The position numbers and the translations under genes are program-made. Shown piece by piece: positions 1 to 64,000 of a DNA stretch of 64,000 nucleotides (positions within the stretch are counted from its first letter, which is position 1; every line of letters starts with the position of its first letter). The DNA comes from Nitrospirota bacterium (GTDB lineage Bacteria > Nitrospirota > Thermodesulfovibrionia > Thermodesulfovibrionales > Dissulfurispiraceae), in contig JAJYVD010000003.1 of the NCBI GenBank assembly GCA_021792185.1, positions 62,001 through 126,000 of the forward strand. Direction: 5' to 3'. The notes below the pieces were generated by a model. That model was not told the origin of the DNA. It saw nothing but the letters and a program-made list of their open reading frames with translations, and searched no databases.

Positions 1-2
1 GA

Positions 3-461
3 AGACTCGGCGCTTCTTTTGATTTTATCGTGTTTCCCGAACCTAAAAAGTCGGCGCTTTTAAACATCCTTGAAAGGCAGCGGCTTTCAAAGGGTGAAAT
101 ACAAATAGACAAGACCGGATACGAATCCGAAATGCTCTCCATAAGGGAATATATCCTGGGCGACCCTTTTAAATATATAAACTGGAAGGCCACGGCAAAA
201 ACAGGAGGTCTCAAGACAAAAGAGCTTTCGTCCCTCGCATATCAGCCGATCGTGATAGACTTTGAAAAGATAGACATAAAGAATATCGAAGAGAAAATCT
301 CTTGCATCACATACATGATCCTGCAGCTCTTAAGGAAAAATATACCGGTAGGGATCAAGATAGGCGGCAGGTTTTATAAGCCCGACATATCCAATGCCCA
401 TAAGATTTCCATTCTGAACGAACTTGCCTTATACGGTATTGAAAAATATGACTCCGAATAA
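3..461 (+). CDS. DUF58 domain protein, C-terminal part (5' end outside window)
   Basis: The frame is open to the window edge, so this is the last 152 codons of a longer gene; a GTG at 30 is an internal codon, not the start. The visible part contains the DUF58 hallmark around '[21 protein letters not shown]', where an Asp/Pro and the INWK segment are conserved. DUF58 proteins have a von Willebrand factor A-like fold and usually sit beside a MoxR AAA+ ATPase and a TgpA-type transglutaminase. The 3' end overlaps the next gene by 14 bases and that gene is of the TgpA type, so the usual moxR-DUF58-tgpA order is likely, with moxR off the left edge. Biochemical role unknown. Confidence 0.85.
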
Positions 462-2400
462 CATCCTCTCCATAAAAATAGAAACCGCCGTAAAGATAAC
501 GGCCGCGCTCATAGGGCTGATAGGATTCCTCTCGGTCGCAAAATATATAAACGTTATTTATTCTTCCCTGTTCATGCTGCTGTTCCCGTTCTCTCTATAT
601 CTCGAATACAAAAAAGGCGCCCATCCGCAGCGTTGGCTTTTGAACCTTGCGGCGCTGGCAGTAATAATATTCTCCTTTTTAAGGCTCGATTCCAAAGACC
701 TTGTGACCCCGACAGTGGAAGGGCTTTTGATGCTCATTTGCGTTAAATTCCTCGAAGAAAAAAAATTCCGCGACTACATGCAGATATACGCCATATCCCT
801 GTTTCTCCTTGCCGGTTCCGCCCTGCTTTCTATAGACATAGCGTTTTCGGTATATTTTATGAGTCTTGTATTCCTGCTGCCGGCAGCCATAGTTTTACTT
901 ACATACTATTCTCAGGAGCCGGACCTCGAGCTTGCAAAAGGCACGGTCGTCAAAATAGTCTCAAAATCCCTGCTCATACCTCTCATAGCCATGCCGCTGA
1001 CGCTGTTTTTTTTCATAACGCTGCCGAGAACAAGTCATCCCTTATTCGACTTTTTGAATAGGGGAGAAAAGGCAAAAACCGGCTTTACCGATAATGTGAA
1101 ACTCGGCGGGATATCGGGCATTCAGGAAGACGCCACAGCAATATTCAGGGCTCACATGGACAAAGTTGACGACAGGCTCCTATACTGGCGCGGCATTGTC
1201 CTGGATTACTTTGACGGGGCATCATGGACACAATCCGGAGAAGGCTCTTCAGGGGAGTATCAATTAGGCATAACAGGCAGGAAAATAACGCAGACCTTAT
1301 ATCTCGAACCATATGAAAATATTTATATCTTTGCTCTGGACAAGCCTTATTCCATCGCGCTAAAGGATTTAAAAAAACACGGAGATCTCACCTTCACAAC
1401 GCCAAAAACAATCGACAGGAGAATACGGTACGAAGCGGTATCCGTTATGTCAGACGCGATAACAGAAGAAAATATAAATAAAGAAAATTACTTGCAACTG
1501 CCTGAAAACATATCTCCGGAGATAGTGAAGCTATCAAAAGAAACGGCATCCAAAGCCGAATCCGAGACTCAAATACCGATTGCTATTTTGAATTTCTTAA
1601 GCAGAGGAAATTACAAATATTCCCTCCAAAACCTCCCGATAACAAAAACTCCCCTCGAAGACTTCCTATTCAAACATAAATACGGCAACTGCGAATATTT
1701 CGCTTCCGCAATGGCAGTTATGCTAAGGGCTGCAGGAATACCGGCGCGGCTTGTAGGCGGTTACAGGGGCGGATACTACAACGATATGGGGAAATATTAT
1801 CTTGTGCCTCAGAAGAACGCTCATGTATGGGTAGAGGCATATGTAAACAACAACTGGATAAGGCTCGACCCTACGCCGGCGCCTATTGAAGGATTCGTGT
1901 CTCAGCGGGAACTGGGTATGCTTTTTAAAATAAGGCTTACCATAGACTTAATAAATTATTACTGGAACATCGCGGTTATCAACTATGACTTCGAAAAGCA
2001 GATATCTCTTTTCAATAAGATACGGATGGGGATTAAAAAACCCGCTCTAAATCTGTCCGTAGACAGGGAAATGCTCGTCAGGTATTTCATCGGGCTGGTT
2101 GCCGCGGCCATAACCATATTCGCCGGATATGCCTTTTTGTCAGGCAGAAGATATCCTGAAGCAAGGCTTATAAAAATGTTTCAGGGAAGAATGGAAAGCT
2201 GCGGGTACAGGAGGGAAGAATCTCAGGGCCTCGAGGAATTTGCGGAATCAGTTAAAGACGAAAAGCTCAAAGAGGCGGCATTGAAATTTGTTAAGGAATT
2301 CGAGAGAATTTATTATAGGGACAGGAAGTTCACAAAAGAAGAAATAAAGAGGTTGAAGGCTGCTATCAAGGGGCTGAAATCCGGTACCAAAAATGCATAA
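448..2400 (+). CDS. Membrane transglutaminase-like protein (TgpA/DUF3488 family)
   Basis: Polytopic inner-membrane protein of about 650 residues. The first 200 residues hold several hydrophobic segments (DUF3488-type). A periplasmic transglutaminase-like core follows with the expected Cys (in GNCEYFA, near residue 414), His (NAHVWVEAY, near 459) and Asp (RLDPTPA, near 473). A last membrane helix lies near 546-565, followed by a charged cytoplasmic tail. The upstream TTG at 424 is possible, but the ATG at 448 gives a length typical of the family and a 14-base overlap with the DUF58 gene, implying translational coupling. TgpA of Pseudomonas is important for viability; the substrate here cannot be told from sequence. 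Confidence 0.85.
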
Positions 2401-2451
2401 TGTGTTAAAATATAACGCTTTTAATTACTGATTAAGCGAGGTATAGTCTTT

Positions 2452-4866
2452 ATGACAATTCATAATTTATCCGTAAGCATAGAAGAAGAGATGAAGGTTA
2501 GCTACCTTGATTACGCCATGAGCGTAATCATAGGCAGGGCGTTGCCGGAGGTAAGGGACGGGCTTAAGCCTGTCCAGAGAAGGATACTCTACGCCATGTT
2601 CAGGGAAGGACTTCTTCCCGGGAAAAAGTATTCTAAAAGCGCCGGTGTTGTAGGCGAAGTATTAAAGAAATATCATCCGCACGGCGATTCGGCCGTTTAT
2701 GACGCTATGGTGCGTTTGGCGCAGGATTTCAACATGCGCTATCAACTTGTTGACGGTCAGGGAAACTACGGCTCGATAGACGGAGATCCGGCTGCCGCAT
2801 ACAGGTACACAGAGGCACGGCTCGCCAAGATAGCCGAAGAACTGCTGGCGGATATAGACAAAGAGACCGTTGACTTCACGCCAAATTTCGACGAGACCAC
2901 AGAAGAGCCCCTTGTGCTGCCCACAAAGGTTCCTAATCTTCTCATCAACGGTTCTTCGGGCATTGCGGTCGGAATGGCTACTAACATCCCCCCCCATAAT
3001 TTAAGAGAGGTCATTGACGGATTGATTATGCTCCTCGATAATCCGAAGGTTACAATTGCGGATTTAATGGCCGCCGTTAAAGGCCCTGATTTCCCCACCG
3101 GCGCTACTATCTACGGAACAAAGGGAATAGTAGACGCGTACACCAACGGCAGGGGCCTGATCAAGGTAAGGGCAAAGGCAAGGATAGAGAGAGAGGCAAA
3201 GGGCGGGGACAGCATAATAGTCTCCGAGCTTCCATATCAGGTCAATAAGGCCAGGCTCATAGAAAAGATAGCGGAACTTGTCAGGGAAAAGCGTATCGAA
3301 GGCATATCCGATATAAGGGACGAGTCCGACAGGGACGGGATAAGGATAGTCCTCGAACTCAAGCGCAACGAGGTTCCTCAGGTAATCCTGAACAATCTCT
3401 ACAAGCATACGCAGATGGAATCCACCTTCGGCATCATCATGCTCTCTCTCGTCGGAGGACAACCTCATATCCTCAATCTCAAAAGGATGCTCGATTATTT
3501 CCTTCAGCACAGGAGAGACGTCATACTGCGCAGGACGAAATTCGAGTTAAGAAAGGCGGAAGAAAAAGCCCATATACTCGAAGGGCTGAAAATAGCCCTC
3601 GACCATCTCGATGAGATCATAAGCCTCATCAGAAAATCGAAGAGCCCGGAAGAGGCTAAGAACGGGTTGATGACAAACTATCCTTTAACCGAGATACAGG
3701 CGCAGGCCATACTCGACATGAAACTCCAGAGACTCACCGGCCTCGAAAGGGACAAGATAATAAACGACTACAAAGAGACCCTGAAAGAGATAGAGAGGTT
3801 GAAGGCGATCCTCGCAAGCGAGGCTCTCGTATCCAAGATAATAAAAGAAGAGCTTACGGAGATAAAAAACAAATACGGAGACGAGCGGAAGACAGAGATA
3901 TTGGCCGAAACAGCCGAACTGACAATCGAAGACCTCATAACAGAGGAGGAGATGGTCATTACTTTTTCCCACAACGGCTATATCAAAAGGAATCCGCTTT
4001 CTATTTACAGAAGCCAGCGCAGGGGCGGGAAGGGGCTTATCGGCATGGAGACGAGGGAAGAGGATTATGTCGAGCAGCTCTTTATCGGTTCCACCCACGA
4101 CTACATGCTCTTTTTCAGCAACATGGGAAGGCTATACTGGCAGAAGATATACCAGATACCGGAAGCGGGCAGGACCGCAAAAGGAAAGGCCCTTATCAAT
4201 CTCCTGCCGCTTGCCGAGGGAGAGAGAATTACCACCGCCCTTAATGTTAAGGACTTCAAGGAAGGATTCCTCGTGATGTTTACAAAAAAAGGCATCGTTA
4301 AAAAGACCGCCCTCGAAGAATACAGCAACCCGAGGAGCAAGGGAATTATAGCGGTAACCCTCGACGAAGGGGACGAATTGATTGCAGTAAAAAAGACGAC
4401 CGGCAGCAATGACCTTATAATAGGAACGCGGAACGGCCTGTCCATAAGATTTAAAGAGAATGGGGTCAGGTCCGTAGGGAGAACCGGAAGAGGAGTTATC
4501 GGCATAAGGCTCGAAGACGGAGACGACGTTGTCTCTGCCGATGTTGTCGAGGAAAGGACGAGCCTTCTTACGATAACCGAAAAGGGCCTCGGCAAAAGGA
4601 CAAAGACCGATGAATACAGCGTTCAGGGCAGGGGCGGCAAAGGAGTGATCTCGATCAAGGTCATCGAAAGGGGCGGAAAGGCTGTAGGCCTGCTCCAGGT
4701 GAGGGACGAGGACGAAATAGTATTGATAACCAATTCAGGGAAGCTGATACGGACAAAGGCCGGCAACATTTCGTTACTGGGCAGGAATACGCAGGGAGTC
4801 AAGCTCATGGATCTCGAGGCTGACGACAGGATCGTAAGCATAGGAAGGGTTGTGGAGGAAGAGTGA
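2452..4866 (+). CDS. gyrA: DNA gyrase subunit A
   Basis: Breakage-reunion subunit of the ATP-dependent topoisomerase that introduces negative supercoils. At 804 residues it is normal for the family. The catalytic tyrosine is Tyr119 in [10 protein letters not shown]. The quinolone-resistance region reads [10 protein letters not shown] with Ser80 and Asp84, the positions equivalent to E. coli Ser83 and Asp87, so it looks quinolone-sensitive at these sites. The GyrA box QRRGGKG near residue 522 separates it from ParC, and a related GRGGKG blade motif occurs again further on. The ATG has a GCGAGG ribosome site 12 bases upstream. gyrB is not adjacent. Confidence 0.98.
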
Positions 4867-4901
4867 GGTAATTTAAGCCTATCCGCATGAAAATGAAATA
4901 A

Positions 4902-5222
4902 ATGAAAACACTGCAACAAAAAGAGATTATTAAATTACTAAAAAAGGAAATGCCTTTTTTAGCAATGGCGTATGGCGTTAAAAAAATAGCTGTTTTTGGC
5001 TCTTATGCAAAGGGCGAACAGAAAAAAAAGAGCGACATCGATATACTCGTTGACCTTAAAAAACCTTTAGGGCTTGGCTTCGTGGAACTCGCCGACAAGC
5101 TTGAACAATTGTTAGGCATAAAGACGGATGTCGTAACATTTGATTGTTTTAAGGGGGGATTTCGCAACCCCAGATACAAACACATTGCCGAAGATATCAA
5201 AAAGAATTTGATCCTCATATAA
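4902..5222 (+). CDS. MNT-family minimal nucleotidyltransferase, without an adjacent HEPN partner
   Basis: Protein of 106 residues with the nucleotidyltransferase signature GSX10DXD: Gly33-Ser34 and Asp45/Asp47 in SDIDILVDL. Such proteins usually act as antitoxins that AMPylate a HEPN toxin (MntA/HepT, type VII toxin-antitoxin) and are encoded next to it. Here no HEPN/DUF86 gene follows; downstream are a methylase-like fragment and the hsdMSR operon. It may be an orphan whose partner was lost, or it may act on a HepT elsewhere, for example the pair at 33859-34699. It lies 35 bases after gyrA on the same strand and could be co-transcribed with it. Confidence 0.75.
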   Translation: MKTLQQKEIIKLLKKEMPFLAMAYGVKKIAVFGSYAKGEQKKKSDIDILVDLKKPLGLGFVELADKLEQLLGIKTDVVTFDCFKGGFRNPRYKHIAEDIKKNLILI

Positions 5223-5235
5223 AACAGGGGGCGGC

Positions 5236-5391
5236 ATGGAGAAAGGGAGAAAGGCTAACGGTTCTGTTAATAACGATATTGAAGTCTATCGGCATGAAAC
5301 GGACAAATGCAAAAATACTGTGCCTGTCGGGCTGGCCTTATTAAACAATACCTCGGAGCCGAAAACCAAAAAACTGCTGGTAAGACTTTAA
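5236..5391 (+). pseudogene. Short ORF resembling the N-terminal region of a type III-like adenine methylase (fossil)
   Basis: An ATG-initiated frame of 51 codons too short for most gene finders. Its middle, EVYRHETDKCKNTVPVGLA, resembles from memory the segment near the N-terminus of adenine-specific site-specific methyltransferases of the type III/mod kind, which carry a 'Y-H-x-D-K-x-K-N-x-P-VGL' stretch. The frame stops shortly after that, with no catalytic motif. It lies directly between the orphan MNT gene and hsdM, ending 3 bases before the hsdM start. I read it as the remnant of a methylase gene replaced by the type I system; it could also be a genuine small protein. Confidence 0.4.
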
Positions 5392-5394
5392 ACC

Positions 5395-6870
5395 ATGACT
5401 AAAAAACAGCTTGAAGATTATCTCTGGGGAGCGGCCAACATTCTGAGAGGAATGATTGATGCTGCCGACTTTAAGCAATACATTTTTCCGCTATTGTTTT
5501 TCAAACGCATCTCTGATGTTTGGGAAGAAGAATATCAACAGGCATTGGAAGAAAGCGGCGGTGATTTGAACTATGCTGAGTTTAGCGAGCAGCATCGTTT
5601 TCAAATTCCGAAAGGATGCCGTTGGAAAGATGTCAGAAAAAAACCAGTTGATGTAGGTAAGGCGCTGCAAAATGCCTTGCGAAAAATTGAGAACGCCAAT
5701 TTCGATTTGTTCCATGACATATTTGGTGATGCACAATGGACAAACAAGAAACGGTTAAGTGATGAAAAACTGCTTGACCTGATTGAGCATTTTTCGCAGA
5801 TGAATTTGAGTGTGAAGAATGTCCCTCACGATATTATGGGTGAGGGTTACGAATACCTCATTAAAAAATTTGCTGACGACAGTGGACACACCGCTGCCGA
5901 GTTTTACACCAACCGCACCGTGGTAAAACTGATGACCATGATTACCGACCCACAGCCGGGCGAGAGCGTGTATGACCCTACATGCGGAAGCGGAGGAATT
6001 TTATTGAACAGCGCTTTGCACCTGAAAGAACAAAAGAAAGAATACAGAACTCTGAAACTTTACGGACAGGAACTGAATCTCATCACCTCTGCCATTGCAC
6101 GCATGAATATGTTCATGCATAACGTGGATGTATTTGAGATTTGGCAAGGTGACACCTTGGACAACCCGCAGCTTCTGGAAGATGATGAATTGCGGAAATT
6201 CGATGTGATAATGGCAAACCCGCCCTACAGCGTGAAGCGGTGGAATCAGAGCAAATTTATGAACGACCCCTTTGGCAGAAATATTTGGGGAACACCGCCT
6301 CAAGGCTGCGCAGACTACGCTTTTCAGCAGCACATCATTAAGAGTTTAAAACCGGATACCGGAAGATGTGTGGTGCTGTGGCCGCACGGTGTTTTATTTC
6401 GTGATGCTGAAAGCGACATACGAAAGAAAATGATTGAGGAAGATAAAGTTGATGCTGTAATCGGTTTAGGCAAAAACCTTTTCTACAATAGCAGCATGGA
6501 AAGCTGTTTGCTCGTCTGCCGCATGAGAAAACCGAAAGACAGAAAAGGGAAAATCATTTTTATTAATGCGGTGAATGAAATAAAATTAGAAAGAGCTTTT
6601 GCTTGGCTTGAACAAAGTAACATCAAGCGAATTATTTCATCCTATCGTTCATTCAAAGAAGAAGATGGATTTTCAAAAGTTGTAACGATAAAAGAGGTTC
6701 TTGAGAATGCTGGTAATCTTAGCATCCCTCTTTATGTCAAAATTACAAATGAATCTCAGCAGGAATCAATGAAAGTAATATTAAAAGAACTCAAAAAATC
6801 TCATCAATCTATAAATGATTCTATGGAAAAATTATTCAACAAACTCCGAGAAGTAGGAATTGAAAAATGA
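5395..6870 (+). CDS. hsdM: Type I restriction-modification methyltransferase subunit M
   Basis: N6-adenine methyltransferase subunit of a type I R-M complex (M2S modifies, R2M2S restricts). The N-terminal HsdM helical domain covers about residues 1-140. AdoMet-binding motif I is DPTCGSGG near residue 192 and catalytic motif IV is NPPY near residue 275. Length 491 is normal. It heads a tightly packed hsdM-hsdS-hsdR operon with ATGA overlaps. Base composition and codon use are clearly more AT-rich than gyrA, consistent with horizontal acquisition of the block. Confidence 0.95.
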   Translation: MTKKQLEDYLWGAANILRGMIDAADFKQYIFPLLFFKRISDVWEEEYQQALEESGGDLNYAEFSEQHRFQIPKGCRWKDVRKKPVDVGKALQNALRKIENANFDLFHDIFGDAQWTNKKRLSDEKLLDLIEHFSQMNLSVKNVPHDIMGEGYEYLIKKFADDSGHTAAEFYTNRTVVKLMTMITDPQPGESVYDPTCGSGGILLNSALHLKEQKKEYRTLKLYGQELNLITSAIARMNMFMHNVDVFEIWQGDTLDNPQLLEDDELRKFDVIMANPPYSVKRWNQSKFMNDPFGRNIWGTPPQGCADYAFQQHIIKSLKPDTGRCVVLWPHGVLFRDAESDIRKKMIEEDKVDAVIGLGKNLFYNSSMESCLLVCRMRKPKDRKGKIIFINAVNEIKLERAFAWLEQSNIKRIISSYRSFKEEDGFSKVVTIKEVLENAGNLSIPLYVKITNESQQESMKVILKELKKSHQSINDSMEKLFNKLREVGIEK

Positions 6871-8078
6871 ATAACACAGTTGCAGTAAATATAAACCTAA
6901 TGAAGAAAAAATCTTCATGGCATACTGTGAGGATAAGCGATGTTTGTGAGATTGACCCTTCAAAAAGGGAATTAAACGGAATTGATAAAAGTATGGAGGT
7001 TTCGTTTGCAATGATGGCAGATTTGCCAGAGCACAAGCGATATTTTTCTCCCATCGAGATAAAGAAAATAAGTGAAGTAACAAAAGGCGGTTACAGCTAT
7101 TTCAGAGAGAATGATGTGCTGCTTGCTAAGATGACACCATGCTTTGAAAACGGTAAAAGCGGAATTGCATTAAATCTTAAAAATGGAATTGGCTTTGGTT
7201 CAACCGAATTTTATGTTTTAAGAAGCAACGGAAAAGTTGTTGCTGATTGGATTTACTTTATTATTTCAAGTGAAAAGTTTTTAGAAGAAGGGAAACATAG
7301 TTTGATCGGAACAACAGGAAGAAGGAGATTGATAAAGCATTATGTTGAATCTTTTAAAATTCCTCTTCCCCCTCTTGAAGAACAAAACTGCATTGTCTCA
7401 CTTTTTCAAACCATAGAAACCGCTATTGAACAAACCGAGCAGCAGGAGAAGAATTTAAGAGCGTTGCAAAAATCATTGAGCAACGGATTAGTGAGTGAAG
7501 AACCTGTGTTTGGAAATTTGCTGAACAGGAAAAATTGCACACCAACAAATTTTGGTGGAGTTGCTGATTGCATTGAGCAACACGATAAACAGAAAAAAGA
7601 TGTAAACCGCTTTATCGGTTTAGAAAATATTGAACCGGAGAATTTGAAGATTACGACATGGGGAAATATTGCTGATGGAACAACCTTTACAAAAAGATTT
7701 TCAAAAGGCGATGTGTTGTTCGGCAAACGCAGGGCATACTTAAAGAAAGTTGCCGTTGCAGATTTTGATGGAATTTGTTCAGGAGATATTTTAGTGTTGA
7801 GAGCAAATGAAAAAAAGATATTGCCGGAGTTGTTGCCATTTTATGTTTCCGTCGATGCATTCATTCAACATGCAGTCAGCACATCGGCAGGTTCACTTTC
7901 ACCAAGAACGAAGTGGAGAGATTTGTCATCATTTGAAATTTCAATTCCTGATTTGAAAACACAGGAAAAAATTGTAGAAGTGTTTCAGCATATTCAAACA
8001 ATATTGGAACAAATCAAAACTCAAAAACAAACTTTAAAAAATCTGAAACAGAAACTACTGAATGAGATTTTAGGATGA
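6867..8078 (+). CDS. hsdS: Type I restriction-modification specificity subunit S
   Basis: Specificity subunit that reads the bipartite DNA target. It has two target-recognition domains (about residues 15-170 and 215-355), each followed by a conserved helical region (IPLPPLEEQNCIVSLF and ISIPDLKTQEKIVEVF with long coiled-coil helices), the classic duplicated HsdS layout. At 403 residues it is intact. ATG overlaps the hsdM stop (ATGA). The target cannot be derived from sequence alone. The first TRD has no obvious relation to the second, so an asymmetric bipartite site is expected. Confidence 0.93.
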   Translation: MNNTVAVNINLMKKKSSWHTVRISDVCEIDPSKRELNGIDKSMEVSFAMMADLPEHKRYFSPIEIKKISEVTKGGYSYFRENDVLLAKMTPCFENGKSGIALNLKNGIGFGSTEFYVLRSNGKVVADWIYFIISSEKFLEEGKHSLIGTTGRRRLIKHYVESFKIPLPPLEEQNCIVSLFQTIETAIEQTEQQEKNLRALQKSLSNGLVSEEPVFGNLLNRKNCTPTNFGGVADCIEQHDKQKKDVNRFIGLENIEPENLKITTWGNIADGTTFTKRFSKGDVLFGKRRAYLKKVAVADFDGICSGDILVLRANEKKILPELLPFYVSVDAFIQHAVSTSAGSLSPRTKWRDLSSFEISIPDLKTQEKIVEVFQHIQTILEQIKTQKQTLKNLKQKLLNEILG

Positions 8079-11053
8079 CCTTCAACGAACTCAACAGCGT
8101 GGAGCATTTCATCATTCACCGCCTCACAGGCGTGAACCTGAATAATGTTCGTGACGGAATGGTGGCGGAAGAGGCTGTTGAATATGGTGATGGCGTGAAA
8201 TGGAAATATGTGCAGGGTGAATTATTACAGCGTGAAATTACCGATGTGTTCCTGGAAAATGAATTGAAAGAAGCCTTATGCAGATTGAACCCTGAAATAG
8301 CTGCACAGCCGGAAAGAGCCGATGAGGTAATTCATAAACTTCGCGCAATACTCATAACAGTTGGAAATGTCGGCTTGGTTCGCGCCAACGAAGAATTTGC
8401 AAAATGGCTGAGAAGTGAACATTCCTTGCCTTTCGGTAAAAATGAAAATCACGTCCCTATTCGTTTGATTGATTTTGAAGTGTTAGAGAACAACACTTAC
8501 ATCCTTACCAATCAGTTTAAAATGAGGGCAAGAGAAACAAAAATTCCCGACACTGTTTTTTTCGTCAATGGAATTCCGCTTGTAATTGGCGAGGCAAAAA
8601 CCCCAGTGAGACCGGCAGTGAGCTGGTTGGATGGCGCTCACGATATTCATGTAATTTATGAAAATTCAGTTCCGCAATTGTTTGTGCCGAATGTTTTTTC
8701 TTTTTCAACCGAAGGCAAAGAAGTTTTCATCGGTGGTGTGAGAACTCCATTGGAATCCTGGGCTCCGTGGAGATTGGAAGATGAGAAAAACGACTTGGAA
8801 CATTTTGCAGGACTAACAGATGTCTCCAAACAACTAACACATTTATTCAAGCCGTCTACACTGCTTGACATATTACAGTATTACACGGTGTATGCAACCA
8901 ACAATCAGCGAAAGAAAATAAAAATTGTTTGCCGTTATCAGCAATACGAAGGCGCAAACGCCATTGTGCAGCGTGTAAAGGAAGGAAAAGTTAAGAAAGG
9001 TTTGATATGGCATTTTCAGGGTTCTGGCAAATCATTGCTCATGCTGTTTGCAGCGCAGAAACTTCGCAAGCAAGAGGAGTTGGGAAATCCGACGGTGCTC
9101 ATTGTAGTTGACAGAATTGATCTGGACACACAAATCACAGCAATCTTCAACACAGCAGAAGTTCCGAACATGGTTACGACTGAAAACATTAAAGAACTTC
9201 ACGACTTATTAGAGAAAGATTCGCGGAAAATTATCATTACGATGATCCACAAATTCAAAGAAGCCTATCCCGACTTAAACAAGCGGGATAATATTATTGT
9301 GATGGTGGATGAAGCACATCGGACACAGGAAGGCGATTTGGGGAGAAAAATGAGAGCAGCATTGCCCAATGCCTTTCTTTTCGGTTTGACTGGAACACCA
9401 ATAAACAAAACAGATAAAAATACTTTCTGGGCTTTTGGCGCGGAGCAGGACACGGCAGGATACATGAGTCGTTATACATTTCAGGAAAGCATTCGTGATA
9501 ATGCAACTTTGCCTTTACACTTTGAGCCGCGATTGCCGAACTATCACATTCGCAAGGAAGATCTGGATATTGCTTTCAAAGAGCTGACAAGCGATTTGAG
9601 CGAAGAAGACAGAAACACGTTAAGCCAAAAGGCAACCAACATGAATGTGTTTTTGAAATCACCGGAACGGGTGAGGGCAATAGTGAAAGACATCGTCGAC
9701 CATTTCAGAGCGCATGTTGAACCGGAAGGATTGAAGGCCATGATTGTCACGCCTGACCGCTTTGCCTGCATACAATACAAAGAGGAATTGGACAAACTGA
9801 TGCCGGAGGATGCAAGCGAAGTTGTTATCAGCACATCAGCGGGTGACGATCTTGAATTCAAGCAGCGTTGGGGAATGGATAAAGATACACAGGAAAAAGT
9901 TATGGAGAGATTTAATAACCCTGATTCTCCTTTGAAATTTTTAATTGTAACGGCAAAACTTCTGACTGGTTTTGATTCACCGATTTTGCAAACCATGTAT
10001 CTGGACAAATCACTTAAAGACCATACATTGTTACAGGCTATTTGCAGAACGAACCGCTTGTTCCCAAATAAGATTTTTGGAAGAATAGTTGACTATTTCG
10101 GTGTCTTTGATGATACGGCAAAGGCATTGGCTTTTGATGAGGAAACGATAAAGCAAGTCATCACTAACTTGCAGGAGTTAAAAGATAAATTACCGGCAGT
10201 TATTGCAAAATGTTTAGCGCACTTTTCAAACATTGACAGAAGCATTTCAGGATTTGAAGGATTACAGGCGGCACAGGATTGCATCAGCACGAATGAAAAG
10301 CGTGACGCTTTCGCAAAAGATTTCAGCAGCTTGTCAAAACTTTGGGAAGCGCTTTCACCGGACCCTCTTTTAAATCAATATCAAAAGGATTACAAATGGC
10401 TCTCACAGGTTTACACCTCGGTGAAACCCACATCAGGCGATAACGGAAAACTATTGTGGCATGCCCTGGGAGCACAAACCACAAAACTCATTCATGACCA
10501 CATTGTAGTTTCAGGAATTTCAACTGACATGGAAGAAATGGTGCTGAATGCAGAAGTGATTGATGATTTGATGAACAAGAAAGACCCAAAGCAGGCGCAG
10601 AAGGTTTTGAAAATATTGATTGCGCGACTGGACAAGCACAAAGGAATGTTGGTGTTCAAAGAACTCAGTGAACGGCTTGAAGCCGTCAGAGACAAAGCCG
10701 AAAAAGGATTGATAAACTCCATTGAGTTCATAAAAGAACTCTGCCAGATTGCAAAAGAAACTCTGCAAGCCGAGAAACAATACGAAACCACAGAGCAACG
10801 GACAACTGCTAAAGCGGCGTTGACCGAACTTTTCCTTGAAATGAAAACGGACAAGACGCCCGCAATCGTTGAACGAATCGTAAATGACATTGATGAAATT
10901 GTGAGAATTGTTCGCTTTGACGGCTGGCAAAATTCTTCTGTCGGTGAAAGAGAAGTAAAAAAAGAATTGCGGAAAATTCTCTGGACAAAATACATCATTA
11001 AAGATGAGGAGCTTTTCAATAAGGCATATGAATACATTAAAGAGTATTATTAG
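8075..11053 (+). CDS. hsdR: Type I restriction enzyme subunit R (endonuclease/translocase)
   Basis: Motor and nuclease subunit of the type I complex, 992 residues. A PD-(D/E)xK nuclease appears near residue 155-175 (IPDTVFF...IGEAKTP, catalytic E-x-K). The SF2 translocase follows with Walker A FQGSGKS near 314, the DEAH box VDEAHR near 411, the LFGLTGTP motif III and LLTGFDSP in the second RecA lobe. The C-terminal 250 residues are helical and probably bind HsdM. It starts in an ATGA overlap with hsdS. With M and S intact the system looks functional. Like its partners it is AT-richer than the flanking housekeeping genes. Confidence 0.95.
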   Translation: MTFNELNSVEHFIIHRLTGVNLNNVRDGMVAEEAVEYGDGVKWKYVQGELLQREITDVFLENELKEALCRLNPEIAAQPERADEVIHKLRAILITVGNVGLVRANEEFAKWLRSEHSLPFGKNENHVPIRLIDFEVLENNTYILTNQFKMRARETKIPDTVFFVNGIPLVIGEAKTPVRPAVSWLDGAHDIHVIYENSVPQLFVPNVFSFSTEGKEVFIGGVRTPLESWAPWRLEDEKNDLEHFAGLTDVSKQLTHLFKPSTLLDILQYYTVYATNNQRKKIKIVCRYQQYEGANAIVQRVKEGKVKKGLIWHFQGSGKSLLMLFAAQKLRKQEELGNPTVLIVVDRIDLDTQITAIFNTAEVPNMVTTENIKELHDLLEKDSRKIIITMIHKFKEAYPDLNKRDNIIVMVDEAHRTQEGDLGRKMRAALPNAFLFGLTGTPINKTDKNTFWAFGAEQDTAGYMSRYTFQESIRDNATLPLHFEPRLPNYHIRKEDLDIAFKELTSDLSEEDRNTLSQKATNMNVFLKSPERVRAIVKDIVDHFRAHVEPEGLKAMIVTPDRFACIQYKEELDKLMPEDASEVVISTSAGDDLEFKQRWGMDKDTQEKVMERFNNPDSPLKFLIVTAKLLTGFDSPILQTMYLDKSLKDHTLLQAICRTNRLFPNKIFGRIVDYFGVFDDTAKALAFDEETIKQVITNLQELKDKLPAVIAKCLAHFSNIDRSISGFEGLQAAQDCISTNEKRDAFAKDFSSLSKLWEALSPDPLLNQYQKDYKWLSQVYTSVKPTSGDNGKLLWHALGAQTTKLIHDHIVVSGISTDMEEMVLNAEVIDDLMNKKDPKQAQKVLKILIARLDKHKGMLVFKELSERLEAVRDKAEKGLINSIEFIKELCQIAKETLQAEKQYETTEQRTTAKAALTELFLEMKTDKTPAIVERIVNDIDEIVRIVRFDGWQNSSVGEREVKKELRKILWTKYIIKDEELFNKAYEYIKEYY

Positions 11054-11222
11054 TATCACGGCATCATACTCACGCCCCGCCTATTGAGTCAACGATTACA
11101 GGACGGGGGCAGGAGAAAGAAGGCAGAGAGGCTTTTGAAAAGAGAGAAAGGAAATATGGTTTTAAAATCGCTTGAATTGCAAAATGTGGAGTTCAAATAC
11201 AATCTACAAAATGCTTCACACT

Positions 11223-11247
11223 GGCCGAAGGCTCGTTTAGAGCGGGA
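11223..11247 (+). repeat. Left copy of an imperfect direct repeat flanking the Fic gene
   Basis: The stretch GGCCGAAGGCTC...AGCGGGATGA just before the Fic start recurs, slightly changed, at 12352-12376 (AGCCGAAGGCTCTATAGCGG then AATGA) just after the gene; both copies follow a GAGTTCAAA-like stretch 15-45 bases upstream. The core GCCGAAGGC can form a tiny hairpin. Such paired copies can mark insertion or duplication boundaries; here the match is short and could also be a common intergenic motif of the genome. Confidence 0.4.
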
Positions 11248-12290
11248 TGAGGATGTTTAAACCTAATTTTCGGTATACGGACAAAATTGTCGGCGATCTT
11301 ACTCAGATAGCCGCAGCAAGGGAACTCGTGCTGAATTCTCCTTTTATTCCCAAATGGGAGGTCTCGCTCCGCCGGGAAGCTATTATCAAGGCTGCCCACT
11401 CATCAACGGCAATTGAAGGAAATAAACTGTCCCTCGATCAAGTCAGTGATCTCGCACAGGGCCGTGAAATTATGGCTACACGGAAAGACAGGCAGGAGGT
11501 CTTGAATTATCTCAAAGTTCTTCAGTCCATTGATAAATTGACAGACAGCAAAAAAATTACAGAAAAAGACATTCTAAAAATTCATAAAATAGTAACTAAA
11601 GATACGCTTGAAAATCCTTCTGATTGCGGCGCCTACAGGAACCGTTATGTCATAGTCGGGAACAGGCTGACAGGAGAGGTCTTTTTCAGACCGCCTTCAA
11701 ACGAAGATGTCCCAAAATTAATGAAGGCATTGGTTATGTGGCTGAATTCTACAGAAGCAAAGGCTCTTGACCCTGTTATTGAAGCCGGCATAGCTCATTA
11801 TGAATTTGTGAGAATCCATCCCTTTATAGATGGGAACGGGAGAACTGCCCGCGTCCTTGCCACGCTGATACTTTATTTGAGGGGATTTGACGCAAAACAA
11901 TTCTTCTGCCTCGATGACTATTATGATTCTGACAGGCCATCGTATTACCGCGCCCTGCAAAGTGTGAATCAGAATACCCTTGATATAACCAAATGGCTTG
12001 AATACTTTGTTGAAGGCGTGAAGGTGAGCATAGCCGCTGTTAAGGAAAGCGTTGTTCGCCTCAGCAGCGAAAGACTGAGAAAGGCTAAAAAAGGGCAGAT
12101 TGCTTTGACCGAGAGGCAGATGAAAATTGTTGAGTTCATAAATCAAAATGGAAGAATAACGAATCGCGATGTAAGGGATATGTTTAAAATCTCTGACGAG
12201 GCTGTGCGAAAGGAGATTACCAAACTCACGGAAAATGGCGTTTTAAAGAGCAAAGGTAAAGGACGGGCAGTTTATTATGTGCTTGCATAA
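11247..12290 (+). CDS. Fic family protein, class II, with C-terminal winged helix
   Basis: Fic proteins transfer AMP (or another nucleotide/phosphate moiety) to target hydroxyls. The catalytic motif HPFIDGNGRTAR lies near residues 191-202. An N-terminal inhibitory helix carries the (S/T)xxxE(G/N) motif as STAIEGN near residues 53-59, so the protein is autoinhibited (class II). The last 60 residues form a winged helix (NRDVRDMFKISDEAVRKEI). Length 347 is typical of this widespread architecture. ATG at 11253 is an alternative start. It follows hsdR by 193 bases. A short sequence copy flanks the gene on both sides (see repeats), suggesting it moved in as a unit. Confidence 0.88.
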   Translation: MRMFKPNFRYTDKIVGDLTQIAAARELVLNSPFIPKWEVSLRREAIIKAAHSSTAIEGNKLSLDQVSDLAQGREIMATRKDRQEVLNYLKVLQSIDKLTDSKKITEKDILKIHKIVTKDTLENPSDCGAYRNRYVIVGNRLTGEVFFRPPSNEDVPKLMKALVMWLNSTEAKALDPVIEAGIAHYEFVRIHPFIDGNGRTARVLATLILYLRGFDAKQFFCLDDYYDSDRPSYYRALQSVNQNTLDITKWLEYFVEGVKVSIAAVKESVVRLSSERLRKAKKGQIALTERQMKIVEFINQNGRITNRDVRDMFKISDEAVRKEITKLTENGVLKSKGKGRAVYYVLA

Positions 12291-12292
12291 TA

Positions 12293-12327
12293 GTTGGCGA
12301 TTAGGTTGGCGATTAGGTTGGCGATTT
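12293..12327 (+). repeat. Three tandem copies of a 12-bp unit
   Basis: The 12-mer GTTGGCGATTAG occurs at 12293-12304 and 12305-12316, with a partial third copy GTTGGCGATTT at 12317-12327, starting 2 bases after the Fic stop codon. The array is perfect apart from the last base or two, so it is probably a recent slippage product. No coding function; the rest of 12328-12442 holds only the right copy of the Fic-flanking repeat (12352-12376). Confidence 0.8.
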
Positions 12328-12442
12328 AAAAGAGAGAGTTCAAAATCCAACCAGCCGAAGGCTCTATAGCGGAATGAATACCTCAACTTACAGGAGATTG
12401 AGATTGTGCGAGGGGAAAGGGTAAACTAAGCAGGGTGAGATT

Positions 12443-12622
12443 ATGAAAAACACCGAAATATGGCTCTTCATATTCGCACTCGGGCTACTGGGCCTGAACT
12501 GGCCTCTGCTTGAGATATTCCATACGGACGCGGTGGCTTATTTATTCGTGTTCTGGCTCCTTTTTATACTCCTTATAGCATGCGGGGCTTTTAAGGCCGA
12601 AGAAAAAAGGCAAAAAAACTGA
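12443..12622 (+). CDS. Small two-helix membrane protein upstream of the SSS sensor kinase
   Basis: A 59-residue ORF starting ATG with AGGGTGAG 6-13 bases upstream. It contains two hydrophobic segments (about residues 6-22 and 31-49) joined by a short NWPLLEIFHTDA loop and ends in a charged tail. It ends 27 bases before the sensor kinase on the same strand. Small membrane subunits accompany several sodium/solute symporters (DUF485 before ActP, DUF4212 in others), so this may be an accessory subunit of the symporter-like sensory domain. That role is inference from position and topology; I do not recognise a named family. Confidence 0.65.
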   Translation: MKNTEIWLFIFALGLLGLNWPLLEIFHTDAVAYLFVFWLLFILLIACGAFKAEEKRQKN

Positions 12623-12638
12623 TTTTTTCTTTTTTGCC
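12609..12638 (+). terminator. AT-rich hairpin between small protein and sensor kinase
   Basis: GGCAAAAAA at 12609-12617 pairs with TTTTTTGCC at 12630-12638, overlapping the 3' end of the small membrane gene. The stem is weak. It may be a partial terminator or attenuator that lowers expression of the kinase relative to the small protein, or mere sequence bias. Confidence 0.3.
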
Positions 12639-12649
12639 TGAATATAGAA

Positions 12650-15601
12650 ATGTTTTTACCGTATAATCTTTTCTTTATAGTTTTGTGCTATCTCCTGCTC
12701 CTGTTCGCCGTAGCGTATTACGCGGAGCGAAAGGAGAAGGCGGGAAAGAGCATCGTCAACAATCCCTACATTTATTCCTTCTCTCTCGCGGTATACTGCA
12801 CATCATGGACGTTTTACGGAAGCGTGGGAAAGGCGGCAACATCCGGGCTTTCCTTTCTTACCATATATCTCGGCCCCACGCTCATGGCCGCCATATGGCT
12901 TGTCGTTCTTAAAAAGATAGTAAGGCTCGCAAAAACGAACAGGATAACGACCATATCCGATTTTATAGGATCGAGATACGGCAAATCCCTCTTTCTTTCC
13001 GCTTTGGTTGCGATAGTAGCCGTGGTGGGAATAGCGCCTTATGTGGGGCTGCAGATAAAGGCTATCATAAGCACCTTCGTCATTATATCGGGAGAGACTA
13101 CGGGAAGCGCCGCCGCGGGTCTTTTCATCACATTCATCCTCGGCGTATTCGCCATCATGTTCGGAGCGAGGAGGCTCGACTCTTCGGAAAGGCACGGCGG
13201 CCTTGTGTTCGCGATCGCCTTTGAATCCATAGTCAAACTGGTGGCCTTTATCACGGTCGGCATCTTTGTAACATACAATCTATTTAACGGGTTCGGCGAC
13301 ATCTTCGACAGGATAAAGAACTCCGAACATTCAATCCTGCTCTTTTTGGGCACAGGCACAGGAACCGCATATTTCGAATGGTTCGCCCTGCTCTTTCTAT
13401 CCATGATGGCCATCATGTTCCTGCCGAGACAATTCCAGATGGCCGTTGTGGAAAATTACGACGAGTCTCACATAACAAAGGCATCGTGGCTTTTCCCTTT
13501 ATATCTCTTCCTTATAAACATCTTCGTCTTGCCCATAGCCTTCGGCGGGCTTCTGCTGGGAGGCAGCGAAAAAATGGCGGATTACTTTGTCCTCACCCTG
13601 CCCCTGAATCACGGAGAACGTTATCTCTCGCTCTTTGCGTTTATCGGAGGTTTTTCCGCAGCAACCGGAATGGTCATAGTGGAATCATTAGCCCTAAGCA
13701 CTATGGTTATGAACAGCATCATCATGCCTGCCTTAATAAACTTTCATGACGCCCCTAAATTCCCGGCGGCGGTGCTCAATATAAAGCGGCTCGTGATACT
13801 GGGGGTAGTCTTTTTAGGCTATCTCTTCGCCACCTCCATAGGCGAATTTTACAGCCTTGTTGACATGGGGCTTAAATCATTTGAAGCGGTGACCCTTTTC
13901 GCGCCCGCGTTCCTTCTGGGGCTTTACTGGAAAAGAGGCACTAAGGCAGGCGCGATAGCAGGGCTTATGGCGGGATTCGGCATATGGTTTTACACTCTCA
14001 TCATACCGGCCATGACCAAGGCCGGACTTATCGACAGTTCCGGCATAATAGGAATCCTTATCAATTCGGAAATGCTTAACCCGAACAGCCTCTTCGGCAT
14101 TAAGGGCCTCGGCAAGTGGGGGCATTCCCTCTTCTGGAGCCTGTCCTTCAACCTGATGTTTTATATAGGCGTCTCCGTATTTACACGGCAGTCAAAAGAA
14201 GAGGAGATACAGTCCCTCATATTCGTGGAATCCTACGAAAACGTCAGGGAGCTTACCTTAAGCAGTTCTTATACTGTAGGCGATATCGAAAATATCCTCG
14301 CGCAGTACCTCGGCAGGCAGGAGGCGCGCGACGCGATAGGAAATTTTTTATCAAAGAAGATCAAAAAACGGGACGAGCTTGCGGCAAAGGAGCTTTTCGA
14401 ACTGAGGAACGAGGCCGAAAAAATACTTGCCGGGGCCATCGGCTCTTCCATAGCCGCCATTATCTTTGAGGACAAACTCGTGCTGACAGAGAAGGAAAGG
14501 GGAGAACTCTCCGAATCCATCAAACACATAACCGCAAGTCTTCGGCTTTCGCGGCAGGAGCTGGCTGACGCAAACAGGCAGCTTTCGTATCTAAAGGAAT
14601 TCAGCGAGAATATCATTGAAAGCGCGCCGGTCGGCATCGCGACAATCGACGCCCAATTAAAGGTCAAATACTGGAATAAGGGGATAGAGACCATTACCGG
14701 CATTAAAAAACCGGACGCATTCAACAACTCGATAGTGCTCCTGCTGCCGTGGATACCCGGCGACATATTACTGCAAAACGAGCAGAAAGAAATATCTTTC
14801 GAGACGCCGGAACGCCGGACATTCAAAATAAACATAAGCCCGTTCAAAGACCCGTCAGGAGGTTTTGTCTTTATCCTCGAAGATATAACCGAGAATAAAA
14901 AAATGGAGGAACAGCTTCTTCAGGCCTCGAAACTCGCCAGCATAGGCAAATTGACCGCGGGCATATCGCATGAAATAGGCAACCCTCTCGCTTCAATATC
15001 GTCTCTCGTGCAGGAACTGGATTCGCTGGACATGAAATCACCCCAGGGTATAGACTTTACCGAAAAATCCCTCCAGACAATCAACAACCACATAGAGAGG
15101 ATCGCACGCATAGTGCGGAGCCTCGGAGACTTCGCGAGAGTGGCGTCGGCCGAGAAGAAAGTCTGCAACATCGCGGAAATCCTCGACCGCACCATCACAC
15201 TCGTGAAGTACGATAAACGCTTCAAGAACATCAATCTCGTTACGGAAATAGAGGGCGCTCCTGAACTGTACGTCAACCCCGACCAGATACAACAGGTATT
15301 TTTAAATCTGATGCTTAATGCCCTAGATGCGATGCCGGGCGGAGGAGATCTCGGGATCTCGATGAAGTCAAACAATTCATTCGTTGAGATAGCGTTTTCA
15401 GATACAGGGGCCGGGATAGAGGAATCCGTGCTTGACAGGATATTCGACCCGTTTTTTACAACAAAGCCTTTTGGGAAAGGCACAGGGCTGGGCCTGAGTA
15501 TATGTTATGGTATAATCAGGGAACACAATGGTACGATTACAGTCACGAGCAAGAAGAACAAAGGCACGACCTTTACGATTAAGTTACAGGTGAGCGCGTA
15601 A
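12650..15601 (+). CDS. Hybrid SSS-transporter sensor histidine kinase (CbrA/CrbS-like)
   Basis: A 983-residue sensor. Residues 1-500 form a sodium:solute symporter fold with many membrane helices, followed by a linker, a PAS domain (about 640-755), a HisKA domain with phosphoacceptor His774 in ISHEIGNPLA, and an ATPase domain with N-box near 890 and GTGLGLSI near 946. CbrA and CrbS of gamma-proteobacteria share this layout and control carbon use, CrbS the acetate switch. The stop TAA overlaps the next start (TAATG), coupling it to the receiver protein. The symporter part may transport or only sense its ligand. The downstream cluster points to acetate or a related carboxylate (inference). Confidence 0.92.
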   Translation: MFLPYNLFFIVLCYLLLLFAVAYYAERKEKAGKSIVNNPYIYSFSLAVYCTSWTFYGSVGKAATSGLSFLTIYLGPTLMAAIWLVVLKKIVRLAKTNRITTISDFIGSRYGKSLFLSALVAIVAVVGIAPYVGLQIKAIISTFVIISGETTGSAAAGLFITFILGVFAIMFGARRLDSSERHGGLVFAIAFESIVKLVAFITVGIFVTYNLFNGFGDIFDRIKNSEHSILLFLGTGTGTAYFEWFALLFLSMMAIMFLPRQFQMAVVENYDESHITKASWLFPLYLFLINIFVLPIAFGGLLLGGSEKMADYFVLTLPLNHGERYLSLFAFIGGFSAATGMVIVESLALSTMVMNSIIMPALINFHDAPKFPAAVLNIKRLVILGVVFLGYLFATSIGEFYSLVDMGLKSFEAVTLFAPAFLLGLYWKRGTKAGAIAGLMAGFGIWFYTLIIPAMTKAGLIDSSGIIGILINSEMLNPNSLFGIKGLGKWGHSLFWSLSFNLMFYIGVSVFTRQSKEEEIQSLIFVESYENVRELTLSSSYTVGDIENILAQYLGRQEARDAIGNFLSKKIKKRDELAAKELFELRNEAEKILAGAIGSSIAAIIFEDKLVLTEKERGELSESIKHITASLRLSRQELADANRQLSYLKEFSENIIESAPVGIATIDAQLKVKYWNKGIETITGIKKPDAFNNSIVLLLPWIPGDILLQNEQKEISFETPERRTFKINISPFKDPSGGFVFILEDITENKKMEEQLLQASKLASIGKLTAGISHEIGNPLASISSLVQELDSLDMKSPQGIDFTEKSLQTINNHIERIARIVRSLGDFARVASAEKKVCNIAEILDRTITLVKYDKRFKNINLVTEIEGAPELYVNPDQIQQVFLNLMLNALDAMPGGGDLGISMKSNNSFVEIAFSDTGAGIEESVLDRIFDPFFTTKPFGKGTGLGLSICYGIIREHNGTITVTSKKNKGTTFTIKLQVSA

Positions 15602-15963
15602 TGAAAGAGAGATTGCTTATAGTTGAAGATGAGGATACCCTTTGTGAATCCCTGCAAAGGGTATTTATCAGGGAAGGCTACGAGGTTGATATAGCTGAGA
15701 GTGCCGAGTCTGCTTTCACTTGCCTGGAGAAAAAAACCTATGATCTTATAATAACGGATATGATTCTTCCCGGCATCAGCGGCATCGAGCTTCTCAAGAA
15801 GTACAGGGAGAAGAATCCGTCCCAGAAGGTGATAATAATGACGGCGTACGCGTCCCTCGAAACTGCTGTCGAGGCAATAAAGGCAGGGGCGTGCGATTTT
15901 GTATTTAAGCCTATTGTTCATGATGACATAAAACTTGTCGTCAGAAAAGCGCTAAAGAAATAA
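15601..15963 (+). CDS. Stand-alone response regulator receiver domain
   Basis: A 120-residue CheY-like receiver with the acidic pair Glu9-Asp10, phospho-acceptor Asp53 (LIITDMILPG), the conserved Thr (MTAY) and Lys (FKPI). No output domain. It is clearly paralogous to the receiver of the next gene: both begin with a near-identical LLIVEDE and share LIITDxILPGIxGIELL. Start overlaps the kinase stop by one base. It may be a phosphate sink or an intermediate for the kinase, or the product of a duplication. Confidence 0.92.
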   Translation: MKERLLIVEDEDTLCESLQRVFIREGYEVDIAESAESAFTCLEKKTYDLIITDMILPGISGIELLKKYREKNPSQKVIIMTAYASLETAVEAIKAGACDFVFKPIVHDDIKLVVRKALKK

Positions 15964-16005
15964 GGTTATCCCTCGTTGGTTAAACATTAAGCCATAAGGG
16001 CGGAG

Positions 16006-17352
16006 ATGGCTGAAAAACTGCTAATAGTTGAAGATGAAGAAACTTTGCGCGAATCTCTCGAACGGGTTTTGGTGCGCGAGGGGTACGAGGTTGAGTCTGC
16101 TGTCAGCGCCGAGACTGCCTTAAAGATTGTTGAAGGCAGCTCCTATGATCTTATAATCACAGACATAATCCTTCCCGGGATAGACGGTATCGAACTCCTC
16201 CGAAAAATACGTGAAAGGTCACAAGATCAGGTTGTAATAATAATTACCGCTTACGGTTCCCTCGAGACCGCTGTCGAGGCCCTCAGGGCAGGGGCTTACG
16301 ATTATGTGGTTAAACCCATAATCCACGAAGAGATAAAACAGATAGTCAAAAACGCCCTTAAACAGCGGGCGCTTCAGATAGAAAATACCCTTTTAAAAAA
16401 GCAGATAGAAAGGCAATACGACTTTGGCAGGATAATAGGGGAAAGTTCCGCTATGCATAAGATACTGGCCGAGGTTAAGAAGATAGCGGACGCGCGAAGC
16501 AACGTGCTTCTGCTCGGAGAGACAGGGACAGGAAAGGAACTCATCGCGCGCGCAGTACATTTCAACAGCAACAGGGCGGATAAGCCGTTTATCCCTATAA
16601 ACTGCAGCGCTATTCCGGAAAACCTTTTAGAATCGGAACTCTTCGGCCATGTGCGCGGCGCGTTTACCGGCGCTGTAGCCTCGAAAAAAGGGCTTTTTGA
16701 AGAGGCGAACTACGGCACCGTATTCCTGGATGAGATAGGGGACCTGAGCATGGCACTTCAATCAAAACTTCTCAGGGCGCTGGAGGACCATGAGATAAGA
16801 CCGGTAGGCGGCACGCAGAGTATCAAGGTCGATATAAGGTTTATCTTCGCTACCAACAAAGATATAGATATCTCGGTAAAAGAAGGCAGGTTCAGGGAAG
16901 ACCTTTTTTACCGGATAAATGTTATAGCCATAAAACTCCCGCCTCTGCGCGAGAGGAAGGAAGACATAAAACTTCTGGTAAGGCACTTTATTCAGAAATA
17001 CTCCAATGAACTGGGTAAGACAGTAAACGATATAGACGAAGCTGCGCTGAAATATCTCACCGCCTATCATTGGCCCGGCAATATCAGGGAACTCCAGAAT
17101 ATAATCGAACGGGCGATATTGATATCGGAAAACGGCGTTATCCGCGTCGAGCATTTGCCCGAAGGCGTAAAGACCGTGGAATCTTTTCCATGCCAGACAC
17201 TCGCGGATAAGCTTTCAATCGAGGATTACACAAAGGCGTTTATCCGGAAATACCAGCATGAGTTCAACGAACAGCAGTTGGCCGACATGCTCGGCATTAC
17301 CCGCAAGTCCCTCTGGGAAAAAAGAAAGCGGTGGGGCATAAATAAAGGGTAA
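16006..17352 (+). CDS. NtrC-family sigma-54-dependent response regulator
   Basis: Activator of RpoN-dependent promoters, 448 residues. Receiver at 1-120 with Asp53; AAA+ domain from about 140 with Walker A GETGTGKE, the sigma-54 contact loop GAFTGA, Walker B FLDEIGD and an arginine-finger region; C-terminal Fis-type helix-turn-helix (EQQLADMLGITRKSLWEKRKR). It sits 42 bases after the stand-alone receiver and should be the output of the SSS kinase. A good -24/-12 promoter lies 1.8 kb downstream before the acetate cluster and is a likely target. Confidence 0.95.
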   Translation: MAEKLLIVEDEETLRESLERVLVREGYEVESAVSAETALKIVEGSSYDLIITDIILPGIDGIELLRKIRERSQDQVVIIITAYGSLETAVEALRAGAYDYVVKPIIHEEIKQIVKNALKQRALQIENTLLKKQIERQYDFGRIIGESSAMHKILAEVKKIADARSNVLLLGETGTGKELIARAVHFNSNRADKPFIPINCSAIPENLLESELFGHVRGAFTGAVASKKGLFEEANYGTVFLDEIGDLSMALQSKLLRALEDHEIRPVGGTQSIKVDIRFIFATNKDIDISVKEGRFREDLFYRINVIAIKLPPLRERKEDIKLLVRHFIQKYSNELGKTVNDIDEAALKYLTAYHWPGNIRELQNIIERAILISENGVIRVEHLPEGVKTVESFPCQTLADKLSIEDYTKAFIRKYQHEFNEQQLADMLGITRKSLWEKRKRWGINKG

Positions 17353-17373
17353 AATAAAGATAAGGAGTCAAAA

Positions 17374-17646
17374 GTGAATATACTGGTGCGAAATCTACAT
17401 AGGGGAGTAACTGAAAATGACCTGTTGCAGTTGTTCAAGCCTTTCGGAACCATAAAGTCGCATAACATAGTCATCGACCAATCAACCGGCAAATCAAAGG
17501 GCTTCGGGTTTGTTGATATGCCTGATAATTCCGAAGCCGCGGCAGCTATAAAGGCGCTCGACGGCAAACTTATCCGCGGATTAAAGATAAGGGTAAAAGC
17601 CAGCAATGCCCGCAGTTTCAAAAACACAGCGAACAAACGGAAATGA
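17374..17646 (+). CDS. RNA recognition motif (RRM) protein
   Basis: Single-RRM protein of 90 residues: RNP2 ILVRNL at residues 2-7 and RNP1 KGFGFVDM near 46-53. The GTG start is fixed by an AAGGAG site 7 bases upstream. Small bacterial RRM proteins of this kind occur in cyanobacteria and many delta/Nitrospirota-like genomes, often cold- or stress-responsive; RNA targets are unknown. It follows the sigma-54 regulator by 21 bases and might be co-transcribed with it. Full length for the family. Confidence 0.9.
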   Translation: MNILVRNLHRGVTENDLLQLFKPFGTIKSHNIVIDQSTGKSKGFGFVDMPDNSEAAAAIKALDGKLIRGLKIRVKASNARSFKNTANKRK

Positions 17647-17797
17647 GTTGGAGAAGAAAGTAGGATTTCTGAGAAAAGGGGGGATAATATTAAAAAATGA
17701 AGTGGAAGAAGAAAAGAAATAAACCTTATTGGATTTTCGCTACAAGCATGCTATACGGTTTATTTTAGGCATTATCTAATGTTAAGGAGCAAATATT

Positions 17798-18314
17798 ATG
17801 CAAAATAAATATCCTGTCGAAGAGGTTTTCGTAACTGAGGGGGTACCAGAATACACTTTCGTAAAACCTTCAAATTACAACGAAGTACTTGTTGACATCA
17901 GGAGAGCTGGAAAACCTGTTATTATTGAAGGTCAGTGATCTTGCAAGATGTATTGCAGAGCAACTTGAAACTTTGGATACTACTGTGTTTTTTGACGAGT
18001 ATTTTGAAACAAACTTTTTAGGAAAAACTTGGTCTAAGGAATTCAAACGTATTTTTTCGGAAGATAGCAGGTTAGTGATCTGCTTATTGGATTCCAACCA
18101 TCTTGAGAAAATCTGGCCAACATTCGAACGAGAATGTTTCCAACCACGAGTAGACGAAGAAGCAGTAATTCCTATATATTTAGATGATACAAAGTTTCCT
18201 GGTATCCCCATCGATATAATTGGGATAAAGTTCACTTGGGATGCAACTGATCCAGAATGGGTAAACAAGGTAACTGATGAAATAATTTTTAAAGTCATTG
18301 ACAGATTAGATTGA
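17798..18314 (+). pseudogene. Broken NTPase-TIR gene (NLR/STAND-like defence protein remnant)
   Basis: Two pieces of one former gene. Piece 1 starts at ATG 17798 after an AAGGAG ribosome site and encodes 46 residues ending ...RRAGKPVIIEGQ-stop, which looks like the lead-in to a P-loop (expected IIEGxSGxGKTT). Piece 2, in another frame from about 17931 to 18314, encodes a TIR domain (VFFDEYFETNFLGKTW..., LVICLLDSNHLEKIWP, a probable catalytic Glu in FERECF, then IPIYLDDTKFPGIP). The P-loop, the rest of the NTPase and the TIR N-terminus are gone, so a large internal deletion plus frameshift is the simplest reading. Intact relatives combine an ATPase with a C-terminal TIR NADase and act in anti-phage defence. 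Confidence 0.7.
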
Positions 18315-18445
18315 AGTATTACAAAGCTGAACTCAGGTTTATTGGAGTTCTCTGAAGGTGGGATTTTCTTAAGCGCAAGAGAATAAAGATGTTATAATAT
18401 TTACATCAAAGCGCAGGGATGCGATTCTATTTTGTGGAGGTAAAA

Positions 18446-18655
18446 ATGCAGAAAACCTTACCTGCTGAATTAAAGAAGATAAGCAGAGACAGAATCAGAT
18501 TTGAAATTACAAAAGACAACTATGAGTCATTCTGCAATGCCGTGGGCCTTTATAAAAAAGAATTTATCGAGTCCTTGAAAAAATCCGAGGCAGACCACCG
18601 GGCAGGCCGTATAACAAAGAGAAAATTTCTTCTGGAAATTTGCGAAAACGCATGA
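18446..18655 (+). CDS. Probable antitoxin of a RelE-like pair
   Basis: A 69-residue charged protein (MQKTLPAELKKISRDR...) that I do not assign to a named family. The ATG at 18446 is preferred over 18419 because a strong GGAGG site lies 6 bases upstream. A TATAAT-like -10 occurs near 18392. Its stop overlaps the toxin start as ATGA, the standard antitoxin-toxin layout, so its role as antitoxin is inferred from position, size and charge. Confidence 0.65.
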   Translation: MQKTLPAELKKISRDRIRFEITKDNYESFCNAVGLYKKEFIESLKKSEADHRAGRITKRKFLLEICENA

Positions 18656-18930
18656 TAGAAATTTATACAACTGCTACGTTCGATGAGCTTTTTCTTAAGC
18701 TTCCTCCTAAAATCCAGACAAAAGCGGATGAAAAAACAAGGCTGTTTAAAGAAAATCCATTTAACCCTATCTTGCGTACCGAGAAACTTCATCCTAAAGG
18801 ACATGATGTTTGGAGTTTCAGAATTGATATACATTATCGGATTGTATTTAAATTCACAAGAAAAGATACAGCCGAGTTCCGCTTTATAGGGCATCATAAT
18901 AATATTTACGACTATAACATATTCGATTAG
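18652..18930 (+). CDS. RelE/ParE superfamily toxin
   Basis: About 92 residues from ATG 18652 (MIEIYTTATFDELF). The fold signature is visible: a helical N-terminal half (LPPKIQTKADEKTRLFKENP), then HPKGHDVWSFRIDIHYRIVFKF and the C-terminal FRFIGHHNNIYD with His residues near the end, as in mRNA-interferase type RelE/YoeB-like toxins. The ATGA overlap with the upstream gene means translational coupling. A tiny mobile TA module next to a dead TIR gene, probably part of the same accessory patch. Confidence 0.82.
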   Translation: MIEIYTTATFDELFLKLPPKIQTKADEKTRLFKENPFNPILRTEKLHPKGHDVWSFRIDIHYRIVFKFTRKDTAEFRFIGHHNNIYDYNIFD

Positions 18931-19080
18931 TTCATCTATTATTCACATCAGTAACACCCCTTCTGTACGCTTCATGGTCAATCCGCTGCCGATTACAAAC
19001 TCCTTAATATTTATATCTATTTCGAACCGCTACATTAGGTAACATCCGCAAAATAATCATTACTTTTCGTTACAAAATTG

Positions 19081-19095
19081 TAGCCGATACGGCTA
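19081..19095. promoter_or_regulatory. Dyad TAGCC-N5-GGCTA upstream of the sigma-54 promoter
   Basis: A perfect 5+5 inverted repeat (TAGCC gatac GGCTA) centred about 50 bases upstream of the GG of the -24 element. NtrC-type activators bind dyads upstream of their promoters, usually 80-150 bases from the transcription start, so this one is close but possible. No stronger dyad was noticed in 18931-19137, which otherwise holds no gene. Confidence 0.3.
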
Positions 19096-19137
19096 TATCA
19101 TCCGCACAACTCATTGTTTTTAAAATTATTATCAGGC

Positions 19138-19152
19138 TGGTATTTTATTTGC
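19138..19152 (+). promoter_or_regulatory. Sigma-54 (RpoN) -24/-12 promoter
   Basis: CTGG-TATTTTATTT-GCT has GG at 19139-19140 and GC at 19151-19152 with exactly 10 bases between, the invariant sigma-54 spacing, plus the TTGC of the -12 element. It matches 10 of 13 fixed consensus positions. The expected start site near 19164 leaves a 20-base leader that just includes the AAGGGGAGA ribosome site of the DUF294 gene. A sigma-54 activator gene lies 1.8 kb upstream. Confidence 0.7.
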
Positions 19153-19183
19153 TATTTATTTTCATTAAGGGGAGAGAAGGCTA

Positions 19184-21085
19184 ATGATTTTAGAAGACGT
19201 AATAGAGTTTTTAAAAAAGGCCCCGCCGTTTCAGTTCCTCGACGAACCCGTCCTGAAAACGGTGGCGAGCAGCATATCCATGGAATTCTATCCGAAGAAT
19301 ACACTCATTCTTAGACAGGACGGCCCCCCGAGCGAAAGCCTCCGGATAATAAAAAAAGGCGGGGTAAAGGTCTTCAGGGTTTCGGAGGACGGAGAGGAGG
19401 CGATCATCGATTACAGGGGTGAAGGCGATACATTCGGTTTTCTCTCTCTTGTAGGCAAAGACAAGGTAAGGGCAAATGTAACGGCCGTTGATGACACCTT
19501 ATGTTATCTTTTAGACAAGGAGACAGCCCTGAAACTCCTCGATTCAAACCCTGTATTTACAGAGTATTTCCTTAAATCCTACCTCACAAAATACATAGAC
19601 AGGACTTTTAAGGAAATGCACGACAAGAGCCTCTTCTATGGAGGAAGCGACCGTCTTCTGTTTACGACTCGAGTTGGCGAGACAGCAACCAAAAAGGTTT
19701 TTACTGTTAAAGATGATGCCACAATTCAGGAAGCGGCCCGGATAATGGCAAAAAACAAAATCAGTTCGTTGATAATCGTCGATACTAAAACCCTTCCGGT
19801 TGGAATCGTAACAGACAGGGACTTGAGAGAAAAGGTTGTAGCAAAAGGCCGTGATGTATCGGAGCCTGTTAGGAATATTATGAGCCTGCCCCTCATAAGG
19901 GTGGATTACAGGGATTACTGTTTTGAAGCTGTTCTGAAGATGATAAGGCATAATGTCCACCATATCCTTGTTATTAAGGACGGCAATCTCGATGGCGTTC
20001 TCACAAATCACGACCTCATGCTCCTTCAGGGCGCCTCTCCCCTATCCTTTGCAAAGGACATAGAGAGCCAGCAGACTATCGAAGGGCTCGTTCCGGTATC
20101 GGAAAAGATAAGCAAGATAATCGGCCTGCTTCTGAATGAAGGGGCAAAGGCAAGCAACATCACGAAGATTATTACGGAATTGAACGACAGGCTTGTTAAA
20201 AAGATACTCGAGATCGCGGAGAAAAAATTCGGGGCATCTCCGGTTCCTTACTGTTATATAGTATTCGGGAGCGAGGGCAGAAAGGAACAGACATTCAAGA
20301 CCGACCAGGACAATGCCATAATCTACGCTGACGTTGCTTCCAACGAAATAGAAGCCGAGGTCAATAAATATTTCAGTAAATTCACTCTCTTTGTAAGGGA
20401 AAGCCTTCTTAAGTGCGGTTTCCCTTTATGCCCTGCTGATTATATGGCAACCAACCCAAAGTGGCGCCAGCCTCTGAAGGTCTGGAAAAAATACTTCTCG
20501 AACTGGATATCCACACCGACTGCCGATGCCGTATTAAACTCCGTAACCTTCTTTGATTTCAGGCATGTTTACGGCGATGCGGGGATCTCCGATGCATTAA
20601 GGGATTCCCTGCCATCGATGCTCGAAGACCAGAAGGTCTTTTTAGGGTATCTGGCGAATATGGCCATCAAGAACAGGCCTCCCATCGGATTTTTGAAGAC
20701 CTTTGTGGTGGAAAAGAGCGGCGAGCACAAAGACGAGCTTAATCTGAAGGTAAAAGGCATTGCCCCCATAGTAGACATCGTGAGGCTCTTTGCCCTCGAA
20801 AAGGGCGTAAAAGAGACATCCACCATCGAAAGGATAAATGCATTAAGAGACAGGCATACCATAGTGCATGAGTATGGAGACGAACTCGAGCAGGCATTTG
20901 AGTTCATTATGCTTCTAAGGATCCAGCACCAGTATGAACAGATAAAAACAGGCAAGACCCCTGACAATTTCATAAATCCGAACAAATTGAGCAACCTCGA
21001 AAAGAAGAGCCTGAAAGAGGCATTTCATCTAATATCACAAATCCAGGACATGGTAATAGATCTCTATAAGTCAATGATATGGTGA
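19184..21085 (+). CDS. cNMP-binding/CBS/DUF294 nucleotidyltransferase-like signalling protein
   Basis: A 633-residue cytosolic regulator: cyclic-nucleotide-binding domain (about 15-125), a CBS pair (about 175-290) and a DUF294 nucleotidyltransferase domain with FGSEGRKEQTFKTDQDNA near 362-381 (GSxxR and DxD-like acidic pair), then the DUF294 C-terminal helical domain. It resembles the GlnD-like proteins that accompany acetate permease and acetyl-CoA synthetase genes and may modify or gate them. It is first in the acetate cluster, right after the sigma-54 promoter; the next gene follows 4 bases later. Confidence 0.9.
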   Translation: MILEDVIEFLKKAPPFQFLDEPVLKTVASSISMEFYPKNTLILRQDGPPSESLRIIKKGGVKVFRVSEDGEEAIIDYRGEGDTFGFLSLVGKDKVRANVTAVDDTLCYLLDKETALKLLDSNPVFTEYFLKSYLTKYIDRTFKEMHDKSLFYGGSDRLLFTTRVGETATKKVFTVKDDATIQEAARIMAKNKISSLIIVDTKTLPVGIVTDRDLREKVVAKGRDVSEPVRNIMSLPLIRVDYRDYCFEAVLKMIRHNVHHILVIKDGNLDGVLTNHDLMLLQGASPLSFAKDIESQQTIEGLVPVSEKISKIIGLLLNEGAKASNITKIITELNDRLVKKILEIAEKKFGASPVPYCYIVFGSEGRKEQTFKTDQDNAIIYADVASNEIEAEVNKYFSKFTLFVRESLLKCGFPLCPADYMATNPKWRQPLKVWKKYFSNWISTPTADAVLNSVTFFDFRHVYGDAGISDALRDSLPSMLEDQKVFLGYLANMAIKNRPPIGFLKTFVVEKSGEHKDELNLKVKGIAPIVDIVRLFALEKGVKETSTIERINALRDRHTIVHEYGDELEQAFEFIMLLRIQHQYEQIKTGKTPDNFINPNKLSNLEKKSLKEAFHLISQIQDMVIDLYKSMIW

Positions 21086-21089
21086 GGAC

Positions 21090-21770
21090 ATGCTGGGTTT
21101 AATAAAGAAGAAAAATATGCGCACGGAGAGGCAAAAACCCTTCACGGAAGCGAATTATGTCGTCGTCGATACGGAGCTCACAGGGCTCGATGAAAGACGG
21201 GATTCGATTATTTCCATCGGCGCCATAAAAATGCACGGCGGAAGAATAGACATGGGGAATACGTTTTACAGACTCGTTAAACCGAGGACAAAAATCACAA
21301 AGGAAAGCATAATCGTGCATGAAATAACTCCTTCGGAGGTTATGGGAAAGCAGGAAATCGAAAAGGCGCTCCATGACTTCCTCCTGTTTTGCGGACAGGA
21401 TATTATTGTCGGCCATTTCACGTCGATAGACCTGAGCTTCATAAACAGAGAGGCGAAAAGGGCTTACGGCTCGCTTATACAAAATCCTGTACTTGACACA
21501 TTCGTTATTTACGAATGGCTCAGGACAAAGAAGCAAATAGCATGTCCTCGTCATTACAAACTATACGAGATAGCGAAATGCCTCGGTGTTCCTGTCAACG
21601 GCGCACATAACGCAATAATAGACGCCTTTACTACAGCGCAGGTCTTTCAGAGGCTCATCCCGATGCTCGTAGAGGCAGGGATAGAAGATATACATGACCT
21701 TTTAAGAGTGGGAAATCCTTTAAGGGGAGGTGATAGGCTCGGGGTAACAGGCGAGATAAGTAATTTTTAA
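21090..21770 (+). CDS. DnaQ-like 3'-5' exonuclease (DEDDh)
   Basis: 226-residue exonuclease of the DnaQ/PolC-epsilon superfamily. Motif ExoI is VVDTELTG (Asp27, Glu29), ExoII is HFTSIDLSF, and ExoIIIe is the His-x4-Asp of GAHNAIIDAF. It starts 4 bases after the DUF294 gene, and this gene pair is found next to actP/acs in several proteobacteria, so the two products probably act together. The substrate in this context is not known. Confidence 0.88.
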   Translation: MLGLIKKKNMRTERQKPFTEANYVVVDTELTGLDERRDSIISIGAIKMHGGRIDMGNTFYRLVKPRTKITKESIIVHEITPSEVMGKQEIEKALHDFLLFCGQDIIVGHFTSIDLSFINREAKRAYGSLIQNPVLDTFVIYEWLRTKKQIACPRHYKLYEIAKCLGVPVNGAHNAIIDAFTTAQVFQRLIPMLVEAGIEDIHDLLRVGNPLRGGDRLGVTGEISNF

Positions 21771-21803
21771 AATCGTTGAAAAAAATATAAGGAGGACAAG
21801 ACA

Positions 21804-22109
21804 ATGACCAAAAAAACCGCACATGAAATCCTCGAAGACGAGGACTTCAAATCGCTTGCAGCTCGGAAGAACTCTATATCGCTGGTTCTGACAATACTGG
21901 AACTGTTCCTTTATTTCGGATTTATAGCCCTCATCGCCTATAACAAGCCGTTCTTATCTTCAAAACTCTCGGGGGCTATAACTTTTGGCATACCAATAGC
22001 AGTTGGAACCATCGTTCTATCATGGGTGCTTACAGGGATTTATGTCCGCTGGGCAAACACCAAATATGACCATTTAGTAAAAAATGTCAAAGATAAAATA
22101 GGGGGTTAG
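21804..22109 (+). CDS. DUF485 small membrane protein
   Basis: 101 residues, two membrane helices (about 30-50 and 58-80), preceded by a good AAGGAGG site. DUF485 proteins (YjcH type) are encoded immediately before ActP acetate symporters and are thought to be their small subunit. Here the stop is 2 bases before the symporter start, so translation is coupled. Confidence 0.92.
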
Positions 22110-22111
22110 CA

Positions 22112-23815
22112 ATGCAGCAGACCGTACAGACTACCATAGGGCAGGTGCATACAACATCGATACTGTTTTTCATACTCTTTATTGCCGTTACCCTCGGCAT
22201 TACATACTGGGCGGCAAAGAGGACAAGAACAACAAAGGAATTCTATGCGGCAGGCAGGAGCATAACAGGTTTTCAGAACGGGCTTGCGCTTGCCGGTGAT
22301 TATATGAGCGCCGCGTCGTTCCTCGGCATAGCAGGTCTGGTTTCGACAAAGGGTTACGACGGCCTCATTTACTCGGTGGGGTGGCTCGTTGGATGGCCGA
22401 TTCTCACATTCCTTATTGCAGAGCCTTTGAGGAACCTCGGCAAATATACATTTGCGGATGTTGTCGCTTACAGGCTGAACCAGCGGCCAGTAAGGGCTGC
22501 TGCTGCGACCGGCTCATTGATAACGGTACTCTTTTATCTGATAGCCCAGATGGTAGGAGCGGGGACGCTTATTAAGCTTATGTTCGGCCTGCCTTATGAG
22601 ATTGCCATTGTAGCAGTAGGTGCGCTTATGATAGCCTATGTCCTTTTTGGAGGGATGCTCGCGACTACATGGGTCCAGATTATAAAAGCAGTATTGCTTT
22701 TAGGCGGGGCAACAATCCTTGTCATACTTACCCTTTCGCAGTTCGGCTTCAGTTATGGAGAGCTGTTCGGCCAGGCGGAAAAACTTTATACAGCCAAATT
22801 CCTTGAGCCGGGCGGTCTTGTAACGAGCCCGCTTGAGGCATTCTCCCTCGGACTTGCTCTTATGTTCGGAACAGCCGGACTTCCGCACATACTCATGAGA
22901 TTCTATACCGTTCCCGATGCAAAGGAAGCAAGGAAGTCTGTGTTTTATGCAACAGGATTTATCGGCTATTTCTATATCCTGACCGTCACAATAGGCTTCG
23001 GCGCGGCAGTGCTTGTAGGACAAAAAATTATTATGGGAATAGACAAGGGCGGCAATATGGCAGCGCCCCTTCTTGCAGAGGCGCTTGGAGGAACGGCATT
23101 CCTCGGATTTCTGGCTGCGGTGGCCTTTGCCACAATACTCGCTGTTGTCGCAGGGTTGACCCTTGCCGGCGCATCGGCGCTTTCTCACGATCTTTACGTG
23201 GGTGTCATAAGACGCGGCGTCTCTGCCGAAAAGGAAGAGGTAAAGGTAGCAAAGATTGCCACCCTGTTCCTCGGTATCGCAGCCGTACTGCTTGGAATAC
23301 TCTTCAAGGGACAGAATGTCGCATTCATGGTGGGCCTTGCCTTTGCGGTTGCATGCAGCGCAAACTTCCCGGCGCTCTTGTTGTCAATCACATGGAAGAA
23401 ATTTACCACGAAGGGCGCAGTAGCTAGCATATATACTGGCCTTATACTTGCAGTAGGTCTTATAATAATGAGCCCTACCGTATGGGTTGATGTGTTCCAT
23501 GCAAAAGAGAAGGCTGCCGTAGAAAAACAGATAAAGGACATCGAGACCCAGGCAAAGCCAAAAATAGAGGCCCTCGAAAAAGAGGGCAGGGCACTTGAGG
23601 CAGGGCAGGAAAAGGCGCTTCTTGAGACAAAAACAAAGGAATTAAAGGCTGCAATGCCAAAGGCTGTTTTCCCGATGAAAAACCCGGCCATAATATCGAT
23701 GGGTGCGGCATTCTTGATCGGCATATTCCTCTCTCTCGCCGGCAGAGAGAAAACGGCAGAGGACAAGTTTGAAGAAGAAAAACTCAGGACATATGTTGGC
23801 ATAGGAGCCGAATAA
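22112..23815 (+). CDS. actP: Cation/acetate symporter (ActP-like)
   Basis: Sodium:solute symporter family permease, 567 residues, about 13 membrane helices, with SSS signature regions such as [17 protein letters not shown] and the [15 protein letters not shown] stretch typical of acetate permeases. Unusual is a charged, coiled-coil-like loop of roughly 65 residues rich in Lys/Glu (about residues 463-525) inserted before the last helix. Together with DUF485 upstream and Acs downstream it imports and activates short carboxylates, most likely acetate. Confidence 0.9.
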
Positions 23816-23837
23816 TAGTATAATTGATTATAATTAT

Positions 23838-23876
23838 CCGCTGGAGCAGATTCCTCTGCTCCGGCGCAGCTTTTTT
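23838..23876 (+). terminator. Hairpin with T-run between actP and acs
   Basis: GGAGCAGA (23843-23850) pairs perfectly with TCTGCTCC (23855-23862) around a TTCC loop; an outer GCTG/CAGC pair extends it, with a bulge, and six Ts follow at 23871-23876. It is a plausible intrinsic terminator or attenuator that sets acs expression apart from the permease genes. A TATAAT-like box just upstream (near 23818) could start transcription of acs. Confidence 0.6.
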
Positions 23877-23900
23877 ACATTCATAACACGGGAGGCAATC

Positions 23901-25877
23901 ATGTCTGAAGCAGGAAAAATCGATGTCTTGATGGCGGAGAACAGGACATTTCCGCCGTCGAAGGAGTTCAGCAGGCGGGCGCATGTCAAAAGCATGGAGG
24001 AGTATGAGAAAATCTACAAGCGCTCTGTCGACGACCCTGAAGGCTTCTGGGCGGAAATGGCTGAAAAAAATATAACATGGTTCAAGAAATGGGACAAGGT
24101 ACTGGAATGGGACTTTCACAAACCGGAGATCAAATGGTTTCAGTGCGGAAAACTCAATGCTTCCTATAACTGCCTTGACCGCCATCTGACATCGGCCACC
24201 AGGAACAAGGCAGCCATAATATGGGAGGCCGACAGCGGGATATACCGGACATATACTTACCAGCAGTTACATTATGAAGTAAACAGGTTCGCCAATGTTT
24301 TGAAAAAGCACGGCGTGAAAAAGGGTGACAGGGTGACCATTTATCTGCCGATGATACCGGAATTGGCCATATCGATGCTCGCCTGCGCCCGCATCGGGGC
24401 CATTCACAGCATCGTATTCGGGGGGTTCAGTTCGCAGGCCCTGCGCGACCGCATACAGGATTGCAAGGCTAAAATGGTGATCACCGCCGACCGGGGCGTC
24501 AGGGGCGGCAGATTCGTTCCCCTCAAGGTAAATTCCGACGCAGCCCTGCAGGAATGCCCTACGGTTGAAAAGGTCATAGTGGTTAAGAGAACAGACCAGA
24601 ATATAGATATGGAGCCCAAAAGGGATATTTGGTGGGACGAGGAGATGAAGGCAGCCGACATATCCAATTTCTGCGAGCCGGAACAGATGGACGCGGAAGA
24701 CCCGCTTTTCATCCTTTATACCTCCGGCTCAACCGGCAAACCCAAAGGCGTTCTCCATACTACCGCCGGATACCTGCTTTTCACAAATCTCACTTTCAAA
24801 TGGATCTTCGACTATCATGACGAGGACATCCATTTCTGCACCGCCGATATCGGATGGGTCACAGGACACAGCTATATCGTTTACGGCCCGTTAAGCAGCG
24901 GAGCCACAAGCCTTATGTTTGAAGGCATCCCGACATATCCGGACGCAGGGAGGTTTTGGGACATATGCGACAAGCACAAGGTGAATATTTTCTATACCGC
25001 GCCGACCGCCATAAGGGCATTGATGCGGGAAGGCGAAACATGGCCCGCAAAGCACGACCTTTCTTCCTTGAGGGTGCTCGGCACAGTGGGCGAACCGATA
25101 AACCCCGAGGCGTGGATGTGGTATCACGTCAACATCGGCAAGGAAAAGCTTCCGATAGTCGATACATGGTGGCAGACCGAGACAGGCGGAATCCTCATAA
25201 CGCCTCTGCCGGGCGCTATGACATTGAAGCCCGGCTCCGCCAACAGGCCGTTTCCGGGCGTAGTTCCCGCAGTATTAAAAGAGGACGGCTCTTCAGCCGG
25301 TGTGGATGAAGGGGGATACCTCGTCATCGAAAAACCTTGGCCCGGCATGATAAGAGGAACCTACGGAGACACCGAGAACAAAAGAATAAAAGAGGTCTAT
25401 TTCTCCAGATTCGCCGGCAAGTATCTCACCGGGGACGGTGCGAGGGTAGACAAGGACGGCGACTACTGGCTTATGGGCAGGATAGACGATGTTATCAATA
25501 TCTCCGGCCACAGGCTCGGCACAGCGGAAGTCGAATCCGCTCTTGTCAGCCATGAAGCCGTTGCCGAATCTGCGGTGGTCGGATTCCCTCACGAAATAAA
25601 GGGAGAAGGAATTTATGTCTATGTCACCCTCAAAGACGGCCAACAGCCCTCCGATGAGTTGAAGAAGATACTTGTAGGCCATGTAAGGACCGTCATAGGC
25701 CCTATAGCAACGCCGGACAAACTTCAGTTTGCGCCCGGTCTGCCGAAGACGAGAAGCGGCAAGATCATGAGGAGAATTTTAAGAAAAATTGCACGTGGAG
25801 ACGTCGAGGATCTCGGAGACACATCCACCCTCGCCGACCCTTCGGTCGTGGATGAGCTTCTTAAAGGCAGGCTGTAA
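23901..25877 (+). CDS. acs: Acetyl-CoA synthetase (AMP-forming)
   Basis: Activates acetate to acetyl-CoA via acetyl-AMP. 658 residues, family length. The adenylation P-loop [11 protein letters not shown], the [11 protein letters not shown] acetate-pocket/A5 motif, YLTGDGAR and the C-terminal RSGKIMRR lysine (the site acetylated in many Acs enzymes) are all visible. Strong GGGAGG ribosome site. It completes the acetate uptake and activation cluster and converges on tolB with a shared terminator hairpin. Confidence 0.97.
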
Positions 25878-25904
25878 ATAACATCTTAATTTTCTATCAC
25901 CTAA

Positions 25905-25950
25905 AAGGGGATTAAGGCGACCAGTTCGGACCGGTCGCCTTAATCCCCTT
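25905..25950. terminator. Bidirectional terminator hairpin embedded in the tolB 3' coding end
   Basis: AAGGGGATTAAGGCGACC (25905-25922) and its exact reverse complement (25933-25950) form an 18-bp perfect stem with a 10-base loop. One arm and the loop are tolB codons for its last residues and the stem runs through its stop codon. It lies 28 bases after the acs stop, so it can end transcripts from both directions. Confidence 0.75.
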
Positions 25951-27213
25951 AGGCGTTATCCTCTTTTGGTCTTCGCCCGTCACCCTCATCAGGTATATGC
26001 CTTTTGCGCCGTCCCTGTCAGATGTGAAGGTTATATGCCTGCCGTCAGGGGAAAATGAAGGTTCTTCGTTATTTCCTCTGTCGGTTAATTGCGTCAAACC
26101 GTTGCCGTCAGGCTTAATAATGAATATCTGATTCTTCCCTCCGATCATTTTTACGAAGGCAATCCTGTCCCCTTTGGGAGACCATGCCGGAGAAGTATTA
26201 TATGAGCTTTCGAAGGTAAGCCTCCTTACGCCGTTTCCGTCCTTATTCGATATATATATCTGCGGACTTCCGGACCTGTTGGAAACGAACAACACATGGT
26301 TTCCATCAGGCGACACTGACGGAGATACGTCTATCCATGGGGAAGATATAAGCTTCCAACCTTTCATATTTGAAATATCTCCAATGTGTATATTAGATTT
26401 GCCGTCCTTTGATGACGAGAAGACAAATTCCCTGTTGTTCGGGAAAAAATTTCCTGACATGTTCAACCCGCCGAGCCTCACGATATTTTTCTCCTTCATT
26501 GTGCTCATGTCGAGCGCGTATATGTCCCAGCTCCGGTTTCGTTCGGCGGAATAAAGCAATTTTGTCCCGTCGGATGACCACCTCGGAGACAATAAAATCC
26601 CTCCTGTTATTCCGAGTCCGTACGCACGATGTCCGTCCCAATCCATTAAATATATTTCGGAGTTTTTTATGAATGCTATCTTTGTCCTGAATATTCCCTG
26701 CTGTCCCGTAAGAGTTTTGTATATGTCGTTAGCAATGGAATGCGCAAGGGGCCTTAAAAGATCGGCAGAGCCGGAATATTCCTTTCTTAAAACTTCAGCC
26801 GCGCTTGAAACGTCATATGCGGAGACGACGACAGTCAGCCCTTTGCCCGCGACAACCCTGCCTTTTACCACAAGTTCCACTCCGAGACCTTTCCAGCTAT
26901 TGGGGTTAAACTGCTGGTCAGGACGTTCTATCTGCGCGGCGTCGTCAATGCAGTCGAAAAGGCCGGTGAAATTGAGGTTGTCTTTTACTATGTCCGATAT
27001 CTCCTTGCCGCCCATAAAGTTCTGAACGGCAACCGGCAGCTTTTTCATGCCCGGAGATGTTACATCGATGTAGACCTTCTCGGCATGAGAAGGGAGAAGT
27101 GAAGAGTGAAGAGTAAAGAGTAAAATAAGCGCAATAACGCAGCAGTGCAATAAGCAACGGTTTGAACCGTTTAAACCGTTTGAACTGTTCAAGCCGTTTT
27201 GTTGCTCTTTCAC
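25912..27213 (-). CDS. tolB: Tol-Pal system beta-propeller protein TolB
   Basis: Periplasmic TolB: N-terminal domain (IYIDVTSPG-like start through about residue 185) and a six-bladed PD40/WD40-like propeller with repeated SPDG/WSPDG motifs (PSVSPDGNHVLFVS, PSFSPDGRHITFTS). It links Tol proteins to Pal during cell constriction and outer-membrane upkeep. The GTG start overlaps the tolA stop by 4 bases. The leader is odd: residues 6-18 are repetitive (NGLNSSNGLNGSN) ahead of the hydrophobic core, produced by tandem DNA repeats (see repeat entries). pal is not seen next to it. Confidence 0.95.
   Translation of the reverse strand: MKEQQNGLNSSNGLNGSNRCLLHCCVIALILLFTLHSSLLPSHAEKVYIDVTSPGMKKLPVAVQNFMGGKEISDIVKDNLNFTGLFDCIDDAAQIERPDQQFNPNSWKGLGVELVVKGRVVAGKGLTVVVSAYDVSSAAEVLRKEYSGSADLLRPLAHSIANDIYKTLTGQQGIFRTKIAFIKNSEIYLMDWDGHRAYGLGITGGILLSPRWSSDGTKLLYSAERNRSWDIYALDMSTMKEKNIVRLGGLNMSGNFFPNNREFVFSSSKDGKSNIHIGDISNMKGWKLISSPWIDVSPSVSPDGNHVLFVSNRSGSPQIYISNKDGNGVRRLTFESSYNTSPAWSPKGDRIAFVKMIGGKNQIFIIKPDGNGLTQLTDRGNNEEPSFSPDGRHITFTSDRDGAKGIYLMRVTGEDQKRITPKGIKATGPNWSP
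27098..27125 (-). repeat. Four tandem 7-bp repeats inside the tolB signal-peptide coding region
   Basis: On the plus strand AGTGAAG, AGTGAAG, AGTAAAG, AGTAAAA follow each other at 27098-27125. They encode the LLFTLHSSLLPS part of the TolB leader. A unit of 7 bases is not a multiple of 3, so gain or loss of one unit would shift the tolB frame. Confidence 0.75.
27161..27196 (-). repeat. Four tandem 9-bp repeats at the tolB start
   Basis: TTTGAACCG, TTTAAACCG, TTTGAACTG and TTCAAGCCG are consecutive 9-mers on the plus strand; read on the minus strand they code for the NGLN-SSN-GLN-GSN segment near the TolB N-terminus. Being in-frame units, copy changes only alter leader length. Confidence 0.75.
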
Positions 27214-27896
27214 GGTTTAAACCTCACCCCCATCTCCATTTCCCGCGGCGGCGGCGGCAAAGGGCTTGCCTTGCTTATGGCCCTTAGAGCAGAACGGTCG
27301 AAGAGCGGATTGCCCGAGCCTTTCTCAATTTTATCGACCGTTACGCTTCCGTCCCGCGCTATCTTTATATTGATTATTGCCGTTAAATCCTTATCTATGC
27401 TCTCAGGGAATATCCACTGCTGCCTTATTTTACCTACGACCATAGAGTAATAATCTCCTCCGCCCGAATCCTTAGCTCCAGCCTTAGTGTCTTTCGAACT
27501 TACCGCTGCCCTGCCCTGAGATGAAGCCTTATTACCTCCTATATCAACAACCTTTCTCAAGGCTGCCATCTTTTCTATTCGTTTCTTTGCCTGAAGCGCC
27601 CCTATGCTTTCTTTGACTATTCTATCGCTTGTTTTAGCATCCTGTTTCTTAGAGGCATCTTTCGTCTTGGAATCGGAGGACTTGCTTCCTGCATCTTCAG
27701 TTGCCGGGCTTTTATCTTCCAAAGCAGCCTTTACTTCGGGAACGGCAGCGGAAGAACCATCCACGATGTCTACCAGATACGGCGTCGAAACCCTGCTTAT
27801 GAATGAATGACGCGCAATAAGCATTGCGGCAATGATTATTAAGACATGTAAAAAAATGGAACCGGTAAAGGCAGTATAGATGCCGGAGGTTTTCAT
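27210..27896 (-). CDS. tolA: TolA/TonB-like energy-transducing protein
   Basis: 228 residues: one N-terminal membrane helix (about 10-28), a Lys/Asp/Ser-rich, partly helical linker spanning the periplasm, and a C-terminal TonB/TolA domain from about 145 (YYSMVVGKIRQQWIFPESID... VTVDKIEKGSGNPLFDRSALRAI). It carries force from TolQR to TolB/Pal. Called TolA by position between tolR and tolB; sequence alone would also allow TonB. The short linker is common outside enterics. Confidence 0.88.
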   Translation of the reverse strand: MKTSGIYTAFTGSIFLHVLIIIAAMLIARHSFISRVSTPYLVDIVDGSSAAVPEVKAALEDKSPATEDAGSKSSDSKTKDASKKQDAKTSDRIVKESIGALQAKKRIEKMAALRKVVDIGGNKASSQGRAAVSSKDTKAGAKDSGGGDYYSMVVGKIRQQWIFPESIDKDLTAIINIKIARDGSVTVDKIEKGSGNPLFDRSALRAISKASPLPPPPREMEMGVRFKP

Positions 27897-27905
27897 GATA
27901 AAAAA

Positions 27906-28313
27906 TTACGGCAATGTTATCTTCGGCTCTGTTATCATGCCGAGCTTCTCTATCCCCGCCTCCTTTATCTCTCCCATCACTTCCACAACAAATCCGTAGG
28001 GAACGTCCTTGTCAGCCTTGAGGAATACGTTAGGGTTAAGCTTGCTGACTGCCGCGAGTTTCTTGTTCATCTCGGTCATGGACATGGGATTGTCGTTCAT
28101 ATAAATTGCCCCGCCCCTTTTAATAACGATGTTTATCCTTTCCTGAGGCGGCAAATCCTTTCCTTTTGCCTTCGGCAGGTTTATGTCAATGCCCTGCTGG
28201 AGCAAAGGCGCGGTAACCATGAAGATTATCAAAAGCACCAGCATTACATCGACGAGGGGAGTAACGTTTATCTCCGATAAGGCCGTTCTATGTCGGGTAG
28301 GTTTAAATGCCAT
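27906..28313 (-). CDS. tolR: TolR (ExbD/TolR family)
   Basis: 135 residues, one membrane helix with the functional Asp in TPLVDVMLVLLIIFMV (near residue 21) used for proton flow together with TolQ, then a periplasmic domain. It starts 2 bases after tolQ ends, so the genes are coupled. Confidence 0.95.
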   Translation of the reverse strand: MAFKPTRHRTALSEINVTPLVDVMLVLLIIFMVTAPLLQQGIDINLPKAKGKDLPPQERINIVIKRGGAIYMNDNPMSMTEMNKKLAAVSKLNPNVFLKADKDVPYGFVVEVMGEIKEAGIEKLGMITEPKITLP

Positions 28314-28315
28314 TA

Positions 28316-28939
28316 TTAATGCTTCAGTATATAATCGACGAGTTCTTCAGCAAAATCTTCCATCTCTATAATCATGCGGTTCGCCCTGCTTAAATAGTAG
28401 TTGTAAGATATTACAGCGGGGATGGCTGCTGCAAGACCGATGGCTGTTGCTATCAACGCCTCCGCAATGCCGGGTGCGACAACCGCGAGGGATGCCGAGC
28501 CTGCCGCGCCTATTCCGCTGAATGAATTCATTATTCCCCACACGGTTCCGAAAAGGCCTATGAACGGTGTTGTAGAGCCTGTTGTGGCTAAGAAGTTCAG
28601 ATACCTCTCGAGCTTTGCGGATTCAAGGGCCGAGTAACGCCTGAGCATTCTTTTAAGCTCGTCCCGCTCGGTATAGGTCTTTTCGGAATATACCGACCTG
28701 AACAAGCTGGACAGCGGGCTTACAGTAAATTTTTTAGACGAGGAGAAAAGATCCTTGGGGTTTTGCATAGACTCGTATACCCTTAAGAAGTTATAGCTCT
28801 CTTTGTCGGCCTTTGTAAAATGCCTCCACTTGTAAAATATTATTGTCCACGATACCACTGAAAAAAAGAGCAGGATGGCGATGACAGCCTTTACGACATA
28901 GCCTGCCTGAAGTATGAGTTGAATTGCAGAGTGTTCCAT
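28316..28939 (-). CDS. tolQ: TolQ (MotA/TolQ/ExbB proton channel family)
   Basis: 207 residues, three membrane helices, with the family signature GLFGTVWGIMNSFSGIG followed by ISEAL-type residues (APGIAEALIATAIGLAAAIPAVISYNYY). With TolR it forms the proton-driven stator complex of the Tol-Pal system. First gene of tolQRAB; a GGGAGG site and a sigma-70-type promoter precede it. Confidence 0.95.
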   Translation of the reverse strand: MEHSAIQLILQAGYVVKAVIAILLFFSVVSWTIIFYKWRHFTKADKESYNFLRVYESMQNPKDLFSSSKKFTVSPLSSLFRSVYSEKTYTERDELKRMLRRYSALESAKLERYLNFLATTGSTTPFIGLFGTVWGIMNSFSGIGAAGSASLAVVAPGIAEALIATAIGLAAAIPAVISYNYYLSRANRMIIEMEDFAEELVDYILKH

Positions 28940-28960
28940 ATGCCTCCCGAATTCCTAAAA

Positions 28961-28989
28961 CTTTATCTAATATTTGCATAAAATGTCAA
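28961..28989 (-). promoter_or_regulatory. Sigma-70-type promoter of tolQRAB
   Basis: On the minus strand a perfect TTGACA (28989-28984) is followed after 17 bases by ATAAAG (28966-28961), giving a leader of about 15-20 bases with the GGGAGG ribosome site of tolQ. The same 93-base gap serves the divergent heptose kinase gene. Confidence 0.55.
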
Positions 28990-29031
28990 ATCGCATTTGA
29001 TTTTTCAACAATGCGTAAGTTATTTTTAATA

Positions 29032-30012
29032 ATGGGTTTTGCCAAAATTATCAACTCCTTCAAAGACAAAAGAATACTCATTATCGGAGATCTTATCCTT
29101 GACAGGTTCATATACGGTAAGGTCAGCAGGATATCTCCGGAAGCTCCCGTTCCTGTGGTCGATGTGGTCAGCGAATCTTTCCTTCTCGGCGGGGCTGCAA
29201 ATGTGGCGAACAACATTATCGCTCTCGGCGGAAAGGTATCCGTTGCCGGGATCATAGGAAAAGACACCGCCGGAAGAATAATGAAGGGATTGTTCGAAGA
29301 TCGGAATATAAACACAGAAGGAATCATAGAGGACAAGCGGCCTACCACGGTCAAAGCGAGGGTCATAGCTCACAGCCAGCAGGTTGTAAGATTCGACAGG
29401 GAAGACAGGAAAAGGCTCGAAGGGAAAAGCCTTGCGTATCTCACGGATTATATTAAAAAAGCTATTAAAAAGCACGACGCCGTAATTATTTCGGATTATA
29501 AGAAGGGTGTTATATCCTCATCCTTGATTAAGGCAGTGGTGAAATACGCAAAACCGGCTAATACGTTTGTGGCGGTAGATCCCAAGGTAGGGCATTTCCA
29601 CTTTTACAAAAACGTCTCGCTGATAACGCCGAACATCATGGAAGCATCGCATGGCTCTGGCATCGAGATCAAAGACGAAAAAAGCCTGTTAAAGGCCGGA
29701 AAAGCATTGCTTAACAGGCTCGCATGCAAATCCGTCCTTATTACGCGCAGCGAGGAAGGAATGAGCCTGTTTGAGAGAACTTCATCCAAAGATATTAAAG
29801 TTACGCATATCCCCACAGTAGCTCAGAAGGTTTTCGACGTTACCGGCGCCGGAGATACGGTAATAGCAGCCATAGCCCTCGCCAGTACGGCAGGGGCATC
29901 CCTCGAAGACGCGGCAATAATAGCCAACCACGCCGCCGGCATAGTTGTAGGAGAAGTAGGAACCGCGGTCGCAACCCCGGAGACGCTTCTTAAATCATTA
30001 AAAAATGCCTAA
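29032..30012 (+). CDS. rfaE1: D-glycero-beta-D-manno-heptose-7-phosphate kinase
   Basis: Kinase (RfaE domain I, HldA) making heptose-1,7-bisphosphate for the LPS inner core. 326 residues from ATG 29032, where MGFAKIINSFKDKRILIIGDLILDRFIYGKVSR... aligns with the usual start; the open frame reaches further upstream but would run through the promoter region, and ATG 29011 is the only other good choice. The PfkB catalytic GAGD motif is DVTGAGDTVIAA near residue 268. No fused nucleotidyltransferase (domain II), so a separate RfaE2 is expected elsewhere. Confidence 0.92.
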   Translation: MGFAKIINSFKDKRILIIGDLILDRFIYGKVSRISPEAPVPVVDVVSESFLLGGAANVANNIIALGGKVSVAGIIGKDTAGRIMKGLFEDRNINTEGIIEDKRPTTVKARVIAHSQQVVRFDREDRKRLEGKSLAYLTDYIKKAIKKHDAVIISDYKKGVISSSLIKAVVKYAKPANTFVAVDPKVGHFHFYKNVSLITPNIMEASHGSGIEIKDEKSLLKAGKALLNRLACKSVLITRSEEGMSLFERTSSKDIKVTHIPTVAQKVFDVTGAGDTVIAAIALASTAGASLEDAAIIANHAAGIVVGEVGTAVATPETLLKSLKNA

Positions 30013-31036
30013 AGCAATCGCGTTATATTCAGGAGGCCTCGACAGCACCCTTGCCATATTGGTAGCCATGAGGCAGGGGATAGAGGTTACAGCTATAACT
30101 TTTCTCAACCACTTCGGATGCGATATATCAGACAAATCCTCATGCTCGAAGGATCCGTTTTCAGCAGCGCAGAAATTCGGATTCGAGGTAAAGCTCTGCC
30201 ATCTTGCGGATAAGTTCATGGATATCGTGAAAAACCCGAAGTTCGGACACGGGAAGAACATGAACCCCTGCATAGATTGCAGGATATTGATGCTGAGAGA
30301 AGCCGCGGAACTAATGAAAATGCGCGGCGCGGACTTTATCATAACAGGCGAGGTTCTTGGGCAAAGGCCGATGAGCCAGAGAAGAGACACATTCCCGAAA
30401 ATAGACAGGGAAGCAGGGTTGAAGGGTTATGTTCTCAGGCCTTTGAGCGCGAGGCTTTTAAAGCCTACTATTGCGGAAGAATCCGGGCTTGTTGACAGGG
30501 AACAACTTTGCGGTTTTCACGGCAGGTCAAGGAAGCCACAGATGGCTTTGGCAAACGAATTCGGCTTGACCGAATACCCTGCCCCGGCAGGTGGATGCCT
30601 TTTAACCGACCCGATATTTTCTTATCGCCTGAAGGAATTGCTTAAGCATAACCCCGACCCTTCAATAAAAGACATAAGCCTTTTAAGGCTCGGCAGGCAT
30701 TTCAGGATTTCTGAAAATATGAAGGTCATCGTAGGAAGGAATGAACGGGAAAATAATGTCATAGAAGGATTAGCGGAAAAAACCGACCATCTCTTTTGGG
30801 TTGAAGGATACGGCAGCCCGCTGACGATTATCTGCGGCAACGCGACAGAAGACGATATAAATCTTGCGGCATCGATATGCGCGCGTTATTCGGACGCTAA
30901 AAAACTGCCGGAGGTTGATGTAACAGTATCGGCTAATGGGGTTAAATATACGATTAAAACACCGTCCGCCGATAATGCGGTTTTGAATGAACATATGGTG
31001 CAGCCGGAGAAAAAATTAAAAACCGCCTCCATATAA
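30005..31036 (+). CDS. PP-loop (ThiI/MnmA-like) protein with NFACT-R/DUF814 C-terminal domain
   Basis: 343 residues. The N-terminal ATP-pyrophosphatase loop is LYSGGLDSTLA (residues 7-17), with CIDCR near 91-95 and CGF near 165 as possible sulfur-relay cysteines; GGCLLTDPIFSYRLKEL marks the second part. The C-terminal 100 residues look like DUF814. Such proteins are often annotated as tRNA 2-thiouridylase-like; a tRNA or sulfur-transfer role is likely but the substrate is not established. Overlaps the heptose kinase gene by 8 bases. Confidence 0.8.
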   Translation: MPKAIALYSGGLDSTLAILVAMRQGIEVTAITFLNHFGCDISDKSSCSKDPFSAAQKFGFEVKLCHLADKFMDIVKNPKFGHGKNMNPCIDCRILMLREAAELMKMRGADFIITGEVLGQRPMSQRRDTFPKIDREAGLKGYVLRPLSARLLKPTIAEESGLVDREQLCGFHGRSRKPQMALANEFGLTEYPAPAGGCLLTDPIFSYRLKELLKHNPDPSIKDISLLRLGRHFRISENMKVIVGRNERENNVIEGLAEKTDHLFWVEGYGSPLTIICGNATEDDINLAASICARYSDAKKLPEVDVTVSANGVKYTIKTPSADNAVLNEHMVQPEKKLKTASI

Positions 31037-31050
31037 GCTATAATATAGAC

Positions 31051-31242
31051 ATGCATAAAAAATCTTTACTCCAGACAAACCCTTATCTGAAAAATCCGGA
31101 AAAGCGCAGGGAAATAATCGAGACTGTTGTGCGCTCTTCTTCATCAATTGAAGGAGTTCATATTGCTGTCGAGGAGGCGCTTTCTAAAACACGCGCCGCT
31201 ATTTCCCAAGCGTCCGTCTCGTTCTCAAAAGAACGGCGCTGA
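31051..31242 (+). CDS. Small Fic-inhibitor-like protein (candidate antitoxin)
   Basis: 63 residues, start ATG 31051 preceded at 6 bases by TATAAT and no ribosome site. Residues 30-35 read SSSIEG, matching the (S/T)xxxE(G/N) motif by which Fic antitoxins block the ATP site of Fic enzymes. The N-terminal part (KSLLQTNPYLKNPEKRREIIETVVRSSSSIEG) looks like a family of short proteins; the last 20 residues are encoded inside the 3' end of the convergent Fic gene and may be accidental. Its job as inhibitor of that Fic protein is inference from motif and position. Confidence 0.6.
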   Translation: MHKKSLLQTNPYLKNPEKRREIIETVVRSSSSIEGVHIAVEEALSKTRAAISQASVSFSKERR

Positions 31243-31849
31243 AAACCTTTTTCATCGGCTCATAATCCTGACTTGCACTCGCTTGAACAGCAGCAAAATA
31301 TGCCTTTCTCATCTTGCCGCTAATCCCTGCAAAGTCGAGGCCGGGCAGCCCTGCCTGTAATGCCATTAAAACAGTAAGCAATCTCCCGACCCTCCCATTC
31401 CCTTCTCTGAAAGGATGAATCAGCATCAATTCACCGTGGACTACAGACAGCGCTGTTATTAAATCATCATCCTTAGCGAACAAGCAGGGCGTATACTTCC
31501 GCAATAGTCCTTTCTCAAATTCCTGCATCATCTTCGGTAGTTGGGCTGCCGCAGCAAAAGGGAAACCGTCTTTTGTAATGTTTACTTGCCGATAGCGGCC
31601 GGCCCATTCGTATACATCGCCGAGCCATGTCTTATGCATCCGGCAAATGTCATTTGCAGTAAAACAGTGGGTCTTTGAGAACATATCCATGAGAACAGGT
31701 ATTGCAAGTGCATACTTCTCTACTTCGACAACATCCAGCTCGCGTCTGCGTGTGATATGCAGAAGATTTTTCAGCACCCTTCCCCGTGAGCCGGGCTCGA
31801 ACTGGTCTTCAACCAAATGCGACGTTTTATAGCGTTGAGATTTTTTCAT
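31199..31849 (-). CDS. Fic/DOC family protein
   Basis: 216 residues from ATG 31849 (MKKSQRYKTSHLVEDQFEPGS), chosen over the GTG at 31885 because AGGAAG lies just upstream. The catalytic motif HPFREGNGRVGR is near residues 141-152 and the flap region is YRQVNITKDGFPFAAAAQLP. No inhibitory (S/T)xxxE(G/N) helix is visible inside it, so it should need a separate inhibitor (class I-like). The convergent small gene, overlapping its 3' end by 44 bases, carries exactly such a motif. Confidence 0.85.
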   Translation of the reverse strand: MKKSQRYKTSHLVEDQFEPGSRGRVLKNLLHITRRRELDVVEVEKYALAIPVLMDMFSKTHCFTANDICRMHKTWLGDVYEWAGRYRQVNITKDGFPFAAAAQLPKMMQEFEKGLLRKYTPCLFAKDDDLITALSVVHGELMLIHPFREGNGRVGRLLTVLMALQAGLPGLDFAGISGKMRKAYFAAVQASASQDYEPMKKVFSAVLLRTRRTLGK

Positions 31850-31971
31850 TCTTCCTACTCTCTGTGCAATGGGTAGTGTATCCACCCTTTTTTATTATTC
31901 ACATATTACCACAAAACATTGGATGCTGTGATTGATTTGCAGAGTTTTTTTCTTCTCAAATATTGCGTGAT

Positions 31972-31990
31972 ATGATAATATTTTTATCAT
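31972..31990. promoter_or_regulatory. Dyad ATGATAA-N5-TTATCAT
   Basis: Perfect 7+7 inverted repeat in the 200-base gap between the Fic gene and the HEPN-like gene. It could be an operator for either divergent gene. Nothing else was recognised in 31850-32046. Confidence 0.35.
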
Positions 31991-32046
31991 GGGGGGAGAA
32001 AATATCAAGGTGGTTATTAATAATTGTTAACCGGTAATACATGATT

Positions 32047-32826
32047 ATGAAAGACACATACGATATACGAACAATAATGCTTCAGGTCATTCACGATCAG
32101 CAGCCAAAAGGGCCAACAGACAGACAATTGCAACAAGGCTCTGTCCTTGAAGAAACCAAACGCCGATTAGGCGTAACTTATGACCTCACGAAAGAACAGG
32201 CTATTCTCACGACTTGGCATGATCTTTTTAGAACTGGTTACTTAGCATGGGGGTTAAATATCACAAATCCTAATTCTCCTTTTTTTCATGTGTCAGAGAG
32301 CGGCAGACGTGCTCTTGCATCGTTAAGCCGCGATCCGGGTAACCCCGCTGGCTATTTGCGCCATTTAGCAGCCATCGCGACACTTAATCCCATTGGGTAT
32401 TCCTATTTGAAAGAGGGGCTTGAGTGCTATATGGCTGGGCTTTATAAAGCTGCCGCGGTCATGGTTGGAGGGGCTACAGAAAATATCATTCTTGAACTCC
32501 GCGACGTTACGGTTCAGAAATTAATTTCGCTTGGCAAGCCGATACCAAAAAAAATGAATGATTGGAAAATCAAAACTGTATCAGACACCTTGTACAATTT
32601 CCTTGATGGCTATAAATCGCAGTTTGTACCTGAACTACGTGATGAGTTTGAAGCTTATTGGACAGCATTCGCACAACAGATTAGGGCCGTAAGAAATGAT
32701 GCTGGGCATCCAACAAGCGTTGATCCTGTTACGCCCGACACTGTCTATGCATCTCTACTTATCTTTCCTGAACTTGCAAAGCTGGCGGATAAATTAAGAA
32801 CCTGGGTTACCAATGATTTTATATAA
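32047..32826 (+). CDS. Hypothetical protein, winged-helix plus HEPN-like domain
   Basis: 259 residues from ATG 32047 (32041 is also possible). The N-terminal 90 residues look like a winged helix ending in FFHVSESGRRAL. The C-terminal half is all-helical with YMAGLYKAAAVMVGGATENIIL and an R-x4-H motif, RNDAGH near residue 215, as in HEPN RNases and DUF4145-like proteins. I do not recognise a named family. It stands in an accessory block with Fic and HepT/MntA, so a defence or stress role is possible. Confidence 0.55.
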   Translation: MKDTYDIRTIMLQVIHDQQPKGPTDRQLQQGSVLEETKRRLGVTYDLTKEQAILTTWHDLFRTGYLAWGLNITNPNSPFFHVSESGRRALASLSRDPGNPAGYLRHLAAIATLNPIGYSYLKEGLECYMAGLYKAAAVMVGGATENIILELRDVTVQKLISLGKPIPKKMNDWKIKTVSDTLYNFLDGYKSQFVPELRDEFEAYWTAFAQQIRAVRNDAGHPTSVDPVTPDTVYASLLIFPELAKLADKLRTWVTNDFI

Positions 32827-32935
32827 ATACATAGTTAACACAAAAATCCTGCATATGCGAGATTACCGTTTTTTGTTTTTAGATTATATGTTAACCTGCG
32901 CTGCTGATTTAGCGCATTAACTGAGATAATAAATT

Positions 32936-33574
32936 ATGATTGACAATAATGCGATCACCATATATCTGGCAAAAATGGAAGAGGTAAAGCGTCGTTTAGC
33001 CTTCTCCGAGCAACAGCTCTTCGATTACGGTAAAACTAAAAACCTGCATTATTTGGAAAACTCGATCCTACATCTCCGTAAAGTACTGGAAAGCATAGCT
33101 TACGCTTCAATCGCGCCAAATAAAAAGGCATATTCCGAACTTAGGGCGCGTTCAGATAAGCCAGTCGATTTCAGAAAGGACTATAATGGGCGCAAGATTC
33201 TTGAACAATTAGCAATGATCAATAAAGATTTTTATCCAATTCCTTTGGAAAAACCCAGTCAAGTCAGTCCAAATCAGTGGCATTTTGAAAGAAAGAAAAA
33301 GGATTTTTTAACAAAGAAACGTTTTGAGCGCGTCTATGATCGTCTCGGTAAATACTTGCACTCTGACAATCCATGGGATAATGATAAAGGATATCTAAAT
33401 TTGGCTAAAGAATTACCAGCTATCTACAACGAGATCAGGACCTTGCTGTCTTTGCACTTTACAGTAATTCGAGATGGAGGGTTTGGTGGGATTTGGGTCA
33501 TAGAGTTTGGCAGTAACAGCTCTCCATCTCGTGTAATTACTGCAATAGCAAAGGATGAATTTGTTGTAATCTAA
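32936..33574 (+). CDS. Hypothetical protein, helical, HEPN-like in part
   Basis: 212 residues, not recognised. Residues 15-60 are a predicted helical hairpin (FSEQQLFDYGKTKNLHYLENSILHLRKVLESIAYAS); YDRLGKYLHSDNPWDNDKGY near 140-160 recalls the conserved C-terminal part of HEPN-like or abortive-infection proteins. The last 40 residues look like beta strands. It lies 109 bases after the previous HEPN-like gene on the same strand; the pair may form one accessory unit. Confidence 0.5.
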   Translation: MIDNNAITIYLAKMEEVKRRLAFSEQQLFDYGKTKNLHYLENSILHLRKVLESIAYASIAPNKKAYSELRARSDKPVDFRKDYNGRKILEQLAMINKDFYPIPLEKPSQVSPNQWHFERKKKDFLTKKRFERVYDRLGKYLHSDNPWDNDKGYLNLAKELPAIYNEIRTLLSLHFTVIRDGGFGGIWVIEFGSNSSPSRVITAIAKDEFVVI

Positions 33575-33669
33575 AGATTTACGGTTATCAAGCGGCTCGA
33601 CGGTGACCGGGAATAGCCTATTACTTTTTCAAGTGCCCAGGGCGTCAGCCTTGTGTGCTTGTCTGGGTT

Positions 33670-33856
33670 TCAAACAGACACACTCGGTTGTTTTCTTTCC
33701 GACATAAAGTCATCGGAAAACTTATCAAGGCTATTAAATAAGGATTCCCAACCGCTCTTATTTACAGTTACATTATTATCTTCGAATCTAAACTCCTTGT
33801 TTCTTACAATCTTACAGCCACGCCGATAAAGAAAAAATTTGAAACGATAATCTGAA
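33670..33856 (-). pseudogene. vapB antitoxin remnant
   Basis: An uninterrupted minus-strand frame without a usable start codon, beginning immediately after, and in the same frame as, the hepT stop. It reads ...VRNKEFRFEDNNVTVNKSGW, then ESLFNSLDKFSDDFMSERKQP-stop. The part VR-KEFRF and the tail W-x2-F/LF...S-DDFM-ER-QP match the C-terminal half of VapB antitoxins (AbrB-like type). About ten residues between the two parts and the whole N-terminus are missing, and no vapC follows. A decayed TA module. Confidence 0.55.
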
Positions 33857-33858
33857 AG

Positions 33859-34287
33859 TTATTGCAGTCCTTCCATAAAAGACAGTATTTCCCTTGCGAA
33901 CTCTTTAAAAATAGCGGGCGATTTTTTATAGTTCCGGTGCACCTCATTTATATCTATGCCGAGGTATTCATGAACAAGAATATTTCTGAAGCCCCCGAAC
34001 CCTTCAATTTTTTCAAAAAGATTTTTTGATATTACCCCCTTTTCTCGCAGGAGATGCAGGGAGTCCTCATATGTTTCAGGGTATACATGAAATCTTGATG
34101 CAAGTATATGGTCGGCTATGTCAAAGACTATATTTGCGGCAGCTATAAGCCCCCTTTCAATAACCCAGCGCTTAGAAAGGGAAGCATCCAAATCTTCCTG
34201 TGTAATCTCCTTATACAGCGACAGTTCTTCTGTTACTGTGTCCAGCTCTTTGAGCCTTTCCTGTATGATTTCAGGTTTAAAGACCAA
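33859..34287 (-). CDS. hepT: HepT-like HEPN toxin (DUF86)
   Basis: 142 residues, all-helical, with the HEPN RNase motif RX4HXY as RNILVHEY (Arg101, His106, Tyr108). In HepT/MntA pairs the HEPN toxin is silenced by AMPylation of the Tyr by MntA. The TTG start overlaps the mntA 3' end by 11 bases, so the two are coupled. All motif residues are present, so the toxin looks active. Confidence 0.88.
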   Translation of the reverse strand: MVFKPEIIQERLKELDTVTEELSLYKEITQEDLDASLSKRWVIERGLIAAANIVFDIADHILASRFHVYPETYEDSLHLLREKGVISKNLFEKIEGFGGFRNILVHEYLGIDINEVHRNYKKSPAIFKEFAREILSFMEGLQ

Positions 34288-34699
34288 CGCCGAGATTCTC
34301 CTTTAGGAGTTTTAATTGCCTGCTTTTTACAGGGCGTAAATCCTGATACTGTTTTATCACGCTCAATTCAAAAAGATTTTCGCTCTCTGTATTTATTTTG
34401 TAAATGAGCTTTCCTGATTGAAGAACCTCAAATGCGGTTGAGACCGGCGCTTCTTTAAGATTTACGATGTCGAGTCTCCATGTCCCGAGCTTTTTCTGCA
34501 TCTCTTCCCTTAGAACCGGGAAGTCCCCATCGTACAGGAGCGCAATATCGACATCTTCACCTTTTTTATTCAATAAAGAGCCGAAAAGATAGGCAAGGGT
34601 TACATTTTTCTCTTTAAAAATAGTGTTGAGCCCATGTATTCTTTCAAGAATGTCATCGGGTAATGGGCGATGCCTGCTCCATCTTTGCTTTATTCCCAT
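34277..34699 (-). CDS. mntA: MntA-like nucleotidyltransferase antitoxin with a shortened active-site loop
   Basis: 140 residues. The nucleotidyltransferase signature is FGSLLNKKGEDVDIALL: Gly40-Ser41 and Asp49/Asp51. Only 7 residues separate GS from DxD instead of the usual 10, while the other MNT protein in this window (4902-5222) has the normal 10. A third acidic residue on the next strand may be Asp75 (WRLDIVNL). It precedes hepT in the usual order. A TATACT box lies 6 bases before the ATG and there is no ribosome site, suggesting a leaderless message. Confidence 0.82.
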   Translation of the reverse strand: MGIKQRWSRHRPLPDDILERIHGLNTIFKEKNVTLAYLFGSLLNKKGEDVDIALLYDGDFPVLREEMQKKLGTWRLDIVNLKEAPVSTAFEVLQSGKLIYKINTESENLFELSVIKQYQDLRPVKSRQLKLLKENLGVGL

Positions 34700-34738
34700 A
34701 AGGTAAGTATACCAGAAAAATTTCCAGTTAAGTTAGTA

Positions 34739-35593
34739 CTACAGCCTTACGGCCACGCCTTTATCTTTCAGATATTCCTTTGCCTGTTTGACCGTATATT
34801 CGCGGTAGTGAAAGATTGATGCTGCTAACACCGCGTCTGCTTTGCCGATTGAAATACCCTCATAAAGATGCTCTAAATTTCCGACGCCTCCTGATGCGAT
34901 TACTGGAATAGATACCGATTCGGAAATCGCACGGGTAAGCTCAAGGTCAAACCCTTCCTTTGTCCCGTCCCTATCCATGCTTGTCAGGAGTATCTCTCCG
35001 GCGCCGAGCTCTTCCATGTATTTAGCCCATTCAACTGCATTTATTCCCTTTGGCCTTCTGCCTCCGTGAGTATAGACCTCCCATGCCTTTTCAGATGGGT
35101 TTTCGATAAAAAGTCTCTGCTTTAACTCGGAAGAAGCATTCAGCCATTCCGGAACTTCTCTTTTTTGGTCTATTTCAAATCTTGAGTCATGCACACGCTT
35201 TGCGTCTATGGCAACGACTATGCACTGACTCCCGAAACGCTCTGCCGCCGCTTTTATGAACTCGGGATTATTCACCGCTGTTGTGTTTATCGAAACTTTG
35301 TCGCATCCGGCATTTAACAAATCTCTTATATCGTCGAGTATCTTTATGCCTCCGCCGACGGTAAGCGGCATAAACACATCGGTTGCTGTCTTTTCGACTA
35401 CGTCGAGGATTATCTTTCTCTTTTCATGGGATGCTGTTATATCGAGAAATACAAGCTCATCCGCGCCCTGCTCGTCATAAAATATGGCGTTATCAACAGG
35501 GTCTCCCGCATCCCTGATATTCACGAAATTTACGCCTTTTACAACCCTTCCGTCCCTTACATCGAGACACGGGATTATTCTCTTTGCAAGCAT
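34739..35593 (-). CDS. hisF: Imidazole glycerol phosphate synthase cyclase subunit HisF, with an insertion
   Basis: Cyclase half of IGP synthase in histidine synthesis. Catalytic Asp11 (PCLDVRDG) and Asp130 (VVAIDAKR) are present, with the phosphate-binding ends VIASGGVGN and [11 protein letters not shown]. Length 284 against about 250-255 in most bacteria: roughly 30 extra residues (about 138-169, [20 protein letters not shown] and on) sit in the loop after strand 5, before WEVYTHGG. The start overlaps the hisA stop as TAATG. Confidence 0.95.
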
Positions 35594-36312
35594 TAAGCCT
35601 CCGTAATTCTTATCGCCTCTTTCAGATCTACCGCGCCTGAATACAAGGCCTTTCCTGTTATAGCTCCCCAGAGGTTTTTTATACCGAGCAAATTCTTTAT
35701 GTCATTTATGGACGATACGCCGCCCGATGCTATTACCGGTATATTCAGGTATTCGACCATTTCGCGGGTCGCTTCAATATTAGGGCCTGTCATCATTCCG
35801 TCCTTTGATATGTCGGTATAAATAATGCCCGCCGCGCCATAATCCTGTATTCTTATTGCGAGGTCTTTTGCCTTGACCTCTGTAACCTCAACCCATCCCT
35901 TGACTGCAACAAGACCGTTTTTGGCATCTATTCCGACAAGCACTTTACCCGGATGCTTCTTGCAGGCCTCTTTGACAAGTTCCGGTTTTTCTATCGCCAC
36001 AGTGCCGAGGATAACACGGTTTACGCCTAATGAGACGAGGCGGTCGATCCTCTCCATATCCCTTATCCCGCCCCCGACCTCTATATCCATGCTTACGGCT
36101 TCCCTTATTTTGCGTATGCTCTCGAAATTTTTCTGGTTGCCTGTAAACGCTCCGTCGAGGTCAACTACATGAAGGAGTTTTGCGCCGCACGACTCCCATT
36201 TTTCGGCGGTTGACGCAGGATCGTCGGAATAAACCGTGGCATCTTCCTTCTTGCCCTGAAGGAGCCTTACGCACAGCCCGTCTTTCAAATCTATTGCAGG
36301 AATCACTATCAT
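35593..36312 (-). CDS. hisA: Phosphoribosyl-formimino-AICAR ribotide isomerase HisA
   Basis: Amadori isomerase of histidine synthesis, 239 residues from the ATG at 36312 ([12 protein letters not shown], catalytic Asp8); the second catalytic Asp is in VGIDAKNG. The in-frame start at 36327 is less likely since the family begins at MIVIPA. A TATATT lies 5 bases before this ATG. hisA and hisF are paired; hisD is 15 kb away, so the pathway genes are scattered. Confidence 0.95.
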
Positions 36313-36352
36313 AGGGTAATATAACATAAAGAATCTCTGTCAGTCCGGCGCT

Positions 36353-37102
36353 ATGAAAAAATCTAAAAACATATGCTTCATCGCGGCCTTAATTTTTATG
36401 GTGGGTGCGTTGGCGCAACCGCCATATGCTGCATCTTTCGACATTCCAGAAAAGCTCTCCTACGACCTCACGTGGGCGGGAATTAAGACCGGCGAGGCCT
36501 CACTTGAGATAAGGGACAACGGCTCCCATATACAATTCATATCGAAAGCAGTTTCCGCAGGATGGGTATCGGTCTTTTACAGGGTGGAGGATAATGTGAT
36601 AAGCATTCTTAAAAAGGAAGGGTACGGCAATTTCGCCTTTACGCCGAAAAGCTACCGCTTAAAGGTAAGAGAGGGTAAACACAAAAGAGACAGGGAGATT
36701 GTCTTCGACCACGCGGCAAAAAAGGCCGTATACATAAACCATCTCGACAATAAAAAAACTGAATCCGGCATAAGCGGCTCGACATTCGATCCGCTCTCAA
36801 GCCTTTATTATCTCAGAGGCATACGCCTGGAAGTCGGAAAGCCCGTTTTCATAGATGTATTCGACAGCAAGAAATTATACAAAATGGAAGTGCAGGTTTT
36901 AAGAAAAGAAACGGTAGAAACGCCTTCCGGCACATTTGAAACCATCCTCGTAAAGCCGGTCATGAGATCCGAGGGCATCTTCTACCGAAAAGGGGACATC
37001 CTCATCTGGCTTACCGATGACGAAAAGAGAATACCGATGCTCCTGAAGACAAAGGTTGCGCTCGGCTCGGTAAAGGCAGTGATCACAAACAGCAGATATT
37101 AA
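36353..37102 (+). CDS. DUF3108 periplasmic protein
   Basis: 249 residues with a signal peptide (positively charged MKKSKN, hydrophobic core, cleavage after AYAAS-like PPYAA near residue 27). The mature part matches DUF3108: FDIPEKLSYDLTWAGIKTGEASLEI at the start and RKGDILIWLTDDEKRIPMLLKTKVALGSVKAVI at the end. The family is probably an envelope beta-sheet protein of unknown function, often near lipid or polysaccharide genes. Shares a 40-base divergent promoter region with hisA. Confidence 0.85.
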   Translation: MKKSKNICFIAALIFMVGALAQPPYAASFDIPEKLSYDLTWAGIKTGEASLEIRDNGSHIQFISKAVSAGWVSVFYRVEDNVISILKKEGYGNFAFTPKSYRLKVREGKHKRDREIVFDHAAKKAVYINHLDNKKTESGISGSTFDPLSSLYYLRGIRLEVGKPVFIDVFDSKKLYKMEVQVLRKETVETPSGTFETILVKPVMRSEGIFYRKGDILIWLTDDEKRIPMLLKTKVALGSVKAVITNSRY

Positions 37103-37121
37103 CCCGTTTCCAATAAAAACA

Positions 37122-37151
37122 CTTGACAAGATACGACTAAGGTTTTATCAT
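37122..37151 (+). promoter_or_regulatory. Heat-shock promoter with HAIR-like HspR operator
   Basis: TTGACA (37123-37128), 17-base spacer and TATCAT (37146-37151) make a near-consensus sigma-70-type promoter for dnaJ. Overlapping the -35, CTTGACA-AGATACG-ACTAAGG (37122-37142) resembles the HspR element HAIR, CTTGAGT-N7-ACTCAAG: 5 of 7 positions match in each arm with exactly 7 bases between. Since hspR is in the operon, autoregulation is the natural reading. Confidence 0.6.
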
Positions 37152-37173
37152 ATGAATAACAAGAGGTGATAAA

Positions 37174-38247
37174 ATGCCTGCGGCTGTAAAAGACTATTAC
37201 CATATACTCGGCGTGAGCAAGGACGCGCCTCAGGATGATATCAAAAAGGCTTATAGAAAACTTGCGAGAAAATACCATCCTGATCTGAATCAGGGCGATA
37301 AAAGTTCCGAGGAAAAGTTCAAGGAGATAAACGAGGCTTACGCTGTTATAGGCGATCCGCAGAAACGCGCGGAATACGACAGGGCAGGCACCACATTCGA
37401 GCAGTTCGGCGGCTTTGAGGGATTCAGAGGCTTTGACTTCGGAGAGGCTTTCGACCTCGGCGATATATTCGGGGATGTATTCGGCACAAGGTTCGGAACG
37501 GAGCGTCATTATGCCCGCGGAGAGGATATTCTCATGGGCGTTGAACTCACCCTTGAGGATGCGTTCTCAGGGGTAACGAGGCCTATAACTGTTACGAGGA
37601 CAACGAATTGCGACGCGTGCGGAGGAAGCGGAGCCGAATCATGGCAGACCTGTCCTGCCTGCAAGGGAACCGGGCGAGTTCAAGCGGCAAAGGGTTTTTT
37701 CAAGATTGCCCAGACATGCCATGAATGCGGCGGCACAGGGAAAAAAATCACTTCGGTCTGCAAAAAATGCGGGGGAAGAGGAAAGATTGTTCATACAGAC
37801 ACTACAAAAGTGAAGATCCCGGCGGGGGTCGATCACGGCTCTATCGTAAAACTGCGCGGAATGGGTAACGCGGGCGCGGGCGGCGGGCCTGCCGGAGACC
37901 TGCACATCGAAATATCCATTAAGCCTCATCCTGTTTTTAAGAGGAAAGGGGATGACATCTACGTTCAGATACCTGTCACGTTCGGCGAAGCTGCCCTCGG
38001 AGCGAAAATAGAGGTTCCGGTTATCGACGGCACCGCTATGATGAAATTGCCTGCCGGAACACAGGGAGGGCAAAGGTTCAAGCTTTCGGGAAAAGGCTTT
38101 ATTTCTCCGAGGTCGAGACAGAGAGGGGACGAATACGTTGAGATAGAAATCGCAGTTCCAAAGGATGTGCCCGAAAAGGCAAAGGAAGCGATAAAAACCA
38201 TAGAATCTCTTTACAAGGAAGACCCGAGAAAAGGGATGGTGAGATAA
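37174..38247 (+). CDS. dnaJ: Chaperone DnaJ (type A, HspR-operon form)
   Basis: Hsp40 co-chaperone of DnaK. J domain at residues 6-72 with HPD (KYHPDLNQ), a short Gly/Phe region, a zinc centre with four CxxCxGxG-like motifs ([32 protein letters not shown], about residues 146-207) and the two C-terminal beta domains. 357 residues. It heads dnaJ-hspR-clpB; dnaK and grpE are not adjacent. AGAGGTG site upstream. Confidence 0.95.
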
Positions 38248-38250
38248 ACG

Positions 38251-38604
38251 ATGCCGAGAAAGAAAGAAGATAAGAACAGGCCGTTATACATGATAAGCGT
38301 GGTATCCCGAATACTGGAGGTGCATCCGCAGACATTGAGGATGTACGAACGCGAAGGGTTTGTATCCCCTCACAGGATAAACCAGCAGCGTCTTTACTCT
38401 GAGGAGGACGTAGAACGGCTCAACCTTGTCATAAAGCTTACAAAGGAGATGGGAGTCAATAAAGCGGGCGTGGACATAATTTTGAGAATGAGAAACCGCA
38501 TGGAGGCGATGCAAGGCGAGATAAGGGAAATGATGCGGTTCATCGAGGACGATATACGCCGGGATTTTGAAGACAGGCTGAGAAGGATATTCAGCGAAGA
38601 TTAG
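38251..38604 (+). CDS. hspR: Heat-shock repressor HspR (MerR family)
   Basis: 117 residues. MerR-type winged helix-turn-helix at 12-80 ([30 protein letters not shown]) followed by a coiled-coil. HspR represses dnaK/clpB-type operons by binding HAIR sequences, usually with DnaK as co-repressor. It starts 3 bases after dnaJ and ends 10 bases before clpB, and a HAIR-like site lies in the operon promoter. Confidence 0.93.
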
Positions 38605-38614
38605 GAGGACCCAT

Positions 38615-41260
38615 ATGAGATTGGATAAATTGACCGTAAAAAGCCAGGAGGCGCTGCAGGAGGCGCAGAGGATTGCGGAAAATAAAGGAAACCAGCAGCT
38701 TGAAACAGAGCATCTGCTGTACGCGCTTCTTGAGGACGAAGAAGGCATAGCATATCAGATACTCAAGCGCCTCGGCGTGGACATAAGCGCATTAAAGGCG
38801 GATATAGACAAAGAAATCGAAAAATTCCCGAAGGTGTCCGGCGCGACCCCTCTCGGCCAAGTCTATATTGCTCCGAGGCTGAAGACTGTTCTGGAAAAAG
38901 CCTACGATGAGTCCGTGCATCTGACGGATGAGTTCATAAGCGTGGAGCATTTATTGCTCGCGATAATAAATACCTACGGCCCTTCTGCTGATATCCTGAA
39001 AAAGCACGGCGTTTCGGCTGATAACGCTTTGTCGGCAATGAGGGAAATCCGCGGCGTGCACCGCGTTACAGATCCCAATCCCGAAGAAAAATATCAGGCC
39101 ATTGCCAGGTACGCTAAAGACCTTACCGATCTGGCGAAAAAAGGAAAGCTCGATCCCGTTATAGGCAGGGATGAAGAGATCAGAAGGGTGATACATGTGC
39201 TTTCAAGGAGGACAAAAAACAACCCCGTCCTTATCGGAGACCCCGGAGTAGGAAAGACGGCAATAGCCGAAGGCCTTGCCCAGAGGATTGTTGCGGGAGA
39301 CGTTCCGGAAACGCTCAAGGATAAAAAATTAATATCCCTCGACATAGGAAGTCTTATTGCCGGTTCTAAATATAGGGGAGAGTTCGAAGAGAGGCTGAAG
39401 GCGGTCTTGAAAGAGATAGAACAGTCCGAAGGCAGGGTAATAACCTTTATAGACGAGCTTCACACACTTGTAGGGGCAGGGGCTGCGGAAGGGGCGGTCG
39501 ATGCTGCCAATATGCTGAAACCAGCGCTCGCGCGCGGGGAGCTCAGATGCATCGGCGCTACGACCATAGACGAATACAGAAAACACGTGGAAAAAGACCC
39601 GGCGCTCGAACGGAGATTTCAGCCGGTTTTGATAAAAGAGCCGTCCGTGGAGGACACCATCTCGATTTTAAGGGGACTTAAGGATAAATACGAGGTGCAT
39701 CACGGAGTAAAGATAAAGGACTCGGCGCTCATAGCCGCCGCAGTGCTTTCCCACAGGTACATAACCGAGAGGTTCCTGCCGGATAAGGCTATAGACCTTA
39801 TAGACGAATCTGCCGCGCGTCTCAGGATGGAGATAGACAGTATGCCGGTGGAACTGGATGAGATCGAAAGGAAGCTGAGGCAGTTCGAAATAGAAAAGCA
39901 GGCATTGATGAGGGATGACGGCTCATCCGACGCGCGGGAAAAACTCGGAAAACTGAATAAAGAAATGGCGGAACTTCAGTCAAAAAGGGACGTCCTAAGG
40001 GCGCAGTGGCTGAACGAAAAAGAGGCGATTCAAAAAATAAGGGATATAAAGGAGCAGATAGAAAAGACGAAGATAGAGTCTGAAATGGCTGAAAGGGAAG
40101 GAGACCTCGCAAAGGCGGCGGAACTTAGATACGGCCGGCTGCTTGAACTCCAGAGGGCGCTTGATGCTGAAAACGCAAAATTGATCGAGACACAGGCAAA
40201 AAGGAAAATGCTCAAAGAAGAGGTGGACGAAGAAGATATCGCGGAGGTTGTATCCAAATGGACGGGAGTTCCGGTATCTAAAATGCTCGAAACCGAGATA
40301 AAGAAACTGATAAGAATGGAAGACAGGCTCAAACAAAGGGTGGTGGGTCAGGATGAGGCGATAACAGCAGTGGCCGACGCGATCAGAAGGGCGAGGGCAG
40401 GCCTTCAGGATCCGAACAGGCCCATAGGCTCGTTCCTTTTCCTCGGACCCACAGGCGTGGGAAAGACAGAATTGGCAAAGGCCCTCGCGGAGTTCCTTTT
40501 CGACGACGAGGCCGCGATGATAAGAATCGACATGTCCGAGTATCAGGAGCGGCATACGGTATCGAGACTTGTAGGAGCGCCTCCGGGCTATGTTGGCTAT
40601 GAAGAGGGAGGGCAGCTCACGGAAGCGGTGAGGAGAAGGCCGTATTCGGTAATTCTCTTCGATGAAGTGGAAAAGGCGCATCAAGAGGTGTTCAATATAC
40701 TGCTCCAACTCCTCGACGACGGCAGACTGACGGACGGACACGGCCGAACCGTAGACTTCAGGAATGCCGTGGTCATTATGACATCGAATATCGGCAGTTC
40801 TCATATACAGGAAATCCTCGAAGAGAGGTCTAAAAGGCCTGTCGCGCACTGGGGTGATGATAACGAAAAAGAGATGAAGCATAAGGTGATGGAAGACCTG
40901 AAGGCATTTTTCAGGCCGGAGTTCCTGAACAGGATAGACGAGACCATTATATTCAACTCGCTGAGCGAGAAACTCCTTAAGCAGATAGTCGAGATTCAGG
41001 CTAATAGGATGAAGAAATATCTCCATGAAAAGAAGATAGATATCGCGCTTACCGAAAACGCAAAGGAGTTCATTGCAAAGACCGGATACGACCCGGTCTA
41101 CGGCGCGCGCCCCTTAAAACGGGCTTTGCAGAAGGAGATACTTAATCCGCTCGCCTTGAAACTTCTTGACGGTACATTCAAGGAAGGCGATGTAGTGGAA
41201 GTGGATTATGAAGACGGCAAGGTAGTATTCGACAGGCTCGCGGTTGCCGAAGTTGTTTAA
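38615..41260 (+). CDS. clpB: ATP-dependent disaggregase ClpB
   Basis: Hexameric AAA+ disaggregase, 881 residues. N-terminal Clp repeats, nucleotide-binding domain 1 with GDPGVGKTA near 206, the ClpB-specific coiled-coil middle domain (about 410-520), and domain 2 with GPTGVGKTE near 612 and the sensor-2 GARPLKR motif. The middle domain separates it from ClpA and ClpC. Strong AGGAGG site. Works with DnaK/DnaJ to rescue aggregates. Confidence 0.97.
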
Positions 41261-41266
41261 TAAGGG

Positions 41267-41343
41267 TCTTTGACCCAATAAAAATTGCGTTATAGGGTTA
41301 TAGAGTTATAGCGTTTATCGATTATTTTTTTACACTATAACGC
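41267..41343 (+). repeat. Hairpin and inverted GTTATAG repeats between clpB and hsp20
   Basis: GGGTC-TTT-GACCC (41267-41279) is a small hairpin just after clpB. Then GTTATAG-type heptamers recur (41289, 41297, 41306) and GCGTTATAG (41287-41295) is the exact inverse of CTATAACGC (41335-41343), enclosing an AT-rich loop with a run of seven Ts. It could be a partial terminator or an RNA structure controlling hsp20, whose ribosome site follows directly. Confidence 0.45.
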
Positions 41344-41361
41344 TAAATTAGGAGGTTGGCT

Positions 41362-41820
41362 ATGTCAATAGTAAAGTGGAGTCCTTTAAAAGAGCTTGAG
41401 GAGATGAGAAAAGACATGGACAGGCTCTTTGATGAGTTCTTCTCCCCTGTCACCAGAAGGAGAAGGGGATGGCTGAAACCGGAGATGGGAGTAATAGTCC
41501 CTAATATCGAGATGTACGACAGAAAAAACGAGATTGTGCTGAAGGCCGAGCTTCCTGGAGTTTCCAAGGAAGATATAGACCTCACAATAACCAAGGATTC
41601 GCTCACATTAAAAGGCGAGATCAAAAAAGAGGAAGAGATCAAGGAAGAAGATTATTACGCGTCGGAGAGAAGCTACGGGAGCTTTACAAGGACCATCGCT
41701 CTCCCTGCGGAGGTCGACAGCGAAAAGTCAAAGGCATCCTTCAAAAACGGCGTGCTCGAGATAGTGCTTCCGAAGAGGGAAGAAGCGAAACCCAAGGAGA
41801 TAAAGATAGAGGTATCGTAA
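41362..41820 (+). CDS. Small heat-shock protein (Hsp20/alpha-crystallin family)
   Basis: 152 residues from ATG 41362, set by AGGAGG 6 bases upstream. The alpha-crystallin domain runs from about 45 to 140 with VLKAELPGVSKEDIDLTI, the SYGSFTRTIALP segment and the GVLEIVLPK (GxLxxxxPK) motif. An ATP-independent holdase. It follows clpB by 101 bases and probably belongs to the same heat-shock regulon. Confidence 0.95.
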   Translation: MSIVKWSPLKELEEMRKDMDRLFDEFFSPVTRRRRGWLKPEMGVIVPNIEMYDRKNEIVLKAELPGVSKEDIDLTITKDSLTLKGEIKKEEEIKEEDYYASERSYGSFTRTIALPAEVDSEKSKASFKNGVLEIVLPKREEAKPKEIKIEVS

Positions 41821-41823
41821 GAA

Positions 41824-41856
41824 AAACTTGGGCGGGATAAAATCCCGCCCAAGTTT
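41824..41856 (+). terminator. Hairpin terminator after hsp20
   Basis: AAACTTGGGCGGGA (41824-41837) pairs perfectly with TCCCGCCCAAGTTT (41843-41856), loop TAAAA: a 14-bp stem starting 4 bases after the stop. The 3' arm ends in TTT and runs into the -35 of the tRNA promoter. Confidence 0.8.
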
Positions 41857-41884
41857 GACAACTCCACAAATTTTCTGATTTAAT
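41855..41884 (+). promoter_or_regulatory. Promoter of tRNA-Asn
   Basis: TTGACA at 41855-41860, 18-base spacer, TTTAAT at 41879-41884. The predicted start is within a few bases of the tRNA 5' end at 41893. Confidence 0.55.
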
Positions 41885-41892
41885 ATTAGGAT

Positions 41893-41965
41893 TCCCGGGT
41901 AGCTCAGCCGGCAGAGCAGGTGGCTGTTAACCACCCTGTCGGGGGTTCGAATCCCTCCCCGGGAG
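41893..41965 (+). tRNA. tRNA-Asn (anticodon GTT)
   Basis: Complete cloverleaf: acceptor TCCCGGG (41893-41899) pairs with CCCGGGA (41958-41964), discriminator G, D-arm AGCTCAGCCGGCAGAGCA, anticodon loop CTGTTAA giving GTT, and T-loop GGTTCGAATCC. CCA is not encoded; the sequence continues GTTTTTTATTT, so a T-run directly follows. The 23 bases from 41943 are repeated at 47644-47666, where CCA does follow: the gene is the attachment site of an integrated element and its 3' end comes from that element. Confidence 0.96.
41943..41965 (+). repeat. Left attachment repeat (within tRNA-Asn)
   Basis: The 23 bases GGGTTCGAATCC...CCCGGGAG of the tRNA T-arm and acceptor stem are identical to 47644-47666. 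Crossover somewhere within these bases restored an intact tRNA on integration. Confidence 0.88.
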
Positions 41966-42018
41966 TTTTTTATTTGTTTATATTCCAAGAAGTTATCTGA
42001 ATATCAGGCAAAAAATCT

Positions 42019-42117
42019 CCGTCATCAAACCGTCATCAAGTCCTGCCCTGCCCGCTTAGTCCTCTTTTCGAGCGGTAGTATAGTAACACCGCTCGAAGGT
42101 TCTATGGGTAGAACCTT
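42019..42117 (+). repeat. Tandem 11-mer and two abutting hairpins upstream of rep (candidate replication origin)
   Basis: CCGTCATCAAA/CCGTCATCAAG is tandem at 42019-42040. TTCGAGCGGT (42067-42076) pairs exactly with ACCGCTCGAA (42088-42097), and AAGGTTCTA (42096-42104) pairs exactly with TAGAACCTT (42109-42117), loop TGGG; the two hairpins share two bases. They lie 23 bases before rep. Rolling-circle origins of gene II-type Rep proteins are hairpin clusters, so this is a candidate nick site or a rep control region. Confidence 0.5.
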
Positions 42118-42140
42118 TGCTATCTCGATAGGGTCAAGCT

Positions 42141-43274
42141 ATGATTGATACTATCGGGTGCATTGCCCCTATCTCTGAGGACTTATTTAATTATTTACAA
42201 GATAATTCTTTATACACTTCCCGGATTGATAAACGCAGTGGCGGCATTGAATTTGAACGCAGCAATCTTGATACTCCCATGTCCTATGGTTACAAGGTAG
42301 GGTTTAACCTTTCAGATAAAAAGTGGATTTATGATCCAACCATAAAAAAGACTGTCAAAGAATCCGGATTCCATCACCTTCGCCTTGAATTTTCCGCTCC
42401 TAAAATTCTTTATGGACACAATCTTGAAAGCATAGATTTCGATAAGGCTTTAGAGACTTGCATGTTAGTCAGACAGGCTTTTCAAAGGCTGTATAACTGT
42501 AAAATTCCACAAATAGCGCATTGGTTCTGCTACCGGCTTGATATTTGCGCTAATTTTATACTGAACGATGAGCAGGAGGTGATAAACTACATACGCCATT
42601 TACAAAACATGGAATATCCGAGAAGAAACGCAATAATTTATAAGGATGAAACCATTTTCTTTCCAAGCCGTGTTAATCCCTTTAAAATTTATGTAAAAGG
42701 GAAGGAATTTAAAACACATGACATGAAGAAATTTTTAAATAGAGCAGAGGCTTCAAGTCTGCATGAATTTGCAAAAAGGATTATCAGGCTTGAGGTCGAA
42801 CTTAGAGGAAGATTAAACTATATTTTCGATGAGCATGTTAAAAAGGATATGACAAATATTGAGCAATTAGAATTAGCTCAATGGTCGGGTAATATGAAAC
42901 TGTTGGATATAAAACATTATGTAGATTTAAAATATGAGATGGAGCGTGTAAAGGAAATGTTTATGAACGGCAAAGAAACAAAATTCATGGAGAGTGCGGA
43001 TGTAAAGAAAGTTTTGCGATCAGCCTACTCTATAGAACAAGCAGACAGTTTTTACGGCGTCTATATGTTTATTGTTACGCAAGGAATGAAACAGGCAAGA
43101 AAAGAGTATTCTAAAAATAAGTTAAGCAGAGCTAAAAAGGCGTTCAGAGAATGTGGAATATCCTTTGTCTCTGATGTTTTAAGACTCGCGAATGTGAATC
43201 GCGGATTCCCCGATGATTTCACATTAGAGCTATCACCCGACAATAAATATTATCAGGTTCCGATTGCGGCTTGA
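42141..43274 (+). CDS. Phage/plasmid replication protein, gene II/X (CRI) family
   Basis: 377 residues resembling the rolling-circle initiators of filamentous phages and related plasmids. Visible family traits are PKILYGHNLESIDFDKAL (the K-LYG-N-x-E segment) and HWFCYRLDICANFIL, the strand corresponding to the R-x-D core, followed by a phage X-type C-terminal region. Active tyrosines cannot be fixed by eye. It would nick one strand at an origin in the element. No single-strand-binding or coat protein gene accompanies it. Recognised from memory of the family; sequence identity looks low. Confidence 0.7.
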   Translation: MIDTIGCIAPISEDLFNYLQDNSLYTSRIDKRSGGIEFERSNLDTPMSYGYKVGFNLSDKKWIYDPTIKKTVKESGFHHLRLEFSAPKILYGHNLESIDFDKALETCMLVRQAFQRLYNCKIPQIAHWFCYRLDICANFILNDEQEVINYIRHLQNMEYPRRNAIIYKDETIFFPSRVNPFKIYVKGKEFKTHDMKKFLNRAEASSLHEFAKRIIRLEVELRGRLNYIFDEHVKKDMTNIEQLELAQWSGNMKLLDIKHYVDLKYEMERVKEMFMNGKETKFMESADVKKVLRSAYSIEQADSFYGVYMFIVTQGMKQARKEYSKNKLSRAKKAFRECGISFVSDVLRLANVNRGFPDDFTLELSPDNKYYQVPIAA

Positions 43275-43511
43275 TGCTATCCGTTTAAACAAGCTCCATA
43301 ACCCGGCAATGCGCATCGGATTCGTAGTCCGCTGTTCACAGCCAATTCATAGAGCACATCCGTAAGAACAAGCTCTGCAACAGGAAGGCATCTATATCAA
43401 CCTCAATCAAGCCTCAAAACGGCATAATAATTTAGGATTGTGTTCCTGCCTTATGTGGTATAAAAGAAAATGACCAGACGCTATGTTGGTATGCTATAAT
43501 CATGTAATTCT

Positions 43512-44387
43512 ATGAAAGTATCAGAAAAGAAACTCCTCCATATAGGCTACAACAGGACTTGTAACTGCAAGCCTACTAATATTAATTGCATGTCCCCAAA
43601 GGATTGGCTTAAAAGCCAACTGGGAGTATGGCAGTTCAATTATGAAAAAAGGGATATTAGAGACAAGCAAGCACATCCTGCAACCTTTCCTATCTCATTA
43701 GCAAAAAAAATTATTGAGCTTTTTACCCATGAAGGAGAGCTTGTTCTTGATCCATTTGTTGGAAGCGGAACAACTCTTGTTGCTGCACACGATAGCAACA
43801 GAAATGCAGTAGGCTTCGATTTGCAAGAAAAATATATTGAACTTTCAAGATCAAGGTTATCTAATGGTGTTTTTTTTAACACCTCATCGCAAATTGCAGT
43901 TCAAGACGATGCAAGAAATATTCATCAATATTTTGAAGACGAGACTATAAGCCTAATTTGGACATCCCCGCCTTACGCCAATCTTTTAAATAGAGAAAGA
44001 AAAAACAAATCGAGACGATTCAGAAATAATGAACAGCTTGGGAAAATAGAGCAGTATTCTCAAGACGAACGAGATTTAGGAACTATGTCGCTTGATGAAT
44101 ATACCCGAGTAATGGGCGACATTTATGAATCACTATTGCCATTGCTAAAGCCTAAAGGTCATTGTGTTATAAATGTTCCCGATATGTGGTGGGAAAACCA
44201 AAGGATTACCATTCATGTTTCTTTAATTCAGGAGTTAAGGGCGAGAGGTTATGAACTGCGAAATATAATTATCTGGGATAGGACAAATCTTGTAAACCGA
44301 ATCGGAATATTCGGTTGGCCCAGTAACTACATAACAATGGGCGTTACCTTTGAGTATTTACTCGACTTCTGGAGGCCGCCGAAGTGA
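43512..44387 (+). CDS. Type II DNA methyltransferase (N4-cytosine-type)
   Basis: 291 residues. HPATFPISLAKKIIELF with LDPFVGSGTT near residues 79-88 is motif X plus AdoMet motif I; TSPPYANLL near 155 is catalytic motif IV of the SPPY type seen in N4-cytosine enzymes. Motif I comes before motif IV, a permutation relative to the common beta class. TATAAT at 43495-43500 lies 11 bases before the start. The stop overlaps the endonuclease start as GTGA, so the two form a type II R-M pair; it should protect the site cut by the partner. Confidence 0.88.
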   Translation: MKVSEKKLLHIGYNRTCNCKPTNINCMSPKDWLKSQLGVWQFNYEKRDIRDKQAHPATFPISLAKKIIELFTHEGELVLDPFVGSGTTLVAAHDSNRNAVGFDLQEKYIELSRSRLSNGVFFNTSSQIAVQDDARNIHQYFEDETISLIWTSPPYANLLNRERKNKSRRFRNNEQLGKIEQYSQDERDLGTMSLDEYTRVMGDIYESLLPLLKPKGHCVINVPDMWWENQRITIHVSLIQELRARGYELRNIIIWDRTNLVNRIGIFGWPSNYITMGVTFEYLLDFWRPPK

Positions 44388-45169
44388 AAACATACACAAA
44401 AGAAGAATTAATTCAGGAACTGATAAAAATCAAGGAGAAAGGCTGGATTAAGAATGCGCGGCATGGAAACGCTGGCGGAGTAGGTAATACATTAGAAGAT
44501 TTACTCGGTATTCAAGAGAATAACCTGCCGATACCAAATGCTGCCGAATGGGAGTTAAAATGCCAAAGGCTTAATACCACATCTTTAACGACTTTATTTC
44601 ATATGGAGCCTTCACCGAGAGCATTAAAATTTGTTCCGCAGATATTGCTCCCTAAATATGGTTGGTCTCATCAAGAAGCAGGCACAAAATATCAAGATAC
44701 AGAAATGAGTTTTCGGCAAACGATTCATGGACAGTCTCGAAGCGATAGGGGTTTTATGGTCATAATCAATCGGGCAGAGAAAAAAGTCCTGATATCATTT
44801 GACGCTAACTCTGTTTCAGAAAAACATTCTGCGTGGCTGCAATCAGTTGATAAACGGATAGGTTTAGGTGAACTAACTCCTCAGCCATATTGGGGATTCG
44901 ATGATTTATTTCATAAAGCAGGAACAAAGCTTTTAAATTGTTTCTATGTTCAAGCGCAAGTGAAACATGAAGGCGGTTATGAATATTTCAGCTATGAAAA
45001 AATCATGATGTTGCAAAATCTGAGTTTAGAAAAATTTCTTGAGGCCGTAGAATCTGCTGCTGTCTTGGTAGATTTTGACGCGAGAACCGGACATAATCAC
45101 GGCACAAAATTCAGGCTTAGACAAGACAAATTGCCGTCCCTCTACGAACGAGTAACAATCATCTCATGA
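44384..45169 (+). CDS. MvaI/BcnI-family type II restriction endonuclease
   Basis: 261 residues with the family start GNAGGVGNTLEDLLGIQENN and the catalytic core AAEWELKCQR (Glu-x-Lys). MvaI and BcnI act as monomers that nick each strand of CCWGG or CCSGG sites, so a similar interrupted CC-N-GG target is likely but not proven. The GTG start is coupled to the methyltransferase (GTGA overlap), which lets protection precede cutting. Appears full length and intact. Confidence 0.85.
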   Translation: MKTYTKEELIQELIKIKEKGWIKNARHGNAGGVGNTLEDLLGIQENNLPIPNAAEWELKCQRLNTTSLTTLFHMEPSPRALKFVPQILLPKYGWSHQEAGTKYQDTEMSFRQTIHGQSRSDRGFMVIINRAEKKVLISFDANSVSEKHSAWLQSVDKRIGLGELTPQPYWGFDDLFHKAGTKLLNCFYVQAQVKHEGGYEYFSYEKIMMLQNLSLEKFLEAVESAAVLVDFDARTGHNHGTKFRLRQDKLPSLYERVTIIS

Positions 45170-45189
45170 TCAGACAAAAAATATAAAAT

Positions 45190-45213
45190 AGCATCGCTGG
45201 TGCTCATTTTTTT
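45190..45213 (+). terminator. Intrinsic terminator of the R-M operon
   Basis: AGCATC (45190-45195) pairs with GGTGCT (45199-45204, one T-G pair) around GCT, followed by CA and seven Ts (45207-45213). It lies 20 bases after the endonuclease stop. Confidence 0.65.
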
Positions 45214-45267
45214 CATTCGTTAGGATTAACTCAGTCGTTATACCTCATCGTTCCTTTCAAAAGCGTG

Positions 45268-45571
45268 CAAATACTTTGCATAGTCGATTTTCACAAATAA
45301 ACCCGGAAATCCAAAATTGATCTATGCAATGTATTTGATAGCGGATACGGAGATTCAGCCCGTCAATTTACTATGCCGCTGTGTCCCTCGATGCTAAATA
45401 TAGAAGCGGCTTTGTAAATTGACACCATAGTTTATTTTCAATATCTTCGACATAGGCCATTATTGCAATAGAAATAACTCTTATTAGGCTTAATAGCTGC
45501 CCTGCCTGAGTGTGTGCGACCGACGGGGAAAGCACATACTCAGGCAGGGCGCTCCGGTAGGGCGCTCCGGG
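45268..45571 (+). repeat. Structured non-coding region of the element (nested inverted repeats)
   Basis: The 444 bases between the endonuclease and the next gene hold no ORF but three stem structures: CAAATACTTTGCATAG (45268-45283) with its inverse at 45322-45337 (15 of 16); GTCAATTTAC (45362-45371) with GTAAATTGAC (45414-45423), enclosing GCCGCT/AGCGGC (45375-45380, 45405-45410); and a 19-bp stem with one G-T pair, 45499-45517 with 45532-45550. GGGCGCTCCGG then occurs twice (45548-45558, 45561-45571). This looks like an origin, a packaging-like signal or a structured RNA. Confidence 0.65.
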
Positions 45572-45577
45572 GGGGGC

Positions 45578-45606
45578 TTGACTTTTATTTTTAGTGGTTA
45601 TATAAT
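45578..45606 (+). promoter_or_regulatory. Near-consensus sigma-70-type promoter, leaderless
   Basis: TTGACT (45578-45583), 17-base spacer, TATAAT (45601-45606). The start of transcription would fall at about 45612-45614, on the ATG of the next gene, which has no ribosome site. Confidence 0.65.
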
Positions 45607-45613
45607 GGCTATT

Positions 45614-46042
45614 ATGAAAAGGATAAAAGAGCAGAAAACGAAAAAAGAGCAGAAACTAAAGCAGATAAAATCTTTCAGCACCGATGGCAAGCTATACGAT
45701 TGGCTTGTTAATAAAATCAAGGAGTCCGGGAGCGATATAAGCATATCAGAATTGATTAGCGATTATTTGGCTTATCTGTATTATGAATTGAAAAGTATTC
45801 TTGATTACTATGATAGAGAAAAAATCGTTGTCGATCTGCCTTGGGTTATAAATAAGATTATCAATGATTCTAAATTTTTCCCTCCAAAACTTGATGTTTT
45901 ATACGCTGACCCTGATATGAAAAAATGGCTTGAAAACGATATCCACAATAAAGCTATGGAGATTTTGGAAGCCTACCAGAATGAACAAAAGTTAATAATG
46001 GAGAATATCAAGGAGAGACAATCTCGGAGATTAAAAAAATAG
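45614..46042 (+). CDS. Hypothetical element protein, Lys-rich
   Basis: 142 residues from ATG 45614 (MKRIKEQKTKKEQK); an ATG at 45605 overlaps the -10 box of the promoter and the frame reaches further upstream through the hairpin, both unlikely. The N-terminus is very basic, followed by a probable helical body (DGKLYDWLVNKIKESGSDISISELISDYLAYLYYELKSIL) and a charged helical C-terminus. ISISELISDYLAYLY might be a small DNA-binding helix pair. Not recognised. Possibly a regulator or DNA-binding protein of the element. Confidence 0.6.
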   Translation: MKRIKEQKTKKEQKLKQIKSFSTDGKLYDWLVNKIKESGSDISISELISDYLAYLYYELKSILDYYDREKIVVDLPWVINKIINDSKFFPPKLDVLYADPDMKKWLENDIHNKAMEILEAYQNEQKLIMENIKERQSRRLKK

Positions 46043-46057
46043 AATCAACTGGTAAAA

Positions 46058-46405
46058 ATGAATACTCTTAAAAAAATATTTGCAGATAGTTGTAAAGAAG
46101 CCGAAGAATACGGCCCGAAGACTGTTCTTTGTAATTCATGGGACGAATTAGATGAAGCCATTAAAAATATAGGCTGCGGGCTTGTTTCTCCCGGCGGCAC
46201 CGGCTTAGGGCGTGATGTTATTCAACGCATGGAAAGGGAAGGCTTAATTAGAGTTTTCAGGATAAGGGTTGATGATCCTATGCGGAAGAATGTTCCACTA
46301 ATGTTCAGGTGCTTATATCCTCCAAAGGTAATGTATATTCTTATCCCGTGGGATGACGTTAAAAGCATTAAAGGCAGTTTAAAACAGGAGGTTTCATATG
46401 GCTAA
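46058..46405 (+). CDS. Hypothetical element protein upstream of integrase
   Basis: 115 residues, not recognised. It has mixed alpha/beta character (SWDELDEAIKNIGCGLVSPGGTGLGRDVIQRMEREGLIRVFRIRV) and ends in a beta-rich part (PPKVMYILIPWDDVKSI). It lies 15 bases after the previous gene and overlaps the integrase start by 8 bases, so the three are one operon; an accessory role in recombination or copy control is possible. Confidence 0.6.
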   Translation: MNTLKKIFADSCKEAEEYGPKTVLCNSWDELDEAIKNIGCGLVSPGGTGLGRDVIQRMEREGLIRVFRIRVDDPMRKNVPLMFRCLYPPKVMYILIPWDDVKSIKGSLKQEVSYG

Positions 46406-47609
46406 TGGACATGGTGTTATAAGGGTTCCCGACAATCAGATATGCCCGAAATGTAACGGCTCTTTTAAACGGGTTACATTGAAACATGCTTCTAATATAG
46501 CTTTCAGATGTCCTAACTGTTTAACTGTTCCGATCCGATATTATCTTGATATTCATCACAAGGGGGAGAGAGTCCGCATTTTCAGCGACAGGCAGGGCAA
46601 GCCCTTGGATACCCTTCAAAGGGCTATCGCCCTTTTAAGTCATATTCATTATGAGATCGAAAATCACATGTTTGATAAGACAAAATATGTTCGCAGCGAT
46701 TTGCAGAAATTTTTATTCGAAAATCTTATTAAGCAATGGCTTGATTTGAAGGGGAAAGAAGGGATTGCTACGATTTATAAATATGAACAATTTAACCGTG
46801 ATTATTTTATTTTCTTTAAAGGCCAAGATGTCCGGGAAATAAGGACATCTCATGTCCATGAGTTTTACCATCAATTGCCCGAACGGTTGAACAATAAAAC
46901 AAAGAAAAATATTTTAGGGGCGTTACACGCATTCTTTAAATGGCTTCTGGTTATTGAACATGTAGAAAAAATGCCTGTATTTCCAAAAATTGAAGTTATT
47001 ACGCCTGATTGGCAATGGTTAGACGAAGACGACCAAAACGAGATATTATCGGCAATTCCAGAGAATGATAGACATATATATACATTCTTGGCTTTGCATG
47101 GATGCAGACCGGCAGAGGTCATGGCTTTAAAGATAAAGGATTTAGATTTCACGCATAACTCTGTAATTATCAGAAGAACCTTTTCCGGCAAAAGTCATAA
47201 TATCCTTGTGGAGCATACTAAAACTAAAAAAACACGGGTTATTCCTATTAATCCTTTGATGATAGATACGATCAAAAAGCTCTGCAAAGGCAGGTTTGGA
47301 GAGGATTTTGTATTTCTTAATCCACGAACCGGTAAGTATTACTGTAAAAGTGCATATTGGGAGATATGGAATAAAGCCCGCAAATCTGTTGGAAAAAACA
47401 TAAAATCATATGAAGCATTAAGGCATTCTTTTGCGTCGCAACGGGTTTGCATGGGTTATGATTTATTAAGAATAGGCAAAATTCTTGGGCATACGGACAG
47501 TAGAACGACTCAGAGATACAGTCATGTTAATCTTGAATCGTTAAGAGGGATCATGGATATAACACCCGTCAGCGGAGCGTCATCAGATGTCAATAACTCC
47601 AAAAAATAA
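46398..47609 (+). CDS. Tyrosine recombinase/integrase with N-terminal zinc ribbon
   Basis: 403 residues. An N-terminal zinc ribbon (CPKC 16-19, CPNC 38-41) precedes a SAM-like core-binding domain (about 105-205) and the catalytic domain: Arg in HGCRPAEVMALKI, Lys in the HTKTKKTRVIPI region, LRHSFAS with Arg-His, GHTDSRTTQRYSHV with His and nucleophile Tyr. The His of the HxxR box is replaced by Glu (EALR), as happens in some families. AGGAGG site upstream. It is the last gene before the right tRNA-Asn repeat and is the obvious integrase of the element. Confidence 0.9.
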   Translation: MANGHGVIRVPDNQICPKCNGSFKRVTLKHASNIAFRCPNCLTVPIRYYLDIHHKGERVRIFSDRQGKPLDTLQRAIALLSHIHYEIENHMFDKTKYVRSDLQKFLFENLIKQWLDLKGKEGIATIYKYEQFNRDYFIFFKGQDVREIRTSHVHEFYHQLPERLNNKTKKNILGALHAFFKWLLVIEHVEKMPVFPKIEVITPDWQWLDEDDQNEILSAIPENDRHIYTFLALHGCRPAEVMALKIKDLDFTHNSVIIRRTFSGKSHNILVEHTKTKKTRVIPINPLMIDTIKKLCKGRFGEDFVFLNPRTGKYYCKSAYWEIWNKARKSVGKNIKSYEALRHSFASQRVCMGYDLLRIGKILGHTDSRTTQRYSHVNLESLRGIMDITPVSGASSDVNNSKK

Positions 47610-47643
47610 TCTTATATTTCAAGGGGTTTTAAGATGAAGGGTA

Positions 47644-47666
47644 GGGTTCGAATCCCTCCCCGGGAG
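47644..47666 (+). repeat. Right attachment repeat (displaced tRNA-Asn 3' end)
   Basis: Identical to 41943-41965 over 23 bases, and followed by CCA. This is the original chromosomal 3' end of tRNA-Asn, including its encoded CCA, pushed 5.7 kb away by integration. Confidence 0.88.
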
Positions 47667-47671
47667 CCAAT

Positions 47672-48163
47672 TTATCCCCCGTCGGCCTTATCGTTATCTT
47701 TCTCCTTCTCCTCGATAAATCTGAAGAGTTTTTCCATCGCGTCTATCTGCTGGAACCTTTTATTTCTTCCGGAAAATCTCATCACATCCAGAATAAAGTC
47801 GGCGGATTCCGGCAATCCGGAATTATAGACACCCCTCTTCGTGACTTTATAGCCTTCCATCTCCGTCTTAAGAGAATCGGCTAATGCTACCACCTTCCGT
47901 ACGATGAGATAGCCGCTCTTCGCGCCTAATGCATTAAACGCCGAGCGCAAATACGTTATAGCCTCGTTCCAGTTTGAAAGGGAAAATTCGATTTCAGAAT
48001 GTATCAGCACCTCGTCGTTTATAGTAATATCTATAGCATTCATGGGAAGCTCGGCAGACATGTTCCACAGGTCGTCGACAATTTCCTGATCGACGGCTCT
48101 ATAAGAATACGGCAGTTTTATATAGAACGCCCTTATCTCTCTGAAAAGCTCCATTTCATTCAT
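47672..48163 (-). CDS. Hypothetical protein
   Basis: 163 residues from ATG 48163; a TTG at 48175 is the alternative start. Not recognised. The middle (FSLSNWNEAITYLRSAFNALGAKSGYLIVRKVVALADSLKTEMEGYKVTKRG) is helical; the C-terminus is acidic-basic mixed and charged. It lies just outside the right end of the integrated element and has host-like base composition, so it belongs to the ancestral locus next to tRNA-Asn. Confidence 0.6.
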   Translation of the reverse strand: MNEMELFREIRAFYIKLPYSYRAVDQEIVDDLWNMSAELPMNAIDITINDEVLIHSEIEFSLSNWNEAITYLRSAFNALGAKSGYLIVRKVVALADSLKTEMEGYKVTKRGVYNSGLPESADFILDVMRFSGRNKRFQQIDAMEKLFRFIEEKEKDNDKADGG

Positions 48164-48264
48164 TATATCATACAAGAAGGCTTACGAGTTAAATAGTTAA
48201 AAAAGTTCTTGACTTATAGATTAATTGAATGTTAAATTATCCAAAATTCTAACAGGGGGTGTTT

Positions 48265-49776
48265 ATGAAGAAGTTTTTGGCAGTTCTCATTTCTCTCTCT
48301 TTCATTCTCCCTCTCCCGGCATTAGCAGCCGACCAGGCAGATATTCTCCAGAAGATGGAGGCTCTCTCAAAGGAGCTCGATCGCCTGAAACAGCAGATGC
48401 AGGAGATGAAGCAGAAAGAGGCGGCAAAGGAGGAAAGAATCACGGTTGTTGAGAAAAAGGCTGAAGAAGCCGCAGGGCCTTCTTGGCTAGAGATCGGCGG
48501 AGATTACCGGTTCAGGATGGATAATCTGACAGGTAAGACCCACGATGCGAATGTGCAGGGAACCGGGGTTAGCGGCAAATACCTGGCAAACGATTCCCTT
48601 CTGACCAACAGGTTCGGGTTGAACCTGAAAGCAAAGGCTACGGAAGACATTCAGGTTAAAGCGCGACTCCTTATGTACAAACTGTGGGGTATGGACAGGG
48701 CCGACTCTGTAACGAATTCAGGCAACGGCTCCAATGGATTTTTTGCCGACAAGAACAGCATATTCGATGCAAACATCGGGCACACGCCTCAGGACAATAC
48801 CCTCAGGGTTGATCAGGCTTATGCCACATGGAGCAATATCGGCGGTGCTCCTGTATGGTTCTCGGTCGGTAGACGGCCTTCAACAGGCGGCATCCCGACA
48901 AACATAAGGCAGAACATGGAAAAAGTAGGCACAGCAGGCGTTCCGGGATTTCTGGTTGACTGGGCGTTTGATGGATTAACTTTAGGCTATGCTCCCGACA
49001 TAGAAATGCTTCCGGGCGCATACGCAAAACTCTGTTACGGTAAGGGCTTTGAGAGCGGATTGAGGGCAAATAACGGACTGAAAGATACGGATATGCTGGG
49101 ATTGAATGTGGTTCCTTACGACACGGATAATCTCCATTTCGAACTTCAGTGGAATAGGGCATATAACATAATGGCTTCGGCTACCGATGTAAGGGGAACT
49201 GCAAACACCAATGTCGGAGATGTAGATCAGTACGGCGCGATTGTTGTTGGCAAAATTGACAAGGTAGGGCCCGGAGACCTAAATCTTTTCCTTGCAGGAG
49301 CCACGAGCAAAACCAAGCCCAATACCCATAAATACAATAACACGTGGGGTCTGCTTTGGGACGATTATGAAGGCAAAAAGGAACGCACCGGCAACCTGAT
49401 CTATCTTGGCGGAAGATACGACATCAAATCTACACTAACAAAGATAGGTCTGGAATACAACCGCGGCTCTAAAAACTGGCTCGCATTCGCGCCCGCATCG
49501 GATGACATGTGGACGACCAAGCTCGGCACAAGGGGAGACGTCTACGAAGTTTATATCATCCAGGAGCTCAATAAGAAACCCATCTCCAAGAGAGGGAAGG
49601 CCTTCTTCAGGCTCGGCTACCAGCTTTACGACTTTACATACACCGGCAGCCAGAACTGGCTCGGCGCTCCATATAGGATAACCGATTTAACACGTACCGG
49701 CCCCGGCACAATGCAGATGTTCCAGCCGGTTAAAACGGCAAAGGATATCTACCTGACCTTCGATGTTTTATTCTAA
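48265..49776 (+). CDS. Outer-membrane porin-like protein (DUF3373 type)
   Basis: 503 residues from ATG 48265, with AGGGGGTG upstream. A signal peptide (MKKFLAVLISLSFILPLPALAA) is followed by a coiled coil (about 25-70, KMEALSKELDRLKQQMQEMKQ) and a long beta-rich barrel ending in FDVLF, whose terminal Phe is the usual outer-membrane insertion signal. The layout fits DUF3373 porins of Nitrospirota and campylobacter-like groups. Monocistronic, with a strong terminator. Confidence 0.82.
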   Translation: MKKFLAVLISLSFILPLPALAADQADILQKMEALSKELDRLKQQMQEMKQKEAAKEERITVVEKKAEEAAGPSWLEIGGDYRFRMDNLTGKTHDANVQGTGVSGKYLANDSLLTNRFGLNLKAKATEDIQVKARLLMYKLWGMDRADSVTNSGNGSNGFFADKNSIFDANIGHTPQDNTLRVDQAYATWSNIGGAPVWFSVGRRPSTGGIPTNIRQNMEKVGTAGVPGFLVDWAFDGLTLGYAPDIEMLPGAYAKLCYGKGFESGLRANNGLKDTDMLGLNVVPYDTDNLHFELQWNRAYNIMASATDVRGTANTNVGDVDQYGAIVVGKIDKVGPGDLNLFLAGATSKTKPNTHKYNNTWGLLWDDYEGKKERTGNLIYLGGRYDIKSTLTKIGLEYNRGSKNWLAFAPASDDMWTTKLGTRGDVYEVYIIQELNKKPISKRGKAFFRLGYQLYDFTYTGSQNWLGAPYRITDLTRTGPGTMQMFQPVKTAKDIYLTFDVLF

Positions 49777-49790
49777 TCCTACGCAGTTGA

Positions 49791-49820
49791 GGGAGGGGCG
49801 AAAGCCCCTCCCCTTATTTT
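49791..49820 (+). terminator. Intrinsic terminator of the porin gene
   Basis: GGGAGGGGC (49791-49799) and GCCCCTCCC (49804-49812) form a perfect 9-bp GC stem with a GAAA loop, followed by CTTATTTTGTTT. Confidence 0.85.
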
Positions 49821-49962
49821 GTTTGCCTATATTTCACGGTGGAGCAGGCTACGAAGATGTTCACGAATAATCCAATCCTGGTTAGAAATTCATTGCGTTA
49901 TTTACAAGAGTGGCGCTATAATGTTCAGAAGTCAATAAACTATGCACTTGGGGAGAGTCGGC

Positions 49963-50472
49963 ATGGTGAAACTCCGTTCTTACATCACAATATTTATACT
50001 TTTAGTTCTATATAGCATCACTTCCACCCCTGCGTTTGGCGCACAAGGTGCGGCCACTGATTTCACATTGCCGGACATCAACGGCAAAAAAGTCAGCCTT
50101 TCGGAATTCAAAGGTAAGGTTGTAATTCTTAATTTTTGGGCTACATGGTGCGGCCCGTGCCGCGCTGAAATGCCCTCTCTCAATAAACTATATATTGAGT
50201 TCAAAGATAAAGGCCTTGCCGTTATTGCCGTATCGGTAGACACCTCTGAAAACCCTGTCAAATCTTTTATAAAGAAGCATAACCTGTCATTCCCCGTGCT
50301 TATGGATAAAAACAAAGAGGTTTCGTTCGATGAATATGGAGTTTTAGGGCTGCCTACCACTTTCATAATCGATAAAAACGGAATCATCGCAGAAAAAATT
50401 CTTGGGGAAAGGGAGTGGGATGCGCCCGACATGAAGGGGAAAATTATCAGGCTTCTGGGAGGGAAAAAATGA
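49963..50472 (+). CDS. TlpA/ResA-like thiol-disulfide oxidoreductase
   Basis: 169 residues from ATG 49963 (GGGGAGA just upstream favours it over 49942). N-terminal signal anchor, then a thioredoxin fold with catalytic WCGPC (NFWATWCGPCRAEMPSL) and the cis-Pro region GLPTTFIID. A periplasmic reductase for cytochrome c maturation or envelope protein thiols. TATAAT near 49920 is a likely -10. Coupled to the next lipoprotein gene by ATGA overlap. Confidence 0.9.
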   Translation: MVKLRSYITIFILLVLYSITSTPAFGAQGAATDFTLPDINGKKVSLSEFKGKVVILNFWATWCGPCRAEMPSLNKLYIEFKDKGLAVIAVSVDTSENPVKSFIKKHNLSFPVLMDKNKEVSFDEYGVLGLPTTFIIDKNGIIAEKILGEREWDAPDMKGKIIRLLGGKK

Positions 50473-50819
50473 AAGTCACAGCAAGCGTAAAAATGATAAT
50501 AGGAATACTTTTGAGTATAGTAGTGCTGTGGGGATGTTCGGATACGTTTTTAGTAACAAAGGATGGCAAGAGTTATTTCTTCGGCGGGAAAAGGGACGAG
50601 CTTTACAGGATGCTCTGCGATTCCGGAGATTTGGGCAAAATACTTAACGGCACGCGCTTGTCGCAGGAAATAAAGGACGGCCTTTACAGATACAACTGCA
50701 CGCAGCGCTCCGGAGAAAAGGTGAAAGAGATATACGCATCTCTTAAACCGGAGCAACGAAGGGAACTCAGGCTTTCGTTCCAGAACCAGGGGTATGATAT
50801 AAACCTCCTTGCGTGTTGA
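50469..50819 (+). CDS. Small lipoprotein with paired cysteines
   Basis: 116 residues from ATG 50469, preceded by GGGAGG and overlapping the TlpA stop. A lipobox LWGCS puts the lipidated Cys near residue 25. The mature part has three more Cys (MLCDSG, YNCTQ, LLAC at the very end). Not recognised as a named family. Being coupled to a TlpA-type oxidoreductase, it may be its substrate or partner (inference). Confidence 0.65.
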   Translation: MKVTASVKMIIGILLSIVVLWGCSDTFLVTKDGKSYFFGGKRDELYRMLCDSGDLGKILNGTRLSQEIKDGLYRYNCTQRSGEKVKEIYASLKPEQRRELRLSFQNQGYDINLLAC

Positions 50820-50925
50820 GACCCTAAAATTTCGGTATCCGGTCGGATACAGTAACCGATAAAAAATCGCTCATTCTCTTACTGCTTATGCAAGGCATCA
50901 ATCCCCTATTATGTTATAATTTCCA

Positions 50926-52203
50926 ATGATGAAAATCCTAAGAACCCGAAAGGAAATAACAGCCTTCCTTAATATTCTCAGGGAAAGGGCATCTGGTGTA
51001 AATCCGGAGATAGAAAAGGCCGTAAGGAACATTCTCTCGGATGTGAAAAAAAATGGAGATGCTGCGGTAGAGAAATACACCCGTAAGTTCGACAGCCACA
51101 ACCTTACCTTAAAACTAACATCAGCGGAATTTAAACGCTCCGCAAAAACAGCCGACAAAAAAATAATCAAGGCGCTGGAACTGTCGGCCCGCAGGATTCA
51201 GGATTTCCATGAAAGGCAAAAGGAAAAATCATGGTCGTTCAAAAAAAACGGGGCATTATTAGGCCAGATAATCAGGCCGATAGAAAGAATCGGCGTTTAT
51301 GTCCCGGGCGGCAAGGCATCCTATCCTTCGACAGTGCTTATGAATGTCATCCCAGCGCAGGTTGCCGGTGTTGAAGATATAGCGCTTTGCGTCCCCACTC
51401 CTAATGGAGAGATAAATCCCTATGTTATGGCGGCCATTGAGCTTTTAGGCGTTAAGGAAGTCTACCGCATTGGAGGCGCACAAGCGGTCGGCGCTATGGC
51501 ATACGGAACTAAAAGCGTTAGAAAAGTCGATAAGATCGTGGGGCCGGGCAATATCTATGTCGCGCTCGCAAAAAAAATTGTCTTCGGAGAAGTGGATATC
51601 GACATGATCGCCGGACCGAGCGAGATATTGATAATCGCGGATGAAACTGCAAACCCCTCTTTTATCGCAGCAGACCTGCTGAGCCAGGCGGAGCACGATG
51701 AGATGGCATCGAGTATACTGGCAACCGATTCGGATATCCTCGCGGAAAAAGTTCTCAGGGAATTGCGCGTGCAGCTTAATGTATTAAAAAGAAAGCATAT
51801 CGCCTTAAAATCATTGGAACGGTTCGGCGCGGTGATAAAAACAAAGAGCATCGCTAAGGCGATAGATATGGCAAACGAAATCGCGCCTGAGCACCTGGAG
51901 ATAATGACAAAAAATCCCGAAAAAGATGTAAAACACATCAGGAATGCAGGAGCCGTATTTTTAGGACAATGGACGCCGGAGCCTTTAGGAGATTATTCCG
52001 CGGGGCCGAACCACACCCTGCCCACAGGCGGCACAGCGAGGTTTTCGTCTCCACTCGGAGTTTACGACTTCATAAAAAGGACGAGCCTGTTGCAATTCGA
52101 TAAAAAAGGTTTTATGCTATTATCAGATACCGTAGAGGCAATTGCGGATATAGAAGGGCTTGAAGCCCACGCAAACACTATAAGGATAAGGAGAGGGCAT
52201 TAA
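50926..52203 (+). CDS. hisD: Histidinol dehydrogenase
   Basis: Zn-dependent enzyme for the last two steps of histidine synthesis. 425 residues; VPGGKASYPSTVLM, the GPGNIYVALAKK motif, the SEILIIAD stretch and the zinc ligand region DLLSQAEHDEMA are present, as are the C-terminal GPNHTLPTGGTARF residues. TATAAT (50915-50920) lies 5 bases before the ATG with no ribosome site, so the message may be leaderless. It is far from hisAF. Confidence 0.96.
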   Translation: MMKILRTRKEITAFLNILRERASGVNPEIEKAVRNILSDVKKNGDAAVEKYTRKFDSHNLTLKLTSAEFKRSAKTADKKIIKALELSARRIQDFHERQKEKSWSFKKNGALLGQIIRPIERIGVYVPGGKASYPSTVLMNVIPAQVAGVEDIALCVPTPNGEINPYVMAAIELLGVKEVYRIGGAQAVGAMAYGTKSVRKVDKIVGPGNIYVALAKKIVFGEVDIDMIAGPSEILIIADETANPSFIAADLLSQAEHDEMASSILATDSDILAEKVLRELRVQLNVLKRKHIALKSLERFGAVIKTKSIAKAIDMANEIAPEHLEIMTKNPEKDVKHIRNAGAVFLGQWTPEPLGDYSAGPNHTLPTGGTARFSSPLGVYDFIKRTSLLQFDKKGFMLLSDTVEAIADIEGLEAHANTIRIRRGH

Positions 52204-52218
52204 GCAGGGAGGTTTAAA

Positions 52219-52602
52219 ATGGCGGTTAATCAAACATCCAACGATCCGGTTCAGGCAGATGTAATTTCAAGATACGGTTTACAGCAGAAGCAGGGCAAAG
52301 AGCAGATAAAGCAGCAGGAGCCCCAGGCGGCAAAAGAGAAAAAAAATGCCGAGGAAAAATCATCTGCCGAGGAAGGCGTTAAGGTATCTGTTTCAAGACG
52401 CGGCAGAAGAGAAGCGGCAAACAGAAAAGAAGCCGCAGGAAGGGTCGAAAGAGGCCGCAGAACGGAAGAGACCGGCAATCCGGAAATAGAATCCAGGCGC
52501 GCGATACAGGCTTATAGAAATGCGAACAGGGCGACCGAGAGGGAGAATACCGAAAGGCCGGAGCGTTTAAGGGAAAGGCAGATCAGCAAAATCGTCGGCT
52601 GA
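52219..52602 (+). CDS. Hypothetical low-complexity charged protein
   Basis: 127 residues, preceded by GGGAGG, 15 bases after hisD. Almost entirely Glu/Arg/Lys/Ala/Gln (for example QQKQGKEQIKQQEPQAAKEKK and RRGRREAANRKEAAGRVERGRR), so probably disordered or a long helix. Not recognised. Good ribosome site and host codon use make it a likely real gene, co-transcribed with hisD. Its 3' end overlaps the convergent gene by 20 bases. Confidence 0.55.
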   Translation: MAVNQTSNDPVQADVISRYGLQQKQGKEQIKQQEPQAAKEKKNAEEKSSAEEGVKVSVSRRGRREAANRKEAAGRVERGRRTEETGNPEIESRRAIQAYRNANRATERENTERPERLRERQISKIVG

Positions 52603-52906
52603 TAATTTTTGAAATAAGGATATATCCTCCGCACGGCGGTCCCGAGCGGTTTTCCGCGAAATCGCATCCGTCTATAAAAAAATCGCATCTCCTGCATACG
52701 AGTTCTGTCATCTCATTATTCTTCGGGGGAATGCGGTTTTTAATTTCATCTCCGGATTTCAATGATCCGGCAAGCATCTCTAATTCATGAGCGGTGAGGT
52801 TATCCCTCAGAATTTCGTATCCCCGGCAAAGAAGCTCCTCCTTGCCTTCTTTATAATACTTGCAGAACTTTCTGCAGATGATTTCGGTGTAACTCTTATC
52901 TTTCAT
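52583..52906 (-). CDS. Small cysteine-rich hypothetical protein
   Basis: 107 residues from the ATG at 52906, which shares its A with the cutA stop (TGATG). Cys residues cluster at both ends: CRKFCKYYKEGKEELLCRG near the N-terminus and LVCRRCDFFIDGCDF...GPPCGGY near the C-terminus. The spacing suggests a bound metal or Fe-S cluster. Such proteins are common as 'hypothetical' in anaerobes; function unknown. Co-transcribed with cutA. Confidence 0.65.
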   Translation of the reverse strand: MKDKSYTEIICRKFCKYYKEGKEELLCRGYEILRDNLTAHELEMLAGSLKSGDEIKNRIPPKNNEMTELVCRRCDFFIDGCDFAENRSGPPCGGYILISKIISRRFC

Positions 52907-53220
52907 CAGCCGATTGCTTCTTTCAGCCAATTGAGATAATCCTCGGAGCCGTCAATAATAGGCGAGGCGATAATTTCAGGAACGGTATAGCTGTGAAGTT
53001 CTTTAACCCGGTTTTTAAGTGATTCGAACAAATGCAGCTGAGTCTTTGCAATCATCAGCACTTCCGCGTCGTCTTCTATCTTACCCTGCCATGTGTAAAT
53101 CGAGCGTATCCCTCTGACGATATTCACGCAGGCGGCAAGCCTTTGTTCGACAAGTGTTTTAGCTATCTTTGCAGCCTCATCTTCATTCGGCGCGGTGATA
53201 TATACGACAATTGCCTCCAT
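52906..53220 (-). CDS. cutA: Divalent-cation tolerance protein CutA
   Basis: 104 residues, ferredoxin-like trimer. Family features are EAAKIAKTLVEQRLAACVNIV, SIYTWQGKIEDDAEVLMIAKT and HSYTVPEIIASPI. Linked to copper/divalent-cation tolerance in E. coli, mechanism debated. Strong GGAGG site; followed without gap by the Cys-rich gene. Confidence 0.95.
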   Translation of the reverse strand: MEAIVVYITAPNEDEAAKIAKTLVEQRLAACVNIVRGIRSIYTWQGKIEDDAEVLMIAKTQLHLFESLKNRVKELHSYTVPEIIASPIIDGSEDYLNWLKEAIG

Positions 53221-53242
53221 CGCCCCTCCTTCAATCCGATTT

Positions 53243-53581
53243 TCATATCAGGAAAAAAGCGGCCCATACTATGATGCCCCCGATCATGATAATAAAAACC
53301 GCGTTCATAGCCCTTCTGGTTTCGTATTCGTTCACCAGCAGCCCTCCGATCCTGAGAATGCTGTCGGTCCTTACCTCGACAATACCTCGGCTGCTCGATA
53401 CAAGAACAGTCCCTTTTTTAATGCCTACAACCTCTCCTGAAATCTCAGCCCTGTCGCCCATTGCCGTTACGCGCCTGTTTATAAGAGAAGCATCAGGCTC
53501 TATGCCGAATAATTGATAGTAGCCCCATAGTATAAGCCCTATACCGACAGCGACAACAACTCTTTTCCATATAATAATCAT
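53243..53581 (-). CDS. Hypothetical two-helix membrane protein
   Basis: 112 residues with membrane helices at both ends (about 5-24 and 92-111) and a small beta-rich soluble domain between (AEISGEVVGIKKGTVLVSSSRGIVEVRTDSILRIGG), which resembles an OB/SH3-like barrel. Not recognised. Located 22 bases before cutA on the same strand, so probably in the same operon. Confidence 0.6.
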   Translation of the reverse strand: MIIIWKRVVVAVGIGLILWGYYQLFGIEPDASLINRRVTAMGDRAEISGEVVGIKKGTVLVSSSRGIVEVRTDSILRIGGLLVNEYETRRAMNAVFIIMIGGIIVWAAFFLI

Positions 53582-53583
53582 AT

Positions 53584-53723
53584 ATTATGGTTGAGGATAA
53601 AACATTTCCGCTTCATTCTCGAAAGGCATCCGGCCTTTCTCCGAAGCTACGCCACCCCGCTTAAACATCCATGTTACGCATGGGCTGCCGAAGTCGCTCC
53701 AATACTTTATCCTCAACCATAAT
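53584..53723. repeat. 140-bp intergenic element bounded by 18-bp perfect inverted repeats
   Basis: ATTATGGTTGAGGATAAA (53584-53601) and its exact inverse (53706-53723) enclose about 100 bases that themselves fold (GAAAGGC/GCCTTTC at about 53621-53638). No ORF. A second, similar structure follows at 53745. It could be a MITE-like mobile repeat, a structured RNA or a REP-type palindrome. Confidence 0.65.
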
Positions 53724-53744
53724 CAACAATCAAAAAAATTTCAA

Positions 53745-53912
53745 CATATAGGACGGGTATGCTTCAATGACTTTATCGGCGGAACTTTTTAACCACATCC
53801 TCTTATACCCGTCCTCCGCATCGGCGGCATCTATTTTATGAAGCGTATAATATCTCTGATAGCATAAAAAACAACACTTAATAAAGGCGTTGAAGAATAC
53901 CCGTCCTATATG
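53745..53912. repeat. 168-bp intergenic element bounded by 23-bp inverted repeats
   Basis: CATATAGGACGGGTATGCTT and CAA (53745-53767) pair with 53890-53912 in 22 of 23 positions. The core ATACCCGTCCT is also present a third time at 53805-53815. The interior has no ORF. Together with the preceding element it fills the whole 346-base gap between the peptidase gene and the minus-strand membrane protein gene. Confidence 0.65.
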
Positions 53913-53927
53913 ACATTAATTATGCAG

Positions 53928-55055
53928 TCAGCGCATTAACACCCCGCTTTTCAACAGGTATGTCCCGCTCCCATCCTTCTTTATCAACCTTACGGTAGGT
54001 TTGAAAAACACAAAATCCTGATGGAACGGAGTCTTTACATTTCCTCCGAACGAACTGTTGTCGCCGAAGGCAATGTGTATAGTCCCGAGTATCTTTTCGG
54101 ATTCGAGTATATTGTCCGGCCTTTTGGCCCTGTCATTTGTGCCTATGCCGAGTTCCGCTATGTTCCTGTTTTCTTCTCTCTCATCGAGCTTTGCCCTCAG
54201 ATAATCCGCGTAAGGCTCCTCTCCCATCACATCTTTTACGATGCCTTCTTTAACGATTACCGTAATAGGCGATGTCAGTTCCCGCGTGGGAGCCCACTCA
54301 AGAACGAGCCTTCCGTTTGCAGTGCCTTCAACAGGAGCAAGGAAAACCTCTCCTGCCGGGAGGTTGCCGAAAGAGCCGGACATTGAGAGCATGCCGTCGT
54401 CGGCTAACGCTTTCCTGTTTTTCTTAGACATAGTCATATGCGTTCCGTTGGGTGTTTTTATTTCTATGCATTCCGCCGTATTCACTATTTTTGCTATAGC
54501 CCTTGTCGTTTTTGAAAGCCTTTTCCAATCCGCGTTCATCGAACTTTCGAGCATCGACACATCGAAGATCGGCATGCTCGCGTAACGGCAGCCGCAGACC
54601 CTCGTCAAAAAGTCCCTGAATCTCGTATGGCTCGTGGAATAGTTCGAAAGGGCGATAACCGCGTTCACGACGGATTTTTTATGCTTTAAGATTATGGTTT
54701 CCGCTCTTTTTATTCCGGCGTCGTCGATTTTTTTATTAAGGAGCGGTTTTAGGAGTCTGTATTTTTTCAGTTCTCCTACAGTCTTTTCTCCAAAGGCCGC
54801 TTTCCATAAATCCTCCGGAGGTTCCGCGCCGTGGCTTCCGGTTGCGGGAAATTCCGAATAAAAAATTTTTTTCGTGAATGCCTTTCCTATCTCTGCCGCC
54901 AGCAATGCAATATCCCTGAGCCTTTCCCTCCTGCAGAGTTCGTTCCCGTTTGGAAGTTCGGACGGAGAAATCCTGTCGGTGAAGACAAGGACTTTCTCGT
55001 TCTTTTTGACTCCTAAGTTTGTCTTATAAATGGAGGCGAGTGTTTTTGTGATCAT
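53928..55055 (-). CDS. M29-like aminopeptidase
   Basis: 375 residues. The C-terminal half carries the motif order expected for thermophilic M29-type (AmpS/AmpT) metallopeptidases: [14 protein letters not shown] with a Glu ligand, [24 protein letters not shown] with a second Glu, and [27 protein letters not shown] with His/Asp ligands. An intracellular exopeptidase. It starts within the last codons of purF (4-base overlap), so it is co-translated with it. Confidence 0.8.
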
Positions 55056-56479
55056 GCAAAGACCAACTCCATCTGTTCCAATTTCTCTTTAGGGAACATT
55101 ATAGGGTAGTTGTTGTCAAAGCATGCCGTGCAGTAATTCGCGGAATCCGGAACGATGTTCTTAAGACCCTCTATGCTCAGATAGGCAAGGCTGTCAGCGG
55201 TTATATATTTTCTGATCTCCTCGGTTCTGTGGCTCGATGCGATCAATTCCTGCCGCGTAGGTGTGTCAATACCGTAAAAACATGGGCCTACGGTAGGGGG
55301 AGAGCTTATCCTCATATGAACTTCTTTTGCACCTCCAAGCTCCCGTATCATCTTTACGATCTTCTTGCTTGTAGTGCCCCTTACTATGGAATCGTCAACG
55401 ACCATGACCCTTTTACCGTTCAGGAGATCTCTTACAGGGTTGAGTTTTATCTTCACCCCGAAATGCCTGATTGTCTGCTTCGGCTCTATGAATGTCCTGC
55501 CTACATAGTGGTTTCTTATCAGCCCGAAATCAAAGGGTATGCCGCTCTCCTCCGCAAAGCCTATTGCCGCAGGAACGCCGGAATCCGGCACAGGTATGAC
55601 TATGTCCGCATCGACCATAGACTCGCGCGCAAGCTGTCTTCCGAATTCCTTCCTCATGGTATTTACGCATGTATGATTGAATATGTAACTGTCCGGTCTT
55701 GCGAAATATATGAACTCGAATATGCAGAAGGCCTTCCTTAAGCTGTGCAAAGCGGGGATGGATTGAATGCCGTTGCGGTTTATGACTACCATTTCACCGG
55801 GCTCGATGTCTCTGATATATTCGGCCCCGATGAGGTCGAAGGCGCAAGTCTCCGAAGCAACCACATAGGCGCCGTCCACCATGCCGATAGACAATGGCCT
55901 CACGCCGAGAGGATCCCTTACTGCTATCAATTCGGATTCTCTCAGGAAAAGCAGGCTGAATGCCCCGGCCGCAGTTCTGACGGCTTCTATGATGCGCTCG
56001 TAAGGATCTTCATTCTTTGATCGCGCGATTAAGTGAAGAAAAACCTCGCTGTCGGATGTGGATTGAAATATTGCGCCCTCGGTCTCCAACTCTTCTTTCA
56101 GATATTCCGAGTTCACAAGGTTTCCGTTGTGAGCTATAGCAATAGAGCCTAATGCGTAATTCGCCATTAGAGGCTGGACGTTTTTAAGCCCCCCTCCTCC
56201 AGCGGTCGAATACCTGTTATGTCCTATAGCTATATTGCCGGGCAGACGCTTTAATCTTTTTTCGCTGAATATATCTGCGACAAGTCCTATGGATTTTTCT
56301 ATATGCAGAGAGGCCCCGTCTGAAGAACATATGCCGGCTCCCTCCTGTCCGCGGTGTTGAAGCGCGTACAATCCGAGATAGGTAAGATTGGCTGCCTCGG
56401 GATGTCCGAAGACGCCGAATATACCACATTCTTCATGGATGTCGTGAAAGGCGTATGGCAAACGGATATTTCTATCCAA
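55052..56479 (-). CDS. purF: Amidophosphoribosyltransferase (glutamine PRPP amidotransferase)
   Basis: First committed step of purine synthesis. 475 residues. A short propeptide ends before catalytic Cys18 ([10 protein letters not shown]), which becomes N-terminal on processing. The PRPP-binding loop is [16 protein letters not shown]. Cys residues of the Bacillus-type Fe-S enzyme are visible ([24 protein letters not shown]). Start is TTG, fixed by GAGGAT 6 bases upstream. Divergent from uvrB. Confidence 0.95.
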
Positions 56480-56525
56480 ATTTATCCTCTTTTATCTTTA
56501 TCTGGATTTATTTTAACATAAACTC

Positions 56526-58535
56526 ATGAACGAATTTAAATTGCAAACCGATTTTACGCCTAAAGGCGACCAGCCGGAAGCGATAGGACAGCTTACGGAT
56601 GGGATATTAAAAGGGCAAAAACATCAGGTTCTCCTTGGGGTTACCGGCTCCGGAAAGACATTTACCGTCGCAAACGTCATAGCCAACGTGAACAAGCCAA
56701 CGATTGTCATTGCCCACAATAAAGCTCTCGCGGCTCAGCTTTACGGAGAATTTAAAGAACTTTTTCCAGGGAATGCGGTGGAGTTTTTTGTGAGCTATTA
56801 CGACTATTACCAGCCGGAGGCCTATATCCCGACAACAGACACTTATATCGAAAAAGACTCGATGATAAACGACGACATAGACAGACTCAGGCATTCCGCA
56901 ACCATGTCCATCCTCGAAAGAACGGATGTCATCGTTGTCGCGTCCGTATCGTGCATTTACGGCATAGGCTCTCCGGAAGATTATTTGGGAATGCATCTTT
57001 TTGTAGAAGAAGGCATGCGGACAAAGAGGGACGACCTGTTAAAGAGGCTTGTCGAAATGCTCTACGTCCGTTCCGACGCGGAGTTCAAAAGGGGGAGCTT
57101 CAGGGTAAGGGGAGACATTGTGGAGATATATCCGGCATTCTCTCAGGACAAGGCAATTCGCGTAGAGTTTTTCGGAGACGATATAGACGCATTGCACGAA
57201 TTCGACACCCTGACAGGCGAAAGGATAAAGAGGCTCGGGAGGCTCTCGATTTACCCGAACAGTCACTGGATAACCCCGAAGCCGAAACTGCAAAAGGCAT
57301 TTAAAGGTATAGAAAAAGAGCTTGAAGATAGGATGCGCCATTTCAGGAATGCAGGAGAAATGCTTTACGCGCAGAGAATCGAGCAGAGGACAAGGTTCGA
57401 CATGGAGATGTTGAAGGAATTCGGCTATTGCCACGGAATAGAGAATTATTCGAGGCACTTAAGCGGAAGACTCCCCGGAGAGCCGCCGTATACATTGATA
57501 GATTACCTTATCAGCGGACCTTCAAACGGGGATTATCTTATGGTAATCGACGAATCCCACGCCACAGTTCCCCAGATCGGGGGCATGTATGCCGGCGACC
57601 GTTCGAGAAAGCAGACCCTCATTGATTACGGGTTCAGGCTTCCGTCCGCGCTCGATAACAGGCCGTTAAAGTTCGACGAATTCGAGCACAGAGTAAATCA
57701 GGTTATATACGTATCAGCAACCCCCTCCGATTACGAACTGAGGCAATCGGAAGGAATAATTGTGGAGCAGGTGATAAGGCCTACAGGGCTTATGGATCCG
57801 AGGATGACGGTGCGGCCGGTGAAGGGACAGGTGGACAACCTGCTCGGAGAGATAAGAAAAAGAGCGGAAAGAGGCGAGAGGATATTGGTCACAACTCTCA
57901 CAAAAAAAATGGCGGAGGATTTAACCGACTACTATACGGAACTCGGAGTGAAGGCAAGGTATCTGCATTCGGACATAGACACCCTTCAAAGAATAGAGAT
58001 ACTTAGAGACCTGAGAATGGGAGAGTTTGACGTGCTTATAGGCGTTAACCTGTTAAGAGAAGGGCTTGACCTTCCAGAAGTCTCCCTCGTTGCGATCTTC
58101 GATGCCGACAAAGAAGGGTTTCTCCGCTCCGAAAGGTCATTGATACAAACCGCAGGCCGCGCAGCGAGGAATATAAACGGAGAGGTAATCCTTTATGCAG
58201 ACACTATAACCCGCTCAATGAAAAAGGCTCTGGACGAAACAGAGAGAAGAAGGGAAATACAATCGGCATACAATAAAAAAATGAAGATAACACCCGAAAC
58301 CGTCAAAAGCGAAATAAAGGATATTTTAAGCTCCATCTACGAGTCCGACTATTTTACGGTTCCCATGGCAGCGGAAGAAAAGACGGAATATGAATTAAGC
58401 GAAGATACCATCAAGAAGCTCGATGCGGAGATGAAAGAGGCGGCGAAAACCCTCGACTTCGAACGCGCGGCTAAAATAAGGGATAGGATAAAGGAGTTAA
58501 AAGAGAGAATGCTGAAGGTAGGGGTTAAGACATAA
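56526..58535 (+). CDS. uvrB: Excinuclease ABC subunit B
   Basis: Damage-verifying helicase-like subunit of nucleotide excision repair. 669 residues. Walker [11 protein letters not shown] near residue 39; the beta-hairpin [10 protein letters not shown]; DEADx-like IDESH; helicase motif [12 protein letters not shown]-terminal UVR domain ([17 protein letters not shown]) that binds UvrC. TAACAT lies 6 bases before the ATG and no ribosome site is visible. Confidence 0.97.
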
Positions 58536-58730
58536 ATTTTTCTCTATTAACCGAGGGCATATAATTGATTTTTAGTGGTTTTATCTTTGCACAGCACAAA
58601 AATATGTTATAGTGATAATGAAATCAAGGGGGAATAGGAAGTTCGGATATTATATGTTATGCGAAAAATAAAACTTGCCTATTCACTATCATTAATGCTA
58701 TTGTTAAAACTAACATAGGAGGTATTACCA

Positions 58731-59012
58731 ATGGCTAAAATTCCGAATATAGTTCCGATCACCGATCTTCGACAGGATGCAACTTCAATCGTAAAGCGTG
58801 TAACATCTTCCCGCGATCCGCTCATTATAACGCAGAGGGGAAGAGCAGCAGCAGTAATGGTCAGCATGGAAACATATGAGCACACACAGCATGAGCTTGA
58901 GATTCTTCGGCTCCTTGCCTCAGGAGAGAAGGAGATAGAGGCGGGCAAAGGCTACGACCTCGATGTGGTTCTTGCAGAGGCCGACTCTCTACTCGAAGGA
59001 ATGAAACATTGA
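58731..59012 (+). CDS. Phd/YefM-family antitoxin
   Basis: 93 residues. N-terminal Phd/YefM dimer/DNA-binding fold (IVPITDLRQDATSIVKRVTSSRDPLIITQRGRAAAVMVSMETYE) and an acidic C-terminal tail that should wrap the toxin. Strong AGGAGG site. It probably represses its own operon; the 195-base upstream gap holds AT-rich promoter-like sequence (GTTATAGTGATAATG near 58607) but no gene. Confidence 0.9.
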   Translation: MAKIPNIVPITDLRQDATSIVKRVTSSRDPLIITQRGRAAAVMVSMETYEHTQHELEILRLLASGEKEIEAGKGYDLDVVLAEADSLLEGMKH

Positions 59013-59302
59013 CGGTCCGCTTCACCCCTTCTGCCCGCACCCAGTTCCTTGCTGCCATAGCCTATATCTATCGCGAAAATCCAGCGGCGGCAGTTGCCTT
59101 CCGGCACAAGGCAGAAAAGATACTGTCAAGACTCAAGAAATTCCCTCACTCCGGCAGGATATTGCCGGAATTTCCTGACCTTCCTTTCCGAGAAGTTATA
59201 ATCGCTCCATATCGTTTTTTCTATCGCATAAAAGGAAAGGTTGTTTGGATTGTGGCAGTATGGCATGGCGCACAATCTCCGGAAGAGCCGCATGAAACAT
59301 AA
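59009..59302 (+). CDS. RelE/ParE-family toxin
   Basis: 97 residues; ParE-like: VRFTPSARTQFLAAIAYIYRENPAAAVAFRHKAEKILSRLKKFPHSGR and FREVIIAPYRFFYRIKGKVVWIVAVWHGAQ. The start is TTG inside the antitoxin stop (TTGA overlap), giving coupled translation. ParE toxins poison gyrase, RelE cuts mRNA; the family traits here favour ParE but do not decide. Confidence 0.88.
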   Translation: MTVRFTPSARTQFLAAIAYIYRENPAAAVAFRHKAEKILSRLKKFPHSGRILPEFPDLPFREVIIAPYRFFYRIKGKVVWIVAVWHGAQSPEEPHET

Positions 59303-59325
59303 AGCACTTTAGGATTTCTTATTCT

Positions 59326-59679
59326 TTAAATCTCTATCTGCTCTATTAAGAGTTTAACGCCCTCTATTATTTGCTTAACCTTTGATGGGGATAAAGACCC
59401 GATTTTTTCAACAAGGTCCGATTTGTTTACGGTTATGATCTGGGATATATTGACTGCGCTGTCTTTGGGGAGATTGCCTTCGCCCTTTTTCAATAAAACA
59501 TTGCCGGGCGCAGAAGCTCTTTTTATATTGGAAGTGAGGGCACAAACAACTACCGTGTTAATTTTACTTTCATTAAAAATGTTGTTTTGGATGACAACAT
59601 GTGGATGCCGATAGCCGGGTTCCGATTCTCTCGGCATGCCTAAATCTAACCAGAAAATATCTCCCTGTTTAATTGTCAA
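59326..59679 (-). CDS. mazF: MazF/PemK-family endoribonuclease toxin
   Basis: 117 residues. Starts with the family signature KQGDIFWLDLG, then GYRHPHVVIQNNIFNESKINTVVVCALTSN and the SDLVEKIGSLSP-type C-terminus. Sequence-specific mRNA interferase. Coupled to the upstream antitoxin (4-base overlap). Convergent with the Phd/ParE pair, 23 bases apart. Confidence 0.92.
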   Translation of the reverse strand: MTIKQGDIFWLDLGMPRESEPGYRHPHVVIQNNIFNESKINTVVVCALTSNIKRASAPGNVLLKKGEGNLPKDSAVNISQIITVNKSDLVEKIGSLSPSKVKQIIEGVKLLIEQIEI

Positions 59680-59924
59680 TATTTTTCCTTTAAAACCGTT
59701 TTTACATAGCGTTTTTTGCCCGCTTCCCTTAGAGCTTTTTCTTCCGGTGTCTCCTCCTCGGAATATGCGGCATTGAGAGCGTCTAAAAGTTTTCTTGACT
59801 CAAGTCTTTTAAGAAAATCCTTGACTGCGATAACAAAGACCTCGCTTCTGGAATATTTATGTTTTGCGGCAAAATCTTCTACCTCTTTGAATAGCTCATC
59901 GGGAACGGATATAGCCGTTTTCAT
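59676..59924 (-). CDS. mazE: MazE-like ribbon-helix-helix antitoxin
   Basis: 82 residues: an N-terminal ribbon-helix-helix (KTAISVPDELFKEVEDFAAKHKYSRSEVFVIAVKDFL) and a charged C-terminal tail that should block MazF. TTGACA-N16-TTATCT (59959-59932 on the minus strand) ends 7 bases before the ATG with no ribosome site, so the message is probably leaderless. Confidence 0.88.
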   Translation of the reverse strand: MKTAISVPDELFKEVEDFAAKHKYSRSEVFVIAVKDFLKRLESRKLLDALNAAYSEEETPEEKALREAGKKRYVKTVLKEKY

Positions 59925-59931
59925 ACTAAAA

Positions 59932-59959
59932 AGATAACATATGGTAATACCTTTGTCAA
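59932..59959 (-). promoter_or_regulatory. mazEF promoter, probably leaderless
   Basis: Minus strand: TTGACA (59959-59954), 16-base spacer, TTATCT (59937-59932), 7 bases, then the mazE ATG (59924). Confidence 0.6.
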
Positions 59960-59973
59960 TACTTTACCTACTA

Positions 59974-60531
59974 CTACTTAATCCTCTTTGAAATCGCCTT
60001 GAACTCCTCTGTTCCCGCAACTTTCAAAAGCTGAAATAAAACCGTCTCGGTGCATGTGATTACAGCCCCTGCATCGCGCATGAACTCGATAGCCGTTTTC
60101 CAATTCGCCTTAGCCCTTGAGCATACCGCATCGCTTACAAGATGGACATTGAATCCTTCTTTTAAAAGTCCGATGCATGTCTGGAGCACACAGATGTGAG
60201 TTTCCATTCCGGAAAGTATGATTGTTTTCTTATTGAGCTTTTTAATCTCGCTCAAAAAATTCGGCTCTTCGCAGCAGCTAAAGGTGCGCTTCTCTATAGG
60301 CCGATATTCCGGCAGAACATCCTTTATTTCAGCCAATGTTTGCCCCAATCCCTTTGGATACTGCTCGGTAAGAACTATAGGGATGCTCAGCATTTTTGAA
60401 AGCTCGACGAGGTGTCCGCAGTTTTTTATTACAGAATCTTTTACCTCATGCTTCATTGCAGGCACAAGCCTGTCCTGAATATCGACTATAAGAATCAATA
60501 CATCGCCTCTATCGAGATAAAACCTGTCCAC
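59974..60531 (-). CDS. Isochorismatase-like cysteine hydrolase
   Basis: 185 residues with the catalytic triad of the family: Asp17 (ILIVDIQDR), Lys near 82 (IEKRTFSC) and Cys near 113 (GMETHICVLQT). Related enzymes are nicotinamidases, YcaC-like amidohydrolases and isochorismatases; the substrate cannot be assigned. GTG start with AAGGAGG site. No clear operon partner. Confidence 0.88.
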   Translation of the reverse strand: MDRFYLDRGDVLILIVDIQDRLVPAMKHEVKDSVIKNCGHLVELSKMLSIPIVLTEQYPKGLGQTLAEIKDVLPEYRPIEKRTFSCCEEPNFLSEIKKLNKKTIILSGMETHICVLQTCIGLLKEGFNVHLVSDAVCSRAKANWKTAIEFMRDAGAVITCTETVLFQLLKVAGTEEFKAISKRIK

Positions 60532-60640
60532 AAAGCCTCCTTCTATAGCGTCAATTAGTTTTTAATTTACTATACCGCTGCCTATTTTAGCCATTCCTGT
60601 GGTATAATTCGCAAAAGCAAAAAAACCTTTGGGGGGCGCT

Positions 60641-62266
60641 ATGATCACATTGGAAAAAATCAAAAGTCTGACCATTAAATGGAAACTTATGATTCCGGTC
60701 ATCGTCATTATGGTCACCATCGGTATTGCCAACAGCACATGGATGGGGATGAAGGTAAAGGAACTTTCTATCGAAAAAAGCAAGGAAGACCTGACCCGCA
60801 TGTCAGAAACCGTATTCGGCGTAATGACAGGATATATGAACACAGGCATGCTCGCAAATAACAAAAAGCCCTTCCTCGAACATATGAATAAAATGCTCCC
60901 TGTAAGAATGATATGGGGCGAGTTGCTGGACAAGCAATACGGCAAAAAGCCTGCTGATGAATACCCGAAGGACGAATTGGAAAAAGAGGTGTTTAAAACC
61001 GGAAAACCTGCATTTAAGCTCGAAAAGGTCAAAGGCGAGACCTACTTAACTGGAGTATTTCCTTACGTAAACGTTAAAGATTACATGGGAACAAACTGCC
61101 TTAATTGCCACTCCGAAGGCGTAAAAGAAGGCGACGTCATCGGCGCCATACGCATGAGCGATTCCATTAAAAAGACGGAAGCCGCTGTGGCCAGAACAGT
61201 AATCCTTATAGCGGTCATTACTGTTTTGCTTTCTATAGCGAGCATCGCCTTAATATATTTCGTTCTCGGAATATCTCTAAGCAAACCTCTGAACAATGTG
61301 ATAGCTGTTATTGAAAGTGCGGCCGGCAAGGATTTCAGGAAGAGATTGGAGATAAAAGTCCGCGACGATATCGGAAAGCTCTCGGAGTCCATAAACAAGA
61401 TGTCCGGCGAACTTGCAAATGCCATGAAAAACGTTGCGAAAGCCGCAACCGATCTATCGAGCAGCGCCGGAGTGCTTAAAACCGCGGTTGGAGAGACGGT
61501 AGACGGCACTAACAAGCAGGCCCAGCAGGCTGCCCAGATTGCTGCCGCAGCCGAGGAGATGTCCCAGACTGTAACCGAGATCGCAAAAAACAGTTCCTCG
61601 GCTTCGGATTCCGCTCGCGATGCCATAAATGTGGCTAACAAAGGAAGGGACGTTGTCGGCCAATCCGTCGATAAGATAAACTCCGCAGGCAATGCGACTC
61701 AGGAACTGGCGTCCATGATAGAAAGGCTTAATTCACGGGTAACCGAGATAGGAGAAATAGTTTCCGTAATCAGCGACATAGCCGACCAGACAAACCTCCT
61801 TGCGCTGAATGCGGCTATCGAGGCTGCAAGGGCCGGCGAACAGGGGCGTGGTTTTGCCGTAGTCGCCGATGAGGTGAGAAAGCTTGCCGAACGCACCATG
61901 AAAGCCACTACCGAAATCTCAGACAAAATAAGGGCTGTGCAGGACGATTCGGGGCAGACGGCGCATTCGATGGAAAAGGCGCTTACCCATGTAACGGACG
62001 GCGTTTCCTTTATGGAAACGGCCAAGCAATCCCTCGGCAGCATCGTAAGCTCCGTTCAGAAAACGGCTGATGAAATATCCCAGATAGCGGCTTCGGTCGA
62101 GCAGCAATCGGCCGCATCCGAAGAGATAGCTAAAAATATCGAAGATATATCCCTTATTGCCAAAAAGACTCAGGAATCAACCGAAAATCTGAAAAAGATA
62201 TTCGAAGGGCTTAACAGCCTTTCGGTGAGGCTCAAGAGCACGGTAGACGAATTTAAGTTCGAATAA
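60641..62266 (+). CDS. Methyl-accepting chemotaxis protein with haem c-type sensor motif
   Basis: 541 residues from ATG 60641. A membrane helix (about 12-32), a periplasmic sensor resembling DUF3365/Tll0287-like domains with a CLNCH haem-binding motif (Cys153, Cys156, His157), a second helix (about 185-210), HAMP (about 212-265) and the cytoplasmic signalling domain with hairpin tip [27 protein letters not shown]. Suggests redox, oxygen or NO sensing by a covalently bound haem. TATAAT near 60604 and a G-rich ribosome site. Converges with cysC, overlapping it by 14 bases. Confidence 0.92.
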
Positions 62267-62783
62267 AGCTTGACAGAAAATCGCAGATAACGGATAATGC
62301 CTCTTCGATAGAGGCATTATCCGTTTCTATTATCAGTTCCGGATTCAAAGGCTCCTCATATGGAACCTGCACTCCCGGCACAGGCCATCCGGCCATCCCT
62401 TTTTCATAAATACCCTTAGGCGCACCGTGAGTCTCTTTACGCGATATTTCCCGCTCAGTACAAGTCTTAATGGGACATTTGAGGTAAATCTCGGCAAAGC
62501 GGGGAATGAGATGCCGCGCAAGCTCCCGCCATCGCCTCATGTTCCCTGTGGCGTCAATGATTACATTACGACCGAGTTCCGAAATCGTTTTAGCCGTATA
62601 GACAATGACACGGTAGACAAGTTCCCTTTCCTGCTCGGAGTAGGTAGGCTCGGGCGTAACGATCTTCCTCAAATCATCCATCCTAAGAATGATGAAGTCA
62701 GGGAACCGTTCTTTTATGCCGTCCGCAATTGTGCTTTTGCCGCTTCCCGGCAGACCGGTTATCCATATGACAAGGCCGCTCAT
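62253..62783 (-). CDS. cysC: Adenylyl-sulfate (APS) kinase-like protein
   Basis: 176 residues. Walker [10 protein letters not shown] at 10-18, DDLRK near 38, IIDATGN near 95 and the lid part [22 protein letters not shown] typical of APS kinase. Phosphorylates APS to PAPS. It is stand-alone, not fused to ATP sulfurylase. The family also includes related small kinases, so the substrate is probable rather than certain. Divergent from dnaE. Confidence 0.85.
62289..62325. terminator. Terminator hairpin embedded in the cysC 3' coding end
   Basis: AACGGATAATGCCTCT (62289-62304) and its exact inverse (62310-62325) form a 16-bp perfect stem with loop TCGAT. It lies 23 bases after the chemoreceptor stop and inside the last cysC codons. 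Confidence 0.7.
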
Positions 62784-62810
62784 AATTTAAAGGATAGCAT
62801 ATTTTTATAT

Positions 62811-62840
62811 TTGACTAAACTTATTTTATAGGGGTAAAAT
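62811..62840 (+). promoter_or_regulatory. dnaE promoter, probably leaderless
   Basis: TTGACT (62811-62816), 18-base spacer, TAAAAT (62835-62840), 6 bases, then the dnaE ATG at 62847. No ribosome site. Confidence 0.6.
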
Positions 62841-62846
62841 TTCCCC

Positions 62847-64000
62847 ATGCAGCACTCTGATTTCGTCCCCCTCCATTTGCATACTGAATACAGCCTTCTG
62901 GACGGCGCCATAAAGATAGACGAGCTTGTCGAGCAGGCGTCCGCCTATAAAATGCCCGCGGTCGCGATCACCGACCACGGCAATCTCTTCGGCGTTATCG
63001 ATTTTTATAAAAAGGCGATGAAAAAAGGCATCAAGCCCATTATCGGCTGCGAAGTGTACGTCGCCCCCAACAGCAGGTTCGACAGATCAAAGACCAGCAT
63101 CGACAACGGCCTTTCCGACGAGGCCGCGGCATTTCATCTTATACTGCTGGCGCGCGACAGCATGGGGTATAAAAACCTCGCAACCCTCGTCACAAAGGCG
63201 TATCTGGAGGGTTTTTATTACAAACCGAGGATAGACAAAGACCTCCTCGAACAATACAGCGGCGGGCTTATCGGCCTTACGGCATGCCTTAAGGGAGAAG
63301 TGCCTTATTACCTCAGAAACGGCAATAAGGAAAAGGCGCGGGAGGTAGCGCTTCGATACAAGCATATGCTCGGCCCTGAAAATTTCTATTTCGAGATACA
63401 GCATAACGGTATGCCGGAGCAGGAAGAGGCAAATAAACTCCTCGCGGAGCTTTCGCGGGAACTCCATATTCCGCTCGTTGCGACCAACGACTGCCACTAC
63501 CTTAAGAAGGAGGACGCGCGGGCTCACGACATACTCCTCTGCATACAGACCGGCAAGACAGTTAAGGACGAAAAACGCCTGAAGATGTCTACTGATGAGT
63601 TCTACTTCAAGTCTCCCGATGAAATGAAGCATGCATTCAGGGATGTGCCTGAAGCTATATTGAATACCCGCGCTATTGCCGAGCGGTGCAATTTCGATTT
63701 TGCGCTCGGAAAGAGCCTGCTGCCGAAATATGATCTGCCCGACGGAGTTTCGCCGGATTCATATCTCGAAAATCTTGCCCTGGATGGACTACAAACAAAA
63801 TTCAGAGGAAATCCGCCTGCAAACTATCTCGACAGGCTCAAGCTGGAGCTTCAGGTAATAAAAAAGATGGGATATTCCTCTTATTTCCTCATAGTCTGGG
63901 ATTTTATAAGTTACGCAAGAAAAAAAGGCATACCGGTCGGCCCCGGCAGGGGCTCCGCAGCCGGAAGTCTCGTTGCCTATTGTCTCGATATAACCGAAAT
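62847..64000 (+). CDS. dnaE: DNA polymerase III alpha subunit, N-terminal part (continues beyond window)
   Basis: Open frame of 384 codons running off the right edge. The N-terminal PHP domain has [15 protein letters not shown] (His residues of the first metal motif), [10 protein letters not shown] and the region [12 protein letters not shown]. The polymerase domain begins with [38 protein letters not shown], where [10 protein letters not shown] is a family hallmark. Main replicative polymerase catalytic subunit. A promoter with TAAAAT 6 bases before the ATG and no ribosome site suggests a leaderless start. Confidence 0.96.

Follow-up and report, generated by a model that had tools for sequence, protein, structure and literature searches.

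A convergent Fic gene pair of Nitrospirota: a probable class I toxin-antitoxin module with a predicted leaderless antitoxin mRNA

How a Fic protein that carries no inhibitory helix of its own may be kept in check is the question raised by a locus of a Nitrospirota genome (G000; 2.65 Mb in 89 contigs) in which a small gene, facing the Fic gene from the opposite strand, encodes an inhibitory motif in a separate protein. The pair was analysed within a 64,000-nucleotide stretch of that genome, hereafter the window, and compared with relatives from the phylum, from plasmids and from viral contigs. Sequence comparison, structure models and analogy with characterized systems indicate that it is very probably a class I Fic toxin-antitoxin module of the convergent FicY-AntY type, in which the Fic protein would be toxic and the small protein would bind and inhibit it. 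The mechanism is a known one in a less usual layout, for which FicY-AntY is the precedent.

The Fic protein and the small gene that faces it

Both genes named in the original prediction were recovered as open reading frames. The small gene occupies 31051-31242 on the forward strand and encodes 63 amino acids, a predicted inhibitor of the Fic protein. The Fic gene occupies 31199-31849 on the reverse strand and encodes 216 amino acids when counted from its ATG (an upstream GTG would add 12 codons); the Fic frame in our loci L004 and L006 is this same one. The genes converge as predicted, and their 3' ends overlap by 44 bases (31199-31242), a segment that contains both stop codons.

The Fic protein matches the Pfam Fic family with an E value of 1.8e-18 and carries the canonical HPFx(D/E)GN(G/K)RxxR motif as HPFREGNGRVGR, which extends from H145 to R156 (31382-31417, reverse strand). 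Residues H145, P146, R148, N151, G152, R153 and R156 are invariant in an alignment of 32 Fic proteins. A structure model built from 27 sequences (pLDDT 86.3, last helix 197-214) gave as its top PDB matches 3zcb and 3shg, both VbhT with VbhA (Z 21.7), followed by 5jff, EcFicT-EcFicA (Z 21.4), and 8wt0, Fic-1-AntF (Z 19.5). The prediction that this Fic lacks its own inhibitory helix was borne out by a motif scan of the frame, in which no (S/T)xxxE(G/N) motif was present, and by the model, in which residues 1-15 fall below a pLDDT of 50. A candidate intramolecular inhibitor, the S-x-x-x-E of an N-terminal YxTSxLxE segment, was rejected because the E is followed by D, A or S in most members and because the segment sits in that same low-scoring stretch; exceptions are L012, which reads SQLIEN, and L015, which reads SELIEG.

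Four other Fic genes occur in the source genome (L001, L002, L003 and L005). These are of the class II type and have N-terminal motifs of their own, namely SNAIEG, SNAIEG, STAIEG and SSRIEG; the one at L003 shares the contig of the pair, at a distance of about 20 kb. Elsewhere in the phylum a Fic relative (L070, genome G293) has an altered, degenerate motif, HPFRRGNARTGR, and is possibly no AMP transferase.

In the small protein the predicted SSSIEG was read as S30-S-S-I-E34-G35 (31138-31155, forward strand), and it closes a predicted helix of residues 16-34 in a structure model built from 42 sequences (m9682ca243f03, pLDDT 73.7). S30 and E34 are invariant in an alignment of 47 small proteins, and an N-terminus resembling MxKKSLxETNPYLKDP is conserved together with an SxAIEG-like motif across 54 homologous places. 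A VbhA family model exists and the VbhA name is in use; none was found among the Pfam and NCBIfam matches of 42 small-protein members at E values up to 0.1. Neither database contained a convincing family for these 42 members, and the weak matches that were returned are taken as chance. PDB sequence alignment gave no match to the small protein at E values up to 1, and a Foldseek search with its model returned no comparable chain. Also taken as chance is a repeated weak match between 8ga6_A (THR6) and the protein of L094 (E 0.018). Against plasmids, protein P0001 gave no match at E values up to 1 and the protein of L094 gave a single weak archaeal one.

Relation to known Fic systems

The closest precedent is FicY-AntY of Yersinia pseudotuberculosis, a convergent class I Fic pair that constitutes a type II toxin-antitoxin system and in which AntY inhibits in vitro, with FicY modification of ParE, reported as AMPylation, fully blocked at a molar ratio of 1:3 (PMC7479194, Lu et al. 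2020). Like that pair, the window pair has a small antitoxin gene that lies downstream, converges on the Fic gene and supplies the (S/T)xxxE motif in a separate protein. Unlike FicY-AntY, it has a conserved N-terminus of the TNPYLxDP type, a 44-nt overlap, a predicted promoter of the leaderless type and an IEG motif where the AntY type has IET. The original prediction had implied that a convergent order would be novel for a Fic antitoxin, a view that FicY-AntY does not bear out, as its genes are already known to converge and its proteins have been tested biochemically (PMC7479194); a limited literature search found no further precedent. What is added here is the breadth of the arrangement in Nitrospirota, the regularity of the overlap, the one-sided decay of the pair and a predicted leaderless antitoxin.

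Relatives outside the phylum help to place the small protein. Fic relatives in the plasmid collection are 36-42% identical to the window Fic. Downstream, a small gene converges on them and encodes an IETG motif; in three annotated plasmid records its product is a 52-aa hypothetical protein. Two of the small plasmid proteins (P0004 and P0005) read S22TAIET27, with S as residue 22, at the positions stated for AntY. Within the phylum, the string VASSTAIETG is found in several small proteins with a longer N-terminus, and these bridge both groups; in a midpoint-rooted tree of 32 Fic proteins a single change separates the IET from the IEG and IES types. The small protein is linked to AntY, as a putative relative, by motif, motif position, gene arrangement and bridging sequences. 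One of the plasmid pairs (L100) also has matches in E. coli, found in 30 of 5426 genomes and in 24 at a query coverage of 80% or more; every match is chromosomal, and among the matches listed (eight) the small gene is annotated as a hypothetical protein only.

A convergent open reading frame with the motif was likewise found at 13 of 74 Fic loci on viral contigs. These comprise 11 of the 12 best-scoring loci (L137-L148, the exception being L144, which has a broken frame), the partial locus L161, and L180, where the frame looks like chance since the Fic protein has a motif of its own. The true convergent Fic proteins of this set are 34-39% identical to the window Fic, and their partners carry STAIET or STVIET. 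An upstream frame with the motif occurs at 26 of the 74 loci, a count from a loose pattern that includes chance hits and two loci without room downstream. In a 61-row tree (VbhT, EcFicT and Fic-1 absent), 14 upstream-antitoxin rows fall on one branch (100/100). This is the only branch used from that tree, in which six self-inhibited rows form very long branches and the convergent group then needs two changes. From this branch and from the arrangements on plasmids and viral contigs, gene order appears to go with the Fic subfamily.

VbhT-VbhA, EcFicT-EcFicA and Fic-1-AntF share with the window pair the Fic fold (Z 19.5-21.7), an inhibitory motif supplied in trans, and corresponding residues for a contact from serine and glutamate to arginine. 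They differ in layout: vbhA and ecFicA lie upstream on the same strand and antF shares a promoter with fic-1, whereas the window antitoxin gene is convergent. By motif position, S30 and E34 of the small protein correspond to S24 and E28 of AntF, and R156, as the residue at H plus 11, is the same arginine as R146 of Fic-1. The available portion of one report (PMC13327609) describes a crystal structure in which the Fic-1 arginine R146 is engaged by both S24 and E28 of AntF, and names E28 as critical for deAMPylation.

By these analogies, the free Fic protein would transfer AMP to a target, perhaps GyrB or ParE, and the transfer would stop DNA replication or segregation. The small protein would bind Fic and bring its helix residue E34 up to R156 in the Fic motif, a contact that should block productive ATP binding. 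The complex may in addition become a deAMPylase, as does Fic-1-AntF. Since the genes converge, the antitoxin would not be co-transcribed with the toxin; it would be made from its own predicted promoter, from an mRNA that should start at the AUG.

Conservation of the pair, toxin loss and the 3' overlap

A survey of 295 Nitrospirota genomes, with E values up to 0.1 for the small protein and up to 1e-20 for Fic, reported the small protein in 58 genomes and Fic in 36. Of 65 places listed for the small gene, 56 were fetched and 54, in 49 genomes, were kept. The nine left unfetched comprise seven in frames longer than 500 aa and two weak ones (G068 and G008); L096 was dropped for want of a match on re-scanning and L097 for lying inside a 735-aa frame. 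As the kept places cover 49 genomes, the tally of 58 includes nine doubtful ones.

Every intact Fic gene of the subfamily that could be judged (26 of 26, defined by nearly full-length, uninterrupted matches) faces a convergent small gene. The 26 include L065 (G274), in which masking covers the Fic start and the locus ends within the small gene, and exclude a 27th Fic (L070), which ends at a locus edge. Whether the pairing would hold across relatives was one of the points on which the original prediction staked itself, and the pairing proved to be conserved, as did the overlap. Wherever Fic sequence adjoins a small gene it is oriented towards that gene; extra Fic pieces at L084 and L085 belong to another nearby Fic gene. 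Fic fragments in G253 and G144 had no small gene in the genome search except for one long-frame match in G144. Divergence of the two proteins is correlated (r of 0.80 for 32 pairs and 0.71 for the 27 of the phylum, with none of 5000 permutations as high), as shared host ancestry is partly expected to yield.

The association is one-sided, in that the small gene is often without an intact Fic gene. Intact Fic is present at 25 of the 54 small-gene places and missing from 29, or from 28 of the 53 that can be judged once L029, at a contig end, is excluded. Fic pieces are left at 21 of the 29, and none was found within the locus at the other eight. Among the 21 remnants the 3' end, which is shared with the small gene, is kept in 17 (including L029) and the 5' end in eight; internal segments are often missing, and some of the frameshifts could be assembly errors. 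The source genome also has a further copy of the small antitoxin gene, one of the IET type (L075, contig C48, 5591-5722, reverse strand), beside which no Fic was found.

This pattern bears on a different account of the pair, in which it acts as a reversible AMPylation and deAMPylation switch, the complex serving as the AMP-removing enzyme and free Fic as the signal state. The residues that correspond to the deAMPylation contacts of Fic-1-AntF are indeed invariant here. However, repeated loss of Fic with retention of the small gene better fits an antagonist of a toxin than the subunit of a needed enzyme, and Fic itself is patchy in the phylum, so that we consider the switch possible and clearly the less likely account.

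Overlap of the 3' ends was measured in 26 intact pairs (24 from the small-gene survey plus L036 and L038). It is present in all of them and ranges from 13 to 68 nt, and in 25 of the 26 its length equals 2 modulo 3, which corresponds to one register. Among five relatives in the plasmid collection the overlap is 4 nt in L098, L100, L101 and L102 and absent in L099, so that a long overlap may be a peculiarity of Nitrospirota. Such regularity could be taken to mean that regulation is mainly by antisense RNA, with the overlapping ends pairing, the mRNAs being cut and the small gene acting partly as an RNA antitoxin. The extent of the overlap nevertheless varies widely and the plasmid relatives all but lack it, while the invariance of S30 and E34 in 47 proteins points to a function of the protein. 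Additionally, convergent overlaps of at least 13 nt are not rare in the source genome (12 of 45 neighbour pairs of open reading frames of at least 100 aa, a count that spurious frames inflate). We therefore regard regulation mainly by antisense RNA as improbable.

A small hairpin that the original prediction placed in the overlap (31220-31235) does exist as a string, but no significance for it survived comparison. As a terminator or regulator it was rejected, given that the 64-kb window contains 31 perfect stems of 6 bp with a loop of 4 nt. When all 26 homologous overlaps, extended by 10 nt on each side, were searched for any perfect 6-bp stem with a loop of 3-8 nt, only the window's own was found, and in the nearest relative (L007, protein 86% identical) the sequence is altered at this site; the hairpin thus looks like chance and, being unconserved, lends nothing to antisense control. 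Finally, a loose six-residue motif can arise by chance in small frames, but the idea that the small gene is such a chance frame beside a lone or self-inhibited Fic is already contradicted by the conserved N-terminus and motif at 54 places that face Fic or its remnants where these were found, and by a Fic without an inhibitory motif, and is hardly credible.

Promoter of the antitoxin gene and genomic surroundings

Preferring a toxin-antitoxin module, we turn to how its antitoxin would be expressed. A predicted promoter at 31016-31044 on the forward strand consists of TTAAAA and, 17 nt downstream, TATAAT (31039-31044), with 10 of 12 matches to consensus. It is the best of five sites in 30800-32100, a region for which 2.8 sites are expected by shuffling. 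The usual distance from a -10 box to the transcription start is 5-7 nt. With 6 nt between the box and the ATG, the first transcribed base would be the A of the start codon, and the antitoxin mRNA is predicted to be leaderless.

Homologues carry the same pattern. In 44 of 52 homologues a TATAAT box that deviates at no more than one position (at none in 24) lies with its end 4-8 nt ahead of the small-gene start, and a Shine-Dalgarno-like string precedes that start in two of the 52; these counts omit the window's own copy and L092, whose small gene was found by pattern only. The box is missing in L015, L035, L083, L084, L089, L090, L093 and L094. It occurs at 21 of 24 loci with an intact Fic and at 24 of 29 without one. 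As controls, a sample of 20 other genomes, each represented by a single 20-kb stretch, gave the box at 9 of 312 open reading frames and Shine-Dalgarno-like strings at 112 of 312, and the source genome gave the box at 29 of 239 frames by first start and 27 of 233 by first ATG, above the rate of the other genomes. The homologues are related and the Fisher value therefore overstates their independence; the box is better supported by its contrast with unconserved flanks, with TATGnTATAAT as the standout block in 36 nt among 45 sequences aligned on the box. Two plasmid relatives (L099 and L102) have, by eye, a leader with a Shine-Dalgarno-like string. Among the control frames of the source genome (L104-L116 and the window) there is a slight excess of TATAAT-like sequence 5-6 nt before starts, and this genome may have further genes without a leader.

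Starts of Fic genes in the phylum have the box in 3 of 27 cases. Shine-Dalgarno-like strings, such as the AGGA in the end of the window's Fic leader (31850-31859, reverse strand), are found at only 7 of the 27, which weakens a simple contrast between toxin and antitoxin. At L033 and L081 the Fic ATG itself is preceded, at 6 nt, by an exact TATAAT, and the toxin may be leaderless there too; the Fic gene of L010 has TATAAT with one mismatch before its start.

Leaderless starts are common in toxin-antitoxin gene pairs of M. tuberculosis, where the available part of one study gives 32 of 37 (PMC3898074), and such a start is predicted for the antitoxin here. As far as that part goes, the mycobacterial cases are gene pairs with a common start site, whereas in the present system the pattern marks an antitoxin with a predicted transcript of its own and is found at few toxin starts. 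A brief literature search found no study of leaderless transcription in Nitrospirota. The regulatory idea that we offer is of a leaderless antitoxin mRNA produced separately from that of the toxin. A bolder and quite speculative extension is that the pair forms a two-promoter switch, with a leaderless antitoxin expressed from an extended -10 promoter and a toxin without such a promoter, often behind other genes and at some loci behind restriction-modification genes. If so, leaderless translation would set how much antitoxin is made and neighbouring transcription how much toxin; a shifted ribosome state or a change in the neighbouring operon would tip the balance and release Fic, and the regular 3' overlap would add mutual interference between transcripts.

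Of the 26 intact Fic genes, 9 have a match to the HsdM or HsdS family no more than about 5 kb away when positions are compared by eye (type I restriction genes in G261, G281, G090, G048, G043, G122, G116, G237 and G274). The window Fic matches the PADLOC model PDLC04839 of the defence candidate PDC-S04 (E 3.1e-70), and the small protein matched no PADLOC model. Family match and nearness to restriction genes suggest a role of the pair in anti-phage defence as a lead only; one PDC-S04 system gave no defence according to the accessible part of the study in which it was tested (PMC12409345). The small protein family, absent from Pfam and NCBIfam, is the likely antitoxin of this PADLOC-listed Fic subfamily, an assignment that would allow annotators to pair both genes.

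Beyond the Fic gene lie two proteins without a family (32041-32826 and 32936-33574, forward strand), the first with a weak DUF4145 match only and neither with a PADLOC match. They stand between the Fic pair and a second toxin-antitoxin pair 2 kb away (33859-34699, reverse strand), which is composed of a HepT ribonuclease and an MntA adenylyltransferase (type VII) and in which the MntA match scores just under its curated cut-off.
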